Below are positions 1-64,000 of a stretch of 64,000 nucleotides of DNA, in pieces. The notes under the pieces are model-generated. The model had not been told where the DNA came from. It saw only the letters and a list, made by a program, of their open reading frames with translations, and searched no databases. Location of the stretch: assembly GCA_027082925.1 (NCBI GenBank), contig JALWTD010000010.1, positions 1 to 64,000 on the forward strand, written 5' to 3'. The stretch's first letter is position 1. Each line of letters starts with the position of its first letter. The position numbers were made by a program, and so were the translations under genes. The DNA comes from Flavobacteriaceae bacterium. Lineage in GTDB: Bacteria; Bacteroidota; Bacteroidia; Flavobacteriales; Flavobacteriaceae.

Positions 1-206
1 TTATTGCTATTAATAATCTTTTCATTATTAAACCTCTCAAACCATTTATCAAATTCTTCTATGTCATCATGTGCTAACCTAAAATGCTCAAGACAATATT
101 GACCATCTATTCCAGCACCTGTCCAAATTTCTTCTGAATCAATGCCACAAAAATCACATTTATGTTTAGTTCTATCTTTTGATTTGTTCTTATTTTTTAT
201 TTTCAT
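1..206 (-). CDS. Partial small zinc-finger-like protein (3' end beyond window)
   Basis: This reading frame is absent from the ORF track because the window edge truncates it. On the minus strand an ATG at 206 opens 68 codons with no stop. The product is basic at its N terminus and carries a CDFC motif, then a Cys and a His near YCLEHF, which together could form a Cys3His zinc site. The start lies inside the last codons of the upstream gene (17 nt overlap), as is usual for this operon. Its function is not recognised. It sits at the distal end of the helicase operon. Confidence 0.6.
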   Translation of the reverse strand, partial: MKIKNKNKSKDRTKHKCDFCGIDSEEIWTGAGIDGQYCLEHFRLAHDDIEEFDKWFERFNNEKIINSN

Positions 207-597
207 TTTTCTTAAACCTATTTGAGAATGATAAAAAATTAGGATCTAGTTGTCCTTCTGCCCTAAAAATTTTATACATTAATGGATGCTTAAAGTATTC
301 TTCTTCTGTCATATTTCTAGTATATTTTAAATACTCTTTACGAGTCATTTGTCTGCCGTTCATAATATGACCATTAACTATTTTAGATCCTTTAAACATA
401 TTTCTATATTTAATTAATTCTTCAGGATGATCTTCCTTAATTACTGGTGCCACTTTATTATTGGAACATTCTTCACTATTTTTAATTTTTTCATTACATA
501 AAATAGATTTACTTTCATTTTTTTCTTCATTAAAAAACTCCGTTATAGGTTTACCTGTTATTTGTGCTAATTTTTTAGCTATCTCTAATTTATTCAT
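190..597 (-). CDS. Hypothetical protein in helicase operon
   Basis: A 135-residue protein with no recognised family. It is hydrophilic and Lys/Glu/Asn rich, with a charged C terminus and no membrane segment. Its ATG overlaps the last codons of the HNH gene upstream (8 nt). The ribosome-binding site AAAGGAG is encoded by the HNH gene's terminal NLSKGDRYE codons, so its translation now depends on the inserted endonuclease gene. It probably belonged directly behind the helicase gene before the HNH insertion. Confidence 0.7.
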   Translation of the reverse strand: MNKLEIAKKLAQITGKPITEFFNEEKNESKSILCNEKIKNSEECSNNKVAPVIKEDHPEELIKYRNMFKGSKIVNGHIMNGRQMTRKEYLKYTRNMTEEEYFKHPLMYKIFRAEGQLDPNFLSFSNRFKKNENKK

Positions 598-1270
598 ATC
601 TATCTCCTTTACTTAAGTTATCTTTAGCCCATAGTGGTTGTAAGTTATTATAATTACAGGCTTTTAATAATTCTTCTCTATTTTCTAAATTAAAACTAGA
701 TAAAGGCTTAATATGATCTATATGCCATTCTCCATAATTATCCCAGGACATGCCTTCTGTAAATTTAGATTCTAAATGCTTTTTAAGTTCTTCTATAGAA
801 CAACCTAAGTCTTTTACAGCTGAACCTGTTTTTTGGTTGTTTTTGATAGCTTTTCTTAGTCTAGATCTAAGGTTATCAGCTAATTGATTGTTTTTGTTTT
901 TTAAATAATTGTGCATATATTTTTTTCTATAACCAGTATTTTTATTATAATGTCTTATTCTTGCGTTTTTACAATCATTACAGTCCGACCTATATCCATT
1001 CCAACTTTTAATTTCTAAAGAAAATTCAATTTTATTTTTAATTTTTTTACATTTAGAACATTCAATTTTATCATTATTAAATAATGATATTTTTCTTTGT
1101 TGCTTTTTATTATGTAAAATAACTTCTAATTTTGAATTTCGCCTATTTTTTTCAATACTTTTTATACATTCTTTACATTGTGTTTTATATCCATTTTTTG
1201 TCTTATAGAAGCAATCAATAGGTAAATTATTATTGCACTTAGTGCACACTCTATTCATCATTTTTTTCAC
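590..1270 (-). CDS. HNH homing endonuclease (zinc-finger type)
   Basis: A 226-residue free-standing HNH endonuclease, predicted to nick or cut a specific phage site and promote its own spread. It starts with a Cys-x2-Cys finger (VCTKCNNN) followed by a second CKEC knuckle. A basic middle leads to the catalytic core near residues 170-220: [29 protein letters not shown] and [14 protein letters not shown]. That C-terminal block recurs nearly unchanged in at least four other genes of this window. It overlaps the helicase gene by 20 nt upstream and the next gene by 8 nt, so it has slipped between two coupled genes without a spacer. Confidence 0.9.
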   Translation of the reverse strand: MKKMMNRVCTKCNNNLPIDCFYKTKNGYKTQCKECIKSIEKNRRNSKLEVILHNKKQQRKISLFNNDKIECSKCKKIKNKIEFSLEIKSWNGYRSDCNDCKNARIRHYNKNTGYRKKYMHNYLKNKNNQLADNLRSRLRKAIKNNQKTGSAVKDLGCSIEELKKHLESKFTEGMSWDNYGEWHIDHIKPLSSFNLENREELLKACNYNNLQPLWAKDNLSKGDRYE

Positions 1271-2261
1271 CTATACCTGCTGTGCTTAATAAGTCATTAA
1301 TTTTACCCTGTTGTATTTTAGCCATATGTTCTGCTGTTATTGGAACATATCTACCTTTATCAAAAGCACATTCTATTTTCATACCTTGATAACCGAATCT
1401 GTCTTTCTTGATATGAAAAGCAGTTGTTTTAGTTTCAAAATCAGGAATGATTTCGATGCAAACAGTTGCTGCCTCGTAGACACTTGGACAATCTTTTATT
1501 CTGCTATCGAGCTCAGTATTATTTCTTTTACCCATTGAGTGAAGCTGCGCAAACATAACAACGGGTATATTCGATTCCCTAATGTATCTCCCTATCCACA
1601 TTCTAAGGTCAGTTAATGTATCAAATGGTTTTTTATTTGGGTATTTAACTGACTTTTGTGCTTGTTGAAAATAATCAATCATTACAGCTGAATAATCAGC
1701 GCTCTTAACTGCTGTTAATATATTTTTAATACCCTCTATAGTAAACGTTAATCCATTTCTATAATTAACATCGATTACTTTAACATATTTGCATATATCT
1801 GGATATAATTTCATACATTGCTTTTGTTGTGATAGTGGCATCATACCCTTTTTGTAATCATTAAAATTATATCCAATCTCTAAACATGCAATTCTATAAA
1901 TAACATCTTGCTGAGGCTCTTCGTTTGATATAACTAGTGTTTTTTTACCCTCTTTATATAAAGCATAAGATATATTTGCTGCTATTGTAGATTTACCATT
2001 ACCAGAATATCCACACATTAAATATAAATTTTCTCTAGTAAATGGAACCACTGCTGTTAGTGCTTCATTGACAAAAGTTATTTTTTGATTAAGCATGTTA
2101 TTGTATGATTTAACTGATTCATACATTTCTTTTATTGATTCTTTATTTCCAAATGAGTTAACATCATCTAATGAAACATTAAGATTAATAGTTTCAGTAT
2201 CTTGTTGTTTACTCGGTGGATTTAATGCGGCTGCAATTTGATCAGGTGTTAATTTACTCAT
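1251..2261 (-). CDS. DnaB-type (SF4) replicative helicase
   Basis: The 336-residue product has the RecA-fold core of a hexameric replicative helicase. It shows Walker A GYSGNGKST (residues 84-92), Walker B AVMIDYF (192-198), an FAQLH segment (238-242) matching the motif 3 glutamine region, and a KKDRFG element (286-291) that fits the arginine/lysine region of DnaB helicases. The N-terminal primase-interaction domain of cellular DnaB is short or missing, as in T4 gp41-like enzymes. It should unwind DNA at the phage fork ahead of the DnaE polymerase. The ATG at 2261 follows an AGGAG site. No primase was recognised in the window. Confidence 0.85.
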   Translation of the reverse strand: MSKLTPDQIAAALNPPSKQQDTETINLNVSLDDVNSFGNKESIKEMYESVKSYNNMLNQKITFVNEALTAVVPFTRENLYLMCGYSGNGKSTIAANISYALYKEGKKTLVISNEEPQQDVIYRIACLEIGYNFNDYKKGMMPLSQQKQCMKLYPDICKYVKVIDVNYRNGLTFTIEGIKNILTAVKSADYSAVMIDYFQQAQKSVKYPNKKPFDTLTDLRMWIGRYIRESNIPVVMFAQLHSMGKRNNTELDSRIKDCPSVYEAATVCIEIIPDFETKTTAFHIKKDRFGYQGMKIECAFDKGRYVPITAEHMAKIQQGKINDLLSTAGIGEKNDE

Positions 2262-2800
2262 TATAATTCTCCTAGATCAATGTCAACATCAATTGCATCT
2301 AAATCAATATCTGGAACAACAGTTTTTGTTTCATCTATATCTTTATTTGCCGCTTTTTCTTTTTCTCTAACAATGGCTTCCCAATCTATTGTTGGAATTG
2401 AATCTAAATATTGTCTTTGTTTAACTCTTTCAACTTTAGATTGTCCACCTATTTTTTTATTAGTTGCTCCATCTATACCTTCAATCTCATAAAATGCAAA
2501 AAATACACGTTTAGCAGTATCTGATATAAGTTTTTTCCAAGATTTAGAAAAATTCTCATAATTTTCAGTTCCAGGATATTTTTTCATTTTTCTATATGTA
2601 TTTTTTATAACATACTCTGTTGGATAATGAGCTTCATATGCTTTTTCTAAAAATGGTAAAGCTACATTCATTTTAATTTTAGCTCTATACATAGCATCAA
2701 ATAATAATTCAAAATTACCTTCTATTTGATCTCGTGATTTATCCATTTCAGCTAATTCAGCTTTCCATTTCATAAAGATAAGCTCTGCTTTACTTGGCAT
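2261..2800 (-). CDS. Hypothetical protein upstream of helicase; loader candidate by position
   Basis: A 179-residue hydrophilic, mostly helical protein with a very acidic C-terminal tail (repeated Asp pairs with Ile/Leu). No family was recognised. It precedes the helicase gene in the same operon, with stop and start codons touching at 2261. Helicase loaders and adaptors often occupy this position, but nothing in the sequence proves that role, and there is no P-loop as in DnaC. A GGAGGTG site precedes its start. Confidence 0.7.
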   Translation of the reverse strand: MPSKAELIFMKWKAELAEMDKSRDQIEGNFELLFDAMYRAKIKMNVALPFLEKAYEAHYPTEYVIKNTYRKMKKYPGTENYENFSKSWKKLISDTAKRVFFAFYEIEGIDGATNKKIGGQSKVERVKQRQYLDSIPTIDWEAIVREKEKAANKDIDETKTVVPDIDLDAIDVDIDLGEL

Positions 2801-2975
2801 TACTCACCTCCAAAGTTTCAACTTTTTTAGTTTTTAAATTGGTGATTAATATTTTAGCTGAATGATTTATCTTATCGATAAATAATAATTTGATTTCGTA
2901 TTCACCATTGATATTGAAAGGTTTAGACTTCCCTAACCAATAATAAATAGAATCTTTGAGATTCTTTTCTTTCAT
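2790..2975 (-). CDS. Small hypothetical protein, first gene of helicase operon
   Basis: A 61-residue protein, first on the minus-strand operon. AGGAGGAG lies just before its ATG, one of the strongest ribosome-binding sites in the window. The predicted mostly beta composition and charged alternation suggest a small globular protein. No family was recognised. It overlaps the next gene by 11 nt. Confidence 0.65.
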   Translation of the reverse strand: MKEKNLKDSIYYWLGKSKPFNINGEYEIKLLFIDKINHSAKILITNLKTKKVETLEVSNAK

Positions 2976-3018
2976 TTCTCCTCCTAAAAAACGTTTGTAT
3001 ATTCAAATTCATATATAA

Positions 3019-3024
3019 ATTATA
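3019..3024 (-). promoter_or_regulatory. Promoter -10 of helicase operon
   Basis: On the minus strand the sequence reads CGTATAAT and would start transcription near 3012, leaving a leader of about 37 nt before the 2975 start. It is divergent from the uvsW promoter about 30 nt away. No clear -35 was seen. Confidence 0.55.
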
Positions 3025-3035
3025 CGAATTAAATT

Positions 3036-3056
3036 TATAATACTTATGCGTATAAT
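3036..3056 (+). promoter_or_regulatory. Two -10 boxes upstream of uvsW; the second fits a leaderless start
   Basis: TATAAT occurs at 3036-3041 and again at 3051-3056. The second lies exactly 6 nt before the ATG at 3063, so transcription should begin on the start codon. This spacing recurs before nine other genes of the window. Confidence 0.6.
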
Positions 3057-3062
3057 ATGCTA

Positions 3063-4445
3063 ATGAAAGCCATTATAACAAACAAATTCACTTTAATTCA
3101 AAATCCGTCTGAAAACGTTATACATCAATTGAAAATGATGATGTCTTATACTGACAAACAGAAAGAGTATCAACTAAAGCGAATGAAGCGTAATCCATTT
3201 CAGAAAAATTCAGGTTATATAAAAAAGTTAGAAAAAGAAGTAAATTGTAGTCTTCTTAAGGTTATAGCCGGAGGTCACGTCACTTTTAATTCAGGTTTAT
3301 CTTATCAAATTGAGAATAGTGGTTTTCAAATTGATGACAGAAGATGTGAAACTGGAGTGACAATTGCAATGCCGTGGAAGAAAAAGCCATTTGACTTAAG
3401 ACCTTATCAAGATGAGGCTGTTACTGCAGCTATGAATAAGTGGCGTGGAGTTATTAATATGGCTACAGGATTGGGTAAGACGCTTGTTGCTACGCATTTA
3501 GTAAAGAAATTAAGAAAGAAAACACTAATAGTTGTTCCATCTGAATCTATAGCTAAACAATTCTATAATGAATTATCTAATGCTTTTGGAGAAAATAGAA
3601 TCGGATATTATGGTGGTGGAAAAAAGAAAATAAATGATATAACAGTAGGTATAGCTGCTTCTATAATAAGAAATATACCTGAATTTAAAAAAGCAGAATT
3701 AGGCGTAATTATCTTTGATGAAACGCACCATATTGCTGCTTCTACTTTTTATGAAATAGCTGTTGGATTAGGTGATGTTGGTCGAATATATGGTCTTACA
3801 GCTACCGATTATAGATCTGATGGAAAAGATATATTAATAAATGCTGGATGTGGACCTGTTATAGTTAAAAAAGATGTTAAATGGGGGATAGAGCATGGAT
3901 TTTTAGCTAAACCTAAATTTGAAATTAAAGAGGTAAATACTTTAGGTAAAGAATATTCTAGAGATAAATTAAAAAATTATAAAGCTCATGTACTTAATGA
4001 TGATACAATGAAAAAGCAAATACATGATGATATTAAATTTTATATGGATCAAGGTAAATCTGTTTTATGTTTAGTTGGTGAAGTTGCTCATGGAGCAGAA
4101 TTATCAAAACAACTTGGAATACCTTTTGCACAAGGAAAAGATAAAAAATCTCAAAAATATGTTGATGATCTAAATTCAGGTAAAGTTAAGGGACTTATTG
4201 GAACTGGAGGAAAAATTGGGGAAGGCTCAGACACCAAGCGGGTTGATGTTCTTATACTTGCTAACTTTGTTGCGTCTAAAGGTCCTGTCATTCAAGCAGT
4301 TGGAAGAGGTCTTAGAATCTATGGGAATAAGACTGAGTGTATCATCAAGGACTACATACCAAAGGGTTCGAGTATGTTGTCCCGTCACGCAAACAATAGA
4401 ATTAATTTTTATAAAGAGATAACTAATGATGTCAAAATTATTTAA
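3063..4445 (+). CDS. uvsW: UvsW-like SF2 helicase
   Basis: A superfamily 2 DNA helicase of the T4 UvsW type. It remodels branched DNA (R-loops, stalled forks, recombination intermediates) in recombination-dependent replication. The order of motifs is clear: PFDLRPYQDEAV (Q-tip/Ia region), Walker A ATGLGKT near residue 135, DETH box, GLTATDYR motif III, and QAVGRGLR motif VI near the C terminus. About 100 residues precede the helicase core and probably bind DNA. The ORF track starts at 3057, but the ATG at 3063 is preferred because a TATAAT box lies exactly 6 nt upstream, as at other leaderless genes here. There is no Shine-Dalgarno site at either ATG. Confidence 0.88.
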   Translation: MKAIITNKFTLIQNPSENVIHQLKMMMSYTDKQKEYQLKRMKRNPFQKNSGYIKKLEKEVNCSLLKVIAGGHVTFNSGLSYQIENSGFQIDDRRCETGVTIAMPWKKKPFDLRPYQDEAVTAAMNKWRGVINMATGLGKTLVATHLVKKLRKKTLIVVPSESIAKQFYNELSNAFGENRIGYYGGGKKKINDITVGIAASIIRNIPEFKKAELGVIIFDETHHIAASTFYEIAVGLGDVGRIYGLTATDYRSDGKDILINAGCGPVIVKKDVKWGIEHGFLAKPKFEIKEVNTLGKEYSRDKLKNYKAHVLNDDTMKKQIHDDIKFYMDQGKSVLCLVGEVAHGAELSKQLGIPFAQGKDKKSQKYVDDLNSGKVKGLIGTGGKIGEGSDTKRVDVLILANFVASKGPVIQAVGRGLRIYGNKTECIIKDYIPKGSSMLSRHANNRINFYKEITNDVKII

Positions 4446-4767
4446 AGTATTAAAATTGATAAGTGTTGTGGCAGTGTCTACTGCAGTATGCTATTATGGA
4501 ATGCTATATTTAGGTTGGATACAATTTTTTGGATGGTTATACTCTGGAGCATTCGCTTTATCTGCTCTACCTCAGGCTGTTAGATCATATAAAGAAGGGC
4601 ATTCAAGTGGAGTAGCTGATGGAACTTTGGTATTGTGGTTTATAGGCGAAATAGCTGGATTAGTATATGGCATAGGGTTAATGCAATTTCCTATAATACT
4701 AAATTGCTTAATTAATACTATATTTGTAGGAGTTATAGTTTGGTATAGAATAAAGCCTCGAAAGTGA
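4426..4767 (+). CDS. SemiSWEET/PQ-loop-like membrane protein
   Basis: The 113-residue protein has about four hydrophobic segments. After the first come three that match the triple-helix bundle of SemiSWEET sugar transporters. The first of these ends in ALPQAVRSYK, the PQ motif, and is followed by a Ser-Gly polar loop. Next come LWFIGEIAGLVYGI and a last helix with a conserved-looking Asn (ILNCLIN). Known SemiSWEETs work as dimers that move small sugars across the inner membrane; whether this one transports anything is inference. It overlaps the uvsW end by 20 nt. A transporter-like gene is an unusual cargo for a phage. Confidence 0.6.
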   Translation: MMSKLFKVLKLISVVAVSTAVCYYGMLYLGWIQFFGWLYSGAFALSALPQAVRSYKEGHSSGVADGTLVLWFIGEIAGLVYGIGLMQFPIILNCLINTIFVGVIVWYRIKPRK

Positions 4768-4773
4768 TATAAT
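4768..4773 (+). promoter_or_regulatory. Extended -10 promoter of endolysin gene
   Basis: TGATATAAT forms an extended -10. Transcription would begin near 4780, giving a short leader with AGGAG at 4782-4786 before the ATG at 4793. Confidence 0.55.
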
Positions 4774-4792
4774 ATAACTATAGGAGATTATT

Positions 4793-5263
4793 ATGTCAAA
4801 TATCAAAACATTTAAAAAGGGCGATAGAACTAAACTTTCAACTAATTTTTCTGCAAATGAGTTTGATTGTAAATGTGATCACTGTACAGAAACCTTGATT
4901 GATCTAGATCATGTAGTTAAATTACAACAACTTAGAGAAGATCTTAATGCTTCTATACGTATTAATTCTGGATATAGATGTCCAGCCCATAATGCTGCAA
5001 TCGGTGGAGCTAAAAACTCACAGCACAAACTTGGTACTGCTACTGATATTGTTGTTTCAGGTCTAACTCCAGATGAAGTAGCTGATGCTTGTGAGCACTT
5101 TAATGGACTTGGTAGATATAATACATTTACTCACGTTGATTCGCGAAAATCTAATAAAGCACGCTGGGATAATAGGACAATTAAAGAATTGCTTCCAAAT
5201 GGTCCAACTGAGGAAGATATAAGCATTACATTAGAGGATTTAGAAAGAGATCTGGGTCTTTAA
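4793..5263 (+). CDS. M15-family peptidase, probable endolysin
   Basis: A 156-residue zinc peptidase of the M15 (D-Ala-D-Ala carboxypeptidase/VanY-like, Peptidase_M15_3) type, probably cutting the peptide side chains of peptidoglycan for lysis. The zinc ligands are in SQHKLGTATD (His and Asp, about residues 80-90) and FTHVDSR (His, about residue 120). The RINSGYRCPAHN segment before them is typical of the family. A CKCDHC cluster near the N terminus could bind a second metal. There is no signal peptide, so export would need a holin; the holin-like candidate lies far away at 63453. It has its own promoter and a good ribosome-binding site. Confidence 0.85.
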   Translation: MSNIKTFKKGDRTKLSTNFSANEFDCKCDHCTETLIDLDHVVKLQQLREDLNASIRINSGYRCPAHNAAIGGAKNSQHKLGTATDIVVSGLTPDEVADACEHFNGLGRYNTFTHVDSRKSNKARWDNRTIKELLPNGPTEEDISITLEDLERDLGL

Positions 5264-5517
5264 TGAGTAATTTTACTTTACCAGATTTTGAAATAGGAAT
5301 GGTTGTTGTTACTCCTTCAAAAGATGTTCCACTTTTAACAGAAGATAAATATTATATAATAGAAGATATAACAGAAGATCATTTAGGAGTTAGGAATGAC
5401 TCTGACGACTTAAAATACTATAGTTCTCATATATTTATTGAAGCAAATGTTTACTATAATATGATTTTGTGGCTTTCAATGCTAAGACTTTTTGAAATCA
5501 ACCCTAAATCCTTATAA
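5263..5517 (+). CDS. Small hypothetical protein after endolysin
   Basis: An 84-residue protein coupled to the endolysin by a TAATG overlap. It opens with FEIGMVVVTPSKDVPLL and a KYYIIEDI strand pattern, suggesting a small beta-barrel of the kind found in many phage hypothetical proteins. It then ends in a hydrophobic stretch. It was checked as a possible GroES, but no mobile-loop or dome motifs were found. Confidence 0.6.
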   Translation: MSNFTLPDFEIGMVVVTPSKDVPLLTEDKYYIIEDITEDHLGVRNDSDDLKYYSSHIFIEANVYYNMILWLSMLRLFEINPKSL

Positions 5518-5584
5518 TTGTTTTAAAAATCAAAATAACTTAAATTATTTTTCACAAATTCACTTCTTTTCTTGCCAACAACGG

Positions 5585-5602
5585 TATAATAGGTACTGTA
5601 CC
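5585..5602 (+). promoter_or_regulatory. Promoter with inverted repeat over predicted start site
   Basis: TATAAT at 5585-5590 is followed by GGTACTGTACC (5592-5602), an inverted repeat lying over the predicted transcription start at about 5597. This is a reasonable operator candidate. The same intergenic stretch (5518-5658) also holds a weak AT-only hairpin (5532-5551) that might end the previous operon. Confidence 0.45.
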
Positions 5603-5661
5603 GTACTAGAACTATACTATTACTCTTCCTAACTATAAAACATCAAAAATCTTTTCCTATG

Positions 5662-5667
5662 TATAAT
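5662..5667 (+). promoter_or_regulatory. -10 box 6 nt upstream of ATG (leaderless)
   Basis: TATAAT followed by six bases and then the ATG at 5674. No Shine-Dalgarno site is present, which fits a leaderless transcript. Confidence 0.45.
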
Positions 5668-5673
5668 CCAATT

Positions 5674-5880
5674 ATGGAAATAACACATGAAGAATTTGAT
5701 ATATATAGGGAACTACTATTGTTCTTTATTAAATTAAGGCTTCCCTATCCTAAATATGCATTAAATGTACGATTAATATCTAAGGAGCATATTAGAATAA
5801 TAGGTCAAATAATGCCAATACAATTAAATAACGATATATATAAATATTATATTTTAGGAGGAAAATATGGACAAATTTAA
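5674..5880 (+). CDS. Small hypothetical protein
   Basis: The ORF track opens at 5659, but the second ATG (5674) lies exactly 6 nt after a TATAAT box like the other leaderless genes, and is chosen here. The 68-residue product begins MEITHEEFDIYREL. No family was recognised. Its end overlaps the dUTPase start by 14 nt and carries that gene's AGGAGG site. Confidence 0.5.
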   Translation: MEITHEEFDIYRELLLFFIKLRLPYPKYALNVRLISKEHIRIIGQIMPIQLNNDIYKYYILGGKYGQI

Positions 5881-6307
5881 AATTGAAGTAGAAGTATTAG
5901 AAGATGGAAAGTTGCCATGTAAAGCACATAAAACAGATGCGGGATTCGATCTATTTGCTACACGTGATGTATATGCAGCTCATGGCGTTATAAATAAAAT
6001 TCCATTAAATATTAAAATGAAATTGCCAGAGGGCACATATGCTCAAATTACATCTAAATCAGGTCTTGGAAGTAAAGGGCTTTTGGTTTATGCTGGTATT
6101 ATTGATGAATCATATAGAGGAATTCCACACGTAGTATGCACTAATCTTCGAGATAATGGGGAAGTACTGTTAATTAAAAAAGGTCAAAAGTTAGCACAAT
6201 TAATAATGCATAGTTATGATTCTCGTTATTACATGGTTCAAGTTGAAAGTGTTTCTGAAGATACAGAGCGAGGCACTGGTGGATTTGGTTCATCAGGGGA
6301 ATTTTAA
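5867..6307 (+). CDS. dut: dUTPase (deoxyuridine triphosphatase)
   Basis: A homotrimeric-type dUTPase hydrolysing dUTP to dUMP and pyrophosphate, which keeps uracil out of phage DNA. All five family motifs are visible in the 146 residues: motif 1 DAGFDLFA, motif 2 SKSGLGSKG, motif 3 YAGIIDESYRG, motif 4 GQKLAQLI, and the C-terminal arm RGTGGFGSSG that closes over the substrate. The length is normal for the family. A strong AGGAGG site precedes the start. It lies with other nucleotide and DNA metabolism genes. Confidence 0.93.
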   Translation: MDKFKIEVEVLEDGKLPCKAHKTDAGFDLFATRDVYAAHGVINKIPLNIKMKLPEGTYAQITSKSGLGSKGLLVYAGIIDESYRGIPHVVCTNLRDNGEVLLIKKGQKLAQLIMHSYDSRYYMVQVESVSEDTERGTGGFGSSGEF

Positions 6308-6309
6308 TT

Positions 6310-6792
6310 ATGTCAGTGTGCATATACAATATGGATTTAAATAGCATAATTAAGATACTTCAAGAAGAATTTAATAGGGTAGATTTAAATCTTGAAAAGA
6401 CTAACATAGAAATGATGGAAATGGCTGGATGGATGAGTTTTACGTCTCCACTAAAGCGACCAACATATAAATTGATTATTAAGTTTGAATGTTCAGAAGA
6501 TGAATTTAAATATATTAGACCATTTGTTAGATATATGAAATATACGCAAGTGCCAGTTGAAAATCATGCAATATTTGATAAACGAAAATTTTGGAACCAC
6601 GATACAGCCACTGTATATGAAACTTATGTAGTATGTGAATGTACGATAGAGCTTCAAATCGATGGAGATAATTTTATGGATTTTATTCATTCTTTTAGAA
6701 AAGAACTTCAACCACTTTATGAGGCTGCAGAATCACGTAAATTTGATGAAGAAGTAGAAAGGATGCTTAAAGAAGATGAGTATAATAACTAA
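6310..6792 (+). CDS. Hypothetical protein
   Basis: A 160-residue protein immediately behind the dUTPase. No family was recognised. It has alternating beta segments (TYKLIIKFECSEDEF, CTIELQIDGDNF) and a helical acidic C terminus. The DNA of its last codons contains the TATAAT box used by the next gene. Confidence 0.65.
   Translation: MSVCIYNMDLNSIIKILQEEFNRVDLNLEKTNIEMMEMAGWMSFTSPLKRPTYKLIIKFECSEDEFKYIRPFVRYMKYTQVPVENHAIFDKRKFWNHDTATVYETYVVCECTIELQIDGDNFMDFIHSFRKELQPLYEAAESRKFDEEVERMLKEDEYNN
6781..6786 (+). promoter_or_regulatory. -10 box 6 nt upstream of methyltransferase-like gene (leaderless)
   Basis: GTATAAT lies within the end of the preceding gene, exactly 6 nt before the ATG at 6793, with no purine-rich site of good spacing. 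Confidence 0.5.
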
Positions 6793-7488
6793 ATGGATAT
6801 AAAGAATTTATTTGCAACAAATATTAGAATAGGAAACTTAGATCCGTTAGATGAAAATTCTATATGGCCAAATAATATAGAGGTCACTATCTGTCGAATT
6901 CCAATTCGTAAGAGAGATGGTTATTCAGTAGATAAGATAAAAAAACTAGCAAATAAATTAAAAGCAAATACTGTAAAAAATGGTATAGTCTTTTTACTTT
7001 GTTATGCTCCAAACGAATGTAAGTCAAGACCTTTTGAAATAGCAAAGGCAATGACAGATGCAGGATTTAATCATATAGATAATATTATTATAAATAAATC
7101 TTGGCTACCTGGAAAAAGAAGTGAATCTAATTTAGTTAATTCTCATGAATATGCTTTGTACTTTTGTAATGGTAAGGTATGGAAATTAGATAGATTGCCA
7201 ATTAAAGAATATTTAGGATTAGAGGAAGAAGCAAGTTGTCCGGGTAATTCTTGGACTGTAGAAACAGGTTCTTTAGAAGAAGCCTATCCCCTAGATCTAG
7301 CTGAATTACTAATTCGCATGACAGATGCACTTCCAGGATCAATCATATTTGATCCTTATATGGGAACTTCTGCTTCACTGCAAGCATGCCTTAAATATGG
7401 CCATTCATTTTATGGGTTTGAAACTGATTCACGTAAATTAAATAAGTATAAAAAAATTATAAATAAATATCAAGATAAAGGGAATTAG
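6793..7488 (+). CDS. DNA methyltransferase-fold protein lacking a normal DPPY motif
   Basis: The 231-residue protein has the second half of an N4/N6 (beta-class) DNA methyltransferase. The segment HEYALYFCNGKVW precedes a C-terminal AdoMet-binding block, IIFDPYMGTSASLQACLKYG followed by SFYGFETD, which are motif I and the acidic ribose-binding strand. In this class the catalytic S/D-PPY motif should lie near the N terminus. The corresponding stretch reads EVTICRIPIRKRDG, with no DPPY or NPPY. It may therefore be an AdoMet-binding but inactive or changed enzyme. Predicted leaderless. The next gene overlaps its end by one base. Confidence 0.65.
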   Translation: MDIKNLFATNIRIGNLDPLDENSIWPNNIEVTICRIPIRKRDGYSVDKIKKLANKLKANTVKNGIVFLLCYAPNECKSRPFEIAKAMTDAGFNHIDNIIINKSWLPGKRSESNLVNSHEYALYFCNGKVWKLDRLPIKEYLGLEEEASCPGNSWTVETGSLEEAYPLDLAELLIRMTDALPGSIIFDPYMGTSASLQACLKYGHSFYGFETDSRKLNKYKKIINKYQDKGN

Positions 7489-8285
7489 TGAGTAAAAAGT
7501 TAAAATTAGAAGAAGCACAAAAAAAATTAGATTTATTGTATCCAGGTAAATTTACACTTATTTCATATTCAGGGTATAAAGATAAATGTAAATTTAAATG
7601 GAATAGTACAGGCGAGATAGATTCTTATTGGTTTTTTAAATTTTTTTTACCGACTTTTAAAAGATTTGAGCCATCTAAAAGAAAATCTGAACACGCTAAA
7701 ATAAAATTATCTTTTAATGAAAGAAAAGAAAGAGTTAAAAAATATACTAATAATGCAAAATTGTTGGAGTTTGATGAAATTACACAAAAATGTAAAGTTG
7801 AATGGCCAAATGGTGAAATAAGTAATCATTCTTATTCTAGCCTACTCAGCACACGCTCAAGACTAGGACCTCCATCAACTAAAGAAGAGCGAACTAAAGC
7901 TACAATGATAAAAAGATATGGATTTGATCATCCATCAAAAGTACCATCTATTGCATTAAAGATAGCTAAAAAAATTAATAATTCTTCTATAAAGTATCAT
8001 TGGGAAACAAATGAGGAATTAGTTTGTCAGGGGAGTTATGAAGCTAAAACGGTTGATTATTTAAATAATAATAAAATAAAATACAAATGGCAATGTGAAA
8101 CTTTTATTTTGCCAAATAATTCTACATATAGACCAGATTTATATTTAATAGATGATGATATGTGGATAGAAATTAAGGGATATTTAAGACCAGATGCTAA
8201 AATAAAATGGGAACTTTTTACTAAAATTAAACCTAATAGTGAAATGTGGACAAAAGAAATTTTAAAATCAAAAAATATATTATAA
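7488..8285 (+). CDS. Putative PD-(D/E)XK homing endonuclease
   Basis: A 265-residue protein with a GTG start behind AAAGGGAA. The middle contains IKRYGFDHPSKVPSI, a motif common in phage homing nucleases (DUF723-like DNA-binding repeat). The C-terminal third holds a nuclease core, YRPDLYL then WIEIKGY, matching the PD-x(n)-ExK signature of the PD-(D/E)XK fold. It probably cuts DNA at a specific phage site. It lies directly upstream of groEL and shows no relation to the HNH genes of the window. Confidence 0.72.
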   Translation: MSKKLKLEEAQKKLDLLYPGKFTLISYSGYKDKCKFKWNSTGEIDSYWFFKFFLPTFKRFEPSKRKSEHAKIKLSFNERKERVKKYTNNAKLLEFDEITQKCKVEWPNGEISNHSYSSLLSTRSRLGPPSTKEERTKATMIKRYGFDHPSKVPSIALKIAKKINNSSIKYHWETNEELVCQGSYEAKTVDYLNNNKIKYKWQCETFILPNNSTYRPDLYLIDDDMWIEIKGYLRPDAKIKWELFTKIKPNSEMWTKEILKSKNIL

Positions 8286-8308
8286 ATTTAAAAATATAGG
8301 AGAATTGC

Positions 8309-9982
8309 ATGTTATATGAGAGATCTAAAGCTAAAGATATCATAGCAGATAAAGAAAAACTTAATAAAATTGTAGGTGAAACTATCGATAAAATGGCCAC
8401 AATTGTCGGATCTACGCTTGGCCCTGGAGGACGAGCTGTTTTGATTGAAAGAGATGGATTACCACCACTCGCGACGAAAGACGGTGTAACTGTAGCTAAA
8501 GCTATTGGAGTTGATAAAGCTGAAAATAATATTATAGTTGAAGCTTGTAAAGAAATTTGCATAAATACAGCTAAAGAAGCTGGAGATGGAACGACTACTG
8601 CGATTGTGTTAGCTAATGCAATCACAAAACACGGTCAAGATTTTGTAAATAGCAATACAAAATATAATCCGCAGAGAATTGTAAATGATCTTGAAGAATT
8701 ATATGAAGATGTAATAGTTCCATATATAAAATCTCAAGCATTATCTGTTGATGATGATGATAAACTACGAAGCGTAGCCACTATCTCTTCAAACGGAGAT
8801 AAGAAAATTGCAGATATTGTTGTAGATGCAGTCATGTCAGCTGGTGAAGATGGGCATATTATTCTTGAAGAAGCTCAAGGTAATGAAATGAGAGTTGAAA
8901 CTATTGATGGATATATTATAACTACAGGACTTAAGGATTTAGGTCAACTTGGACCAATGTTCATCAATGATAGAACAAATCAGCAATGCAAAATGGATAA
9001 TGGATTTGTTTTTTTATACAATGGATCAATAAATGATCTTAAAGCATTAGCATTTGTACAAGAAGCAATAGAGGGAACAGATATATGTGGATCTCCTCTT
9101 ATTCTTATTGCACATGATTTTGCGGATAATGTAATGGACAAAATTGCTCAAAATGTTAAAGGTGGAATAACAATTTGTCCTATCAAAACCCCTAGATCAG
9201 GTTTACCTAATTCTAAAACAGTGTTTTTAGAAGATATGGCTGCTTACACAGGTGGAAAAGTATTTGACCCGTCTAATATTGAAGAAATTGAAGAAGATGA
9301 TTTTGGATCTTTTATATTTGCTAAATCTAACACTTATGAAACTTTTATAATGGCAGAACCAGATGAAGAAAAATTAGAAAGTAGAATTTTAGAACTTAAA
9401 GCATTAGAAGAAGCTTGTTTTTCTGATATGGATAAAATGCATGTTCGTGCTAATATAGCTAAATTAACTGGTGGTATTTCTACTATATTCGTAGGTGGAG
9501 TATCTGATCTTAAGGTCAGAGAACGCAAAGCAAGAGTTGAAGATGCTGTTGAAGCAGTTAGATCTGCTATAGCAGAAGGGACAATAGCTGGTGGTTGTAA
9601 AATTCAATTAGAATTATCTAATCTTATAGCTAATCATAAAAATAAAAAAGCGTCTTGGGTAATTATGGAAAATGCCCTTAAGGAACCATTTAAACTATTG
9701 CTTACAAATTGTGGAGAAGATCACGACAAAGTCCTCAAAGACCTTAAGCCAGGCTATGTATTCGATGCAAATGCGCATAACTACGTTGAAGCTTACAAAG
9801 CGGGTATTATCGAACCGGCAAAAGTCGCTCGTGTTGCTATTGGAAATGCTTTGTCAGTTGCTTCACTTTTAATTACATGCGGGGGAATTGTTTGTGAAAG
9901 AAGAAATCCAGAATTAGAGGCGCAATTAGCAATGGCAAATCAATCATTTAAACAAATGATGAGCACTACTAGCGGATCTTAA
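8309..9982 (+). CDS. groEL: Phage-encoded GroEL-type (group I) chaperonin
   Basis: The 557-residue protein aligns along its length with bacterial GroEL. TLGPGGRAVLIE, TKDGVTVAK and AGDGTTTAIVLANAI form the ATP site (equivalents of E. coli Asp52 and Asp87 are present). KVRERKARVEDAVEAVRSA with EGTIAGG carries the equivalent of the catalytic Asp398. The C-terminal Gly-Gly-Met tail of cellular GroEL is replaced by a short Ser/Thr tail. The apical domain is divergent. Phage chaperonins of this kind help fold capsid or other phage proteins. No GroES was found nearby, so it either uses host GroES or acts alone, as reported for the phage EL chaperonin. AGGAG precedes the ATG. Confidence 0.93.
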   Translation: MLYERSKAKDIIADKEKLNKIVGETIDKMATIVGSTLGPGGRAVLIERDGLPPLATKDGVTVAKAIGVDKAENNIIVEACKEICINTAKEAGDGTTTAIVLANAITKHGQDFVNSNTKYNPQRIVNDLEELYEDVIVPYIKSQALSVDDDDKLRSVATISSNGDKKIADIVVDAVMSAGEDGHIILEEAQGNEMRVETIDGYIITTGLKDLGQLGPMFINDRTNQQCKMDNGFVFLYNGSINDLKALAFVQEAIEGTDICGSPLILIAHDFADNVMDKIAQNVKGGITICPIKTPRSGLPNSKTVFLEDMAAYTGGKVFDPSNIEEIEEDDFGSFIFAKSNTYETFIMAEPDEEKLESRILELKALEEACFSDMDKMHVRANIAKLTGGISTIFVGGVSDLKVRERKARVEDAVEAVRSAIAEGTIAGGCKIQLELSNLIANHKNKKASWVIMENALKEPFKLLLTNCGEDHDKVLKDLKPGYVFDANAHNYVEAYKAGIIEPAKVARVAIGNALSVASLLITCGGIVCERRNPELEAQLAMANQSFKQMMSTTSGS

Positions 9983-9985
9983 TAA

Positions 9986-10036
9986 ATGAAATTATGTACT
10001 AAATGTAAAATTAATAAGACGCTAGATAAGGAATAA
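9986..10036 (+). pseudogene. Remnant of HNH endonuclease N terminus
   Basis: Between groEL and the next gene is a 16-codon ORF whose product begins MKLCTKCKINKTLDKE. This matches the N-terminal zinc knuckle of the window's HNH genes (for example VCTKCNNNLPIDCFY). The stop codon falls where the helix should continue. It is read as what is left of an HNH insertion after deletion. It could be translated but is too short to work. Confidence 0.6.
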
Positions 10037-10037
10037 T

Positions 10038-10742
10038 ATGAAAGCATTATTACAATTAGAGTGGATTCGCTACGTAACAGTGTTATTAATAGGTGTTGCA
10101 ATAGGTGCGATATTCTATCCTTCTAAAACTATCACTAAAGAAGAAATGTACGAACTTAAACAAAAAGTTGTTCGATTAGAGAATGAAAAGAAATTTATTA
10201 CTACATTCTTTGAGAAGAAAATTAATATGGAAAAGTCTCAAAGTAAGAAATATCATGAACAAGTAACTAAAAATATAGAATCACTTAAACAAGAGAATTT
10301 TAGACTTAAGCAGAAAGTATCTGAAAAAAGATTTAAAATTGTTAAACCAGATGGCACTATAGAAGAAAAATGGTTTAAGGAGTCTGAAACAGATGTCGTT
10401 TCTTCAGTTGTAACTAAAATTAAATCAGAGTTTACACGCAAAGTTAAATCAATTGAAAATAAATGGAAAAAAATACATGAAAAAAGAATTAATAAAATTA
10501 AGAAGATGTATGAAAAGAAAATTAAATTGCAAAGTGAATATAAAGAGCGAAAAGTTACTAAAGTAAAGACTGAGATTAATAAGCGTAATTTTGGCATTTC
10601 TTTAGGGTTTACAACTAAACAAAACTATTTCTCGTCAATAACATATGATATATATGGCCCATTCTTTTTAGACATACTTTTAAAATCAAATAATAATTTT
10701 TCAGATAAAGGTGCAGGTATAGGTATTGGGATTAGATTTTAA
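10038..10742 (+). CDS. Membrane-anchored coiled-coil protein, spanin-like
   Basis: The 234-residue protein has an N-terminal membrane segment (about residues 10-28, YVTVLLIGVAIGAIFY) followed by a long Lys/Glu-rich coiled coil (about 35-190). A final stretch of about 45 residues alternates polar and hydrophobic residues and ends GIGIGIRF, a terminal Phe like that of outer-membrane beta proteins. An inner-membrane anchor, periplasmic coiled coil and a beta-rich end would suit an envelope-spanning (unimolecular spanin) role. No Cys lipobox is present. The role is inference from architecture. AAGGA precedes the ATG. Confidence 0.6.
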   Translation: MKALLQLEWIRYVTVLLIGVAIGAIFYPSKTITKEEMYELKQKVVRLENEKKFITTFFEKKINMEKSQSKKYHEQVTKNIESLKQENFRLKQKVSEKRFKIVKPDGTIEEKWFKESETDVVSSVVTKIKSEFTRKVKSIENKWKKIHEKRINKIKKMYEKKIKLQSEYKERKVTKVKTEINKRNFGISLGFTTKQNYFSSITYDIYGPFFLDILLKSNNNFSDKGAGIGIGIRF

Positions 10743-10834
10743 TGTTAAATAAAGTACTAAAATTAATTAAAAAAAATAAAAATAAAATTATAGAAGCTAT
10801 TATAAAAGCTTTATCTAAAATATTGAGGAAATAA
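10742..10834 (+). CDS. 30-residue cationic amphipathic peptide
   Basis: Too short for the ORF track. An ATG overlaps the previous stop (TAATG) and the stop overlaps the next ATG in the same way, which strongly suggests real translational coupling. The peptide starts MLNKVLKLIKK and ends ALSKILRK. It holds about eleven Lys/Arg and one Glu, with Ile/Leu every third to fourth position, an amphipathic helix with membrane-active character. It lies between a spanin-like gene and other envelope-type genes. The function is unknown. Confidence 0.55.
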   Translation: MLNKVLKLIKKNKNKIIEAIIKALSKILRK

Positions 10835-11184
10835 TGCCTAAATATGTATATAAATGTGAATGTGGAATATCTTTTCAAAAATATGTTAAATCTACAATTA
10901 AAGAATGTAAGTGCGAATGTGGTAAGATGGCCAAACGCCAAATGCCTAATTTAAGAGGTCTTAAAAATACAGAGACAGTAGATAAATTTACTAATAAAAA
11001 ACACTTAAATAATCATCAAGAAATTTTAAAAGAACGTAAGGCAGATCATTATTGGGAAGTCCTGGTTCCTAAAATGGTAAACTCTGGCACTTATTCTATA
11101 GAGACAATGTTAGAACGAGGATGGGTGTATTATAATGAAAAAAAAGAATTAGTAACTAGAACCAAACCGCCTCAAAAATCATAA
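10834..11184 (+). CDS. FmdB-like zinc-ribbon protein
   Basis: A 116-residue protein beginning MPKYVYKCECGISF and followed by CKCECGKMAKR, the two Cys-x-Cys knuckles of an FmdB-type zinc ribbon. Proteins of this class are small nucleic-acid- or protein-binding regulators; the target is unknown. The remaining 75 residues are hydrophilic and not recognised. GAGGAA precedes the start, and both ends overlap the neighbours by the TAATG arrangement. Confidence 0.65.
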   Translation: MPKYVYKCECGISFQKYVKSTIKECKCECGKMAKRQMPNLRGLKNTETVDKFTNKKHLNNHQEILKERKADHYWEVLVPKMVNSGTYSIETMLERGWVYYNEKKELVTRTKPPQKS

Positions 11185-11588
11185 TGAAAATAGCCATATT
11201 AATATCCCTATTATTGCATTTATTTATATTTTTGAATATTTCAAAAGACACAAAAAAGAAACCAAAGCCTAATCCCAAACATAAAATAGCAAAAAAGACT
11301 AAAGTTAAAATTAAGTTCACTGATATGACGAAAGTTGGCAAAAAGACATGTTCAAATTTTTATATAGGTATTGGTATATCTTATAGTCGCTTACTTTGGG
11401 AAGTGTTAGATGTTGCACCTGGTGGACCTGCTTATTTTGCTGATATTAGAGTTGGTGATATTTTATTAACAAATGAAAAGTATGAAGACTTAAAGATTAA
11501 TACTCTAGTAAAGGTTACTATTCTTAGAAATGGTATAACCATTACAAAGAAACTTAAAATTAGTAAAATTTGTGAACGTGAGGAGTAA
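11184..11588 (+). CDS. Membrane-anchored PDZ-domain protein
   Basis: A 134-residue protein with three parts. It has an N-terminal membrane helix (AILISLLLHLFIFLNI) and a Lys/Pro-rich linker (KKKPKPNPKHK). Residues 55-130 form a PDZ-like domain (YIGIGISYS, then VLDVAPGGPAYFADIRVGDIL and VKVTILRNG). The layout, with a short cytoplasmic end, one helix containing His and a Lys-Pro linker, resembles TonB or GspC envelope proteins. PDZ domains bind C-terminal peptides, so it may hold a host periplasmic protease or secretion component. It is coupled by TAATG to the zinc-ribbon gene. Confidence 0.65.
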   Translation: MKIAILISLLLHLFIFLNISKDTKKKPKPNPKHKIAKKTKVKIKFTDMTKVGKKTCSNFYIGIGISYSRLLWEVLDVAPGGPAYFADIRVGDILLTNEKYEDLKINTLVKVTILRNGITITKKLKISKICEREE

Positions 11589-11590
11589 TT

Positions 11591-13300
11591 TTGAAAATTA
11601 ATTGTTTAGAAATTAACAATATACTTTCAATAGAGCATGCATCTTTAACCTTTGAAGATACTGGATTAGTTTTAATAGAAGGATATGATTATGACACGGG
11701 CAGAGCAAATGGCGCTGGAAAATCAGCTATATTCAATGCTTTATCGTTTGCTTTATACAACAAAGTACCGAGACGAATTACTAAATCTGAAATCGTACGT
11801 AAAGGGTGCAAAAAGGGGAGTACATATGTTGAAGTTTCAACTAATGTTGGACGATATGGCATTAAGAGATCCAGGCCTATGGCGGTTCAGTTCTTTAAAG
11901 ACGGAAAAGAAATAGATATGACTCAAGAAGAGTTTGAAGAAATAATTGGACTCAATTACGAACAATTTCTAATTACAATGTATACTGCCCAAGATACACC
12001 AGAAAAATTTATAAATTTAAATGATTCACAAAAGAAAAACTTTATATTAAAAATAATGAAATTAGGTCAATTTTCTAAAGCTAAATTAGAAACTACTGAG
12101 CAACAAAAAAAATTAAAACAAGAAAAAGAAATAATTAAAACTAAATTAGATGGATATAAAACTAATATTGAAATATATAAAGATTCAATAGTTGATCCTA
12201 TTATTATACAGTCTAAAATAGAACAAAATAATAAAGATATAACTACATATATAAATGCAATTAAAAAATTAGAAGATATTAAAGAGCCTGATATGTCTAA
12301 ATATATAGATACTGAAAATAAAATTCAACAAGAACTAATGAATATACATACTATTAAAATTCAGTGCCAAACTAAAAGAGAAGAATTAACACAATTACAA
12401 AATATATCACCAGACGATCAATGTCCAGAATGTAATGCTGATCTTAATATAATTAATGGCCGTTTACATAAAGTTGGAAATCAATCTATTATAGACGAGC
12501 AAATCAAAAAAATTAATTCTCAAATTAATACATATGAGATTGATATTGCTAAAGAGAGCGATATTAAAGAACTTATTTGTAAAATCAAACTCAAAAAATT
12601 AGAAAAATATGCTGACTATAATAGCGCGCAACAGTCTATCTCTGAATATAAAAATTCTATAAACTTAAAGACAGCAGAAAATAAAAACTTAATATCACAA
12701 ATTGCTAAAAATGATGAAATAAAAATTAAAATAAAAGACATAGTTAATAATGCTAAACTTATAAGTATGAGATTAACGGAAGTAAATAATGAGCTTTTAT
12801 TGCTGGATGCTGTTAGTTCTATATTCGACTCAACTGGGGCACCTGCATATGTTATGGATAATATAGTTGATAGTTTTAATGAATCAGTATCAGAATTTAT
12901 TGGTGAAATATGGCCAAATGCGACTTATTCCCTACAAACATATAAGACTAATAAAGATAAGTCAATTAAAGCTAAATTTTCAGAAATACTTACTATTAAT
13001 GGTAAAGATAGGTCAATAGGGTCATTGTCTGGCGGAGAAGTTAGGGCATTATCATTGGTATTAGATTTTGCCATAATAGAGGTTCTAAGCGCTCAATACG
13101 GTCTCTCATTGAATCCTATTATCTTAGATGAACCATTTAATGGATTAGATTCTGTTGGTAGAGAAATGATTATAGATCTTTTAACTAAATTCTCTCAATT
13201 TCGTCAAATATGGATAGTTGACCACGCTACAGAAGTTAAGGCGATGTTTGATAAAACAATTATGGTAGAAAAGCGCAATGGAATATCTAAGATAGTTTAG
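11591..13300 (+). CDS. SbcC/gp46-like recombination ATPase
   Basis: The ATPase half of a Rad50/SbcC-type nuclease complex (T4 gp46). With the gp47/SbcD-like nuclease at 25840 it should process DNA ends for recombination-dependent replication. The 569 residues show Walker A RANGAGKSA (about 38-46), a coiled coil with a zinc hook CPEC near residue 280, the SGGE signature, and Walker B IILDEPFNGLD near 515. The start is TTG at 11591, supported by GAGGAG five bases upstream. The ATPase and nuclease genes are normally adjacent; here they are about 12.5 kb apart. Confidence 0.9.
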   Translation: MKINCLEINNILSIEHASLTFEDTGLVLIEGYDYDTGRANGAGKSAIFNALSFALYNKVPRRITKSEIVRKGCKKGSTYVEVSTNVGRYGIKRSRPMAVQFFKDGKEIDMTQEEFEEIIGLNYEQFLITMYTAQDTPEKFINLNDSQKKNFILKIMKLGQFSKAKLETTEQQKKLKQEKEIIKTKLDGYKTNIEIYKDSIVDPIIIQSKIEQNNKDITTYINAIKKLEDIKEPDMSKYIDTENKIQQELMNIHTIKIQCQTKREELTQLQNISPDDQCPECNADLNIINGRLHKVGNQSIIDEQIKKINSQINTYEIDIAKESDIKELICKIKLKKLEKYADYNSAQQSISEYKNSINLKTAENKNLISQIAKNDEIKIKIKDIVNNAKLISMRLTEVNNELLLLDAVSSIFDSTGAPAYVMDNIVDSFNESVSEFIGEIWPNATYSLQTYKTNKDKSIKAKFSEILTINGKDRSIGSLSGGEVRALSLVLDFAIIEVLSAQYGLSLNPIILDEPFNGLDSVGREMIIDLLTKFSQFRQIWIVDHATEVKAMFDKTIMVEKRNGISKIV

Positions 13301-13307
13301 ATTATGG

Positions 13308-13313
13308 TATAAT
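13308..13313 (+). promoter_or_regulatory. Extended -10 promoter
   Basis: ATTATGGTATAAT includes an extended -10 (TGGTATAAT). The leader before the ATG at 13338 contains AAAGGAT. Confidence 0.6.
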
Positions 13314-13337
13314 AAAGTCATACAAAGGATAATAAGT

Positions 13338-14282
13338 ATGACCGATAATCTAAAAGATAAGTTATTGAAATTAAAAGAGCAATTATCTAAGGCTATGAAA
13401 CAAGGTGGAATTGGCGGTCAAGGCGCTGTTAAGGCAGGAGCAGTTCTTCCCTCAATTAAAAGAGTAACTTCAGCTGGAAAAGCAGGCGGTAATAACTCAA
13501 CAACTCCTAGTGTAGGTATTACTCAACCATCTAAAAAAAATCCAATTAAGCAAGCCGAACAAATTCAAAATAAAGATCTTAAAGATATTAAAATGCAAGA
13601 TGCACAAGCTCAACTAAAAAGCAACCCTTTAATTAAATTTGATAAAAATGGACAATGGTCACTAAATAAGGCAGAAAAGAAATCTAAAGTTTTAATAAGA
13701 AAACCCGGAGAAAGCAAAGGAATCACTTCTACTAAGCGTAATGACAAAAAAGCTCAAGCTGAAATGGAGGCAAAATTAAAAGATCCTAATTTTAAATTAA
13801 AGGCATTAATGCATCAACAAAAAGAAGCTAATAAATATGCTGCATATGATAAATCAGTCGAAACATTCGATCCAGACCATAGACCGCCTGTAGCCAATAA
13901 AAAAAGAACTGCTACATATATTGCGCAGTTTAATAGGAGAAAAGAAGCGCCTGATAAAAAATTAATTAATAGAGAAAATAAAGGTGAATTAAAAATAAAA
14001 AAATCTTTAATTAAATTTGATAAAAATGGACAATGGTCATTAGATAAATCTGGATATAAAGGTTATACAGAAACCGACAATATAAAGCGTAAAGAAAACA
14101 ATATGCCAGAAACAACAGGTATACATACTATGAATAGTGTTAAAAGATATGGAGGTTCTGGTCCAAATGCAGCTACTCGTGAAGTTGCAGAAATGAGACG
14201 CAAGTCTAAAAAAAATCCAGTTAAAATTTATAGTAAAGAAGAAATAGAGGCTATAAATGCAGAACGTAAAAAACAAGGATAG
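13338..14282 (+). CDS. Hypothetical low-complexity protein with internal repeat
   Basis: A 314-residue Lys/Gln/Asn/Gly-rich, probably disordered protein. The 12-residue motif LIKFDKNGQWSL occurs twice (about residues 97 and 222). Short Lys-Asn-Pro motifs (SKKNPIK, SKKNPVK) recur at both ends. The composition suggests a virion-internal or scaffold protein, but its family is unknown. It has its own extended -10 promoter and ends 4 nt before a 44-residue ORF. Confidence 0.65.
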   Translation: MTDNLKDKLLKLKEQLSKAMKQGGIGGQGAVKAGAVLPSIKRVTSAGKAGGNNSTTPSVGITQPSKKNPIKQAEQIQNKDLKDIKMQDAQAQLKSNPLIKFDKNGQWSLNKAEKKSKVLIRKPGESKGITSTKRNDKKAQAEMEAKLKDPNFKLKALMHQQKEANKYAAYDKSVETFDPDHRPPVANKKRTATYIAQFNRRKEAPDKKLINRENKGELKIKKSLIKFDKNGQWSLDKSGYKGYTETDNIKRKENNMPETTGIHTMNSVKRYGGSGPNAATREVAEMRRKSKKNPVKIYSKEEIEAINAERKKQG

Positions 14283-14286
14283 CTGG

Positions 14287-14421
14287 ATGCAAAAAATAGA
14301 AGAAAAAATAGATTTAAAGCTTATTGAATTACTTTGCATCTTATCGATATTAAATGAACTTCAATCTAAACCAGTCACAAAAGAATTCCAAAAATTAAGC
14401 ATAAAGAACATTTTAGATTAA
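14287..14421 (+). CDS. Small hypothetical protein (44 aa)
   Basis: Below the track's size cut-off. It starts 4 nt after the previous stop, with AAGGA eight bases upstream. The product begins MQKIEEKIDLKLIELL and reads as two short helices. It may be a small regulator or a chance ORF. Support comes from spacing and the ribosome-binding site only. Confidence 0.4.
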   Translation: MQKIEEKIDLKLIELLCILSILNELQSKPVTKEFQKLSIKNILD

Positions 14422-14430
14422 TAGTCTAAG

Positions 14431-14436
14431 TATAAT
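14431..14436 (+). promoter_or_regulatory. -10 box upstream of phoH
   Basis: AAGTATAAT, about 30 nt before the ATG at 14467. The leader carries CAAAGGAAAT. Confidence 0.5.
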
Positions 14437-14466
14437 CTCACTATAAGACTTAAGCAAAGGAAATAA

Positions 14467-15747
14467 ATGAAGAAAAAGTTCGTACTAGACACAAATGTCA
14501 TCCTTTCAGATCCAAAATGTATTTATAAATTTGACGATAATGATATTCATATTCCACTAATAGTTATTGAAGAAGTAGATCGGCATAAAAAAGGTCAAGA
14601 ACAAAAAGCGCGCAATGCTAGGGCATTTGCTAGAGAAGTAGATGAATTAAGAAAAAAAGGTGGATTAGCAAATGGTGTTAAGCTTTATACTGGCGGCAAA
14701 TTATTTCTTACTGTAGTAAAACAAGATGAAAAAATTCCATTGGGTCTTGATCTTAAAATAAACGATGATTTGATTTTATATACTGCATTTAAAATTGGTG
14801 GTATAGTAGTATCTAAAGATTTAAATGTGAGACTTAAGGCAGATGCCATTAAAGTTCCAGCTGAAGATTATAAAGCTGGAAAAGTCCAAGTTGAAAACGA
14901 TAAATTATATTCAGGTCATAATAGTACCTATGTAACTAAAGAAGAACTAGATGAGTTTAGAGGCAATGGCATTATTAAATTTAAGGGTAAGCATGATAAT
15001 GAATACTTTATCATTAAAGAAGATGGCAATGATAAAAATTCTGCTTTAGGTAGATATTCTAAAATATCTGGAGGATTAGTTCCTTTAATTAGTAATCAAG
15101 CTACGTGGGGAATTACACCTAAAAATGCAGAACAAAGATTTGCATTGGATGCTCTTTTAAATGATGATATTAAGTTAGTATCTTTAGTCGGTAAAGCTGG
15201 TACTGGCAAAACACTATTAGCTGTAGCTGCTGGATTAGCAAAAACGCTAGAAGAATCTAAATATAAGAAGATATTAATTTCAAGACCGGTTATCCCTATG
15301 GGTAAAGATATAGGATTTCTCCCTGGGTCATTAGAAGAAAAACTTGATCCATGGATGCAACCAATTTATGATAATTTAGATTATTTATTTGGTGAACATG
15401 GCGGAATGAATCAACAGTGGAAAATGTTAGTTGAACAAGGTTTAATTAAAGTTGAAGCTCTTACTTATATTAGAGGACGTTCAATACCAGAACAGTTTTT
15501 GATTGTTGATGAAGCACAAAACTTATCAACTCATGAAATTAAAACTATCATAACCCGTGTTGGAGAAGGAACAAAAGTAGTTTTAACTGGTGATGCCGAC
15601 CAAATCGATAGTCCTTATTTGGATTGTATAAATAATGGTTTAACATACGCAGCAGATAGAATGAAAAATGAGAGTATTGTAGCCCATATTGAACTTACTA
15701 AAGGTGAGCGTTCTAAATTAGCAGATTTAGCGGCAAAGTTATTGTAA
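14467..15747 (+). CDS. phoH: PIN-PhoH family protein (PhoH2-like)
   Basis: The 426-residue protein has an N-terminal PIN ribonuclease domain (FVLDTNVILSDP at the start, with EEVDRHK and later acidic residues such as NDDLIL). A C-terminal PhoH ATPase follows, with Walker A GKAGTGKT near residue 240, ISRPVIPMG, and Walker B FLIVDEAQN. PIN-PhoH proteins unwind and cut RNA in an ATP-dependent way. phoH genes are very common in marine and other phages, but their role in infection is not settled. The acidic residues of the PIN site appear intact. Its own promoter and ribosome-binding site precede it. Confidence 0.9.
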   Translation: MKKKFVLDTNVILSDPKCIYKFDDNDIHIPLIVIEEVDRHKKGQEQKARNARAFAREVDELRKKGGLANGVKLYTGGKLFLTVVKQDEKIPLGLDLKINDDLILYTAFKIGGIVVSKDLNVRLKADAIKVPAEDYKAGKVQVENDKLYSGHNSTYVTKEELDEFRGNGIIKFKGKHDNEYFIIKEDGNDKNSALGRYSKISGGLVPLISNQATWGITPKNAEQRFALDALLNDDIKLVSLVGKAGTGKTLLAVAAGLAKTLEESKYKKILISRPVIPMGKDIGFLPGSLEEKLDPWMQPIYDNLDYLFGEHGGMNQQWKMLVEQGLIKVEALTYIRGRSIPEQFLIVDEAQNLSTHEIKTIITRVGEGTKVVLTGDADQIDSPYLDCINNGLTYAADRMKNESIVAHIELTKGERSKLADLAAKLL

Positions 15748-15748
15748 G

Positions 15749-15754
15749 TATAAT
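15749..15754 (+). promoter_or_regulatory. -10 box 6 nt upstream of RuvC-like gene (leaderless)
   Basis: AAGTATAAT overlaps the end of phoH and lies exactly 6 nt before the ATG at 15761, with no Shine-Dalgarno site. Confidence 0.55.
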
Positions 15755-15760
15755 GCTAGT

Positions 15761-16402
15761 ATGAAAGTATTAATACTAGACCCTGCTACTACAACTGGAT
15801 ATTGTATTTTTGAATATGATAAAAATAAAACATTAGCTAATATAGTTAATTGGGGCTTTATAGAAGTAGAAGATCATGAAATTTTAGGCGATCGTTATTT
15901 AGATTATTTATCTAAAATAGAAAAATTAATTAAAGATAATAATATAGAAGATGTAGCTCTTGAAGATTATTTTTTTAGTCGACGAACACCACAAGGAGCA
16001 AATTTAAATTGTGCTTATAGAGCAATGATTCACATGAAGTGTAGAGAGTTAAATTTAAATTATACTATTCTAAATATTTCTTTATGGAAAAAATTTATAG
16101 CAGGTAGAACTACTCCAACAAAAGAGCAAAAGAAAAAATGGGGAAAAGAGGCTTCTAAAAAATTAATGATTCAAGAAGCATTATTTAAAAAATGGAAAAT
16201 AAAATTCCCCAACCATTCCATATCTTCTAAAACTGGAAAACCAGTTAAATTTAAATATGATATAGTTGATGCTGTTGGTATGGCTATATTTTATGCTTCT
16301 ATTTATCTTCATACAAAATCAATTGCGTATAGTGTTATTATGAACAACGACGTGAAATGGAAAAAAACACCAAAAGGTATTTACGACTATGGAGGAAAGT
16401 AA
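15761..16402 (+). CDS. RuvC-like Holliday junction resolvase
   Basis: A 213-residue RNase H-fold nuclease. LILDPATTTGYCIFEY carries the first catalytic Asp, VALEDYFF the Glu, and KYDIVDAVGMA the C-terminal acidic residues. This is the pattern of RuvC-type junction resolvases of phages and poxviruses. It probably cuts branched DNA before packaging, acting with UvsW and UvsX. There is no Shine-Dalgarno site; the start lies 6 nt behind TATAAT. Confidence 0.75.
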   Translation: MKVLILDPATTTGYCIFEYDKNKTLANIVNWGFIEVEDHEILGDRYLDYLSKIEKLIKDNNIEDVALEDYFFSRRTPQGANLNCAYRAMIHMKCRELNLNYTILNISLWKKFIAGRTTPTKEQKKKWGKEASKKLMIQEALFKKWKIKFPNHSISSKTGKPVKFKYDIVDAVGMAIFYASIYLHTKSIAYSVIMNNDVKWKKTPKGIYDYGGK

Positions 16403-16692
16403 TGGCTAGTAAGAATAAATGGGAAAAAGTATTAACTGAATCTTATGTGGCGTCTAAAGCAGATATCACTGAAGCAGAAGCTGAAAAAGAACTTATTACA
16501 GCAGAATTTGCTATTAAGCAGTTATTCTATGAAAAAGAGCAAGATCAGCAATTAACTGCAGCTAAAGAAATTGTTAAAGATTTAAATGCTGGATATAGTT
16601 CTGCTGCTAAATACGAAAAAGCTAAGATTGAGTTTTTACTTGAAAAAATTGAAAGTATTAGATATGCTAAAAAAACCAATGGAGGTGAATAA
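16402..16692 (+). CDS. Hypothetical helical protein
   Basis: The track opens this ORF at 16357, but the ATG at 16402 is preferred: GGAGG lies at 16391-16395 and the start overlaps the preceding stop as TAATG. The 96-residue product is Ala/Glu/Lys rich and helical. No family was recognised. Confidence 0.65.
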   Translation: MASKNKWEKVLTESYVASKADITEAEAEKELITAEFAIKQLFYEKEQDQQLTAAKEIVKDLNAGYSSAAKYEKAKIEFLLEKIESIRYAKKTNGGE

Positions 16693-17051
16693 TGAGTTTA
16701 AAAGAAGATTATTCAGGAGTTTGCACTGGTGGCTTTGATAGTGATATGGCGACAGTATTTCAAGCTGGCTTTGATTATGTGGGTACTCAAACTTCACCAG
16801 GGCCGGCATATACAGCTATTTCTACTGCATTAAGTGCTGCAGCAGCAGCTGGCACTAAAGTACTTACTGTTACTACCGATGTTACTTTTGAACCAAGTAA
16901 TTTAAAACTAAATGGCATTCATCAGCAGACTTTTTTTGCTGGAGCGTTGGATGCTCTTGCTCATGAAGGTATTTATTCAATGTATGTTTCATTAACACTA
17001 AATACCTCTGATACAGCAGTTACAAAAATAGATTTTAATTTTGTAATGTAA
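16692..17051 (+). CDS. Hypothetical protein, possibly virion-associated
   Basis: A 119-residue protein with strong GGAGGTG before the ATG and one-base coupling to the previous gene. It is Ala/Thr/Gly rich and has beta-like alternation (TKVLTVTTDVTFEP, YSMYVSLTLNTSD), a composition like small phage structural proteins. No family was recognised. Confidence 0.55.
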   Translation: MSLKEDYSGVCTGGFDSDMATVFQAGFDYVGTQTSPGPAYTAISTALSAAAAAGTKVLTVTTDVTFEPSNLKLNGIHQQTFFAGALDALAHEGIYSMYVSLTLNTSDTAVTKIDFNFVM

Positions 17052-17092
17052 AATTCAATATTTATACAATTAATATAACTAAATCTTAACCC

Positions 17093-17109
17093 CTTCAAGT
17101 AATTTGAAG
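17093..17109 (+). other. Short inverted repeat upstream of dnaE
   Basis: CTTCAA, five bases, then TTGAAG, lying between the previous gene and the polymerase ribosome-binding site (AAGGAG). It could be a translational operator or a weak hairpin. No T-run follows, so it is not a classical terminator. Confidence 0.3.
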
Positions 17110-17123
17110 TCTAAGGAGTATAA

Positions 17124-19910
17124 ATGAATTATCTCTTTCTCGATGTAGAGACAACTGGTCTTAATGAAAAAAAGAATGACATTATTCAATTGGCATGTAT
17201 ACCTATAATTAACGGAGTTCAACAAAAAACTTTTAATGAATTTTGTAAGCCGATTAATTGGAATGCTATTGATCCCTATGCTTTAAAAGTAACAGGGACA
17301 ACAGTAGAAATGTTAAAAACTTATCAAACACCTCAAGAAATGATTGAGAAGTTTGTGCAATATGTAGATTCATTTGGTGTTAAATTCACTATAGCAGGAT
17401 ATAATGTAGAATTTGATAAACGATTTATCTCATCTACATTTAAAAAATTAAACAGAACATCTGATTTTTTTAGAATGTTTGATATAACAGTTCATTGCAC
17501 ATTTAAAAGAGCTAAAAGTGTAAAAACTAAAATAGCATCACCAAATTTAAAATTAGGCACATTAGCTGATTTATATAACATTCCAATTAATGCACATGAT
17601 GCATTATCTGACATAGAAGCAACAATAAAAGTAGATAAAATTTTATCTAAATTGTTAGAAGAAGATGATACGACATACACCCCTGATATTTTAGTTGAAG
17701 ACATTAATATTAATACGGTATTCCCTGAAATGGCTCAATTACATGTACATTCTCAATATAATATGACAGATGGTGTACCACTTCCAAATGAGTGGTATAA
17801 ATGGGCAGCAGACAACAATGTTCCTGGTATTTCAATAGTAGATCAAGGGTCAGCTATATCGTTATTTAATTCAATTAGAAACAAAGAAAATACTGTAGCA
17901 GTGTCTGGTGTAGGTTTAAATATTTTACCAGAAGGAGAAGATGTCCCATATACTATTAATGCTTGGGCGTTAAATAACACAGGTTATAACAATTTAGTAA
18001 AACTTTCATCAATAGGATTTGAAACTTCAAAAGACATTAACGGTATCACTACTCCATTACTTACATTAGACCAGGTTGTAAAAAATAAAAGTGGATTAGC
18101 ATTTGGATTTTCAGACATTAGAGGCCCAATTGGTCAAGCATTTCAAGCTGGAGATGCAGAATTAGCTAATAGTAGATTCCATGAATTGAGTGATAAATTA
18201 AAAAATATCTACTTAGAGTTTAATCCAATAGATATAACAAGAGTTTATGATGGTAAGATTGGATTTAGAAATGTTAAAAAGAATGAATTAATAAAAGATG
18301 GAAATTTAAATAAAGCATACAATAAATTCATTTTTCAATATATAAAAGATTTTTCTGACATTAAAGCAATACCGGTATCTGGTGCATATTTTATTGATAG
18401 TTCTGATAAATTAGTTCAAGATTGTTTATCTAAAAATGCACATAAAGATGGTGCACACTTTCACGAATCATATCACATAAAGAAAACAGATCAAATATAT
18501 AAAGAGTTAAAAGTTCATCTTGGGGATGATTTAACTGAACATGAATTTAGTAAATGGATTCAAAATACGTTAGATATAGTAAATAAAGCTAAATCTGTTG
18601 ATGTTACTTTTGATTTTCATTTGCCAGAAATAGAAATTCCTGACTATATTAAGGCAAAAACATCTGATTATGATATGCAAACTTACTATGTAATGATGGA
18701 AAAAATTAAAAAACATGGTAGATGGAAAGATGATCCAGTTTACGTAAAGCGATTTAAAAAAGAATTAGATGTAATAATGAAAAATGAAGCTATGAATTTT
18801 ATTCCATATTTTTTAGTATACGAAGACGTATCTCAATATTCTAGAGATGCTGGATTTTTACAATCAATTGGAAGAGGGTCAGCAGGTGGTTGCTTAATAT
18901 CTTACTATTTACAAATAATCCACGTTGACCCTGTTGCGGCAGAATTGCCATTTGAAAGATTTTTATCTCATGCTCGTATTCGTGCAGGTTCATGGCCAGA
19001 TATTGATATGGATATTTCCAGAACAGCACGTCCTTATGTTATGAATTATTTAAAAGATAAGTATGGTTTAGGATTTGCACAAATATCAACATTTTCAACA
19101 ATGAAAACTAAAAATGCAATTAAAGATGCAATGATGGCAGTATATGGTCGTAATCGTAAAGATTTTGAAATAGATGCAGTGTGCAAAACAATACCAGATT
19201 CACCACAAGGTGTTGAAGAGGTAGATTTTTTATATGGATATACAGATAGAGAGGGTACATATCACACTGGTCAATTAGAAGAAAATGAAATGTTACAGAA
19301 TTTTTTTAATATTTATCCAGATATTGAGGGATTAGTAAAAAAACTATTAGGCGTTGTTAGAGGATGGTCTAGGCATGCTTCCGCATTTGTTATATCAACA
19401 ATTGATTTACGAGATGGACGAGTTCCAACATTAACTATGTATGATAATGGAATGGAGTGCAATATTAATGTTACTCAATATAATGCAAAAATGGTTGAGA
19501 ATAGTTCTTTAGTAAAAGCTGATTTATTAGGTCTTAACACTATGGCAATGGTGACTGATTGTGTTGAATTGTTAAAAGATAAAATAAATTATTTAGAGCA
19601 AGATGAAAATGGTGTAGCGCTTATTTATCGTTTGCCAGAAGATGAAGGTATTTATACTGATTTTTATAATAAAAAAACAGATTCATCATTTCAATTTAAT
19701 ACTGATGTTGTTAAAAATGCAGCCCCACAATTTACGCCAACTGAAAGAGGCCATCTCAGTATAATGACAGCACTTTTGCGACCTGGAGCGATGGATTGTC
19801 ACTTTTCTTCTAACACAACTGTTGTTGTAAAGTATGAAGATGGCAGTGTAGAATATTATGAAGAAAAGGAGTATAAAAAATGGCAAGAAAAATTAAAGAG
19901 TCAAAAATAA
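17124..19910 (+). CDS. dnaE: DnaE-type polymerase III alpha, N-terminal piece
   Basis: The 928-residue first part of the replicase. It has an N-terminal DEDDh 3'-5' exonuclease (FLDVETTGL at residues 5-13, HDALSD near 155). Next is a PHP domain (LHVHSQYNMTDG), whose later IVDQG suggests an altered metal site. The family C palm follows (SIGRGSAGG, PDIDMDI with the two catalytic Asp, and LVKADLLGLN with the third). It runs through RHASAFVIS to LRPGAMD in the fingers. There the match stops and a 38-residue foreign tail starts with Cys and reads TTVVVKYEDGS before the stop. The rest of the polymerase lies in the ORF at 20457. Confidence 0.88.
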   Translation: MNYLFLDVETTGLNEKKNDIIQLACIPIINGVQQKTFNEFCKPINWNAIDPYALKVTGTTVEMLKTYQTPQEMIEKFVQYVDSFGVKFTIAGYNVEFDKRFISSTFKKLNRTSDFFRMFDITVHCTFKRAKSVKTKIASPNLKLGTLADLYNIPINAHDALSDIEATIKVDKILSKLLEEDDTTYTPDILVEDININTVFPEMAQLHVHSQYNMTDGVPLPNEWYKWAADNNVPGISIVDQGSAISLFNSIRNKENTVAVSGVGLNILPEGEDVPYTINAWALNNTGYNNLVKLSSIGFETSKDINGITTPLLTLDQVVKNKSGLAFGFSDIRGPIGQAFQAGDAELANSRFHELSDKLKNIYLEFNPIDITRVYDGKIGFRNVKKNELIKDGNLNKAYNKFIFQYIKDFSDIKAIPVSGAYFIDSSDKLVQDCLSKNAHKDGAHFHESYHIKKTDQIYKELKVHLGDDLTEHEFSKWIQNTLDIVNKAKSVDVTFDFHLPEIEIPDYIKAKTSDYDMQTYYVMMEKIKKHGRWKDDPVYVKRFKKELDVIMKNEAMNFIPYFLVYEDVSQYSRDAGFLQSIGRGSAGGCLISYYLQIIHVDPVAAELPFERFLSHARIRAGSWPDIDMDISRTARPYVMNYLKDKYGLGFAQISTFSTMKTKNAIKDAMMAVYGRNRKDFEIDAVCKTIPDSPQGVEEVDFLYGYTDREGTYHTGQLEENEMLQNFFNIYPDIEGLVKKLLGVVRGWSRHASAFVISTIDLRDGRVPTLTMYDNGMECNINVTQYNAKMVENSSLVKADLLGLNTMAMVTDCVELLKDKINYLEQDENGVALIYRLPEDEGIYTDFYNKKTDSSFQFNTDVVKNAAPQFTPTERGHLSIMTALLRPGAMDCHFSSNTTVVVKYEDGSVEYYEEKEYKKWQEKLKSQK

Positions 19911-20479
19911 AAGAAATGATTTATTTTTACAAAAATAATAATGTATCATTACAACAAGTTGCAGATAAATTTAATGTAAGTAAAGCTACTGTATGGCAAT
20001 ATATGAGGAAAAACAATATTAAAATAGATGCACAGCGGACTAAAATTGGTAAGAAAGCATGGAATAGTGGTTTAACTAAAAATACAGATAGTAGAGTAGC
20101 TAAATATGCTAAAACTAAATCAAAAGATTATATTTTAGATGGATATAAAATGACCTGGTCTGATAAATTAAATAAATCAGTGCGTGAACATCATAAGGTA
20201 TGGTTTGAAAACACAGGTATTTGGCCAAACACTAAAATAGGTGAACAAATTCACCATATAGATGGCGATAAGTTAAATAATAATTTTAATAATTTAGTTT
20301 TATGTACTGCTGCCGAACATACAGAAATCCATAAAAAATATGAACAACTTGTATGTAAGTTAATTAAAAATGGAATAGTAAAATTTAATAAAAAAGATAA
20401 TTCATTAGATATAGAATATTTAGAAGAATTTTTAGACTTAAAAATGGAGTTAGATTATGGATCAGATAGGTCATGGTAA
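19880..20479 (+). CDS. HNH endonuclease inserted in dnaE
   Basis: A 199-residue endonuclease of a different HNH subfamily from most others here. An N-terminal helix-turn-helix (VSLQQVADKFNVSKATVWQYM) is followed by a linker and the core HHIDGDKLNNNFNNLVLCT...EHTEIH. The start sits in the tail of the first dnaE piece behind AAAGGAG. The end overlaps the second dnaE piece by 23 nt and supplies its ribosome-binding site (TGGAG). It lies between the two halves of the polymerase gene like the homing endonuclease that splits nrdA in Aeromonas phage Aeh1. Confidence 0.85.
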   Translation: MARKIKESKIKEMIYFYKNNNVSLQQVADKFNVSKATVWQYMRKNNIKIDAQRTKIGKKAWNSGLTKNTDSRVAKYAKTKSKDYILDGYKMTWSDKLNKSVREHHKVWFENTGIWPNTKIGEQIHHIDGDKLNNNFNNLVLCTAAEHTEIHKKYEQLVCKLIKNGIVKFNKKDNSLDIEYLEEFLDLKMELDYGSDRSW

Positions 20480-21815
20480 AAAAATAGTAAGTGTAGAATT
20501 AATCCCAGGTATTGCTATAGAGGATAAAGTATCAGCGACTCAACAATATATAGATGTGCGATTAGGTAAAAAGAAAACATCTTATATTCATCCAGATTTA
20601 AAACCAATTCTCGAAGAAACTTATGGAATTATTGTTTATCAAGAGCAGGTTATGAAAATTTTAGTTGATATTTGTGGATATACATTAGAAGAAACAGATC
20701 GAATTAGAGATGCAATTGCTAAGAAAAAGCATGATGTTATGATGTCTGCATTTAAGAGAATTAGGGAAGCAACTGCGCCAAAAGGATGGACAGTAGAGCA
20801 GCAAGATGCATTATGTAATACTATTCAAGCATTTTCAAGATATTCTTTTAATAGATCACATAGTCATTGTTATGCTGAATTAGGATACATCACAATGTAT
20901 CTTAAGCATCATCATCCATTAGAATGGTGGGCAGCAGTTTTAAATAATGAGAGCAAAGAAGATAAAACACGAGCTTTTATTGCCTTATTAGGTGATATCG
21001 TAAAACCACCTTCAATGAAAGATCCTTCTGAGTTTTTTAAGGTAGATGGTGAATATATAACGGCACCTATTTCTGCAATCAAAGGAGTTGGTCCTGCAGC
21101 AGTTTCAGAACTTGTTTTAAAAGGGCCATTTAGAGATTTAGCAGATTATGTAAAAAGAGTTGAACATCGTAAGGTAAATAAAGGAGTTGTTGAGGCTATA
21201 GTTAAAGCTAGAGCAGCGGATTCTTTAATGGACAAATCCCTTCCTACGTACGCAGATCAAAGACTTGCATTTTTAGCTGAATATAATCAGTTAAGGGGAG
21301 GAAAAATAGCTTGGAAACCAGATGTTAAAGATACTAATCCATTAAGTATTTTCTTTATGGAAAAAGATATGAATAAAACTTTTAATAAACACTTATTATC
21401 TGATCAAGAAGTTAAAGATTATTTAAAAACTAAATGGCCACATTTAAAGAATACTGGAAATATTGGTGCACCTTTTTTAATGCCAATGAAAAATGGAAGC
21501 ACTACTACTATTATTAATAATGTTAAAGTTGCTGAAGGATTAATTGATAAAGGGTATAAAAAAGAAATTGGAATGATAATGCTTTATGAAGGTTCTAATG
21601 TTAGAAAAGGTATATCAAAAAAATCAGGTAAAGATTATTGTATGCTTAATATTAAACTTTCTGATGGCTATACTGACGTTGAGTGTGTGGACTGGAATAG
21701 AAAAAGGCCACTGCGCATCCCAGAGAACAGTATTGTTTATGTAAGAGGAACTTTAAAAGAAGGTTGGAAAAAGACGTGTAGTATAAATTTAAAAGAGATT
21801 GAAATTATTAAATAG
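20457..21815 (+). CDS. dnaE: DnaE-type polymerase III alpha, C-terminal piece
   Basis: The 452-residue second part of the replicase. It begins MDQIGHGKK, repeating the Met-Asp at which the first piece stops matching, and continues with family features. These are the fingers (YIDVRLGKKK, YGIIVYQEQVM, IRDAIAKKK, FNRSHSHCYAELGYITMYLK), a helix-hairpin-helix (SAIKGVGPAAVSEL) and a C-terminal OB fold with DVECVDWN. It has its own ribosome-binding site inside the HNH gene. The two pieces probably assemble non-covalently; no intein C-terminal His-Asn is present. Confidence 0.85.
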   Translation: MDQIGHGKKIVSVELIPGIAIEDKVSATQQYIDVRLGKKKTSYIHPDLKPILEETYGIIVYQEQVMKILVDICGYTLEETDRIRDAIAKKKHDVMMSAFKRIREATAPKGWTVEQQDALCNTIQAFSRYSFNRSHSHCYAELGYITMYLKHHHPLEWWAAVLNNESKEDKTRAFIALLGDIVKPPSMKDPSEFFKVDGEYITAPISAIKGVGPAAVSELVLKGPFRDLADYVKRVEHRKVNKGVVEAIVKARAADSLMDKSLPTYADQRLAFLAEYNQLRGGKIAWKPDVKDTNPLSIFFMEKDMNKTFNKHLLSDQEVKDYLKTKWPHLKNTGNIGAPFLMPMKNGSTTTIINNVKVAEGLIDKGYKKEIGMIMLYEGSNVRKGISKKSGKDYCMLNIKLSDGYTDVECVDWNRKRPLRIPENSIVYVRGTLKEGWKKTCSINLKEIEIIK

Positions 21816-21824
21816 GAGGAATTA

Positions 21825-22274
21825 GTGCATTATATTAGAATAGACAAGGCACCTGAAAAATTAAAAAATAATGAAATGGTTATTGTAAAACCAAATTTCT
21901 TAGAAGAAATAAAGGCAACTAAAGGAAAACGCGGCGTAAATAAAATTGCCACAGTTAGAAATCTTAGAGATACATTAATGGTTATTACTAATAAATATGA
22001 TAATACTATTAATCCATATCATTTAAAATTACAAAGATATGATAACCTTACTTATAAAGATGATAAAGAATATGCAGATATAATTTTAAGAATTATTAAA
22101 GATAATAATTTAAAACTAATTGATAAAGCAATAGAAAAACAACTATTAACTCGTAAGCCAACGATAGATACAGTTTATTATGTAAGTCCCGATATTGAAG
22201 GGTCTACTGCCTTTATAAGTCTTGGGTTTACTATGAAAAGCGCAAAGAAATCAACTAAAACAAAAGTCAATTAA
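21825..22274 (+). CDS. Hypothetical protein
   Basis: A 149-residue protein with a GTG start behind a perfect AGGAGGA. It is basic, helical in the middle and ends in a Lys/Ser/Thr tail. No family was recognised. Being coupled to the polymerase C-terminal piece, it may take part in replication. Confidence 0.65.
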   Translation: MHYIRIDKAPEKLKNNEMVIVKPNFLEEIKATKGKRGVNKIATVRNLRDTLMVITNKYDNTINPYHLKLQRYDNLTYKDDKEYADIILRIIKDNNLKLIDKAIEKQLLTRKPTIDTVYYVSPDIEGSTAFISLGFTMKSAKKSTKTKVN

Positions 22275-22284
22275 AATATTATGG

Positions 22285-22290
22285 TATAAT
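22285..22290 (+). promoter_or_regulatory. Extended -10 promoter of SSB operon
   Basis: ATATTATGGTATAATAT: an extended -10 inside a short palindrome. Transcription would start near 22297, on the ATG of a 12-codon leader ORF. Confidence 0.6.
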
Positions 22291-22296
22291 ATAAAT

Positions 22297-22335
22297 ATGC
22301 CGATTAACGGTAGTAAGACAAACTATGGCAATTAA
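22297..22335 (+). CDS. Possible 12-residue leader ORF upstream of SSB
   Basis: An ATG exactly 6 nt after the -10 box opens a 12-codon frame (MPINGSKTNYGN) ending 19 nt before the SSB start. The SSB gene itself has AAGGAG. If real it would be a leaderless leader peptide. Chance occurrence is quite possible. Confidence 0.25.
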   Translation: MPINGSKTNYGN

Positions 22336-22354
22336 TGCTAGCTAAGGAGAAACA

Positions 22355-23308
22355 ATGTCAAACATTAAAATTAACCTCGATTCTTTAAATCCAAAATCAT
22401 TCAAAAAGACAGTAAGACACAAAATTCAAGACGGTGATAATATCGTACGTTTTTTGCCGCCCTTTGGCCCAGAAGCTAATGGTTATCCGTATCGTAAGTG
22501 GAATGTTATTTGGGGACTTATTGATCCAAATTCAGGTCGCATGAGACCATTTGCATCGTCTTCAACATATGAGGGACAATGTCCAGTTTATGACTATCTT
22601 GATCTTTTAAAGAAAAAAGTAGACACAATCACAAATGAAGAAACAGTAAAAAAATTAAATGATTTTATTTCACAGCTTCGACCTAAATCAGTATATGCCT
22701 ATAATGCATCAGATAAATCTGGTCAAGTAGGGGTATTAGAACTTAAGACAACTGCCCATAAAAAGGTAATTGCTCTTATGAATCAGTATATTACTGATTA
22801 TAATCAAGACCCAACATCGCTAAATTCAGATCCTTCTGATTCAGGTGTATGGTTTAATGTAACTAGAACCGGTAAAGGATTTGACACAACATATGATGCA
22901 AAGAAAAATCAAACAATGTATAAAGATGCTAATGGTGTTCCGTCTTTTCAAGATGATAGAAGTGCTTTAGCTGAAAATATTGTACAAAACTTTGACTCAG
23001 TTGCATATGACTTAAATAATCTTTATCAAAAATTAACATATGATGAACTTAAGGATATTCTTATTGCTAATTTGCTAAATTCAGCAGCAGAATTACCAGA
23101 ACTACTAATTCCTGGTTTTGGTCTTGAAGAAGGACAAACTCCTGCAACTCAAGAATCGGCACACACTGTCAACACAATACCTCAAGGAAACACAACGGTT
23201 GATCTTAATTTAGGAGAATCTGAGTCAACTCAAGCGCCAGCTTTAAGCAAAGACTCAGAAGACACAGAAGATATTCTAGCTATGGCTGATCAAATTTTTA
23301 ATTCATAA
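22355..23308 (+). CDS. Single-stranded DNA-binding protein, T4 gp32-like
   Basis: A 317-residue SSB, identified by DGDNIVRFLPPFG near the N terminus, the region that opens the OB fold in gp32-like proteins, and by aromatic segments (WNVIWGLIDP, GVWFNVTRTG). A Cys in GQCPVYDYL stands where gp32 has zinc-site residues. The C terminus is acidic and flexible (EDTEDILAMADQIF), like the gp32 tail that contacts other replication proteins. It lies first in an operon with the UvsY-like protein and UvsX. AAGGAG precedes the start. Confidence 0.75.
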   Translation: MSNIKINLDSLNPKSFKKTVRHKIQDGDNIVRFLPPFGPEANGYPYRKWNVIWGLIDPNSGRMRPFASSSTYEGQCPVYDYLDLLKKKVDTITNEETVKKLNDFISQLRPKSVYAYNASDKSGQVGVLELKTTAHKKVIALMNQYITDYNQDPTSLNSDPSDSGVWFNVTRTGKGFDTTYDAKKNQTMYKDANGVPSFQDDRSALAENIVQNFDSVAYDLNNLYQKLTYDELKDILIANLLNSAAELPELLIPGFGLEEGQTPATQESAHTVNTIPQGNTTVDLNLGESESTQAPALSKDSEDTEDILAMADQIFNS

Positions 23309-23318
23309 GAGGTATTAA

Positions 23319-23765
23319 ATGACTAATGAGTTACAAAATATAGATGTAACTAAGCTCGTTGAATACACAAGATTGATCTCAGATATTGGAAGTATTAATA
23401 AAATGATGACTCACCAATATCTGAGAGATTTCATTAATGCAATGGATCTTACAAGCGCTATGTTGTCTAAAGCTGTCAAAGCAAATCTAACTTCAAAAGC
23501 AAATTTAGATAAAGCAAAAGCAATTGCTTATTTAGATAAGGCTAAAGATTATTGTGACAATAAAGGCATTAAAATATCTAATGGAGTTCGTGAGATGTAC
23601 GTTGATTTAGACGAAGATGTTATAAGGGCTAAAGAAAAATATGCAGCATCAGAAGCAATGGTTGCTTTTTTGAAAAATAAATATCAAGCATTTCGATGCG
23701 CACACGATGATGTTAAAAAAATCGGATTTAACGAAGTTCAGGGTACAGCATTTGAGGGATTTTAA
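23319..23765 (+). CDS. Putative UvsY-like recombination mediator
   Basis: A 148-residue helical protein between SSB and the UvsX recombinase, the place and size of a UvsY-type mediator that loads recombinase onto SSB-coated DNA. Its last third resembles UvsY in pattern: an acidic start (DLDEDVIRAKEKY), a helix, then KKIGFNEVQGTAFEGF, comparable with the GF...AFE ending of T4 UvsY. The similarity is weak and read by eye, so context carries much of the call. Confidence 0.5.
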   Translation: MTNELQNIDVTKLVEYTRLISDIGSINKMMTHQYLRDFINAMDLTSAMLSKAVKANLTSKANLDKAKAIAYLDKAKDYCDNKGIKISNGVREMYVDLDEDVIRAKEKYAASEAMVAFLKNKYQAFRCAHDDVKKIGFNEVQGTAFEGF

Positions 23766-24035
23766 ATGAGAAAAACATTTGAAGAATTAGCAGTTGAAGT
23801 TTTAAAATTGCATTTAGAAGTTCAAAAAACAAAAAATACTACGTCAACCGCAGTAGACTTCAATCCTGATTTTGATTATGATGTAAATAGTTTGTGTTCA
23901 ATTACTAATTCTGTTGTTAATATTGCTAATCAATTAGCAACAAATCATAGAGAGCGAATGCTTCAGTATGATAAAGAAAATTTTGATAAAGAAGTAGAAA
24001 AAATGTTATCTACAGATAACAAAGATGTGCAATAA
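23766..24035 (+). CDS. Hypothetical protein in recombination operon
   Basis: An 89-residue acidic helical protein directly behind the UvsY-like gene, with GAGGGA before the ATG. No family was recognised. Confidence 0.6.
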   Translation: MRKTFEELAVEVLKLHLEVQKTKNTTSTAVDFNPDFDYDVNSLCSITNSVVNIANQLATNHRERMLQYDKENFDKEVEKMLSTDNKDVQ

Positions 24036-24079
24036 TAAAGTAAATTCAACGCCAATCCTAAGGAGTAAAGGAGATAAAT

Positions 24080-25186
24080 ATGAGTAGTGTTAAAAAATGG
24101 ATGAGTAAATTAGAAGGAGATTTTGCTAAAGTGGCTTCTAAAGTAGAAAGACCGTCTGAAAATGTAATTCAACTTAAATCACCTAGTTTTAATTGGGCCG
24201 TTGGGAATGGTGGATTAACGGAAGGTAAAGCAATCTGCTTTTATGGGCCGGAAAGTTCTGGGAAATCACTTCTTTCTCAACTTTGCTTAATTGAATTACA
24301 AAAGAAGTATCCTGAATCTATTCAAATTCTTATTGATGCCGAATTTAGTTTCAATGGTGATTGGTTTCAAAAGTTAGGTGGTGATCTTGATAGGCTTTTA
24401 GTTAAACAAACAAATGATCCTTTAGAGATTTTTGATTGGATTGAAAAAGATGTTTTAGAAATGTTACAAGATGGTGCACCAATTAATGGATTAATGATAG
24501 ATTCTGTTAAATCGATTCGTTATCCGGGAGATCATAAAAATAAAACAACAGATATTACTATGGGAGGCAGTGGAGCAAAATATCTCGGCCCTGCTTTAAA
24601 AGGATTATTGCCCATTATTAGAAGATATAATATAACAACATTTTTAATACAGCAAGTTTATGACGAGATGGACCAATACAAGAAAATGAACAACCCATAT
24701 ATAATACCGGACGGTAGAGCCCTTAAGCATTTTTGCGATTATATGCTTCAGGTCGAAAAGTTAGAAACTAAAGTTGGAAGACTAGAAGAGGGTAAAACTA
24801 TTGCAGGTGGCGCTTTTCAAGTAGGCCATAAGGTTCGCGTTAAAGGTAAGAAAAATAGAGTTGGAGCGCCATATAGAGTTGCTGAATTTATGCTACGTTA
24901 CGATACAGGTATTGTAAACACTGAAAATGAGACCTATGAACTAGCTAAATCCTTAGGTGTTATTTATCATCCAATTTCAGAAACAACGGGTAAAGTTAGT
25001 AATATGATGTGGGCATTTGGTAAATATCCGGCTGTTAAAGGCGAGACTAATATGAAATTTTTTATTACCTCTAGTAAGCAAATATTAGATGAAGTATATG
25101 ATGCATGTTTAGCTGCCGATGATGCTGCCTTAAAAGCTAGAAATGAAGAGTTAGAAATAACAAACATTAATATAGAGGAAATTTGA
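24080..25186 (+). CDS. uvsX: UvsX/RecA-type recombinase
   Basis: The 368-residue strand-exchange recombinase. Walker A is GPESSGKS (about residues 56-63), followed by LIDAEFSFNGDWF, where RecA has its DAE motif, and Walker B GLMIDSVKS. The MGGSGAKYLGPAL segment fits loop L1. TTFLIQQV fits the strand with the conserved Gln before loop L2. It should form filaments on single-stranded DNA for recombination-dependent replication together with SSB, the UvsY-like protein and UvsW. Two purine-rich sites (AAGGAG, AAAGGAG) precede the start. Confidence 0.9.
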   Translation: MSSVKKWMSKLEGDFAKVASKVERPSENVIQLKSPSFNWAVGNGGLTEGKAICFYGPESSGKSLLSQLCLIELQKKYPESIQILIDAEFSFNGDWFQKLGGDLDRLLVKQTNDPLEIFDWIEKDVLEMLQDGAPINGLMIDSVKSIRYPGDHKNKTTDITMGGSGAKYLGPALKGLLPIIRRYNITTFLIQQVYDEMDQYKKMNNPYIIPDGRALKHFCDYMLQVEKLETKVGRLEEGKTIAGGAFQVGHKVRVKGKKNRVGAPYRVAEFMLRYDTGIVNTENETYELAKSLGVIYHPISETTGKVSNMMWAFGKYPAVKGETNMKFFITSSKQILDEVYDACLAADDAALKARNEELEITNINIEEI

Positions 25187-25452
25187 TGGGTGTTATTGAT
25201 AAAATTGAAAATAAAGCACTAAAATATGTTGAGTTAGGGTATTCATACCCTAACTTTGTTTTTTTAAGTTCAGATTTATATAGTGAACTTAAAAAGTGTT
25301 TAACAGCTAAATCTGATGTAATGGGGTTAGTTATTTACACGTCTGTTGGTGCACTACGAGTAAAGATTTGTAATTCTTTACCAAATGATACGATAATAAT
25401 CGAAAAAGATAATCCTTTATTAATTGTTTTACAAAAATTAAGAGTTATATAA
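25186..25452 (+). CDS. Hypothetical protein after uvsX
   Basis: The track starts at a TTG (25183), but the ATG at 25186 is preferred because it overlaps the uvsX stop as TGATG behind AGAGGAA. The 88-residue product (GYSYPNFVFLSSDLYSEL, ALRVKICNSLP, TIIIEKDNPL) looks like a small alpha/beta protein. No family was recognised. Confidence 0.6.
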   Translation: MGVIDKIENKALKYVELGYSYPNFVFLSSDLYSELKKCLTAKSDVMGLVIYTSVGALRVKICNSLPNDTIIIEKDNPLLIVLQKLRVI

Positions 25453-25722
25453 ATGAAAAAGCATTTTATAAATAAATTTCCAGGTTTATTAGCTACTGTT
25501 TTAATAGGGTATGGTTGCTATGAGGCTGGCAAATTAAATGTTAAAAAGCAATTACTTAAAAGTACTAGAATTTGCACTAATCATGTTTTGAAAAATATAG
25601 ATAAATATACATTATCTAAATTTTATAGTCATAAAAGTACACTTGGAAATACGTGGAGACACGCTGAAGCTATGATTGAGCAGAAATGGGCTAAATGCTT
25701 TAGGGAAGAATTATATAAGTGA
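25453..25722 (+). CDS. Small hypothetical protein with N-terminal hydrophobic segment
   Basis: An 89-residue basic protein with a hydrophobic N-terminal stretch (GLLATVLIGYGCYEAG) that could be a membrane anchor. The rest is hydrophilic and positively charged. No family was recognised and the ribosome-binding site is poor. Confidence 0.5.
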   Translation: MKKHFINKFPGLLATVLIGYGCYEAGKLNVKKQLLKSTRICTNHVLKNIDKYTLSKFYSHKSTLGNTWRHAEAMIEQKWAKCFREELYK

Positions 25723-25839
25723 AAGTCTGTAAATGTGAAAAATAATCCTATTTCAAGGAAAGACTGTATCCAGATTACATGTTCCTTGGAATTTACAAAT
25801 CATAACTAAAGAAGAAAATTTAAAGAAGGGAAATAGATT
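25719..25839 (+). pseudogene. Decayed HNH endonuclease (both ends left, middle lost)
   Basis: A GTG start opens VKVCKCEK and a stop, resembling the N-terminal zinc knuckle of the HNH genes. A few bases on, the frame at 25754 reads QGKTVSRLHVPWNLQIITKE then ENLKKGNRL, matching the C-terminal block of the HNH genes at 28365 and 36459 ([15 protein letters not shown]). The core and zinc region are missing. The last codons still provide GAAGGG and the ATG of the SbcD-like gene. Confidence 0.75.
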
Positions 25840-26844
25840 ATGGCCAAAATATTATTCATAGGTGATTTACATTTAAAAATTAATCACTTTGAAAGATCTA
25901 TTGCTGCATTAAAGTGGATCGAAAAGGTAGCAGATGAGTATAGGCCTGATATAGTTTGCAACTTAGGCGACTCATTTCACAATCATGCAGTGCTAAGATC
26001 AGAAATATTAACTGAATTTAAAAGGCATGCTGCACGAATTGGATCGAAGCGTCCATATTGGTATGTTGTTGGTAATCACTGTCAATGGAAACCAAAGGAC
26101 AATAAATACCACGCTTTGCAGACCTTAGATAATATTCACGGCTTTACTGTATTTGATAAAATAACTGAGCTCCCAGAATACAATATAACAGTGGTACCAT
26201 ATGTCCAAAAATACGAAGATTTCCCACTTTCAACAAGCTCAATCTGTATCACGCACAACACATTCGTCGGCTGTGATTACGGATTCAAAAGAGAGGATTG
26301 CGGTATTAATGCTGATAAAGTTTCTGCAGACATTATCATATCTGGGCATATCCACAAACGACAATCTTTCGGTAATGTCATCTATCCCGGAACACCCTAT
26401 GCTCATAGCGCCACTGATGTGGATCAGACTAAAGGAATATTGTTATTCGACACTGCTACGTTTGAGCAAACATTCATCGAATCCCCCTTTCCAAAATGGA
26501 AAAGTTTAGAGTTTGAAATTGAGTCAAATAGCCCTATTACGGCCCTACATACTATGCTTGAAAATGAACTTGATAATGAAAATAAATGGATCTTAAAGGT
26601 AACAGGTCCAAAAGCAGAACTTTCTGCTTATTTTAAATCTAAGAAATATTTTAAACTAATTAATGGTAAAAATATTATAGTAAAAACTAATCCAACTGAT
26701 TCAGAAAAGCAAAATAGAGTACAAATTAAGTCATCATCTGTTAATGATATTATAGCAGAATATATTAATAAAGTTTATCATGGTGGGACAGATAAGTCAT
26801 TGATAATACGTAAAGCACAAGAAATCATTAAGAACATCCAATAA
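25840..26844 (+). CDS. SbcD/gp47-like nuclease
   Basis: The 334-residue metallophosphoesterase subunit of the Mre11/SbcD-type nuclease (T4 gp47), partner of the gp46-like ATPase at 11591. Metal-binding motifs appear in order: GDLHL (residues 8-12), LGDSFH, GNHCQW, a His in CITHNTF, and SGHIHKRQ. A C-terminal region of about 120 residues probably contacts the ATPase. Its start codon and ribosome-binding site lie in the tail of a decayed HNH gene, showing that an endonuclease once sat directly upstream. Confidence 0.9.
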   Translation: MAKILFIGDLHLKINHFERSIAALKWIEKVADEYRPDIVCNLGDSFHNHAVLRSEILTEFKRHAARIGSKRPYWYVVGNHCQWKPKDNKYHALQTLDNIHGFTVFDKITELPEYNITVVPYVQKYEDFPLSTSSICITHNTFVGCDYGFKREDCGINADKVSADIIISGHIHKRQSFGNVIYPGTPYAHSATDVDQTKGILLFDTATFEQTFIESPFPKWKSLEFEIESNSPITALHTMLENELDNENKWILKVTGPKAELSAYFKSKKYFKLINGKNIIVKTNPTDSEKQNRVQIKSSSVNDIIAEYINKVYHGGTDKSLIIRKAQEIIKNIQ

Positions 26845-26850
26845 ATTTGG

Positions 26851-26856
26851 TATAAT
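26851..26856 (+). promoter_or_regulatory. Extended -10 promoter
   Basis: TTTGGTATAAT just after the sbcD-like gene. The leader contains AGGAGAG before the ATG at 26875. Confidence 0.55.
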
Positions 26857-26874
26857 AAAGTAATAGGAGAGTAT

Positions 26875-27318
26875 ATGGAAGGTTATATAGGACATCATGA
26901 ATGGTTAGTAAACAATAATTTATTTACTGATCAAATGAAAGACAGTGTGGCAATGTGCGGGTATTGTATAGTTGAAGAGGTGATAGACGTACGTACATCT
27001 TTAGATTTTAATAAAAAGTTAGTGACATACGAGATTGTAATTCCAGATAAACTATATGACAACTTAAAATTATTAGAAAAGTTTGAAAAAGGTGAAAATA
27101 TAGGATTTTTTAAAGCACTTAAGCTTAAAAAATTTATTAAAACTAAAAAAGAAAATGATAAAACTGGTTTAGGGTATAAATTAGAGGAGATAGGGAATAG
27201 GTTTATTAAAGCTTATTTAAATAAGGAATGGACTGTAAGTATTAAACTTTTTAAAGAAACGAAAAATGAAAAAGAAGATTTTTGGCTATATAATGAGAGA
27301 GATAAATCACTTAACTAA
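26875..27318 (+). CDS. Hypothetical protein
   Basis: A 147-residue, Lys-rich protein with a HHEW motif at the N terminus and one Cys-x2-Cys (MCGYC). No family was recognised. It is the first gene of a transcription unit leading to the terminase, with its own extended -10 promoter and AGGAGAG. Confidence 0.6.
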   Translation: MEGYIGHHEWLVNNNLFTDQMKDSVAMCGYCIVEEVIDVRTSLDFNKKLVTYEIVIPDKLYDNLKLLEKFEKGENIGFFKALKLKKFIKTKKENDKTGLGYKLEEIGNRFIKAYLNKEWTVSIKLFKETKNEKEDFWLYNERDKSLN

Positions 27319-27472
27319 TGATGAAGACTTAAGACAAGAATTATGGTTACACTTTCTAGAGGGTAATTCTCTATTATCATTTCAAGAATATCTACAAATA
27401 CTTCAATTAAATCACAATAATACGCTATCAATATATAAAAATGTGGAGTCAAGTTATGGCATTAAAACGTAA
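27293..27472 (+). CDS. Small hypothetical protein upstream of terminase genes
   Basis: The track opens at 27266; the ATG at 27293 (MREINHLTNDEDLRQELWL) is a likelier start for a 59-residue product. The DEDLRQELWLHFLEG segment loosely resembles sigma factor region 2, but the protein is too short for a sigma factor. Both ends overlap neighbouring genes. No good ribosome-binding site. Confidence 0.4.
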   Translation: MREINHLTNDEDLRQELWLHFLEGNSLLSFQEYLQILQLNHNNTLSIYKNVESSYGIKT

Positions 27473-28070
27473 TTTTAATGAAGATGAAAGAATAGGTTTA
27501 TCTTCGCAGGAAATAGAAATAGGTGAAAAGTATCTTCGCAAGCATAAAACAGCAGGGGTTATAGATGAAATTCAATCTTTAAAACTATATGAATTATTTC
27601 TTATTGGCAGCTCTTTTCATGAAATTCATCACCAATTTCCTCAATATGAACTTGGTCAAATAATTATGACTTCTGCTCTTAGGAAATGGGGACTAGATAG
27701 AGAGAAAATGCAAGGATCACTTAGAGATAGAGTTAGAGCTAAAGTTGTTAAATCAGTAATTGATCAAGTCGATTTTTTAACATCTATGCTCAGCGTTGCT
27801 AATGCTGAACACGTAGAACAAATGAGAAACTATGTATTAGATGCAACCGCCCCTAAACCATCACTTAGAATCAAGACAATTAAAGATTATAAAGAAGTAA
27901 CAGAGACACTTGGTAAAATTGTTCAAGGGGCAACACCTAATGCTAAAAATAATTCTATGTCACCAATGTTTGATGCATTAGCTCCAAAACCTAAAAAAAT
28001 AACCAAAAAGAAAGACGATGACGACGATATTGATCTAGATGCATTATTAAAGAAAAATAAGGATGATTAG
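27456..28070 (+). CDS. Putative terminase small subunit
   Basis: The start at 27456 (MALKRNFNED) is preferred over the track's 27441 because GTGGAG lies 8 nt upstream. The 204-residue product has a helix-turn-helix-like segment (LYELFLIGSSFHEIHHQFPQ, then IIMTSALRKWGL), a helical middle and a Lys/Asp C terminus ending DIDLDALLKKNK. Position ahead of terL, size, HTH and charged tail fit a small terminase that recognises packaging DNA. No sequence signature proves it. Confidence 0.5.
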   Translation: MALKRNFNEDERIGLSSQEIEIGEKYLRKHKTAGVIDEIQSLKLYELFLIGSSFHEIHHQFPQYELGQIIMTSALRKWGLDREKMQGSLRDRVRAKVVKSVIDQVDFLTSMLSVANAEHVEQMRNYVLDATAPKPSLRIKTIKDYKEVTETLGKIVQGATPNAKNNSMSPMFDALAPKPKKITKKKDDDDDIDLDALLKKNKDD

Positions 28071-28372
28071 TGATAACAGAACAGGAGTTAGAATTAGCAT
28101 TAAGTTTAAGAGATAAAATTAAAGATCTTAAGTCTACTATAGCAAAATTAGAAAATGTTGTTATATCAGATACGCAAAATTTAAGTAATGGTATAAGTAT
28201 AGACGGTATTAAAATTGCTTGTGATGATTATACTAGAGGGCATCTTATTAGATTTAAAGAAGAAATATTAGAGATGTATAGATTAAAATTAACAGATTTA
28301 AAAGCAAGATATAAAGAAATAATAGAATCACCAAATGATACACTTAGAAGGATGATAGAAGAGAATGGCTAA
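28070..28372 (+). CDS. Coiled-coil hypothetical protein
   Basis: A 100-residue helical protein with a GTG start overlapping the previous stop. Heptad-like hydrophobics ([22 protein letters not shown]) suggest a coiled coil. It originally preceded terL; an HNH gene now lies between them. No family was recognised. Confidence 0.6.
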
Positions 28373-28898
28373 AACTTGCAATGTCTGTAATATATTAAAA
28401 GACAATGAATATTTTTACAAAAATATTTTATCTAAAGATGGATTTAGAAATAACTGTAAACAATGTGAAAAAAAAAGAAAAAAAATATATTATAGTAAAC
28501 CAGAAATAAAAGCAAAAGAAAAAGAGAAAAAAAATAAATATAGAAATATAGAAAAAAACAAAATAATAGCAAGAAAAAAAACCAATGAATGGTATCATAA
28601 TAATAAAAATAAAGTTAAAAAATATCAAAAAGAAAATGCATATAAACTTTTAGCTAATAATGCCAAATATAGAGCTAAGAAATTAAATGCCACTCCAAAA
28701 TGGCTTACTAAGGAGCATTTAAAAGAAATAAGAGAAATTTATAAAAATAGTTCTAAAGATCACCACGTAGACCATATAGTCCCACTTCAAGGAAAGTCTG
28801 TATCTGGATTGCATGTTCCTTGGAATTTAAGAGTTATAACTAAGGAAGAAAATTTAAGTAAAAGCAATAAGTTATTAAAAGAGGCAATAAATGGCTAA
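28365..28898 (+). CDS. HNH homing endonuclease upstream of terL
   Basis: A 177-residue HNH endonuclease. It starts with a Cys-x2-Cys knuckle (TCNVCNIL) and a second CKQCEKK. A Lys-rich helical middle leads to [23 protein letters not shown]. That C-terminal block matches the gene at 36459 and the remnant at 25719. The end overlaps the terL start by 8 nt and includes the AGAGG used by terL. It probably cuts terL-region DNA of relatives that lack it. Confidence 0.88.
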
Positions 28899-31800
28899 TC
28901 AAAGTGTTGATCTTAGTAAAATACCTTTAAAACAAAGATCAAAGTTGTTTTTTAAAAAATGTAAAACTAAAGAAGAATTATCTAAGTTTATTCAGGTATT
29001 TTTTGGATTATATTTACCAGATCAAACTGTATCTAGATTTGCAGATACTAATCCATTACAGATTATTTGGGAAGTTTACGATATAACTGTTAATAAGAAT
29101 AACCCAGAAGGGATTGAAGAATTATTGTATGTTGCTGGTCGTGGATCAGGAAAATGCTCTTTGAAGGGTACTTATATATCTACACCTAGCGGACCTAAGA
29201 TGATTGAAAACATATTAAAGAATGACTATGTTTATACAGGTTCGGGTCAGCGTCAACGCGTATTAGAGACATTTTCCGAAGGTACAAAAGAAGGTATAAA
29301 AGTTATAACAAAAGTAGGCAAAAAACAAGGAGTTTTTTCAATTACTGGATCTTTGAGGCACCGAGTTCAGGCCTTACAGCCAGATGGAACAGTTTGCTGG
29401 AAGTACTTACCTGATTTAAAAAAAGGAGATATATTATATAAAACAGCAGAAATGTCAGATATATCTGTAGATCAATCTTCAGAAGATTATAATAAAGGAT
29501 GGATAGCTGGCTGTATTACCGGTGATGGGCATGTAAATAAAGAAAACATGCATATTTCGCTGTGTGGATCAGATACTCATCAAATGGCAGCATTTACTAA
29601 CAAAGTTAAACAATACTTTCCCGATGTAAAAGTTAATTATAATTTTAGTAAAAGAGAAGAACATTACACAGGTCATTACAATGTCACGATAAAAAGTAAA
29701 ATATTTAAAAGTTGGTTTAATTCATTGATAAAAGGTAGATTAAGCTACGATAAACAACTACGTACATTAGAGCATTCATATGACTTTTTAGCTGGATTCT
29801 TTGCTGGAATGATGGATACGGATGGATCTAAAAGTAGTATCACTTTAGCAAACAAGGGCTTAACTTATCAATTAGGCCAAATTCTTACTTTGTTTGGGGG
29901 GCATGGGGTGGTAAATAATAGACGAAGACCACCAAGATACTCTAAAATAATTAAAAAGAATGTGGAATATTATTCTCTTGAATACAAATCTAAGTTACCA
30001 CATTATATGCTGCCATTATATTCTAAGCGAAGCAATTTTATAAAGCATATCAATAAGAAAAACGAGCAATTTAGGTACCCTAAACAAATTATATTATCAT
30101 TTGGTAAGTTTATAAAAGAGAAATATGAAATAGCAAATGGATATTGGAAATTAGCGCCAGGTAAAAAGACTCATTCTAAAATAAAGTATTCTAAAGATCT
30201 CTGGGGACCAAAAGCAGAAAAGGAAAATTTTATTTGTGGTTACAAAGTTGAGTACTTTATAGAACTAGCGAAATTTCTGAGGGAAGATGAATGGGTAGAT
30301 AAACTATCATTCTTTAAAAATGGATACTATGAACAAGTAGATAAGTTGATTCCAGGTAAATATGAATTTTATGACCTATCAATAGAAAATGATCATACTT
30401 ATGTAAGTAATGGTTTCATTTCTCATAATACTTTAGGTATGGCTATAGCTGAATTACTTATTATGCTACATGATAGTAGAGACGTGTGTCATGTTGGTGC
30501 TGTTATTGCTCAAGCAAAACGCTGCTATGAATACCAAACTAATTTCATGCTTAGCCCTAGAATCAGACCTATATTAGACAATAAAAAACTACCTCAAGAT
30601 AGTAGAGTTCTTCAAAAGTTAAATATGGAGAAATCTGCATTTAACATAGATGGTAAACCAGTAACACTAGAAGTTTTACCGTGTACTTTAAAGGCATGTA
30701 ATGGACCGCATGTTCCATTAGTTGTTACAGATGAGATCGATACTGTTTCAGGTGAAGGCTTAAAAGCATTTAAAGAAATTTCAGGAATGTTGGATTCTAG
30801 AGGAGATAAGGTTGCTCTTAGAGTTGGAATTTCAACACGAAAGTCTAGATATGGACTTATGAATAAGATGATGGAAGATGCTGAAAGTGCTGGTAGGCAT
30901 GTGCGCAGATGGACAGCTTGGGAATTTACAGCTAAATGTCCAGACGAAAGATCGGGAACTATACCTACGAAATCATATCATATATTAGATGATATGGAAG
31001 TTATAGATGAAAAAACTTATAAACGAAAAGATCCTAAAAAACAAAAAGAATATACTGAACATATATTACCAGGAGAAAAGTGTCTTAAGTGTCCTGCTGC
31101 AGCAATTTGTTTAGGTGATGCTAAAAAACAAACATCTAAGTCATGGATGTTAAAGCCAGTAAGTGAGTTGATAAAAAAAGTAAGATCAGAAGGCACAGAT
31201 TGGGCACTTTCTCAATTAATGAATCTTAAACCTTCTGTTGAAGGAATTATATATAAGGAATTTGATGAAAAAATACATGTAAAAGATTGGAATCAAATGT
31301 GGAAAACATTAACAGGAGTTAACTATCCTGGAGAATGCACTCATGATATTTTTGTTAAAAAATGCCATGCAATGAAATTACAATGTTATGCTGGAGTGGA
31401 CTGGGGATGGTCTAATCCAAATACTGTTGTTTATTTCTTTGTAGATAAAAAAGATAATATTTTTATAGTTAGAGCCGATGGTATGACATACGTGTCTCAG
31501 CCTGAGTGGGTGCACTACATAAAGTCTAGATATCATAATATGTATAGATGTCAACTATATTTTCCAGACTGTGCTGATCAAGGTGCAGTAACTGAAATGA
31601 GAAAAGCAGGGTTACCTGTTTCATCTGAAATTGATAAAGCTATAAACACCGGTATACAGGTTATAAAAAAGCTACTAAGGGTCCCTGGATCGCAGGATAC
31701 AAAAATACATTTAGCTAAAGAAACAACCACGTCATTAAGGGACGAATTCTTAACATATCACTTTAAAACATCGGCAGATGGAACTATAACAGAAAATCCA

Positions 31801-32094
31801 GAATCAGAATATGATCATTGGTTAGATGCACTTCGATATCCGCTTACTATTTTAATGGGAAAAGGCACTATGGTTTTAGGTAAAACTGCAGATGTTGATG
31901 TAAATAAAACACAAGATAGTAGAGGTAATTTTTATAGAACTCCAACAGCTGAAGAATTTGCTGCTGCAAATAATATATCCATCAATGCAGAAGAGCCAGA
32001 TTTATCAAAATTAGGTAAAATTGGTAAATTATCTGATCTTGATGACGATGACGATGAGTGGAACGGTGGTGGAGGTTTTTTATGGAGTTTATAA
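28891..32094 (+). CDS. terL: Terminase large subunit with an in-frame intein
   Basis: The 1067-residue precursor carries a 425-residue intein; the spliced terminase would have 642 residues. The ATPase Walker A AGRGSGK-T is split by the intein. Walker B is LVVTDEID. The nuclease domain has [15 protein letters not shown] (first Asp), PDCADQG, and [12 protein letters not shown] (last acidic residues). A cysteine cluster ([15 protein letters not shown], with KCPDERSG upstream) lies between the two domains and may bind a metal. TerL drives DNA packaging and cuts concatemers. It is inactive until splicing restores the P-loop. Confidence 0.93.
29155..30429 (+). mobile_element. LAGLIDADG intein inside the TerL P-loop
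   Basis: An intein of 425 residues from Cys89 to Asn513. Block A is [13 protein letters not shown]. The C-terminal blocks are [19 protein letters not shown] and SHN, followed by extein Thr514. It contains a homing endonuclease with two LAGLIDADG-type motifs ([11 protein letters not shown] and [13 protein letters not shown]). The insertion point lies between Lys and Thr of Walker A, the most conserved part of the host protein, a classic homing target. All splicing residues appear intact. Confidence 0.92.
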
Positions 32095-32109
32095 AACAAG
32101 CATCTAGCC

Positions 32110-32129
32110 AAAGATCAGTATAATATTAA
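32110..32129 (+). promoter_or_regulatory. Leaderless -10 upstream of HNH gene, in a repeated 20-bp block
   Basis: AAAGATCAGTATAATATTAA. TATAAT (32119-32124) lies 6 nt before the ATG at 32131. The identical 20 bp recurs at 32705-32724 before the next HNH gene. Confidence 0.6.
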
Positions 32130-32130
32130 C

Positions 32131-32706
32131 ATGATAGATTTAACAGACTTTATTTTTATAGGTAAAAACAAAAAAACTAAAAGATATAAACTTTATTGTG
32201 ATAAATGTGGAGCGGACAGAAAATATGGAATGAAATCTAGATCAAAATCTTTGTGCAAAAGATGTACTCATAAAGGTAAAGATTATTTAAAAGATAAGCG
32301 AACATCTAAATATAAAGCCAACATGAGTAAAGTTAAAAAGGGATGTGCTGTGTGGAATATGGGAACTAGCGAATACACAAAAGAACACTTAATATTGCGA
32401 AATAATATGAGTGCGGCTATAAGAAGTAGATTGTTTAAAAGAGGATCTAGCAAAAAAGGTAATTCTTATTTGGATAAAGTTGGTTATTCTATAGAAGAAC
32501 TTAAAAAGCATTTAGAGTCTAAATTTCAACCAGGAATGACTTGGGATAATTATGGCTTAAAAGGTTGGCACATAGATCATATTAAGCCAGATAGTTTATT
32601 TAATTATAAAACAATGGATTGTCCTGAGTTTAAAGAGTGTTGGGCATTAAATAATTTACAGCCTTTGTGGGCTAAAGATAATTTAAGTAAAGGTTGTAAG
32701 TACTAA
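32131..32706 (+). CDS. HNH homing endonuclease between terL and portal (first)
   Basis: A 191-residue HNH endonuclease with an N-terminal zinc ribbon (LYCDKCGADRKYG...LCKRC) and the common C-terminal core [48 protein letters not shown]. It has no ribosome-binding site and lies 6 nt behind TATAAT, so the mRNA should be leaderless and the gene independent of terL transcription. Confidence 0.9.
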   Translation: MIDLTDFIFIGKNKKTKRYKLYCDKCGADRKYGMKSRSKSLCKRCTHKGKDYLKDKRTSKYKANMSKVKKGCAVWNMGTSEYTKEHLILRNNMSAAIRSRLFKRGSSKKGNSYLDKVGYSIEELKKHLESKFQPGMTWDNYGLKGWHIDHIKPDSLFNYKTMDCPEFKECWALNNLQPLWAKDNLSKGCKY

Positions 32707-32713
32707 AGATCAG

Positions 32714-32719
32714 TATAAT
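32714..32719 (+). promoter_or_regulatory. -10 box 6 nt upstream of second HNH gene (leaderless)
   Basis: Second copy of the CAGTATAATATTAA block, 6 nt before the ATG at 32726. Confidence 0.6.
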
Positions 32720-32725
32720 ATTAAT

Positions 32726-33412
32726 ATGGGTCGTTTAAAGAAAATTCCAAAAAGAGTGTATAACTTTATAGATTATGATGATTGGATTGAGAAAGAAGGC
32801 GGTAGAAGACTTTATAAGGCTTCATGTAAAGAGTGTGGTTCTGATAGAGGATATAAGCGCCCTAATAAGTTTATGCAAACTTGTAAAAAATGCTCTAATG
32901 CTAAAAATAGACTTAAAATAACTAAAAAACATAGAGAAGAACATTCTAAAAGAATGATAAATAGAATTCCATGGAATAAAGGACAAACAAAAGAAACCAA
33001 TGATAGTTTAATTAAAATATCAAAAGCCATGTCTAAAAGAGAGGTAAAATTAGAAACTAGAATAAAATCATCATGCACTCAAAGAGGTATTCAGTTTAAC
33101 GAATTTGATGATTTTACGAATAACAAAAATGATAAAGAAAGATTAAAATTTAAAGGCTATAGACTTAATCACGAGTGTCTTCAAAAAGCTAATTTTACTT
33201 GTGATATATCTGGTCAAAAAGGAATAAAATTAGTCGCTCATCATTTAAATAGTTGGAATTTATTTCCAGAGCAAAGATTTGATTTAAATAATTTAGTTTG
33301 TATGTCAGAAGAATTGCATAAAAAGTTTCATTCACTGTACGGTTATGGTAATAATACTAAAGATCAGTATAATGAGTTTAAAGATAAATGGAGAAAAAAT
33401 GGGAATATTTGA
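32726..33412 (+). CDS. HNH homing endonuclease between terL and portal (second)
   Basis: A 228-residue HNH endonuclease of another subtype. It has an N-terminal zinc ribbon (CKECGSDRGYK, CKKC) and a NUMOD3-like IPWNKGQTKE motif. Its core is CDISGQKGIKLVAHHLNSW, RFDLNNLVCMSEELHKKFH and YGYGNNTKDQYNEF. It is leaderless by the same promoter block as its neighbour. Its final codons contain a TATAAT box and a GGAG site that appear to serve the portal gene, whose ATG lies 14 nt inside this ORF. Confidence 0.88.
   Translation: MGRLKKIPKRVYNFIDYDDWIEKEGGRRLYKASCKECGSDRGYKRPNKFMQTCKKCSNAKNRLKITKKHREEHSKRMINRIPWNKGQTKETNDSLIKISKAMSKREVKLETRIKSSCTQRGIQFNEFDDFTNNKNDKERLKFKGYRLNHECLQKANFTCDISGQKGIKLVAHHLNSWNLFPEQRFDLNNLVCMSEELHKKFHSLYGYGNNTKDQYNEFKDKWRKNGNI
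33368..33373 (+). promoter_or_regulatory. -10 box inside HNH gene, probable portal promoter
   Basis: TACTAAAGATCAGTATAAT at 33355-33373 repeats 32701-32719. It lies within the codons for NTKDQYN, 25 nt before the portal ATG at 33399. Confidence 0.45.
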
Positions 33413-35327
33413 TAATTGGATTAAATCTAGTGTAAAAAAAGAGTTAGAAGAACTTAATAAAGCAACTAATCCAGACTTAATACCTGAAAAACCGGATACA
33501 ACACCAGAAGATAGTGCTAATGAAATCGGTCGTAAAGCAATACTTACTGACCCATTTTATACCCAGCAAAGTCAGCAAACTTTATTTAAATTTAGATTAT
33601 CAAGGTTGTCAAATCAAACGTTAAAAAGTGTTTCGTTGAGAGATTGGCTAGTGTCTACAATCATTCAAAATAGAATAGATTTACTTTTAAGGTTTTCTAG
33701 ACCACAACTTAAAAAGTTTGATATGGGATTTAGAGTAGTAAAAAGAGATATTACTGAAGAAAATACAAAAGAAGATTTAAAAGAAATAGAAAACTTACAA
33801 GCATTTATTTATAATTGTGGTAGATTAAAAGATACACCAGATGATGATAAAATGCTTTTTGGTGAATTTCTTAAAATGGTAGTTAGAGATGCACTTACTT
33901 TTGGCAATATTTCAGTTGAAAAAATATTAACACGAAAAGGTGCACTGCATAGATTTAGACCGGTGCCTGCTGAATCTGTTTATCATATTAATGAAACTGC
34001 GTCAAAAAAACAAATTGAAGAGCATTTAAAGTCAGTAAAAAAAATAAATAAACCCCAATCAGACAATGATCCTCGTACAGGATATGTTGTCAATGAACGT
34101 CCATTGGATTATTATAAGTATGTTCAGGTATCTTATGATAATAATCCAATGGCAGTTTTTGGCGATGAAGATATGATATTCAGACTATTTAATCCTCAAA
34201 ATTTTGCAGATGGTCAAGGATATTGCTATTCTCCGACAGAAATGGCTATTGTGAATATTACTCATCACATGAACACTGAACAATATAATTCTAATTTCTT
34301 TACTCACGGACAAGCAGCAAAAGGCATATTGCACCTTAAAGGGACAGTTACTCAAACTCAAATGACTGCTTTTCGTAGGCAGTTTTATAATTTAATAAAT
34401 GGATCGCAAAGTGCTTGGCGAACTCCAATAATTGCTGGTCTTGAAGATGTGCAATGGGTTCCAATGGCTGGTGGATCTAAAGATATGGAATATTTAAATT
34501 ACAATAATCATTTGATGAGAGCAGTTTGTGCTCAATTTCAAATTGATCCAATAGAATTAGGATTAGATCAGTTGTCCGGTGGTAAAACTACGTCTGGACA
34601 AGATGGAAATGCTTCTCAAATTGAGTTTTCTAGAGAAAAAGGCTTATATCCAATTTTAATGTTTTTAGAGGATGTAATAAATAGAGATATTATTCCAGCA
34701 ATTGACCCAGAGTATTCTAAAAAATATAAATTTCAATTTGAAGGTTATACAGATGAAACACCACAAACAGAAGTGGCACTGTTACAGGCTGAAATGACTG
34801 TTAATAAAACTATGAATGATTTATTGACCGCAGCTAGAAAAGAAAAAATAAAACATCCAGTTGCTGATTTGCCAATGAATCAATCTTTTTGGGCTATTGT
34901 AGAAAAAAATATGACACGTGGTGAAATTAGAGAGCTTTTTTTTGGAGATAAGGGTGCTTCTCAAAAGAGAGAATTACAATATATACCAGAAGATGCTGCA
35001 TTTTTAAATTGGCAGCAAATGTTGTTTCAGCTTGACCAAACTAAAAAACAAGAAGAGCAAATGCAACAACAAGCTCAAGCTGAACAAGAACAAGCTCAAG
35101 CTGAACAAGAGGCGGCAGATCACCAAAGACAATTAGATGAAGCTGCTCATAATCGCGAACAAGAAAAGCATGATGCTGAAATGAATCAAATTAAAGGTCA
35201 AGCAGCTTTAAATGCAGTTATGCAAGGAAAATCTACTAAAGACATTGCAAAGGCTACTGGAAATACTAGTGCTGCTAATATACATGGCACCAATGTTAGC
35301 AATCCTCTAAATAAGAACGACGGCTAA
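33399..35327 (+). CDS. Portal protein
   Basis: The track ORF opens at 33345. The start at 33399 (MGIFDNWIKSSVKKELEEL) is preferred, with GGAG 8 nt upstream. The 642-residue protein follows terL and has portal-like features: LRDWLVSTIIQNRIDLL, LKMVVRDALTFGNISVEK, a wing-like TPIIAGLEDVQWVPMAGG region, and FQIDPIELGLDQLSGG. Its C terminus is a Gln/Glu/Ala-rich helical tail (about residues 565-620), as in many portal barrels. The portal is the DNA gate at the capsid vertex. A strong terminator follows. Confidence 0.85.
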   Translation: MGIFDNWIKSSVKKELEELNKATNPDLIPEKPDTTPEDSANEIGRKAILTDPFYTQQSQQTLFKFRLSRLSNQTLKSVSLRDWLVSTIIQNRIDLLLRFSRPQLKKFDMGFRVVKRDITEENTKEDLKEIENLQAFIYNCGRLKDTPDDDKMLFGEFLKMVVRDALTFGNISVEKILTRKGALHRFRPVPAESVYHINETASKKQIEEHLKSVKKINKPQSDNDPRTGYVVNERPLDYYKYVQVSYDNNPMAVFGDEDMIFRLFNPQNFADGQGYCYSPTEMAIVNITHHMNTEQYNSNFFTHGQAAKGILHLKGTVTQTQMTAFRRQFYNLINGSQSAWRTPIIAGLEDVQWVPMAGGSKDMEYLNYNNHLMRAVCAQFQIDPIELGLDQLSGGKTTSGQDGNASQIEFSREKGLYPILMFLEDVINRDIIPAIDPEYSKKYKFQFEGYTDETPQTEVALLQAEMTVNKTMNDLLTAARKEKIKHPVADLPMNQSFWAIVEKNMTRGEIRELFFGDKGASQKRELQYIPEDAAFLNWQQMLFQLDQTKKQEEQMQQQAQAEQEQAQAEQEAADHQRQLDEAAHNREQEKHDAEMNQIKGQAALNAVMQGKSTKDIAKATGNTSAANIHGTNVSNPLNKNDG

Positions 35328-35344
35328 CACCTCCTCCCTCTCTT

Positions 35345-35376
35345 GAAAAGGCCTCTTTATGAGGCCTTTTCTTTTT
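35345..35376 (+). terminator. Rho-independent terminator after portal
   Basis: GAAAAGGCCTC, a five-base loop, then GAGGCCTTTTC form a perfect 11-bp stem followed by a T-run. This is the clearest terminator of the window; it ends the terminase-portal unit. Confidence 0.93.
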
Positions 35377-35385
35377 CAATATAGG

Positions 35386-35391
35386 TATAAT
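35386..35391 (+). promoter_or_regulatory. -10 promoter of kinase gene
   Basis: AGGTATAAT directly after the terminator. The RNA would start near 35398 and open with TATAGAATTCTATA, a palindrome able to form a 5'-terminal hairpin. GGAGGAAT precedes the ATG at 35425. Confidence 0.6.
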
Positions 35392-35424
35392 AAATTTATA
35401 GAATTCTATATGGAGGAATAATTA

Positions 35425-36237
35425 ATGACATGGGTATTATTAGAAGGAATCGACCGTTCAGGAAAATCGACTATAGCCAATCTTTATAAAGAAAAAGGTT
35501 ATGAAATTATTCACATGGACGCTCCTAATAAAAAATATTATGAACCTGGATATTCTGGACCATCTTATCTTGAAGAGATTGTAGAAATGTATAGTGTTTA
35601 TAGTGGCAAAGACGTAGTATTTGACCGTTCACCTTATGGTGAATGTATTTGGTCAGAAATATTTAATAGACAGGCCTTATTAAATAGTGAAGATTTTGAA
35701 TATCTTCAAAAAATAGAATACAATAATAATACAATAAGGTATTTAATGTTTGATGAAGATGTAGAAGCACATTGGCAAAGATGCATAGACAATAAAGAAC
35801 CAATAAATAGATTACAGTTTATACAGACAATGAGGTTATATGATGAGCTCGCAATTAAATACAACTTTGAAAAAAAACAACTTCGGGACTTTGACATCAA
35901 ATCAGAAGAAAGACATAAAGATAAAATCTCTTTTGATAGAGATACTAATAGTGTTGGGGATATACGATCGAATACAAGGACCGATGATATTTCCATGGTC
36001 AAAAATTACACTCTCGAACAAAGACTTGAACGGGCAAATGCTATCAGAAGTCTTCTTAAATCACCGCTTGTTAAAAAAAAGGGAGAAGTCTTTAGGGAAT
36101 TAGAGCAAAGTATAAAATTATTTTTAGAACAAGAATTAGAAAGTATATTTTCAAAACCAAAAGAAAATGATTTTACACAAGATGAGGTGCAGATATTAAA
36201 AATTTATGCTCAGCGCATAAAGGAAAAAATGGGATAA
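35425..36237 (+). CDS. Nucleoside/nucleotide kinase-like protein with C-terminal extension
   Basis: The first 130 residues follow thymidylate or deoxynucleoside kinases: P-loop EGIDRSGKST (residues 7-16), KDVVFDRSPYGECIW with the DR-S motif, and basic residues before RLQFIQTMRLYDELA. The remaining 130 residues are charged helices of no recognised family. A role in supplying DNA precursors is likely, but the exact substrate cannot be told. It is first in a new transcription unit after the terminator. Confidence 0.7.
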   Translation: MTWVLLEGIDRSGKSTIANLYKEKGYEIIHMDAPNKKYYEPGYSGPSYLEEIVEMYSVYSGKDVVFDRSPYGECIWSEIFNRQALLNSEDFEYLQKIEYNNNTIRYLMFDEDVEAHWQRCIDNKEPINRLQFIQTMRLYDELAIKYNFEKKQLRDFDIKSEERHKDKISFDRDTNSVGDIRSNTRTDDISMVKNYTLEQRLERANAIRSLLKSPLVKKKGEVFRELEQSIKLFLEQELESIFSKPKENDFTQDEVQILKIYAQRIKEKMG

Positions 36238-36243
36238 TGTGCG

Positions 36244-36462
36244 GTGGAAAAATTAGTAATTAATTTTCTAAAAAATATTAATTTAAAGCGCAATAAAAAA
36301 CGATGGCAAAATGTAACAAAGTGGAATATACCAATTCGCGGTATTATGGAACATAAATTAATATATACTGGTGAAGCAATTGAAACTATAGACACTATCA
36401 TATATAATGATTTACGTAAAATATTAAAGAAATTAAACATCATGGAGGAAAAACTGAAATGA
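36244..36462 (+). CDS. Small hypothetical protein
   Basis: A 72-residue basic protein from a GTG start (36244). An ATG at 36237 opens only eight codons in another frame. No family was recognised. Its last bases hold GGAGG, used by the following HNH gene. The start is uncertain. Confidence 0.45.
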   Translation: MEKLVINFLKNINLKRNKKRWQNVTKWNIPIRGIMEHKLIYTGEAIETIDTIIYNDLRKILKKLNIMEEKLK

Positions 36463-37034
36463 TCAAAATTTGTATTTTTTGTTTAAAGAAATATAATGCA
36501 AAACAAATTAATAGTAGATTTTGTTCTAAAAAGTGTAATAGAAAAAAATATGTTAAAGATAATATAGAAAAAATAAAAATAATAGATCAAACTAGTTATT
36601 TAAAAAATAGAAATAAAAGAATTTTAAAATCATCTACTTATTATATTAACAATAAAAGTAAGGTTAAGAAGTATAAAAAAGAGTACAATAAAATAAATAA
36701 AGAAAAAATAAAATATCAACAAAAATGTTGGAATAATAAAAACAGTGAATCTAATGACTATAAGGCTAAAAACGCTGCTCAAACAGCTAAATATAGAGCT
36801 CAAAAGTTAAAGGCTACACCTAAATGGTTAACTGAAAATCATTTTAAGGAAATTAGGGAGACATATAATGATTGTCAAGATTTACAATGGCTTTCAGAAG
36901 AAAGATTAGAAGTTGATCATATAATACCATTACAAGGAAAGACGGTAAGTGGACTACATGTTCCTTGGAATTTACAGATTTTATTAAGAAGTGTTAATAT
37001 AAGAAAAAGTAACAACATCGTGGAGGAAAAATGA
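36459..37034 (+). CDS. HNH homing endonuclease
   Basis: A 191-residue HNH endonuclease: an N-terminal Cys4 finger (ICIFCLKKYNAK...FCSKKC), a very Lys/Asn-rich middle, and the core LEVDHIIPLQGKTVSGLHVP shared with the gene at 28365 and the remnant at 25719. It overlaps the next gene by 4 nt and ends in bases that include GGAGG for it. Confidence 0.88.
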   Translation: MIKICIFCLKKYNAKQINSRFCSKKCNRKKYVKDNIEKIKIIDQTSYLKNRNKRILKSSTYYINNKSKVKKYKKEYNKINKEKIKYQQKCWNNKNSESNDYKAKNAAQTAKYRAQKLKATPKWLTENHFKEIRETYNDCQDLQWLSEERLEVDHIIPLQGKTVSGLHVPWNLQILLRSVNIRKSNNIVEEK

Positions 37035-37603
37035 AAGGAATGAAGCAGAATAAAGCACCGTCAACTAAAGATAGAATTAGAGAATTAGAAGTTGCTATGC
37101 AAAACACGCAAATGGCAATGCAAATGTCTCAAATGATGGTAAAACACCTTACAGATCAATTTCAAACATTTCAAAATGATTTAGGTAGCACGATGGGAAT
37201 GCTAAACGATTTTCAATATAGAACATTAGCCATGTTGGAATTAGGTAATTTTAAAACTGAAGACATTGATGCTAAAGCTGAAGAGTTTAAATTAAAAGAT
37301 TTTAATAAAGCTTCTGATAAAGAGGATGAAATTAAAGGATATATTAACGATGATACTGGGATTGTTAATGAAGATAGCATTGTTATTCTTACCTCCTCAA
37401 CGCCAGATTTAGAGGAAGATCAGGGTATTTTCAGAAGCAAATTCCCTATGTCAGAATGCTTAACTCCTGAACTTAGAGAGAGCTTATTGGGCTCTAAAGT
37501 TGGTGACTCAATTTTTTCTGATCTTTCGGGTATTAATCATAAGATTACTATTTTAGGCATTAAAAAGGTAAAGGATAAGAAAGAAGAAGAGAAGGGAGAA
37601 TAA
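37031..37603 (+). CDS. Coiled-coil protein with a possible FKBP/trigger-factor-like C-terminal domain
   Basis: A 190-residue protein. The N-terminal half is a Met/Gln-rich coiled coil (MQNTQMAMQMSQMMV...). The C-terminal half, from about residue 110, has an FKBP-like order of segments: EDSIVILTSSTPD, an FP-x-SECL turn, LRESLLGSKVGDSIF, then a closing strand. That recalls the prolyl isomerase domain of trigger factor, but the match is loose. GGAGG precedes the start. Confidence 0.5.
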   Translation: MKGMKQNKAPSTKDRIRELEVAMQNTQMAMQMSQMMVKHLTDQFQTFQNDLGSTMGMLNDFQYRTLAMLELGNFKTEDIDAKAEEFKLKDFNKASDKEDEIKGYINDDTGIVNEDSIVILTSSTPDLEEDQGIFRSKFPMSECLTPELRESLLGSKVGDSIFSDLSGINHKITILGIKKVKDKKEEEKGE

Positions 37604-38151
37604 TGACAGTAGTTGTAAATATGTTAGGTGGTAGTGGATTAGGTAAGTCAACTACTGCCGCAGGTTTATATCATCAAATGAAACTTGATGGTAAAAATGT
37701 AGAATTAGTAAGAGAATATGTAAAAAATTGGGCTTGGGATGGTAAAAAAATTGGTCAATATGATCAAATTTATATCTTTGGCAAGCAAGCAAGATCAGAA
37801 TATATGTTATATAATAAAGTTGATTATATAATAACTGACTCACCTATTATTCTTTCTCCAGTCTATGAAAAATTTTATAACAATGGTGAATCAATGATTG
37901 AAGAAGCATCCATAAAATTTTTAGAAAAAGCAAAAAAGAATGGTGTTAAACATATAAATTTTTTACTTGATCGAAAAAAACCATTTAATCCGGAAGGCAG
38001 ATATGAAACTGAGGAGCAGGCTAAAACTGTAGATGTTAAAGTAAGTGAATTCTTAGCTGATCATGGTTTAACATATGAAAAAGTAGATTGTGTTGATGAA
38101 GAAAGAATCAAATTTATGATGGATTTTTTAAATGAAATGCAAAAAATGTAA
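37603..38151 (+). CDS. P-loop kinase/ATPase (AAA_28-like)
   Basis: A 182-residue P-loop NTPase: Walker A GGSGLGKST at residues 9-17, REYVKNW, YIITDSPIIL as the Walker B-like strand, and a lid with FNPEGRYETEEQA. The pattern resembles NadR-type or AAA_28 phage kinases, whose substrates are small nucleotides. It overlaps the HNH gene downstream by 20 nt. Confidence 0.65.
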   Translation: MTVVVNMLGGSGLGKSTTAAGLYHQMKLDGKNVELVREYVKNWAWDGKKIGQYDQIYIFGKQARSEYMLYNKVDYIITDSPIILSPVYEKFYNNGESMIEEASIKFLEKAKKNGVKHINFLLDRKKPFNPEGRYETEEQAKTVDVKVSEFLADHGLTYEKVDCVDEERIKFMMDFLNEMQKM

Positions 38152-38773
38152 TATAAATAATATAGAGCATAGATATTTGTGTTTATGCTCTAATTGTTAC
38201 AGGGAGAAAAGAAAAAATGATTGGAAAATTAATGAGCAAAAAAGAATAGAAAAAGACAAAGATAGAATAAAAAAAAAGAAAATTTATAATAAAAAATACT
38301 ATGAAGCTAATAAAACTTTAGTAAATAAGAAATGTGTTGATTGTGGACAATCTGCTTTAAAAGGATCTCGCTATAGTCAGTGTCGTTTATGTTCTAATAA
38401 AAGAATGGCTAAAAATAAAGTTATTTATCAAATAAATAGAAAGAAAACTCATCTTCCAACTAAAATCAGAAACAAACTATCCTCAAGACTAAAAGATTTT
38501 TTAAAAACTCACAATAAAGATAAGAGTAAATCTATAGTTGATTTTTTAGGTTGTACTATAGAGGAGTTTATAGTTTATATAGAGAGTAAATTTCAACCAG
38601 GAATGACTTGGGATAATTATGGCTTAAAGGGTTGGCATTTTGATCACATTAAACCAGTTTCTGCTTTTGATCCGAATGACGAAAATGATCTTAATAAAAT
38701 GTCTCATTATACTAACTTACAGCCACTGTGGGCTAAAGATAACCTAAGTAAAGGAAATAGGTATGAAGAATAA
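38132..38773 (+). CDS. HNH homing endonuclease
   Basis: A 213-residue HNH endonuclease with two zinc ribbons (CKKCNINN...CSNC and KCVDCGQSA...CRLC). The core is [30 protein letters not shown] and [17 protein letters not shown]. It starts within the end of the kinase gene without a ribosome-binding site. Its last codons (SKGNRYE) contain AAAGGAAA and the ATG of the next gene. Confidence 0.9.
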   Translation: MKCKKCNINNIEHRYLCLCSNCYREKRKNDWKINEQKRIEKDKDRIKKKKIYNKKYYEANKTLVNKKCVDCGQSALKGSRYSQCRLCSNKRMAKNKVIYQINRKKTHLPTKIRNKLSSRLKDFLKTHNKDKSKSIVDFLGCTIEEFIVYIESKFQPGMTWDNYGLKGWHFDHIKPVSAFDPNDENDLNKMSHYTNLQPLWAKDNLSKGNRYEE

Positions 38774-39104
38774 AATGGATCCAAGATGCCCAAGAAAATT
38801 AGATGAATTACCGTGTGAATATTGTCCACTTGCTGTACTCAGATTGAAATCTCTTCGCAATAATGAAAAAGAATTAACAGAAGAAGAAGAGGCTTTATTA
38901 CCGGGATGCGTGTGGGCAGTAAATCATCAAATGTCTAATTATTGCTTTTTTAATTACACTGCTAATTATCTAAATAAGCCGCCATCTGATAAAGAAATAG
39001 CTCACATGAATAATGTGTCAATAGAAGTGGTTAAAGAAACGGCAAAACAAGCACTAGAAAAAATAAAAGAATTTAAACTTATTAAGCATTTAGGCAACAA
39101 ATGA
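38763..39104 (+). CDS. Cys-rich protein with sigma-like helix-turn-helix
   Basis: A 113-residue protein. The N-terminal half has CPRKLDELPCEYCPL, PGCVWAV and YCFFNY, a Cys-rich site that could bind zinc. The C-terminal half (SDKEIAHMNNVSIEVVKETAKQAL) reads like sigma region 4 or a LuxR-type helix-turn-helix. It may be a transcription regulator that contacts promoter DNA. AAAGGAAA in the HNH tail precedes the ATG; a second ATG at 38775 is possible. Confidence 0.55.
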   Translation: MKNKMDPRCPRKLDELPCEYCPLAVLRLKSLRNNEKELTEEEEALLPGCVWAVNHQMSNYCFFNYTANYLNKPPSDKEIAHMNNVSIEVVKETAKQALEKIKEFKLIKHLGNK

Positions 39105-39328
39105 GTGAGTATAAAGGTTTTACAGATTGGAAAAAACATGATAATGTTATAGAAGGTCATATTTTTAAGCAAAAAATAATTAAAACTTTAATTAAACTAA
39201 ATCTACATCCAGAAGATCCTTTGGCTATTTTTTTAGAAGAAATGAGGCGAAGCGTTGGAATTCCAGATAAAATATTCATAAGTCCTAAACAGTCCAAAGC
39301 GCTCCAAAAAATTAAAAAAGATAAGTAA
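39101..39328 (+). CDS. Small hypothetical protein
   Basis: A 75-residue basic protein overlapping the previous gene by 4 nt (ATGA). No family was recognised. Confidence 0.55.
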   Translation: MSEYKGFTDWKKHDNVIEGHIFKQKIIKTLIKLNLHPEDPLAIFLEEMRRSVGIPDKIFISPKQSKALQKIKKDK

Positions 39329-39329
39329 T

Positions 39330-40421
39330 ATGAATAAAATAATCACTAAAAAAGTTAAATATCTTGGAAAAGAGATTTCTGTTGACGATTTAAAAGAAAA
39401 TTCTAATATAAAAATAACTGTAGAGTGTAAACACGGCCAACGTGAGGTGCGTTGGTGTCGTAGATTTCAAATGTGTCGCAAGTGTGTATCTGAAGCAGGA
39501 TTATATAATACTTCTAAAAAAGGTAGAAAAATTACTTGGGGAGACAAAATATCTAAAGCTAAGAAAGGTATTAAGTTTACAAAAAAACATAAAAAGGCGT
39601 TATTGGAATCTAGAATTAAAAAAATTTGTAATAAAAAAGGAATAAAAAGACAGGATTTTGACGGATTTCCAACTAAAGGTGAGCAATTTAAGGTACGACA
39701 ATATATTATGAGTATTTTAAATAAAAGTGCAATAAAAATAAGTACAAAAGAGCAAGATAAATTATGTATTAAAAATTTAAACTATACATCAGAAGAACTT
39801 AAAAAACACTTAGAAAACCAATTTCAAGAAGGAATGACTTGGGATAATTATGGAGAATGGCATATAGATCATATTAAACCAGAAAGTTGGTTTTCATATA
39901 AAGAAATAGGGGATAGTGAATTTAAAAAGTGTTGGGCATTAAGTAATTTGCAGCCGCTGTGGGCATGGCAAAATATAGATAAAAGTAATAAATATGAAGG
40001 TAAATATAAAATTAGAAAAATCTATATGTTAGGTGGACAATTTGGAGTAGGCAAAACGACTGCATGTTTAAGATTGTCAAATAAATTTAATATTATTAGT
40101 TACGATAAGTGTAATATTAAGAATTTAGATAGTATTATAGCTAATAATTATTATAAAGACAAGCCAATACTACTAGATGTTCCTACAAACATTTCAACAT
40201 TATACAATAGATATGTAAATAAAAAATATGAAGTTCACTTAGTGATGTTAATAGAATCACCAAATATAGTTAAACAGAGACTATTAAGTAGAGATGGAAA
40301 AATTAACGATGATGCTATTAATAAAAGGTATATTAGAATGTTATCGTTAAGAGATAATTATTCTAATTTTAGTGGCACTTTTAATGAAGTCATAGAGTAT
40401 TTTTCCAACCTAAAAATCTAG
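39330..40421 (+). CDS. HNH endonuclease fused to a P-loop kinase-like domain
   Basis: The 363-residue protein has an N-terminal zinc-binding part (CKHGQREVRWCRRFQMCRKC), a NUMOD-like KGRKITWGDKISKAKKG, and the common HNH core ([41 protein letters not shown]) to about residue 225. The last 140 residues form a P-loop domain: YMLGGQFGVGKTT, IISYDKCN, PILLDVPTNIST, RLLSRDGKI and a FSGTFNEVIEYF ending. The same kinase-like domain ends the gene at 45484 behind a different HNH type. The role of the domain is unknown. Confidence 0.85.
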   Translation: MNKIITKKVKYLGKEISVDDLKENSNIKITVECKHGQREVRWCRRFQMCRKCVSEAGLYNTSKKGRKITWGDKISKAKKGIKFTKKHKKALLESRIKKICNKKGIKRQDFDGFPTKGEQFKVRQYIMSILNKSAIKISTKEQDKLCIKNLNYTSEELKKHLENQFQEGMTWDNYGEWHIDHIKPESWFSYKEIGDSEFKKCWALSNLQPLWAWQNIDKSNKYEGKYKIRKIYMLGGQFGVGKTTACLRLSNKFNIISYDKCNIKNLDSIIANNYYKDKPILLDVPTNISTLYNRYVNKKYEVHLVMLIESPNIVKQRLLSRDGKINDDAINKRYIRMLSLRDNYSNFSGTFNEVIEYFSNLKI

Positions 40422-40427
40422 TATAAT
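40422..40427 (+). promoter_or_regulatory. -10 promoter of prohead protease gene
   Basis: AGTATAAT at the very end of the HNH-kinase ORF. ATAGGAG follows before the ATG at 40447. Confidence 0.55.
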
Positions 40428-40446
40428 AGTTATAGGAGTTTATTCT

Positions 40447-42093
40447 ATGGCTAAAAAAGATAAAAGATTATGGTTAGATATGTGTGCAGGTTCAGAATTA
40501 ATGGACACACAAGGCGAAACTCTTAGTGTTGAAGGTGCAGATATAAGTGAACTTAGAAGACTGAATGATAATCATGGAAAAGGTTTTTTTAATAATTTAG
40601 GCATAATAACTGAATCAAAAAAAATATTTAAACGCGAAGATTGTGAAAATGAACGTCAAGAGTATTATTGGAATAAAATAAAAGCACCTTATATATATGC
40701 TAAAGGTTATTTACATAATGACGAAGACCATCCTAATGCTAGAGCTGCTGCTGCAATACTAAGAAATATCCATAGAGAAGATTGCCCTTTAAAGCTTAAA
40801 AGTAGTGTTGAAGGTGGAGTTGTAGCCAGAGGAATCAAGGATCCTTCACGCTTAGTTAGAACCAAAATACATTCAGTCGCTCTTACTTTTACTCCAGCAA
40901 ATAATGCTACGTTAGTAGAACCGCTTAATTTAGATAAATCTAACTCAAATTGGGAAACAGATAGGCAACTTATTAAGTCAGTTATGCATCTCGCAGAAAC
41001 AAATGTGCCATCTTTTAGGCACATAGAGCGTCACGCTTCCGCTAATACTATTCACGATAATATATTGAAAATACAAGAATTAGCTAAGTCTTTAGGGATT
41101 GATATTGAGATAAAAGAATCAAACCCTGATAATATAATGAAAAATGCAGTTCTTCATAAGGTGTCAAATAATATAAGTAAAATTAACCATTTAGTTAAAG
41201 CTATTCGTAATATGCAACAAGTTATGAGTCCCGCACCTAAAACAAGTCCAGGCAAAGTGGCGATGGCAGCAGAAGAGCAAAAAGCAACTAAATTAAAGGC
41301 TGCAGATGAATTTCAACAAAAAATTGGTAAATTAAAAAATGATCCAACTACTCCAACTAAACCCAAAGATTTAACTCAAAATCCGTCAGGGACAATGAAA
41401 GTCCAAAATGCCTCAAAGGTAAAAGTAACTAATACATTGAAATCTCACGCTAGTAAAGCAATGAAAGATCCAGAACACTTAAATAATATACAAAAACAAC
41501 TAATAGAGCGAGGAATGCACCCTGATAAGGTTAACGCCATTATTAATAAAATTAAAGAACATTTAGTTAAATCTATAGATGAAAATAAAATGGAAAAAGG
41601 TGAATTAGGTCAAACTGCTAAAAATTTACTTTTGGCTGGAACAATGGCTATTGGCATTAATCAATCTGCTCGCAAAGTCCCCAAAAATCAACTAAAAACT
41701 GAAATTAAAAGAGAAATAGCATCTAAACCTAAAAAGCCTAAAAGTACAAGATTTGAAGGTGAAAATGCTGATTATTTTAACGCTATAGATGATAAACAAA
41801 AAATTAGAGCCAATAAGGTTAAAGCAAAATATTCAAAAATAAAAAGTAAACTAAAAAAGGCTTTAACCGCCGGATATGGTGGGGCAGGCGCTCCTAGTGC
41901 AATGACTGGAGGCAGTGTCATTCAGTCTGAAAGTTTAGATGATGGTCGAGCCAAGAAGACGGAAACAACAGATGGATTTTCATATATTTCTTGCGATACC
42001 TGTGGTCATGAGCAAGTTTATATGAAGCATCAAGTAAAGTGTCGCAAATGTAGAAAAAATTTTTCACTTGATAAACTTCAAAATCACTTCTAA
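40447..42093 (+). CDS. Prohead protease fused to scaffold-like tail and zinc ribbon
   Basis: A 548-residue protein. Residues 1-160 resemble prohead serine proteases of the herpesvirus-assemblin fold: DTQGETLSVEGADISEL, AKGYLHND (candidate His90), KSSVEGGVVARG (candidate Ser120) and HSVALTFTPANN. A long Lys/Ala-rich helical region (about 190-460) looks like an internal scaffold. Near 470-495 lies TAGYGGAGAPSAMTGG with VIQSESL, almost the N terminus of the major capsid protein. The C terminus is a zinc ribbon (SCDTCGHEQ...CRKCRKNF). It would cut scaffold and capsid proteins during maturation. Confidence 0.75.
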   Translation: MAKKDKRLWLDMCAGSELMDTQGETLSVEGADISELRRLNDNHGKGFFNNLGIITESKKIFKREDCENERQEYYWNKIKAPYIYAKGYLHNDEDHPNARAAAAILRNIHREDCPLKLKSSVEGGVVARGIKDPSRLVRTKIHSVALTFTPANNATLVEPLNLDKSNSNWETDRQLIKSVMHLAETNVPSFRHIERHASANTIHDNILKIQELAKSLGIDIEIKESNPDNIMKNAVLHKVSNNISKINHLVKAIRNMQQVMSPAPKTSPGKVAMAAEEQKATKLKAADEFQQKIGKLKNDPTTPTKPKDLTQNPSGTMKVQNASKVKVTNTLKSHASKAMKDPEHLNNIQKQLIERGMHPDKVNAIINKIKEHLVKSIDENKMEKGELGQTAKNLLLAGTMAIGINQSARKVPKNQLKTEIKREIASKPKKPKSTRFEGENADYFNAIDDKQKIRANKVKAKYSKIKSKLKKALTAGYGGAGAPSAMTGGSVIQSESLDDGRAKKTETTDGFSYISCDTCGHEQVYMKHQVKCRKCRKNFSLDKLQNHF

Positions 42094-42101
42094 AATCTAA
42101 G

Positions 42102-42107
42102 TATAAT
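42102..42107 (+). promoter_or_regulatory. -10 box 6 nt upstream of GIY-YIG gene (leaderless)
   Basis: AAGTATAAT, six bases, then the ATG at 42114. No Shine-Dalgarno site. Confidence 0.6.
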
Positions 42108-42113
42108 AGAAGC

Positions 42114-42743
42114 ATGAGGCATACAATATCTAAAGTGTATGTATATAAGGTTACTTCTCCATCTAATAAGTGCTATATTGGAATAACCAATAACTGGTAC
42201 AAAAGATGGAGTGATCATATACATAACAGTAAAACTCCAGATTATATATTTCATAAAGCAATCAATAAATACTCTCCTGAAAATATGCTATGGGAAATAA
42301 TAGATACGGCCGAAACTTATGAAAAAGCTTATAACCTTGAAAGATATTATATAAATGCAAACGACTCCTATAAGAATGGATATAATTCTACAATAGGGGG
42401 TGATGGTGTAGCAAAGTGGACTAAGGATAAATTGAAAAAGGAGGCGCTTAAATATAAAACTAAAATTGAATTTAAGCAAAATAATCAGTCAGCGTATGTA
42501 ATATTAAATAGTTATAAGAAAATTGATTTATTATTTTACAAAGAATGTACATTACATTTTATAAAAAAGAATAAACCTTATAAATCCAAGTGGACAATTG
42601 ATGTCATTAAAGATGCAGTATCTAATTATAAAACATTAAAGGGTATACGTATTAACAATATGCCGTTATATGCTGCATTAGGTAGACTAAGAAGGTCAAA
42701 ATATGATTTATATCGTGATATTGTTTTAAGCCTAAGCATCTGA
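42114..42743 (+). CDS. GIY-YIG homing endonuclease
   Basis: A 209-residue endonuclease. The N-terminal domain has VYVYKVTSPSNKCYIGITNN (GIY-YIG motif as VYVYK...CYIGI), WYKRWSDHI with the catalytic Arg, and LERYYINAND with the Glu. The C-terminal 100 residues probably recognise DNA (KWTIDVIKDAVSNYKTLKGI). It lies between the protease and capsid genes with its own leaderless promoter. Confidence 0.88.
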   Translation: MRHTISKVYVYKVTSPSNKCYIGITNNWYKRWSDHIHNSKTPDYIFHKAINKYSPENMLWEIIDTAETYEKAYNLERYYINANDSYKNGYNSTIGGDGVAKWTKDKLKKEALKYKTKIEFKQNNQSAYVILNSYKKIDLLFYKECTLHFIKKNKPYKSKWTIDVIKDAVSNYKTLKGIRINNMPLYAALGRLRRSKYDLYRDIVLSLSI

Positions 42744-42777
42744 TATAGTATAGGCTGAAATATGAAATAACGTTATT
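42729..42777 (+). promoter_or_regulatory. Inverted repeats upstream of 42800 gene
   Basis: AGCCTA (42729-42734) pairs with TAGGCT (42751-42756), and AATAACGTTATT (42766-42777) is a perfect palindrome. No clear -10 box was found, so this may be an operator or a weak attenuator ahead of the capsid genes. Confidence 0.3.
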
Positions 42778-42799
42778 ATAAACCGTAAGGAGAAAACAA

Positions 42800-43141
42800 A
42801 TGGCGAACGAAGTACAAATTTTGGATAAAATCCAACGTAATTGTGAGCAAGCTGGTATTGCAGTAGCAAGAACAAGCGCAACTTCATTAACTGCTGCTGG
42901 CATGGTAATCACATACAGTGCTGCTGTTATTGATGCACCAATGGGTGGAGTCGATGATTCAATTAATCCTTTTCTAGGAATTGGTGTTGCTAATCCAGGA
43001 AAACTAAATCTAAGCGCAATTCCCGCAACTCTTGATGAATTTAGAGTTTTAAGAATTATGTCAGGACATGCAAATACTATTGTGGTTGCTGGTCTTGGTG
43101 AATTAGAAGGTCATGTTGATCTTTTAGGTATGGGAGAATAA
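42800..43141 (+). CDS. Hypothetical small virion-like protein before capsid genes
   Basis: A 113-residue Ala/Gly/Val-rich protein without charged clusters, between the protease and scaffold genes. AAGGAG precedes it. Its position and composition suggest a head decoration or minor capsid protein; no family was recognised. Its codons are richer in G and C than those of the endonuclease genes. Confidence 0.5.
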   Translation: MANEVQILDKIQRNCEQAGIAVARTSATSLTAAGMVITYSAAVIDAPMGGVDDSINPFLGIGVANPGKLNLSAIPATLDEFRVLRIMSGHANTIVVAGLGELEGHVDLLGMGE

Positions 43142-43172
43142 TCAATTAGAGTTTTAATAAGGAGAAAACACT

Positions 43173-43901
43173 ATGGAATTCACTAATGAAGAAATGGTAA
43201 AATCTCTTACATCTCTAATCGATGAAACCCTCGAAGAGATTGAAGAGATTAAAAAGTCTAAGTTCGCCGCTTCTGAGATTAAACTTGGTGAAGACGAAGG
43301 TCTTGCTGGTAGAAGTAAGAATGGTAGTCTAGAAGCTAAGAAAAAAGAAGATGAAGACGACGACGAAGATGATGAAGATATGGATAAAGGTGAAGGTAAA
43401 AACTGCGAAGCTGATCCAGATGCTGGTAAATTTGCTCAAGCACCTAGCGTAGCTAAAGGTGAAAATGAAAAAGCTGATCCAGATGCTGGTAAATTTGCTC
43501 AAGCACCTAGCGTAGCTAAAAAAGAAGAAAAAGACGAGGATGAAGAAGAAGAGAAAGAAAAAATGAAAGAAATGAAAAAATCTCTTGATGAATCTGAAAC
43601 TTTAATGAAATCTTATGTTGATACAAAAATGGAATATTTAGAGGAAAAGCTTTCTAAAATGGCTGCTGCAATCGAAGCTCTTGCTGATGCACCTGTTGAA
43701 AGAAAAAGCGTTCCTGCAGGAATTACTGCATTACATAAGTCTATTCAGGAAGTTGAGCCAATGGCTAAATCTGATATTGCTGAAAAGCTATTTGAACTTA
43801 AAAAGTCTGGCGAAGAAGTTGATTCAACTGACATCTTTAGAGTAGAAACTGGCAGTATTACTGCCGCTAACGAAATTGCAACCAAGTACGGACTAAGATA
43901 A
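43173..43901 (+). CDS. Putative capsid scaffolding protein
   Basis: A 242-residue very acidic protein directly before the major capsid gene. Helical ends surround a run of Asp/Glu and two exact copies of ADPDAGKFAQAPSVAK (about residues 80-116). Position, acidity and coiled-coil stretches (MEYLEEKLSKMAAAIEAL) fit a scaffold or assembly core protein. It begins with MEFTNEEMVKSL behind AAGGAG. Confidence 0.55.
   Translation: MEFTNEEMVKSLTSLIDETLEEIEEIKKSKFAASEIKLGEDEGLAGRSKNGSLEAKKKEDEDDDEDDEDMDKGEGKNCEADPDAGKFAQAPSVAKGENEKADPDAGKFAQAPSVAKKEEKDEDEEEEKEKMKEMKKSLDESETLMKSYVDTKMEYLEEKLSKMAAAIEALADAPVERKSVPAGITALHKSIQEVEPMAKSDIAEKLFELKKSGEEVDSTDIFRVETGSITAANEIATKYGLR
43410..43520 (+). repeat. Two exact 48-bp in-frame repeats in scaffold gene
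   Basis: The same 48 bp occurs at 43410-43457 and 43473-43520 (period 63 bp, 21 codons). No base differs, even at third positions, so the duplication is recent or kept identical by recombination. Confidence 0.9.
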
Positions 43902-43918
43902 TCTTAAGGAGATAAAAA

Positions 43919-45364
43919 ATGAACGTAAACGAAACTGTTGACCAAATCAATTCGGGGCTTGAGCAGGGGATTGTTTCTCCTCAAGAAGTTGAAGCTCTTA
44001 ACAAAGCCATTACTGCTGGATACGGTGGTGCTGGTAAACCTACTGACCTAACTTATGGTGGTGTTCTTCAAGCTGAAAGTCTTGAGTCTACTCTTAAGAG
44101 TATTACTTTTGATATGAAAAATTTGAAGTTTTGGCCTGCTATTAGTGTGGACAAAGCATACAATCTATTCGAACAATATAATCGTTTAATCGGTTATGGT
44201 TCTGATTCTTCACCATACATTGGAGAAGGTGGAGCACCGAGAGAAGAAGATTCTACATATATCAGAGACGGTCAAAGGATCGTATTCTTTGGTACTCGTA
44301 GAAAAGTATCACATCAAATGACACTTGTTAGAACTACTGTTGGTGATATCGTAGCTCAACAAGCTAAAGAAGGTACAATGCATCTTCTTAAAAACGTAGA
44401 GCGTGAAATGTATTGGGCACATGCTCACTTTACTAATGCTGCTACGGGAGCACAAAATGGAGCACAATCTGATCTTCCTGCTAACTCAATTGCCATGAAT
44501 GGACTTTTACAGCAATTATTAAAAGGTGATGATGATAGCCAACAAAAATCAAAAGAATTTGAAGGATATGGAGAGGTTAGATCAATTGCTAAAGATCTTG
44601 ATGGTGCTGTTCTTTCTCAAGATGACCTAGAAGATCTTGCAGTTATTGCTTTGGAAAACTTCGGTGCTCCAAGTGAACTACATATTGAGCCTCTAGCTCT
44701 TAGTTCTTTTGTTAAGCAATTTTACCCACAATTTAGAAGTGCTCCTGGTATGGGATCACAATCTGTTGGTTATGATGTAAATAAGATGGTTACATCTGCT
44801 GGTAACATTGAATTTAAACCAAATCTTTTCTTACGACCTCGTGGACGCGCAAGAGCAATTGGAATTAAAAATGCACCAGTTGCGCCAGTAATTGCAGCTG
44901 TTGGTGTTGCTACTAATCCAGTTGGTTCTTTAGTTGCTGGTGACAGCTATGATTACACAGTTACAGCTGTTAATGATCATGGTGAAGGTTCAGTTTCTAA
45001 TCAAATTACTGCTGTTGTTCAAGCTAATGGTTCTGCTCAAATTTCAATTGGTGCAGTTGCTGGAGCTAAGTATTACAAAGTTTACCGTAAGGTAACTGGC
45101 GCTGCTGCTGGTTCTGGTCAATTCATTGGGAATTATAGAGCTTCTGGTGATATCACTGATGCTGGTGCTAAAGGTGCTGGTCTTGGTGAAGCATTCTTGC
45201 TTGACATGAGCTCTGAGGTTATGAGATTTAAACAGTTAAGTCCACTTTCAAAAATAAATTTTGCAGTTGTGACTACTGCACTCGAATTTGCTGTTGTTCT
45301 GTACGGCGCACTGTTCGTTTATGCACCGAGATTTAACTGCTTATTTAAAAATTTAGGTAAATAA
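43919..45364 (+). CDS. Major capsid protein with an inserted Ig/FN3-like domain
   Basis: A 481-residue protein behind AAGGAG, placed after the scaffold gene and followed by a strong terminator. An N-terminal segment (ITAGYGGAGKPTDLTYGG with VLQAESLES) looks like a removable delta region. The core (KFWPAISVDKAYNLFEQYN, VSHQMTLVRT, ELHIEPLALSSF) is HK97-type in layout. Residues of about 320-425 are an extra beta domain with FN3-like turns (AGDSYDYTVTAVNDHGEGS, AKYYKVYRKV), followed by the closing capsid strand. Such domains usually project from the capsid surface. Confidence 0.8.
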   Translation: MNVNETVDQINSGLEQGIVSPQEVEALNKAITAGYGGAGKPTDLTYGGVLQAESLESTLKSITFDMKNLKFWPAISVDKAYNLFEQYNRLIGYGSDSSPYIGEGGAPREEDSTYIRDGQRIVFFGTRRKVSHQMTLVRTTVGDIVAQQAKEGTMHLLKNVEREMYWAHAHFTNAATGAQNGAQSDLPANSIAMNGLLQQLLKGDDDSQQKSKEFEGYGEVRSIAKDLDGAVLSQDDLEDLAVIALENFGAPSELHIEPLALSSFVKQFYPQFRSAPGMGSQSVGYDVNKMVTSAGNIEFKPNLFLRPRGRARAIGIKNAPVAPVIAAVGVATNPVGSLVAGDSYDYTVTAVNDHGEGSVSNQITAVVQANGSAQISIGAVAGAKYYKVYRKVTGAAAGSGQFIGNYRASGDITDAGAKGAGLGEAFLLDMSSEVMRFKQLSPLSKINFAVVTTALEFAVVLYGALFVYAPRFNCLFKNLGK

Positions 45365-45393
45365 TTGATTTTACACAATTTTTAATACAAATT

Positions 45394-45418
45394 AGCCCAA
45401 CTTTTGTTGGGCTTTTTT
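45394..45418 (+). terminator. Rho-independent terminator after major capsid gene
   Basis: AGCCCAAC, TTTT loop, GTTGGGCT and a T-run: 8-bp stem, classic form. Confidence 0.93.
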
Positions 45419-45457
45419 GTGTCTTTTTCTTAAACTAATATTATTTCTTTTTATTGG

Positions 45458-45463
45458 TACAAT
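45458..45463 (+). promoter_or_regulatory. Extended -10 of HNH-kinase gene
   Basis: TTGGTACAAT (TGG plus TACAAT) soon after the terminator. AAAAGGA precedes the ATG at 45484. Confidence 0.5.
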
Positions 45464-45483
45464 ATACTAAAAGGACACCGTAT

Positions 45484-46656
45484 ATGTTTAATAGAAAAAG
45501 AACAAAAGAAATATTTGGATATGATTTAGATTTATCTAAAAAAAGAAGAACAAAAGCAGAAATTGAAACTTCAGGTAGTTCACGAAGAAGAAATTTAAAA
45601 GTAATAGACAATTGTCCTAAATGTAATCGTGAACGACAAATTACTCTACATGCATCTAGAAAGAATAGACTGTGTTCAAAATGCTTTCACAATACGCCTA
45701 AAATGAAAGACGTTAAAAAGAATCAATCAAAATTTGTATCAGAAAAAACTAAAAAAAATATGAGCAACAATCATTGGTCTAAAAAAGGAAGTGAACCGTG
45801 GAATAAAGGTAGAACTCATATTTATTCAGAAGAAACTTTAGACAAAATAAGAAAAGCTGCAATTAAGCAATTTAAAGAAGAAACAAGTGAAGATAAAAAA
45901 GAAAGAATAATTATGACATCATGTTCACTTAGAGGTATTAATAGAGAAGACTTTAAAGGATTTGTAACGCCTATGAATACAAAAATTAGACAATCAAAAA
46001 AATCCAAAGAATGGAAACAAAAATGTTTAAAAAGAGATAATTTTTCATGTAGAGTAAGTGGAAGTAAAGAAAATTTACAAGTACATCATTTAGAGTCATT
46101 TGCATCAAACCCAGACTTAAGGTTTGATGTAGACAATGGCATTACTTTAAATAAAGAAATCCACTCTCAATTTCATTCCATGTATGGAAAAAAGGATAAT
46201 ACTAAGAAACAATTTGAAGATTTTTTGCATATATTGGCAAACCCTATAATTAATAAACCAACTATTTATATTGTTTCTGGTATAGCCGGAGCAGGAAAGT
46301 CTTGGGTATGCAATCAACTTAAAGACATTGATAAGTTCTATTATGTGTCATATGATGAAAATAGAAAAAAAACTCACTTAGATTTGTTAAGGTCAACTCC
46401 TAAAGACAAGATTGCATTATATGATCTTAATATAAAAACTTCTACATTTATACGTAGACATTCTCATGAATTTAACATACACTTTGTAACCATTTTAGGT
46501 GATTTTCTACAAGTTAAACAACAACTTAAAGATCGTGGCGGCAAAATAACTAAAGGAACTTACAAACGCTGGAAGGTTATGCAAAAACGTGCTAAACAAT
46601 ATGGAGAATTTTCTGGCTCATCTCTAGAAGTTTTAAATTACTTAAAAAACCTATAA
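45484..46656 (+). CDS. HNH endonuclease fused to a P-loop kinase-like domain (second copy)
   Basis: The track opens at a TTG (45454) inside the -10 box; the ATG at 45484 is preferred with AAAAGGA upstream. The 390-residue protein has a zinc ribbon (NCPKCNRE...LCSKC), a NUMOD3-like EPWNKGRTHIYSEE, and a core (CRVSGSKENLQVHHLESF, LRFDVDNGITLNKEIHSQFH, YGKKDNTKKQFEDF) like the gene at 32726. After about residue 260 comes the P-loop domain: IYIVSGIAGAGKSW, YYVSYDENR, IALYDLNIKTSTF, LKDRGGKI, EFSGSSLEVLNYL. It matches the end of the 39330 protein. Confidence 0.85.
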   Translation: MFNRKRTKEIFGYDLDLSKKRRTKAEIETSGSSRRRNLKVIDNCPKCNRERQITLHASRKNRLCSKCFHNTPKMKDVKKNQSKFVSEKTKKNMSNNHWSKKGSEPWNKGRTHIYSEETLDKIRKAAIKQFKEETSEDKKERIIMTSCSLRGINREDFKGFVTPMNTKIRQSKKSKEWKQKCLKRDNFSCRVSGSKENLQVHHLESFASNPDLRFDVDNGITLNKEIHSQFHSMYGKKDNTKKQFEDFLHILANPIINKPTIYIVSGIAGAGKSWVCNQLKDIDKFYYVSYDENRKKTHLDLLRSTPKDKIALYDLNIKTSTFIRRHSHEFNIHFVTILGDFLQVKQQLKDRGGKITKGTYKRWKVMQKRAKQYGEFSGSSLEVLNYLKNL

Positions 46657-46680
46657 AACAATATAAAATGTTTAAATTAG

Positions 46681-46686
46681 TATAAT
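46681..46686 (+). promoter_or_regulatory. -10 box 6 nt upstream of ATG (leaderless)
   Basis: TTAGTATAAT, six bases, then the ATG at 46693. Confidence 0.55.
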
Positions 46687-46692
46687 CTATAT

Positions 46693-46884
46693 ATGAAGAA
46701 AATACAATATTGGTCATATATTAATAGTGGTGGCAGAATGTACGCTACAGAAGAGGCAATTAAGGCTTATAGAGAACAATCTTTAGAAACTTATAATAAA
46801 TTTTTAAGAGGTGATTTTGAATTCGCAGATGTTCTTCCTAATGAATTATTAATTGAATTAGAATTACTTCGGAGAAATGAATGA
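46693..46884 (+). CDS. Small hypothetical protein
   Basis: A 63-residue protein predicted to come from a leaderless mRNA, since TATAAT lies 6 nt before the ATG and no Shine-Dalgarno is present. It has an EEAIKAYREQSLETYNKFL helix. No family was recognised. It overlaps the next gene by 4 nt and carries its GGAG site. Confidence 0.55.
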   Translation: MKKIQYWSYINSGGRMYATEEAIKAYREQSLETYNKFLRGDFEFADVLPNELLIELELLRRNE

Positions 46885-47336
46885 ATTATCTAAAAGATTT
46901 TTTAAAAAAATTAACTAATGATAATCATTATTATGCAGAGATGATAGGTAATGTTGCAGAAATATATATTGATACAGAATCAAAACCAGTAGTTATGTTA
47001 GAATTTGATGGTGAAATATATCATTTGAATTTTAGATGCGATTTAACGTCTAGTATAGTAGCTAAAATTATGTATGATATGACTATTATAAATAAGAATA
47101 TTGTTGTTGGATTAGATTTTTACTCATCTCCAGACACTGGTTTAATATATGGAGAACAAGCTTTAGCACTATATTTTTCATCTGTAATTCAAGCTTTTGA
47201 AAATGCACAAACAAAACAAGAAGAAGCACTATTAGGTGCAATGTACGTAGTAGAATATCCTATAGATACAGCATATGGAAATAAACATGACAAAAAAAAT
47301 AAAATGCAGAGATTGTGGGGAACCGACCTGGAATAG
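46881..47336 (+). CDS. Hypothetical protein
   Basis: A 151-residue acidic alpha/beta protein (KPVVMLEFDGEIYHLNFR, NKNIVVGLDFYSS). No family was recognised. CGGAG precedes the start; the end overlaps the DUF3310-like gene by about 50 nt. Confidence 0.6.
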   Translation: MNYLKDFLKKLTNDNHYYAEMIGNVAEIYIDTESKPVVMLEFDGEIYHLNFRCDLTSSIVAKIMYDMTIINKNIVVGLDFYSSPDTGLIYGEQALALYFSSVIQAFENAQTKQEEALLGAMYVVEYPIDTAYGNKHDKKNKMQRLWGTDLE

Positions 47337-47793
47337 AACAGAGCGTTGTGGGCCCTGTAAAGGAGTATGGAGAAGGAATATGGCGGAAACTAAAGAAGAA
47401 CTTAAAGAGGTTCTTAAGCAACATAAAAAAATAAAACAAAAAAATAAAGATAATGAACAAAAAATATATAAATCTTTAATCAACGCTGTACATAAAAAAC
47501 AAACATGTATAAAGTGTAAAGAGCAAATTACAGTAACAATTAATGGTATGTGTAATACCTGTTTATCTAAGGAAGATGAATTAGATGAAATACAGTACCC
47601 AAAACACTATAATGCGGGAAAAATACAACCAATTGATGTTATTGAATCATGGCAACTTGATTTTAGATTAGCTAATGCTGTAAAATATATTGCTAGACAT
47701 AAACATAAAGGTAGTGCAAAAAAAGATTTAGAAAAAGCAGTATGGTACATAGAAAGATACATAAGCAAAGAGTTAAGTGAGAATATAAAATAA
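47287..47793 (+). CDS. DUF3310/SaV-like protein with zinc ribbon
   Basis: The start at 47287 (MTKKIKCRDCGEP) is preferred over 47275 because GGAAAT lies just before it. The N-terminal half has two Cys pairs of a zinc ribbon (CRDCGEP...CGPC) and another set (CIKCKEQ...CNTC). The C-terminal 60 residues (YPKHYNAGKIQPIDVIESW, LANAVKYIARHKHKG, DLEKAVWYIERYI) match the phage DUF3310 domain, sometimes annotated as a nucleotide kinase although its activity is not established. Confidence 0.8.
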   Translation: MTKKIKCRDCGEPTWNRTERCGPCKGVWRRNMAETKEELKEVLKQHKKIKQKNKDNEQKIYKSLINAVHKKQTCIKCKEQITVTINGMCNTCLSKEDELDEIQYPKHYNAGKIQPIDVIESWQLDFRLANAVKYIARHKHKGSAKKDLEKAVWYIERYISKELSENIK

Positions 47794-48347
47794 TGAGTAA
47801 TTTATTTGCAGTAAATCAATCTATAAACAATTGGACAATAATAGGTAAAGCTAAGCCTAGAAGAACTCCGCAAGGACAGATTAAGCATTATTGGTTATGT
47901 AAATGTATATGCGGTAAATGTAAAGAAGTTTATGCTGGATCTCTTAAATCTAATAAATCTAAAGGGTGCGGATGTAACAGGCTAAATAAAAAAGAAAAAG
48001 GTGAAGCTTCTTTACATAATATATTTTTATGTTATAAAAGTAGAGCTAAAAGAAAAAATCTTGAATTTACTTTAAACAAAGATGAATTTACTACATTAAT
48101 AAAGCAACCATGCTTTTATTGTGATAAAGTAAATTCAAATTATATGATTGCAGGACGAAGAAATGGTGGCTTTTATTATAATGGAATTGATAGAGTTGAC
48201 AATACTAAGGGATACACCAAAGAGAACTGCAACCCTTGCTGTAAGTACTGCAATAAGGCTAAATTAGATCAAACTCATGATGAGTTTTTAAATATGATTA
48301 GTATTATATATAACAAGCACATAAAAAATAAAAAGGATGTGGAGTGA
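47793..48347 (+). CDS. HNH-type endonuclease (DR-x-DN subtype)
   Basis: A 184-residue protein with an N-terminal CKCICGKCKEV segment and a GCGC knuckle. The core is QPCFYCDKVNS, NGIDRVDNTKGYTKENCNPC and CKYCNKAK. This is the GIDR-x-DN-x2-GY pattern of a distinct HNH subfamily common in phages. It overlaps the exonuclease start by one base and supplies its GGAG. Confidence 0.78.
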   Translation: MSNLFAVNQSINNWTIIGKAKPRRTPQGQIKHYWLCKCICGKCKEVYAGSLKSNKSKGCGCNRLNKKEKGEASLHNIFLCYKSRAKRKNLEFTLNKDEFTTLIKQPCFYCDKVNSNYMIAGRRNGGFYYNGIDRVDNTKGYTKENCNPCCKYCNKAKLDQTHDEFLNMISIIYNKHIKNKKDVE

Positions 48348-49240
48348 TGGCTAAGACAAAAAAGACAATAAAAAAAGCAAAAAAGAAAACAACTAAGAAA
48401 AAAAGTACTAAAAAATACAAAAGATTTTCGCCTCCAAAAAGTGATATAGGTAAACCTAAAGTTTTGGTTTATGATATAGAAACAGCGCCAGTTTTAGCTT
48501 CAGTTTGGGGATTATTTGATCAAAACGTTGGCTTAAATATGGTTAAATCTGATTGGCATATTATGTCTTGGTCTGCTAAGTGGTTAGATGCTCCAGAAAA
48601 TGAAGTTATGTATATGGATCAACGAAATAAAAAGAATATAGAAGACGACAAAGAACTCCTTAAAGAAATTTGGTCATTATTAGATGAAGCTGATATGGTT
48701 ATTACCCAAAACGGCAAAAAGTTTGATCAAAAAAAATTAAACGCTAGATTCATTCTAAATGGAATGCAGCCGCCAAGCTCATACAAACACATAGATACGC
48801 TAAGAATAGCTAAAAAACACTTTGCCTTTACTAGCAATAAATTGGCATTTATGACAGATAAATTGTGCGTTAAATACAAGAAACTAGATCACGGTAAATT
48901 CCCAGGATTTGAACTTTGGAAAGAATGTATGGCTGGAAATCTAGAAGCTTGGCAAGAAATGGAAGATTATAATAGGCATGACGTTTTATCTCTTGAAGAA
49001 CTATATCATAAGCTAATTCCATGGGATAATACATTTAATTTTAATGTGTATCATGATGAAAATAAAGTTATTTGTAGATGCGGAAGTGAATCATTTTCAA
49101 AAAATGGCTTTTACTACACGACGGCTAGCAAATTTCAAAAATATAAATGTAAAAGCTGCGGTCATGAAACCAGAAGTAAAGTTAATCTACTCTCAAAAGA
49201 TAAGCGTAAATCGCTAAGAATGGACACGCCAAAAACCTAG
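48347..49240 (+). CDS. RNase H-fold 3'-5' exonuclease (YprB/DnaQ-like)
   Basis: The track starts at a GTG (48344); the ATG at 48347 overlaps the previous stop behind GGAG. The 297-residue protein begins with a Lys-rich stretch. The nuclease follows: VLVYDIETAP (first acids), VITQNGKKFDQKKL (NxxxFD motif) and YNRHDVLSLEELY (last His and Asp). A C-terminal zinc ribbon (CRCGSESFS...CKSCGHE) probably binds nucleic acid. It resembles YprB-type predicted exonucleases found in many phages. Confidence 0.78.
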   Translation: MAKTKKTIKKAKKKTTKKKSTKKYKRFSPPKSDIGKPKVLVYDIETAPVLASVWGLFDQNVGLNMVKSDWHIMSWSAKWLDAPENEVMYMDQRNKKNIEDDKELLKEIWSLLDEADMVITQNGKKFDQKKLNARFILNGMQPPSSYKHIDTLRIAKKHFAFTSNKLAFMTDKLCVKYKKLDHGKFPGFELWKECMAGNLEAWQEMEDYNRHDVLSLEELYHKLIPWDNTFNFNVYHDENKVICRCGSESFSKNGFYYTTASKFQKYKCKSCGHETRSKVNLLSKDKRKSLRMDTPKT

Positions 49241-49331
49241 CAAAAGTGCTCTAGCGAAAGTTGGGGCATATTTTATTATGAAAAACGTAATAAGATTCTA
49301 ACAGACAGGCTTATTTAACGGTTAAATCTGG

Positions 49332-49373
49332 TACAATAACTCTATATAGACAAAATTATATGGAGTTATTGTA
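49332..49373 (+). promoter_or_regulatory. Extended -10 inside an 11-bp inverted repeat reaching the start codon
   Basis: TGGTACAAT is an extended -10 (hexamer 49332-49337). TACAATAACTC (49332-49342) pairs perfectly with GAGTTATTGTA (49363-49373), which overlaps the GGAG site and the A of the ATG. Read-through RNA could hide the start; RNA begun here would lack the left arm. Confidence 0.55.
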
Positions 49374-49699
49374 TGTCACAAAAAAATAAAATCCGCAAAC
49401 AACTTACAAAAAACATAGTAGATGTAGCCCAGGCGCTAGTGTCACTAAATGTTCCTGGTAAAGTCATTACAAATGCCATTAACACTGCCACAGAAGTTGG
49501 AGAAGGTAATATTCTTAGAATACAGACCGCTGGAGATATGTATGTCGCATTTGGAGACGAAGTAACAATGCCTGCAACATCTGCAACTACAAATATTGCA
49601 GTTAAATTAGTTGGAGCTGGAGTTCACTATGTTATATGCCAAAGTAAATACGTAAGAACAGATGTTGCAGCAACAAGAGTTGAGCTTTTAGAGCTTTAA
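49373..49699 (+). CDS. Small virion-like protein (decoration candidate)
   Basis: A 108-residue protein. The C-terminal 60 residues alternate in beta style (ILRIQTAGDMYVAFGDEV, NIAVKLVGAGVHYVICQSKY), like small head decoration proteins of many phages. Function unproven. A separate promoter and a TATGGAG site that could be masked by an inverted repeat precede it. The 130 bases before it (49241-49372) hold no other gene. Confidence 0.5.
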   Translation: MSQKNKIRKQLTKNIVDVAQALVSLNVPGKVITNAINTATEVGEGNILRIQTAGDMYVAFGDEVTMPATSATTNIAVKLVGAGVHYVICQSKYVRTDVAATRVELLEL

Positions 49700-49722
49700 A
49701 ACTAATATTAAAAGAGCAATAT

Positions 49723-50856
49723 ATGAAATTAAATAGTTTTAAAGAATTATTATTAAAAAAATCTGAAGACAATAAAAATTTACAAATTCTTATTAAATAT
49801 ATGAGAGATGACTACTTGGTAGGCCATGTAATTGAGTCATTAGAGAAAATGGCCGCTAGTTATAGTAAGAAAAATCCGAACCATGCCATTATGCACTTTG
49901 GCACTAATATAGATAAGGGTACAGAAGGCGACATGTTTCATGATGCATTATCTCATCATGCGTCTAATTACAAATCAGCTTTAAATGCAGGAAATACGAG
50001 AGTTGCCGATCAACATATGGCACAAATATTTAAAATGATGCATATGGCAGATAAGTTAACTAAAGATGGATACAATGATCATTCGGGCGGAAAACTTAAA
50101 ATAGAAGCAATTGATCCTAAACCATGGGAACGATCGTATTTTAAAGATAAAAAAGATAATGGAAAATTTAAAACAGATACTAAAGGGTGGGGTAGAGGAC
50201 CGACGAAAGAAGGTTATAGTTTTCTCAGAGGTGCACCCCATGAATCGTATAAAGGCGAAATAGCAACACATGGTCACAATAAGGCTTACCCATTAAACGA
50301 AATTAAAGTTAATGGTAAATATTTACATATAGATGATTCTAATGATAAAACTAATAATGCATATGAACCACACCCATTTGATTCTCATCCAATAATGAGT
50401 CATTATAAGCGTTCACCTAAAGCCCATGACTCTATTAGTCACGATAAGTATTTAAAAGAATATGATGATTTTCATGCCGATGGCGGTGGAATGGATAAAT
50501 ATTTTGATCTTATTGAGTCAAGAGATCCAGTTGAACATGAAGCTAGAGGATCTAAAAAATCAGATCCTGTACATAAAGATATTGAGGGGCTTGACTTAAG
50601 CGATACTACAAAACGAGATATAGAAAATGCTAAAATTGAAGGATTTGAAAAACCTATTTCTGATAGTATAGAAACAAAACAAGAAAAAAAATTATCAGAA
50701 AAGCCACCTACCCTTGAAGAAGTTAAAGCTAAAATAGCAGCAATAAGAAATTCTAAAAAACCAAACTCTATACGCAGAGAAGACAAATCAGCAAAAAAAT
50801 CACCCACACTTGAAGAAGTTAAGGCTAAATTGGCAGCAATAAGAGGCAAAAAGTAA
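49723..50856 (+). CDS. Hypothetical head-region protein with C-terminal repeats
   Basis: A 377-residue hydrophilic, His/Lys/Asp-rich protein (HFGTNIDKGTEGDMFHDAL, SHYKRSPKAHDSISHDK). Its last 60 residues contain two copies of PTLEEVKAKxAAIR about 30 residues apart. No family was recognised. Its position between decoration-like and connector genes suggests a virion role. An AAAGAGC site precedes it. Confidence 0.6.
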   Translation: MKLNSFKELLLKKSEDNKNLQILIKYMRDDYLVGHVIESLEKMAASYSKKNPNHAIMHFGTNIDKGTEGDMFHDALSHHASNYKSALNAGNTRVADQHMAQIFKMMHMADKLTKDGYNDHSGGKLKIEAIDPKPWERSYFKDKKDNGKFKTDTKGWGRGPTKEGYSFLRGAPHESYKGEIATHGHNKAYPLNEIKVNGKYLHIDDSNDKTNNAYEPHPFDSHPIMSHYKRSPKAHDSISHDKYLKEYDDFHADGGGMDKYFDLIESRDPVEHEARGSKKSDPVHKDIEGLDLSDTTKRDIENAKIEGFEKPISDSIETKQEKKLSEKPPTLEEVKAKIAAIRNSKKPNSIRREDKSAKKSPTLEEVKAKLAAIRGKK

Positions 50857-52115
50857 TGAATGCTGAACAATTATTAAAATCTATTTCTGAATTAATTAAA
50901 AAAAATTCAAGATTTTTAACAGATAACCCCGATTTTTTTTATGCAATAGAAAATAGATTATTTAAAGCTATCGATTACGCAGACTATAATCCTGAAGATG
51001 AAACGGATGATGAGGATTTTTACAATGACCCATATGATGAATCTGGTATTTCTGATTTATTCGACGATTTACCCGAAGATGACGTTGATGAAGATATGGA
51101 TGGTAAATTATCTGAAGATGAAGCAGATAAATGGTTAAAAGAAAATGAAAAAACTATAAGTCAAGCATCAGACATAGATGGAGATGGTGATCTAGATTTA
51201 ACTGAAAAACAAAAAGAAGAAGTTGCTAACACAGACGCCAAGACTGATAAAAATAAAGTTTCAAGTTCAGGTTATAGAGAATGGCAACCAAAAGATAAAT
51301 ATGAAGATAGCCATCAAGCCAGTATAGATAAATACATGAATGAGGGATGGTCTCATAGAGAAGCTGAAAGACTTGCTGGAGCTCATGATGCCCCATCTAA
51401 TTTTTATGATGCCTTAAAGAGCAGAATTAAACCTTCTCAGCCATCTAATAAAATGTTAGAGCACATGAAGGGTTTAGCTGGAGATTGGCTTAAAAATGCA
51501 GAACGTAAAATTGGAGAATCAGCTGATGCTAAAAAAAATCCAATTAAATACGCATCAGCTAAAGCCTTAACTGCTCATGAAAATGCCAATGGAGATTTTA
51601 AAGCAGCTTATAACGCTTTTTTAGAATCTGATGATGTTAAAGGATTAAAAGGTAGAGAAAGGCATAAAGCCATTAAGGCTTTTAAAGATAAATACCGCGC
51701 AGATAATCCTTCTTATAGAGAAAGCATTACAACTGCAGCTGATTCAGGTAAAGCATTTAAAGAGGCAGAACAGGCAAGAGCTGCGCATTTATTAGAAGGA
51801 CATCGCGCTGTTCAAGATGCTGGTAAAATAGGCGGAGATTTAACAACTGCTAGTGAATTTTCTTCTGCTGCAGCTGGTGGAACTGAGGGTCTAACGGCTC
51901 AAGGGGCTGCTCAAATGGCCGGTGGAGCACAAGAAGAAGGTGGTTATACTACAGGAACAGTAAAGGACCCAAATGCTCACTTCGCTGAAAATAATCAAGA
52001 TTATATAAATTCAAAAACAAGACAAGACAGCATAAAAAGATTAATGTCAAAATTAAGCCCAGAGCAAGCGCAAAGATTTAGTGCTTTACAAGGGGTAAAA
52101 AAGGGGAATAAGTAA
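50856..52115 (+). CDS. Hypothetical virion-region protein with paired EF-hand loops
   Basis: A 419-residue protein. Residues 78-89 (DEDMDGKLSEDE) and 106-117 (DIDGDGDLDLTE) are both complete 12-residue EF-hand calcium loops: Asp at 1, 3 and 5, Gly at 6, Leu at 8, Glu at 12. An acidic segment precedes them. The remaining 300 residues are Ala/Lys/Glu-rich helix with Gly-rich parts. Calcium binding is a strong prediction from the motif; its role in the virion is unknown. It overlaps its neighbours by one base on each side. Confidence 0.7.
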   Translation: MNAEQLLKSISELIKKNSRFLTDNPDFFYAIENRLFKAIDYADYNPEDETDDEDFYNDPYDESGISDLFDDLPEDDVDEDMDGKLSEDEADKWLKENEKTISQASDIDGDGDLDLTEKQKEEVANTDAKTDKNKVSSSGYREWQPKDKYEDSHQASIDKYMNEGWSHREAERLAGAHDAPSNFYDALKSRIKPSQPSNKMLEHMKGLAGDWLKNAERKIGESADAKKNPIKYASAKALTAHENANGDFKAAYNAFLESDDVKGLKGRERHKAIKAFKDKYRADNPSYRESITTAADSGKAFKEAEQARAAHLLEGHRAVQDAGKIGGDLTTASEFSSAAAGGTEGLTAQGAAQMAGGAQEEGGYTTGTVKDPNAHFAENNQDYINSKTRQDSIKRLMSKLSPEQAQRFSALQGVKKGNK

Positions 52116-52951
52116 TGCCATTATCAAATACACCTCGTCAAGGAATATTTCCTTCGTGGGCGAAAGATGGAGAGGATATAACTAATACTTTTGAAAGGTA
52201 TGCTAGTTTACCTACAGCAGCTCAACTTAAAACTCGCGCACTATTTGGAATTCCATTAAAATCCGCGTTAACAGGCGAAATAATATCAGATGAAACTATT
52301 GATCATTATATTAGTGCTGCAATATCAGAAATTGAGCATGAATTAGATTTATACATAACACCTGTTACTTTTGAAGAAAAACATGATTATCTTAGAGAAA
52401 ATTTTACATGGAATTATAATTATTTAAAGTTAAACCATCCTAATGTTATTGCGGTAGAAAAAGTACAATTATCTTTTTCTAATGATGTAGAGAATTTAGG
52501 GTTTGTTGATTTTCCATTGGAGCATGTGCACTTAATGCCACAAGAAGGAATAATACAGTTAGTTCCTGCGTTTGGAACAAGTTTATCGGGATTTCTTTTA
52601 TCTGCATTTTCAGGTACGCAATTTCATGCTTTACGAGCTATAGGACTAGAGTCATTTCCTGGTGGAATCAGAGTAAAGTATAAATCTGGATTTGAAGAAG
52701 GCAAAGTGCCTACGGCAATAATTGAATTAATAGAAAATATGGCGGCTTGGAAGTTATTGACATTTTTAGGACCTTTGATATTTCCACATACATCAGTTGG
52801 TGTATCAATGGATGGAGTATCTCAATCGGTCGGGACAGCAGGGCCTCAATTTCTAGTTAATCGTATAAAAGATTTAGAAACAATTATAGAAAAACAAAAA
52901 GATGCCATAAAAGGCTATTATCAACGTAGGTATCAAATAGATTCATTCTAA
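52115..52951 (+). CDS. Putative head-tail connector (neck) protein
   Basis: A 278-residue protein. The N-terminal half has a helical ISDETIDHYISAAISEIEHELD segment, typical of head completion/adaptor proteins. It continues with an HPNVIAVEKVQL strand, PGGIRVKYKSGF, and SMDGVSQSVGTAGPQFLVNR near the end. The latter resembles the DG-x-SQS motif of phage connector proteins. The order after the capsid genes supports this. GGGGAAT lies before the start. Confidence 0.6.
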   Translation: MPLSNTPRQGIFPSWAKDGEDITNTFERYASLPTAAQLKTRALFGIPLKSALTGEIISDETIDHYISAAISEIEHELDLYITPVTFEEKHDYLRENFTWNYNYLKLNHPNVIAVEKVQLSFSNDVENLGFVDFPLEHVHLMPQEGIIQLVPAFGTSLSGFLLSAFSGTQFHALRAIGLESFPGGIRVKYKSGFEEGKVPTAIIELIENMAAWKLLTFLGPLIFPHTSVGVSMDGVSQSVGTAGPQFLVNRIKDLETIIEKQKDAIKGYYQRRYQIDSF

Positions 52952-52954
52952 GAG

Positions 52955-52960
52955 TATAAT
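52955..52960 (+). promoter_or_regulatory. -10 box 6 nt upstream of HNH gene (leaderless)
   Basis: AGAGTATAAT, six bases, then the ATG at 52967. Confidence 0.6.
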
Positions 52961-52966
52961 GATAAT

Positions 52967-53632
52967 ATGAAAAAGTGTAAAGTGTGTAATTCGACTTCAT
53001 CTACAAAATGGTATTTAGGGCCTGAGTGCAGAAATTGTTATAAAAAAAGAACATATATTCCTAAAGAAAAAAGAATTGTTCAAAAAGAGTGTGCAAACTG
53101 CAAAGCTTCCTTTAAAGATACTACTTTTGGACAAAATAGAAAATATTGCAATAAGTCTTGTTCTGAAAAGAAAAGATACACTCCTAAAATTCCTATAATA
53201 AAAGAGTGTTTAAGTTGTGAATCAAAATTTAAAACTGTTAAAGGTTATCAAAAGTATTGCTCTAAAAAATGCTACGATAAAGAATATAAAAGTAAAAAAA
53301 GTATAACCCTAAAAGATAAACTTAAACATAATTTAAGAAATAGATTGTGTGTTGCTATTAAAAAAGGCTATAAATCAGGTTCAGCTGTTAAAGATTTAGG
53401 TTGTTCTATAGAAGAACTTAAAAAGCATTTAGAATCTAAATTTCAACCAGGAATGACTTGGGATAATTGGAGTAGAGTAGGTTGGCACATAGATCATATT
53501 AAGCCTTTAGCTAGCTTTAACTTATCAAATCCTGAAGAGTTTAAAAAAGCTTGTCATTATACTAATTTACAACCACTATGGGCTAAAGATAACTTAAGTA
53601 AAGGAAGTAGATATGCCATTAAAAGAAGGTAG
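52967..53632 (+). CDS. HNH homing endonuclease with three zinc ribbons
   Basis: A 221-residue HNH endonuclease. Three Cys-rich segments open it (CKVCNSTSS...[12 protein letters not shown]...[14 protein letters not shown]...YCSKKC). The core has [39 protein letters not shown] and [17 protein letters not shown]. It has its own leaderless promoter. The codons for NLSKGSRY carry AAAGGAAG and the ATG of the next gene (20 nt overlap). Confidence 0.92.
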
Positions 53633-55100
53633 TTCACAAAATACAATATCTGAGAATATAAGCACTGAAATACGTGCTGGAAAACCGCAAAAACAAGCTG
53701 TAGCTATTGCATATTCTAAAGCAGGTAAGTCTATAAAGAAAAAAGAAATTAATATGAACTATAAAGATTTCAAAAATGAACATGAAAGATTAATAAACAT
53801 TTTAGAATCTAAATCTCATAAAGATGATAAAGAAGAAGCTAAAAAGCAAAAGAAAGAACTTGATAATATTGAAAAAGCAGAAGAACAAAAATACCATATT
53901 CATGTTAATGGTCAAAGAATAACAAGTTCTCCTTTAACTATTAAAGAGATAAATGAAAAACATGGTGGAGTTAGAAATATAGAAAAAGAGCCAGGTCATG
54001 TTTTAATTCCGCATAATACAAGTATTGATAAAGCAGAAAAACTACGCATAGAAGAAGAAGCAGATGGAAAGAAAGAATTTGATTTTGGCACAGAAGAACT
54101 TGATAAAGAGCAAAGTTCAGAAGAAGCTCAAGCACAAGCTGCAAATCAAGATGCTCAGCAAGATTACGATATTAAAAATAAGTGGAAAAAATTAAAAAAA
54201 GCAATGGCAGATGATGCTTTTATGACTATAATGGATGAAGATAAAGAAGATGAAGAAGATCAATCTCAAGCAGAAATTCCACAAGATGTTTCAGGATCTG
54301 AACAAGAAGGTGAAGATTTAGATCTTTCTGAAGAAGAACAAGGAATGCTGGATAGTGCTTTAAGTGGAAACGAAGAAGCAGAACCCGATGAGTCTGATGA
54401 TGATCAAGCTGCACAGCTAGATGATTCGGAATCCGAAATGGATTCTGAAGAAGAGGTTCCGTTAAGTGAACTGGAAGATATGATGCGAGAATTAGGTCAT
54501 TCTGATGCAGAAATAGCACATGTATTACATGGACATCACTTCCCTGAAGTAGATGAGGTTGCTCAAGAAAAAGCAGAAACAGAGCGTCAGCAGCGAGAAG
54601 GTGAACTTTCATTAAAGCAATTAGAAATGGAAATTAAAAAAATGGAAGCTGCTTTAAAAGATGGTCACGGTAAAAAGCTTAATGAATTAGAAGCTAATCA
54701 TAAAAAAGAAATACTTGAGCTGGAAAGAGAGCACGCCAAACGAATGAAAGACTTAGAGTATGAAAAAGCTAAACGTGAAGTTGAGGCTAATGATGAAACA
54801 GAGCATAAACAGCGAATGAGAGAAGTTGAATATACAAAGGCTCAAAAAGATATTCCGGGCGATAAGTTTGATGACACAGAACACCAAAAGCGAATGATGG
54901 ATTTAGAGTACGAAAGAGCAAAAAGAGAAATGGAATTAGATTTAGAAATTAAAAAGAAACAAGCTGAATTGAAAATGAAACAAATGCAAGTTGATGCTCA
55001 ACAAAAAGCCAAAGAAAAAAGCTATAGCCTCAAAACAAAAAGAAACAGAAAAAATACAAAACAAGATCCTAAATCCAAATCCAAGGCTAAAGTTAAATGA
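53613..55100 (+). CDS. Large acidic coiled-coil protein
   Basis: A 495-residue protein opening with [20 protein letters not shown] then [13 protein letters not shown], an N-terminal motif seen in many phage proteins of unknown function. A long acidic middle (about residues 205-300) is followed by a Lys/Glu-rich coiled coil (about 320-460) with repeated [12 protein letters not shown]-type segments and a Lys tail. A virion-assembly role is likely from position. Its ribosome-binding site lies in the HNH gene upstream. Confidence 0.65.
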
Positions 55101-55885
55101 TAGCTGTATATGAGATATTAAATAAAGTTAATAAAAAAAGATATATTGGATCGTCTAAAGAAGTAAAAAAAAGATTTAAAGTACATTTAAAATCTTTATT
55201 ATCTAATAATCATTATAATTCACATTTACAACATGCTTGGAATAAATATGGAGAACAATCTTTTGAGTTCAATATAATTAAAACATGTAGTGAAGATAAA
55301 CTATTGGCATTGGAAAAGCATTATATAGATACTTTAAATGTATTAGATAGAAAAAACGGATACAACGTAGCACCTAATCCTGGTAAAGGAGCTAGCGGCA
55401 TAAGGTGGAGTCAAAAGTCAAAAGATAAATTATCTAAAACCTTAATAGAGAATTATGCATCAGGTAAAAGAAGTAAAAGTATATTTTTTCATACTTTAGA
55501 AGCTAAAAAGTTAATAAGTAAAGCATCAAAAGGACACATTCCCGTAAATAGAAAAAAAATATGGTGTCATCAAACTGGCATAGAATACTGCTCTTTACAT
55601 GGTGCCGCTAAAATGTTAAAAATAAGTGTATCAGGTGTTTGTGATGTTTTAACAAAAAGAATAAAATCATGCAAAGGATATTCTTTTGAATATGCAAATG
55701 AATCAAATAAAGACATTAGACCTAAGGTACTAACTGTTCCGCAGATTATATGTATAGAAACTGATATTATCTATGACACACAAACTGCTGCTGCTAAATC
55801 AGTAAATGGTAAAAGCGGAGATCTTGGACGAGCAATTAAAAAAGGACGTAAATTTAAAGGCTTTACTTTTAGGAAGGTTAAATGA
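55097..55885 (+). CDS. GIY-YIG homing endonuclease with NUMOD1 repeats
   Basis: A 262-residue endonuclease: [20 protein letters not shown] (GIY-YIG), [12 protein letters not shown] with the Arg, [12 protein letters not shown] with the Glu. Next come a [21 protein letters not shown]3-like segment and two NUMOD1-like DNA-binding repeats ([18 protein letters not shown]...GYSFEYA and [19 protein letters not shown]...GFTFRKV). It overlaps the previous gene by 4 nt. Confidence 0.9.
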
Positions 55886-56061
55886 TGAGCGAATTTGGCA
55901 TTGTATTATTTATATTGTTTTATGGTGGATTAGCTGCGCTATGTTTTACAGCTGCTTTAAAGAGAGTTAGAATATATAGCGCTAGAAAAAGAAAGCCAAA
56001 ACTTACCTTAATACAGGGTGGTAAAAAAGAAATATATACACAGAGAAATAATCTGTTATAA
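55885..56061 (+). CDS. Small single-pass membrane protein (58 aa)
   Basis: Shorter than the track cut-off. AGGAAGG in the end of the GIY-YIG gene leads to ATGATG; the second ATG (55885) gives good spacing and a TGATG overlap. The product has a membrane helix (GIVLFILFYGGLAALCFTAA) and a basic cytoplasmic tail (RIYSARKRKPK). A lysis or envelope role is possible; no family was recognised. Confidence 0.6.
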   Translation: MSEFGIVLFILFYGGLAALCFTAALKRVRIYSARKRKPKLTLIQGGKKEIYTQRNNLL

Positions 56062-56062
56062 T
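56057..56062 (+). promoter_or_regulatory. Extended -10 upstream of virion/adhesion operon
   Basis: TGTTATAAT at the end of the small membrane gene. Transcription would start near 56069, giving about 50 nt of leader before the ATG at 56122 with GGTCGAGG. Confidence 0.5.
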
Positions 56063-56121
56063 ATAGATATACTCCTTAATATGGATTAAGGTTTTATGGA
56101 AATGGATGAGGGTCGAGGTAA

Positions 56122-56961
56122 ATGTCTGATTTTACACAACCGCGTATTACAGAAAGAAAATATTTAACTATACCACCTACGTCTTTAACGGCTAATGGTA
56201 CAGTAAATGGTTTAATAACTATAGCAAATACTTATTGTTTTAAAGTAGGTCAAGTTGTTTTATTTAAATCTGGCGCAATCCATAAAATAGCTAAAATTCA
56301 AAGAATATTATCAGAAACGCAGTTTGTTGTTATTGAAAAATCTGAATCAATAACGACAAATAAGAAATTAGATATGTCTGGATTTCTTACTGGATCTACA
56401 GTTGAATTAACAGAGGTTAAACGTCCAGTTATTGATTTATTAGAAATTCAAAGACAAGTGTATGAAGAAGAACCAACTGTAGCTCTTAGAAGTCACTTGG
56501 TTGATTGGCTTGGCAGAAGTTATGATGCAAGTAATCCCATACCAGTTCAATTATCAGATGGAAGTATTGATATTGGAACAGTTAATGCTGACTTAAATGT
56601 GCAACTAACACATCTAGATAATTCACCTGCTATAGGTGATGTACATGATTCTATTAGAATAGGCGGATTATCTGGATTTGAAGCAAACGTAACTAGTACT
56701 AATAGATTAAAGGTTGATACTATAGTATCAACAGCAGATAGCCCAAAAGAATCTATAATGTGTGCAAATGATGTTGTTGCTGATTATGTTTGGCAAGAAA
56801 TTGACGGCGTAAGAAGAATTACTAAAATAACATGGTCATCTGTTAGTGTAGCAACTGAATTAGCATTAAGTTCAGCGTCAGTTGAAAGAAATTACACATA
56901 TCAAAATATTGATCCATTTGATTTAATTAATCGAGTTGACACGTTACTGTTGGTACCTTAA
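56122..56961 (+). CDS. Virion/adhesion-region protein
   Basis: A 279-residue beta-rich protein. After a strand-rich N terminus there is GRSYDASNPIPVQLSDGS, then DSIRIGGLSG and TSTNRLKVDTIVS, a short-repeat style common in phage tail-tip and adhesin proteins. First gene of a seven-kilobase run of similar proteins. No specific family was recognised. Confidence 0.55.
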   Translation: MSDFTQPRITERKYLTIPPTSLTANGTVNGLITIANTYCFKVGQVVLFKSGAIHKIAKIQRILSETQFVVIEKSESITTNKKLDMSGFLTGSTVELTEVKRPVIDLLEIQRQVYEEEPTVALRSHLVDWLGRSYDASNPIPVQLSDGSIDIGTVNADLNVQLTHLDNSPAIGDVHDSIRIGGLSGFEANVTSTNRLKVDTIVSTADSPKESIMCANDVVADYVWQEIDGVRRITKITWSSVSVATELALSSASVERNYTYQNIDPFDLINRVDTLLLVP

Positions 56962-56962
56962 T

Positions 56963-57418
56963 ATGAGTAAATGCGAAGATATAATTGATTTACATGCTCC
57001 ATTAATACATAAAGCTGCTGATATTCAGTTTCAGCAAAACTACACCAATGGAACACTTCCGGCTTCTATAATTGATTTACCTTTAGGCAAAAATATGCAG
57101 AGAGTATTTGAGGCATACATAAGTCAATTAGGTACTCCTGTTGAAGAAATACCTATAGGTAATATAGACAATAATAATGTTGTTTTTCAAAGTAGTGCAG
57201 AATTTATTCCTGGAAGTTTAGAGATTTTTATAAGTGGAGACAAGTTAGACTCAGATGAATTTACAGTAACAACAACAGGACCATTGGCTTACAAAGAATT
57301 TACAATAATTCTATACTCAAACAATCATGATAAAATTAAATATCCACCCTTTTTTGGGGAAAGCTTAGTGATAAAATATAATAAAAGAATTGCATTTAAT
57401 ACCAAGGGAGGTAGTTAA
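56963..57418 (+). CDS. Virion/adhesion-region protein
   Basis: The track opens at a TTG within the previous gene; the ATG at 56963 (MSKCEDIIDLHAPLIHKAAD) is preferred. The 151-residue product is beta-rich in its second half (NNNVVFQSSAEFIPGSLEIF). No family was recognised; its end carries GGGAGG for the next gene. Confidence 0.55.
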   Translation: MSKCEDIIDLHAPLIHKAADIQFQQNYTNGTLPASIIDLPLGKNMQRVFEAYISQLGTPVEEIPIGNIDNNNVVFQSSAEFIPGSLEIFISGDKLDSDEFTVTTTGPLAYKEFTIILYSNNHDKIKYPPFFGESLVIKYNKRIAFNTKGGS

Positions 57419-58695
57419 TGGCTCAAAAGAATTTAAAAAGAACGTTATTTCAAGCTAAAGTTAATGTTCTAAATTTAAAAAATGATGATAAACAAGATGT
57501 TGATTTTACTGGATATTTTGAAGTTGGTGATACAGTAGATTTTATTGATGAAGGACCTAATGGATTTACTGTTTTAGTGGATAATTTAACTATTTTAGCA
57601 ATAGATGATAATCAAAAATTTGTCGTTTTTGATCAAGTTATAGACACAACTTTAGCTACTCAAAATGCAAAATTTACAGTACAAACAATAGATGATGGTC
57701 ATGAGGCTGTCGATAGACTTTATAGAAGAATATTTAGAGGTGCTGTTGGGTTTAACTTAAGTCAATCTATTTTAGACAGAAAGTTAAATACGCCAATTGT
57801 TGGTCAAACTACTCTATTTGTTGAAGATACATCTTTTTGGCAAATAGGTGATACAGTTGATATATTAGCAGATGAAGGTATTATAGCAACAAACGTAACA
57901 GTTACAGATGTAAAAGTTAATGCTGATGATATTAATAATAGATCTCATATTGCAGTTGCTGCAAATGTTGATACTAATCTATTTACTAATCCAGTTATTA
58001 TTAATACAACTATTAATATGGAAAGTGCAGTAAAAAGATTGCAAGCAGTTATTGATGGAATAGACCATCCTGTAAAAAATGTTTATTTAGGACTTGGAGA
58101 TAATTTTCATTCAGTTTTTAAATTACCAGAAGCAGTTGTCCCTGGTTCAACAATTGTTACTCTTGATGGCTCAAGATCATTAAAAGGAACAGCTGGAACA
58201 AGAGCTACATTAATCCAAGGTACTGGAAATTCTGCTTTAACTTTTACATCAATGATAACAGGAATTAATGGAAATAAAACAACAGTTGAAGTTGTTGCTG
58301 GAACTGGATTAGTTATAAATGTTGGTGGTAGTTTTAAGAATGGTATGACAATCTCAATAACAAATAATGGAGGTGCTGCTACAGCTTTAGATATTGCTAA
58401 TGCTCTAAATAACGACTTAGTTACTCAAAGAATTATTCAAGTTCAATACGGCGGAACAGGGCTTGGCGTTATAACACCTTTTGGCCCTTTTAATTTAACT
58501 GGTGGTTTAGATGATTGGACTTTAGATTATGCAGAATTAGAGCAAATATATGAAAATAATATAACTGGTACAGGTTTCAAGTGGATTAGTTTTAATATAA
58601 ATAAGAATATTAAAAATAGAATGAAAGGACCGCCTGAAGATGATGAAGAATTAATGGTTGATTATACTAGAGCAGCAAGCAATGTAAATAGGTAA
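57418..58695 (+). CDS. Virion/adhesion-region protein, large
   Basis: A 425-residue beta-rich protein. Two related segments, YFEVGDTVDFIDEG and FWQIGDTVDILADEG, show an internal repeat of a small barrel. NVYLGLGDNFHSVFKLPE and a Gly/Thr-rich region follow. Tail fibre or baseplate-type composition; no precise family. Strong GGGAGG ribosome-binding site. Confidence 0.6.
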   Translation: MAQKNLKRTLFQAKVNVLNLKNDDKQDVDFTGYFEVGDTVDFIDEGPNGFTVLVDNLTILAIDDNQKFVVFDQVIDTTLATQNAKFTVQTIDDGHEAVDRLYRRIFRGAVGFNLSQSILDRKLNTPIVGQTTLFVEDTSFWQIGDTVDILADEGIIATNVTVTDVKVNADDINNRSHIAVAANVDTNLFTNPVIINTTINMESAVKRLQAVIDGIDHPVKNVYLGLGDNFHSVFKLPEAVVPGSTIVTLDGSRSLKGTAGTRATLIQGTGNSALTFTSMITGINGNKTTVEVVAGTGLVINVGGSFKNGMTISITNNGGAATALDIANALNNDLVTQRIIQVQYGGTGLGVITPFGPFNLTGGLDDWTLDYAELEQIYENNITGTGFKWISFNINKNIKNRMKGPPEDDEELMVDYTRAASNVNR

Positions 58696-58698
58696 TAG

Positions 58699-59055
58699 AT
58701 GTCACAAAAAGATACACGCAGATTAGATCATAGTAATATTGCAAAATCCATGTTTAGAGACGTAAATATGGAGCAAATTATAAATGATATGATAGAAGAA
58801 GATACAGGGGCTGGTTTTTCAGAAATTATCAAGTCTGGAGTTTTTACTACAGATTTGATAACTTGGACTGATAGTAATAAGACCTTGAAAAGAGCCCATG
58901 TTATCTTTAATAGGACTGGGCCTTTTGTAACAAGTATAACTAAAAATATCTATGATGATGACGGCATAACTATATTAGCATCAAATACTTTTAATATAGC
59001 TAGGGCTGGTGACAATACCGTCGCTAACTTAACAAGTGGAGTAACAAGACCATGA
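58699..59055 (+). CDS. Virion/adhesion-region protein, small
   Basis: A 118-residue protein (MEQIINDMIEEDTGAGFSEI, LKRAHVIFNRTGPFVTSI). Mostly beta in its second half. No family was recognised; it overlaps the next gene by 4 nt. Confidence 0.55.
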   Translation: MSQKDTRRLDHSNIAKSMFRDVNMEQIINDMIEEDTGAGFSEIIKSGVFTTDLITWTDSNKTLKRAHVIFNRTGPFVTSITKNIYDDDGITILASNTFNIARAGDNTVANLTSGVTRP

Positions 59056-59627
59056 GTATACCATATATAGTAGGTGAAGTTCTTAGTTTTATTACTGGCA
59101 CTAATGGGAAAATAGCAGAAGTAACTAATGATAATAGACTTCAGGTTACTACTAAAGCTTCAGAAATACCATCAGAAGGTATTGCTCATTTTGATAAAAC
59201 ATTGAAATATTCAGATATGAATGCTTTAACTGGCGGCATTACCAGAAAGACAAAAATTTTACAATCCGATCCCTTACCTACAACAGTTTTTAAATACACT
59301 GGAAAAGGTTTATTTGTTGGGTTTATGGTTACATTAGAAGATTTAGATAAAGATTGGCTTGTTTATCTTAAGGTTGATGGGGTTGATATATTTGAAAATG
59401 GAATATCAACTAAAGATTTAGATAAGTCTAGTATTTATAATTTGGATACAACAAAGGACGTATTTAATCCTTGGATGGGTGTAGATGTACAGAAAGATAC
59501 ATTAAGATATCATGTTCCATTTGATAAACCAATTATATACAATACTGATGTAGAAATTTTAGTAAAACCAATAAATTCTGATTTAAAGTTTAAAGCTGGT
59601 TTAGCGGTTTTATCTAAGGAGTTATAG
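59052..59627 (+). CDS. Modular virion protein, Y-T-GKG domain
   Basis: A 191-residue protein. Its C-terminal 110 residues (VFKYTGKGLFVGFMVTLED, LKVDGVDIFENG, PIIYNTDVEIL, ending LAVLSKEL) match the C-terminal part of the 61241 protein (LYSYSGKGKMFGFKI, ending NLTKEL). Together with the next gene it makes up, as two polypeptides, what 61241 carries as one. Likely part of a host-binding or tail-tip structure. Confidence 0.6.
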   Translation: MSIPYIVGEVLSFITGTNGKIAEVTNDNRLQVTTKASEIPSEGIAHFDKTLKYSDMNALTGGITRKTKILQSDPLPTTVFKYTGKGLFVGFMVTLEDLDKDWLVYLKVDGVDIFENGISTKDLDKSSIYNLDTTKDVFNPWMGVDVQKDTLRYHVPFDKPIIYNTDVEILVKPINSDLKFKAGLAVLSKEL

Positions 59628-60034
59628 TGGCTAAGCCAATAGTAGTAAAATGGTCTGAAATGAAAGCTATTGTAGATTCTAGGAATTTATCTGTACAATA
59701 TGTTGAATTGAGTGATGTATACAAGTTGACAGTTATTGATGGTCCATATACTTTAATAATGGATTTAGATAAAAATCCATCAGATATAACTGACTTAATC
59801 GACTTTGAAACAAATTATAAGCCTAATGGAAATGGTAGAGTTAGAGAAGAATCGTTTACTACAGATAGAAGACTTAGAGTAGAAACAAGTGAATCTTCTA
59901 ATTCAGTAGAACTAACTAGAGAATTAATGTCTACATTAAAAGATATAAAGAATGAACTAAAATTAATAAATAAACATCTTTTTTGCATAAGCGATCAAGA
60001 TATAAATATTGAAGATGACATAAAAAAGGAGTAA
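59627..60034 (+). CDS. Modular virion protein, W-K/DFETN domain
   Basis: A 135-residue protein with a GTG start behind AAGGAG. Residues 6-85 (VVKWSEMKAIV, VQYVELSDVYKLTVIDGPY, IDFETNYKPNGNGRV) form a domain shared with the N termini of the 61241 and 61942 proteins. The C terminus is a short coiled coil (LMSTLKDIKNELKLINKHL). Probable trimeric or baseplate adhesin component. Confidence 0.6.
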   Translation: MAKPIVVKWSEMKAIVDSRNLSVQYVELSDVYKLTVIDGPYTLIMDLDKNPSDITDLIDFETNYKPNGNGRVREESFTTDRRLRVETSESSNSVELTRELMSTLKDIKNELKLINKHLFCISDQDINIEDDIKKE

Positions 60035-60036
60035 AT

Positions 60037-60612
60037 ATGACGACAATAAGAGATCCCCAAACAGGGGATGGCCTTAGGGTAACAAGTAAAGGTAGAGCAT
60101 GCGTTGACAGCGTTGCATCGGGTAGAATATCTAATGTATCATTAGAAAAAGGTAATGCTTATGTTTCTTATTGCAAGAAAACTATAGCAGCATCTAATGT
60201 AGATGAGGAATTATTTTGTTTAACGAGTGTTTCAGAAAACAAAAATTTAATTGTAAAGAAAATAGTTTTATCAACTGATGCAGTTGATATGAAAGTTGAA
60301 ATTTTTATAGATGGAAAGGTGACTTCTTCAGGTACTTCTAAAATAACTCCAATAAATCTTAATTTAAATTCTGGAAATGCTGCAAAAGCAACTGCCTATG
60401 ATGGAGCAAACGATGATTTAGCAATAATAGTTGATCAAACAAAAGAAATACAAGATATCAGACTTACAGCTAATGGATTGCCATCAATGGAAATTAATTT
60501 TGAAGAAGCATTAATAATTCCTAATAATCATAATATTTCAATGATAGTCTCTTCAAGTGCAGTTGGTGGGAAAGTTAGAGCAGCAGTCTACTTTTTTGAA
60601 CAAGATAAATAA
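60037..60612 (+). CDS. Virion/adhesion-region protein
   Basis: A 191-residue beta-rich protein beginning MTTIRDPQTGDGLRVTSKGR, a tail-adhesin-like opening. KGNAYVSYCKKTIAASNVDE and NLIVKKIVLSTDAVDMKVEI follow. Jelly-roll-like pattern; no exact family. AAGGAG precedes the start. Confidence 0.55.
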   Translation: MTTIRDPQTGDGLRVTSKGRACVDSVASGRISNVSLEKGNAYVSYCKKTIAASNVDEELFCLTSVSENKNLIVKKIVLSTDAVDMKVEIFIDGKVTSSGTSKITPINLNLNSGNAAKATAYDGANDDLAIIVDQTKEIQDIRLTANGLPSMEINFEEALIIPNNHNISMIVSSSAVGGKVRAAVYFFEQDK

Positions 60613-60614
60613 GA

Positions 60615-61241
60615 ATGAGCATTAGTAACTTTATAACAGACAAATTTAAAAAATTTACTGCAAAAGTAAATAGGCATAATGCATTAAAAGTTACTAATTC
60701 TATACCAGAATTGCCACCAGTTGGAACTAAAAATAGAATATCTTATTTTCATAAAGAATTGAAAGATATACATTTAAATACTAATGGTGCCACTATCAAT
60801 AACCCAATTATTGACAGTATTTATGCAAATCAAAAATATGATATTTATATAACTAAAATAACAATAGTTATTGCTGACTCAGACATTAAGATGCATAAAT
60901 TTGGAAATATCTCCCAATTAACAAATGGGTGGAGTTTAATAGTTAATGAAAGTAGTGTAGATAATTTTCTATATCAAAATGCACAAACAAATGGCCATAT
61001 AAATGCTAGGACTGGTTCTGGTGAAATTTTTGGATCTGGAAATGACGTCAATAGAATGAAAGAATGGACTAGATTTGATAATGATGCATTAGTTGTTAGA
61101 TTGGATATTGATAAGATAATACCAGGAGGTATAAGATTAGGTATGGGAACTAAAGATAATATAAGAAGCGTTATTCAAGATGATTTAACTACATTAGACG
61201 CTTTTGAAATTCATTTTTTTGGATATAGGCACGTAGAATAA
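60615..61241 (+). CDS. Virion/adhesion-region protein
   Basis: A 208-residue protein with an N-terminal KVNRHNALKVTNSIPELPPV linker like that of the 59052 protein (NDNRLQVTTKASEIP), then a beta-rich domain related in outline to the 60037 product (KYDIYITKITIVIADSDIKM). Ends RLGMGTKDNI...FFGYRHVE. No precise family. Confidence 0.55.
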   Translation: MSISNFITDKFKKFTAKVNRHNALKVTNSIPELPPVGTKNRISYFHKELKDIHLNTNGATINNPIIDSIYANQKYDIYITKITIVIADSDIKMHKFGNISQLTNGWSLIVNESSVDNFLYQNAQTNGHINARTGSGEIFGSGNDVNRMKEWTRFDNDALVVRLDIDKIIPGGIRLGMGTKDNIRSVIQDDLTTLDAFEIHFFGYRHVE

Positions 61242-61942
61242 TGATAGATATAAGATTAAATTGGACTGATTTTAAACAACTTATTGCAAATAAGCAATTG
61301 ATTACTTATTTACAATATAGAGTAAATCCAAAATTTTATATAATAGAAGTAAATGAACAAGATTATCATTTTCATGCATATGTATATACAGATGGTAGTG
61401 ATAATGTTAATAAAATAGATTTTGAAACTAACTTTAAACCAAATGCTAATAAAAAAATTGGGACTTATGATTTTACAGTAGATAATAAACTTAGAGTAGA
61501 ATCAACTTTAGCTGCAAATCCAGCCGATGCACCAGGTTGTCCTGTTATATCAAATAATCTAGTAGTAGATTGGGATAATTCGGAAGTTAGTTTACCTAAA
61601 AAAACTAATCCGTATTTGAGCCTATACTCTTATAGTGGTAAAGGTAAAATGTTTGGTTTCAAAATAAAATTTAATTCTGATGATATACGTGTTAAGCTTG
61701 AAATAGATAATAAAATAATTTTTGATATTGATTGTGAATTTTTAGATGATATATCTGAAGAAGACAGAGAAATATCAAAAATAGAATTTTTGTCATGGGA
61801 TGATGAGGCTAGAACCTTGAATTTTAAACCTTCTTATCCAATATTATATACTTCTTCTATTAATGTTTCAGCAAGATCATTAAATGATTCTACTAAAAGA
61901 AAAATGAAAAATTTGATGATTAATTTAACTAAGGAGCTTTAG
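61241..61942 (+). CDS. Modular virion protein joining DFETN and GKG domains
   Basis: A 233-residue protein that joins two modules found separately upstream. The N-terminal W-K/DFETN domain (RLNWTDFKQLI, IDFETNFKPNANKKI) is as in 59627. The C-terminal GKG domain (LYSYSGKGKMFGFKI ... MINLTKEL) is as in 59052. The short linker (TVDNKLRVES) matches TTDRRLRVE of 59627. This is evidence of domain shuffling within the operon. Confidence 0.62.
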   Translation: MIDIRLNWTDFKQLIANKQLITYLQYRVNPKFYIIEVNEQDYHFHAYVYTDGSDNVNKIDFETNFKPNANKKIGTYDFTVDNKLRVESTLAANPADAPGCPVISNNLVVDWDNSEVSLPKKTNPYLSLYSYSGKGKMFGFKIKFNSDDIRVKLEIDNKIIFDIDCEFLDDISEEDREISKIEFLSWDDEARTLNFKPSYPILYTSSINVSARSLNDSTKRKMKNLMINLTKEL

Positions 61943-62952
61943 TGAAAGAAATTAAGTTAAAGTGGATAGATTTTAAAGCAAATTTTGTAGAAAAAAGTTT
62001 TAAAAAAACAGATATACAGTATTTCTTAAGAGATAACAGATATACTGTTATGATTTTCGATGGTCCTTTATTAATGCAATCATCTTTTGATGCAGATTCT
62101 CTTGATGGTATAGATTTTGAGACTAATTTTAAACCTACAACAAATTCAAGAATAGCTAAAACTACAAATTTAACTGATTTGCCTATGGTTGCTATATATC
62201 AATCAGAAGGTGATTTTGATTCAATAGTTACACATGATTTGTGCGATAAAACTACTTGGTTTAATGATAGCATTAGAGTAACTACCGAAACATTAATTTT
62301 AAAATCTGGAACTACAGATACATATAAGTCAGCAAATACTTATTGGATAGATTTAACGCATGGCAAGCATGCAAAAGAATACAGAATTAATAGTAATTAT
62401 TTGGTAAATATTTACGATAATGGAGTTAAAATAACAGAAGATGTAGATTATTCTATAGATTATATTGCAGGAGAAATAGTCATTCAACCAAACTATACTG
62501 TAGTTGGAGTTATAACTGCAGATTATAGTTATGCAACTACTTCTAATTTTGTATTAAAACCAAATCCTGGAGAAATATTTAGAATAAATCATGTTGAATT
62601 AGATTTTGCTGCTAATTTAAAGATGTCTCCAGTTGAATTTCAAATATGGGTATATAATCCAGGGTTCAATCCTTCTTTACCAGAAAGTCAGACGAATCCT
62701 TTAAAAGTACTAGCTGATAAGATTTTATATAATAATGAAAAAGATATACTTAAAGTTGGGAATAATATAACAAAAATAGCTCCTTGGGGAGCGCTAACAA
62801 ATTCTGTAATTAGATGTGAATTTGATTATGGAAAACCACTAGATTTAGTGAGTTCAATGGGCTTAGAATTAAGATTAAGAATATTAGATGATATGCCATT
62901 TATAGGTGAATGGTCATCTGCTACATTTTATGTAACAAAGGAGTCTGAATAA
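61942..62952 (+). CDS. Modular virion protein, DFETN domain plus large C-terminal domain
   Basis: A 336-residue protein with a GTG start behind AAGGAG. The N-terminal 75 residues (KLKWIDFKANF, IDFETNFKPTTNSRI) are the same module as in 59627 and 61241. The rest is a separate beta-rich domain (YLVNIYDNGVKITEDVDYSI, HVELDFAANLKMSPVEFQI). Last of the adhesion operon and the longest of the three DFETN proteins; a receptor-binding candidate by position. Confidence 0.6.
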   Translation: MKEIKLKWIDFKANFVEKSFKKTDIQYFLRDNRYTVMIFDGPLLMQSSFDADSLDGIDFETNFKPTTNSRIAKTTNLTDLPMVAIYQSEGDFDSIVTHDLCDKTTWFNDSIRVTTETLILKSGTTDTYKSANTYWIDLTHGKHAKEYRINSNYLVNIYDNGVKITEDVDYSIDYIAGEIVIQPNYTVVGVITADYSYATTSNFVLKPNPGEIFRINHVELDFAANLKMSPVEFQIWVYNPGFNPSLPESQTNPLKVLADKILYNNEKDILKVGNNITKIAPWGALTNSVIRCEFDYGKPLDLVSSMGLELRLRILDDMPFIGEWSSATFYVTKESE

Positions 62953-63191
62953 TGAAGAAAGATTGTAAAGTTTGTAAATATTTTTGGAATATATTTATAG
63001 CGATTGATCAATTAGCCAATACTGTATTAGGTGGTGATCCAGATGAAACTATTTCATCTAGAGCTGGTAAGCGCCAAGAAACACAAAAATGGGCTAAATG
63101 GCTTTGTTGGCTTTTAAATAAAATAGAAACTGATCATTGTAAAAAATCGATTGAAAAAGATGAAGGTAATAGACAGATTTTAGATGATTAA
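62952..63191 (+). CDS. Small phage protein of the AIDQL/GG-PDETISSR type
   Basis: A 79-residue protein with the segments FIAIDQLANTVLGGDPDET and ISSRAGKRQ, a pattern seen in small proteins of many unrelated phages, often close to lysis genes. Four Cys (DCKVCKY, LCWLL, HCKK) could bind metal. Aromatic residues suggest membrane contact. Function unknown. It ends 4 nt inside the convergent gene at 63188. Confidence 0.6.
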   Translation: MKKDCKVCKYFWNIFIAIDQLANTVLGGDPDETISSRAGKRQETQKWAKWLCWLLNKIETDHCKKSIEKDEGNRQILDD

Positions 63192-63349
63192 TTATCTAAA
63201 AGCGACTTAAGCTCATGGATAGAACTAGAGGTTTCTCTAATTTTAGCATCTAATCTTCTAGCCTCAACTGCGTGAAAGTCTCTAGATTTTATATCTTTTT
63301 CTAATTCTTCAGTTAACTCTTGTAATCTTTTTAATATTTTATCTTTCAT
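63188..63349 (-). CDS. Small coiled-coil protein on the minus strand (53 aa)
   Basis: Too short for the ORF track and the only good minus-strand gene outside the left end. ATG at 63349 to a stop at 63188. The product begins MKDKILKRLQELTEELEKDI and is helical throughout. No Shine-Dalgarno is present, but TATAAT lies exactly 6 nt before the ATG, the same arrangement as at the plus-strand leaderless genes. It ends convergent with the 62952 gene. Confidence 0.6.
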   Translation of the reverse strand: MKDKILKRLQELTEELEKDIKSRDFHAVEARRLDAKIRETSSSIHELKSLLDN

Positions 63350-63355
63350 AGTTTA

Positions 63356-63361
63356 ATTATA
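63356..63361 (-). promoter_or_regulatory. -10 box 6 nt upstream of minus-strand gene (leaderless)
   Basis: On the minus strand: ATGCGTATAAT, six bases, ATG. The ATGCGTATAAT string is the same as before uvsW. Confidence 0.55.
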
Positions 63362-63365
63362 CGCA

Positions 63366-63398
63366 TTTAACTAAATTATATGGTATAATTTAGTTAAA
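63366..63398 (+). promoter_or_regulatory. Perfect 15-bp inverted repeat containing an extended -10
   Basis: TTTAACTAAATTATA, three bases (TGG), then its exact inverse complement. The right arm starts with the TATAAT (63384-63389) of the promoter for the 63453 gene and TGG makes it extended. The site lies between two divergent promoters and could be an operator. Confidence 0.65.
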
Positions 63399-63452
63399 CA
63401 TAGTCGCTATTTAAAGTAGTGTATTAGTTTAAACTAATTCTATGGAGTAATT

Positions 63453-63803
63453 ATGAGTGATAAGCTTGATATGATCTACGACTTACTAAAGCAAGATCGA
63501 GAAGACGCATCAGATTTTAGAAAAGAAGTTAGAGAATCACACAAAACAACAAGTGAAAGGCTTAGTATATTAGAGGCTCAAGGTCAAGTTCAAAATCAAC
63601 AACTTGCTGAACATATGAAGCGAACAGAGATTTTAGAAAATCTTCACGGTATTAATTCTAGCAGAATTGACAAAAACGTAAAAAAAATTGAAGAATTAGA
63701 AAAACCTAAAATAGTTTTTTCAACATTAAAGAAATGGCTAATAGGATGTGCCGGTATAGCTGGGGCAATTCTTACTATTTCTAAGTTTATGGGACTATTT
63801 TAA
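63453..63803 (+). CDS. Coiled-coil protein with C-terminal membrane helix, holin-like
   Basis: A 116-residue protein: a long coiled coil (about residues 5-85) and one C-terminal membrane segment (LIGCAGIAGAILTISKFMGLF) after KPKIVFSTLKKW. The layout resembles XhlA-type phage proteins that work with holins. The endolysin is far away (4793), so the lysis role is inference. Its promoter lies in a perfect inverted repeat; TGGAG precedes the ATG. Confidence 0.6.
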   Translation: MSDKLDMIYDLLKQDREDASDFRKEVRESHKTTSERLSILEAQGQVQNQQLAEHMKRTEILENLHGINSSRIDKNVKKIEELEKPKIVFSTLKKWLIGCAGIAGAILTISKFMGLF

Positions 63804-63814
63804 TAATATGCTGA

Positions 63815-63830
63815 CACTGCTATGGCAGTG
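63815..63830 (+). other. Short hairpin in leader of last gene
   Basis: CACTGC, TATG, GCAGTG. No T-run follows, so it is probably a leader hairpin rather than a terminator. Confidence 0.35.
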
Positions 63831-63848
63831 ACTTATAAAGGAGATTAT

Positions 63849-64000
63849 ATGGCGGCACAACACAAAGCAACACAAAGAAAAACATTACGAAGTGCATTAA
63901 AGCACAAAGTAGCAGCTGATACTATTTTGGACAGCATGAGTTCATTAACTACTAATATTGCAGCAGCTAGAGCTAAAATAGCAGCAGATACTAATTTAAC
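63849..64000 (+). CDS. Partial hypothetical protein (3' end beyond window)
   Basis: The ATG at 63849 follows AAAGGAG. The 50 visible residues (MAAQHKATQRKTLRSALKHK, then LTTNIAAARAKIAAD) are basic and helical. No family can be assigned from this part. Confidence 0.6.
   Translation, partial: MAAQHKATQRKTLRSALKHKVAADTILDSMSSLTTNIAAARAKIAADTNL

Follow-up and report, generated by a model that had tools for sequence, protein, structure and literature searches.

A family-C DNA polymerase gene of a phage, probably a gene in two pieces around an HNH homing-endonuclease-like gene

INTRODUCTION

Family-C replicases are the class of enzymes that copies bacterial chromosomes. With regard to phage enzymes coded in pieces, the split NrdA of phage Aeh1 was reportedly treated by Friedrich (2007) and Crona (2011), the title of the latter being said to name interaction domains derived from a mobile element. 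Fractured genes with split inteins were reportedly described by Dassa (2009).

Although split, NrdA of Aeh1 retains full function, and the split gp43 of Aeromonas phage 25 copurifies and is active (PMC2988022, PMC3267527). A hairpin that hides the ribosome-binding site of mobE has been reported in Aeh1, and a homing endonuclease is located at the break of gene 43 in phage 25, where the origin of the split is uncertain (PMC2988022). Our search of open-access literature turned up no description of a family-C polymerase that a homing endonuclease divides in the absence of an intein; because this literature was incomplete, the result is weak evidence of novelty.

RESULTS

A phage DnaE coded in two ORFs

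The window (i.e., the whole stretch of DNA that was analyzed) covers the first 64 kb of a contig of 73,242 bp (G000:C10) from an uncultured phage, with genes typical of a phage (TerL, portal, major head protein, PhoH, UvsX-like recombinase, RuvC-like resolvase, and GroEL). It contains a family-C DNA polymerase of the exonuclease–PHP–PolIIIα type ("DnaE") that is coded in two ORFs. The features of the locus are as follows.

17124..19910, + strand: DnaE piece 1, 928 aa (ORF call; Pfam; alignment)
19797..19907, + strand: piece 1 nonfamily tail, 37 residues (CHFSSNTTVVVKYEDGSVEYYEEKEYKKWQEKLKSQK), conserved in two metagenomic phages, L001 and L098 (alignment)
19802..19868, + strand: candidate RNA hairpin, a lead only, with a 3' arm (approximately 19860 to 19868) that covers part of the HNH Shine-Dalgarno sequence (folding versus shuffles)
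19864..19871, + strand: Shine-Dalgarno sequence of the HNH gene, AAAAGGAG, within tail codons (sequence)
19880..20479, + strand: HTH plus HNH_3 homing-endonuclease-like gene, 199 aa, overlapping both polymerase pieces (ORF; profile matches)
20446..20449, + strand: Shine-Dalgarno sequence of piece 2, GGAG, spacing 7, inside the HNH gene (sequence; L001 has GGAGG with similar spacing)
20457..21815, + strand: DnaE piece 2, 452 aa, with the C-terminal fingers half, helix-hairpin-helix, and OB domain (ORF; Pfam; structure alignment)
20457..20489, + strand: piece 2 nonfamily head MDQIGHGKKIV, 11 residues (7 in L001) (alignment)

Piece 1 comprises a DEDDh exonuclease, PHP, palm/thumb (PolIIIα NTPase), and the N-terminal half of the fingers. 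The Pfam DNA_pol3_finger profile is cut cleanly, with positions 20 to 82 in piece 1 and positions 83 to 161 in piece 2, and the family-C domain set is complete across the two pieces (PHP, palm with three catalytic aspartates, fingers, HhH, and OB). All of the catalytic aspartates (D626, D628, and D800) are in piece 1, at invariant columns of the alignment (A3); we take them to be the equivalents of D401, D403, and D555 of Escherichia coli. In alignments with E. coli Pol IIIα structures, D891 of piece 1 came to lie near residue 645, and residue 30 of piece 2 near residue 650. When the pieces were modeled separately, AlphaFold confidence was low for the tail, for residues 798 to 905 of piece 1, and for residues 1 to 23 of piece 2; association of the pieces is invisible in these models because of this low confidence around the break.

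The same layout, with tail, HNH gene, and head in this order, was present in L001. The other metagenomic phage, L098, contained piece 1, the tail, and two-thirds of the HNH gene; piece 2 is missing from L098 because its contig ends there. Because the break, the foreign tail, and the HNH gene recur in L001 and L098, the split is real and not an assembly artifact. The claim of the sequence-only reading that DnaE lies in two ORFs around an HNH gene is thus borne out by the ORFs, the split of the Pfam fingers profile, and these two phages.

The sole close match to piece 2 in the whole assembly was the window's own locus. The host DnaE (35% identity) and PolA were detected on other contigs of the same assembly (C21 and C18, respectively), whereas no PolB was found in the assembly and no other DNA polymerase was found on the phage contig. 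In a phylum-wide genome search, the assembly containing the window was the only one in which the phage was detected. The scan of genome contigs yielded only cellular DnaE-like matches (≤42% identity) and no close phage relative, and scans of viral contigs for the HNH gene recovered only two already-known loci. One pattern match (L186) was set aside as unrelated.

The break follows a conserved motif beside a variable loop

The break is located in a hypervariable loop of the fingers, immediately after LRPGAMD, and the first residue of the tail is a cysteine (LRPGAMD/C, with the slash marking the junction). Three uninterrupted relatives (L002 to L004), which are approximately 81% identical to the window in piece 1, read LRPGAMD-STMESGISATQWY at this site, and approximately 35 further, more distant relatives are also open across it. 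In the alignment with uninterrupted homologues, which had been proposed as a check on the split, the gene is split at this site in the window, L001, and L098 and open in all of these others. The uninterrupted relatives have LRPGAMD or an equivalent, a loop of approximately 5 to >25 residues, and then [ST]A..[YF]. Because they read through with loops of variable size, we describe the break site as a motif beside a length-tolerant loop.

The junction and the foreign tail after LRPGAMD had been recognized from the sequence alone, but the tail comprises 37 residues rather than the 38 proposed, with D891 as the last family residue of piece 1. Likewise, piece 2 does start with MDQIGHGKK, but family sequence, to which this stretch had been assigned, resumes only at approximately residue 12 (SVELIPG..SATQQY), as judged from the uninterrupted relatives and from the L001 head (MDKRRIV/SVEL). 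The head is thus short and variable (11 residues in the window and 7 in L001).

The ATGGAT sequences at 19791 and 20457 are both present, but they are poor evidence for the duplicated junction that had been read from them: ATGGAT occurs 57 times on the + strand of the window, and 3 of 61 checked ORFs start with ATGGAT or ATGGAC. We give little weight to the Met-Asp repeat, which is shared with L001 and is mostly the start codon of piece 2 plus the next codon. The ATGGAT pair may be a target-site duplication, with no independent support. The length of the insert (666 nt, a multiple of three) had also been offered as evidence and fails as such. The window has a frame offset of 0 between pieces 1 and 2, against +1 in L001; since the frame relation is not conserved, the multiple-of-three spacing is a matter of chance.

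Selection and translation signals

The window and L001 are 85% identical in piece 1 and 84% identical in piece 2. With synonymous sites near saturation, piece 1 had a pN/pS of 0.16 and piece 2 one of 0.18 in this comparison. Both halves are under strong purifying selection, and such low values at near-saturated synonymous divergence indicate that both have been preserved ever since the gene was broken.

Each of the three ORFs follows a Shine-Dalgarno sequence, both in the window and in L001 (AAGGAG for piece 1). The ribosome-binding site that had been proposed for piece 2 inside the HNH gene is present (GGAG at 20446 to 20449, 7 nt before the ATG at 20457). Independent initiation of the two halves is favored because their frame relation differs between the phages.

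The HNH gene has a patchy distribution

The HNH protein matched HNH_3 (6e-10) and PHROG 7545 (9.5e-21). Its ORF is intact and retains the HNH motif (QIHHIDGDKLNN..NL..EHT..H), and its pN/pS was 0.19 to 0.30, so that it too is under purifying selection.

In the polymerase tree (L098,(L002,(window,L001))), the insert-free L002 was nested among the carriers with 100/100 support; the pairing of the window with L001 had support of only 83/78. The presence of the insert is patchy because L002 is nested in this way, and the insert was therefore either lost once or gained more than once. The HNH proteins of L098 and L001 were 78% and 79% identical, respectively, to that of the window, versus 70% (piece 1) and 85% for the polymerase. 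Expressed as the ratio of the window-L001 distance to the window-L098 distance, and computed on 131 residues and three sequences, the HNH value was 0.93 versus 0.49 for the polymerase, a level reached by 5 of 5,000 resamples of the polymerase core. The discordant divergence and the patchiness fit horizontal movement of the nuclease gene. An alternative is a faster rate on the L001 branch.

The tail is conserved and may have more than one role

The tail is 70 to 78% identical among the window, L001, and L098, which share the pattern CHFSSN[TA]TV[VM]VKY..G..EYY...E...WQEKLK.Q. For the codons outside the HNH overlap, pN/pS was 0.25 to 0.38 (Fisher's test, P = 4e-4, window versus L001). In the stretch 5' of the HNH start, 9, 5, and 15 columns were variable at the first, second, and third codon positions, respectively (P = 0.007, third versus the others). 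The tail is under moderate selection. No significant homologue of the tail was found among solved structures or Pfam/NCBIfam families.

An arm starting with CUUUUC can pair over part of the HNH Shine-Dalgarno sequence (AAAAGGAG) in the window and in L001, and a shifted pairing in L098 (CUUCUC/GAGGAG) covers it fully. The z scores of the hairpin were −1.4 (window), −3.45 (L001), and −1.3 (L098), only that of L001 being clearly more stable than shuffled sequences. On the basis of these three sequences, an RNA hairpin may hide the ribosome-binding site of the HNH gene. The constraint on the tail may be at the protein level, at the RNA level (i.e., hairpin and HNH ribosome-binding site), or both. 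A bolder idea, which we consider doubtful, is that the tail folds as a small domain with affinity for piece 2 or the fingers and so keeps the divided replicase together, while the same nucleotides hide the nuclease ribosome-binding site as a hairpin.

Alternative explanations of the split

A split intein would make the tail an intein N-half and the head of piece 2 a C-half, with the polymerase ligated after translation by trans-splicing. The break is in fact homologous to the break in a phage DnaE with a true split intein (L054), which reads LYRPGPLN/CLQKDV... and ...VVHN/CKMH with a nuclease-like gene in between, and the tail begins with Cys. This Cys is not special, however, because an uninterrupted DnaE (L089) also reads RPGAMDCH at the site. 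Since neither head (MDQIGHGKKIV or MDKRRIV) contains Asn or His-Asn, the obligatory C-terminal residue of an intein is missing. The tail also lacks block B and had no intein HMM match, whereas the control L054 has blocks A and B and the intein model picks up the intein in TerL of this phage. Compared with three intein N-halves, the tail scored no better than shuffled sequences (60 of 100 shuffles reached its score), and we regard trans-splicing as very unlikely. Removal from the mRNA of a group I intron bearing the HNH gene is suggested by a related HNH gene in the group I intron of PolA of Providencia phage PS3. The insert had no Rfam intron match, however, at E values up to 10 with permissive filters, with the PS3 positive control being detected. 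The contig as a whole yielded neither a group I intron nor an intein half. Just 83 nt precede the HNH start, and in three phages they show the constraint of an open frame; the HNH gene and piece 2 overlap with nothing between them. Both pieces also have their own Shine-Dalgarno sequences, and an intron appears highly improbable.

A single full-length chain could also arise if ribosomes left the mRNA at the upstream ATGGAT and landed at the downstream one, a bypassing of the kind seen in T4 gene 60, and the GAT codons do match on both sides in the window and in L001. The jump needed would be 660 nt, far more than the 50 nt of T4 gene 60; the take-off site has no stop codon, the window and L001 differ in frame relation, and a Shine-Dalgarno sequence at the landing site allows ordinary initiation. 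We put the chance of bypassing close to nil, and a one-chain product by frameshift or bypass was rejected on the grounds of frame, stops, and Shine-Dalgarno sequences. The gene is broken and the host has its own DnaE (on C21), so the polymerase might instead be a decaying pseudogene in a phage that relies on the host replicase. Against this stand the low pN/pS (0.16 to 0.18) between the window and L001, in both of which the gene is broken and which are near saturation at synonymous sites, the intact catalytic aspartates and most of the invariant columns, and the lack of further disruptions; decay has very little probability in our view.

The reading that we prefer, with a probability of roughly 0.86, is that of a gene in pieces resembling the split NrdA of Aeh1, in which insertion of the HNH gene would have left two polymerase polypeptides that assemble as a replicase. 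It is favored because the halves are constrained alike and have their own Shine-Dalgarno sequences, because neither an intron nor an intein was found, and because the insert is patchy and the HNH gene discordant. A two-polypeptide polymerase split within the fingers, as the sequence-only reading had proposed by analogy with Aeh1, is thus the best-supported explanation, judged from sequence comparisons.

According to this gene-in-pieces model, a mobile free-standing HNH gene would have entered an ancestral phage polymerase gene at the conserved LRPGAMD, beside the length-tolerant loop. The insertion would have given piece 1 its 37-residue end and provided piece 2 with a new start codon and a new ribosome-binding site, both located at the 3' end of the HNH gene. 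The operon would yield three proteins, with the HNH protein starting from AAAAGGAG in the tail and piece 2 from GGAG in the HNH gene. The two polymerase polypeptides would then join noncovalently to form a functional replicase, like NrdA-a and NrdA-b in Aeh1; assembly would be required, since piece 1 holds the catalytic residues and piece 2 half of the fingers. The HNH enzyme would cut uninterrupted alleles of the same site and copy itself in. What we infer is that the three ORFs are translated, that the pieces assemble and are active as a polymerase, that the HNH enzyme cleaves the empty site, and that the tail takes part in assembly.

DISCUSSION

If the gene-in-pieces reading is true, a family-C replicase can be cut inside the fingers yet kept working over long evolutionary time, and the locus would provide a naturally divided replicase in which assembly of the fingers can be studied. 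A homing endonuclease would likewise be able to settle in an essential gene without the help of an intron or an intein. The site appears to be a natural weak point that received the same cut from two kinds of parasite, because the split intein in a distant phage DnaE uses the homologous residue. Should the tail have the double role considered above, a mobile element would bring its own assembly tag, and one short sequence would serve both the host enzyme and the parasite.

Several known systems resemble the locus in part. In PolA of phage PS3, and in a similar arrangement in Vibrio phage MJW, an HNH gene of the same broad HTH-HNH family interrupts a polymerase gene. The PS3 HNH gene, however, is inside a detectable group I intron, with the polymerase annotated as joined, whereas no intron was found here. 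The fractured DnaE genes L054/L055 likewise consist of two ORFs around a nuclease-like gene, with the break at the homologous residue of the fingers. L054 differs in having real intein halves (Cys1...; ...HN/C), neither of which is present in the window, and another nuclease. The split gene 43 (43A/43B) of Aeromonas phages 25 and 44RR is also a phage replicative polymerase in the form of two polypeptides (PMC2988022). Gene 43 differs in that its polymerase is unrelated (family B) and its nuclease is of the Seg type.

The closest parallel is the NrdA-a/mobE/NrdA-b arrangement of Aeh1, where, as here, an essential phage enzyme is halved by a free-standing HNH gene with no intron or intein. The tail described here may parallel the interaction domains of Aeh1 NrdA that, going by its title, Crona (2011) is said to derive from the mobile element, and the possible hairpin over the HNH ribosome-binding site recalls the mobE hairpin. 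The nuclease here is an HTH-HNH protein of the PHROG 7545 type, which is likened to MobE by description only. Unlike Aeh1, in which the divided enzyme is a ribonucleotide reductase, the locus codes for a family-C replicase with a putative function. Compared with Aeh1, the split here was traced in three diverged phages and contrasted with an uninterrupted sister.

Mobile elements in DnaE and the large terminase

In L002, the closest phage relative with a DnaE uninterrupted at the position of the window's break, and likewise in L003 and L004, an intein (L002:2839-3915; L002 junctions, YGVC/CVASDTK...VHN/CFQEQVM) lies tens of codons downstream of that position. In the distantly related phage L054 (3496-7551), and likewise in L055, a true split intein fractures DnaE around a nuclease-like ORF (337 aa), at the residue homologous to the break in the window's DnaE. 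In DnaE, the fingers region is a mobile-element hot spot.

The window phage also carries an in-frame intein in its large terminase, inserted at the Walker A motif (junctions, GRGSGK/C...SHN/T) and detected by weak profile matches to both Intein_splicing and LAGLIDADG_3.

28891-32094, large terminase (1,067 aa) with intein
8309-9982, phage-encoded GroEL-like chaperonin (PHROG 5725; E = 1.5e-103)

Other nuclease-like genes

Free-standing homing endonucleases seem to be abundant in the phage group of the window and L001, a metagenomic phage with the same DnaE break. Neither L001 gene listed below has a counterpart at the corresponding place in the window. The ORFs in L189 (the window's contig beyond 64 kb) were classified by eye, and two of them had no Pfam matches.

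L001:1450-1893, HNH-like or zinc-finger nuclease-like gene
L001:8853-9431, HNH-like or zinc-finger nuclease-like gene
L189:8908-12261, several HNH/zinc-finger nuclease-like ORFs around a thymidylate synthase-like gene

In Vibrio phage MJW (L185:711-3350), a related HNH gene lies between two ORFs that together encode PolA. This interruption is possibly an unannotated intron and is apparently near the position of the group I intron of Providencia phage PS3.
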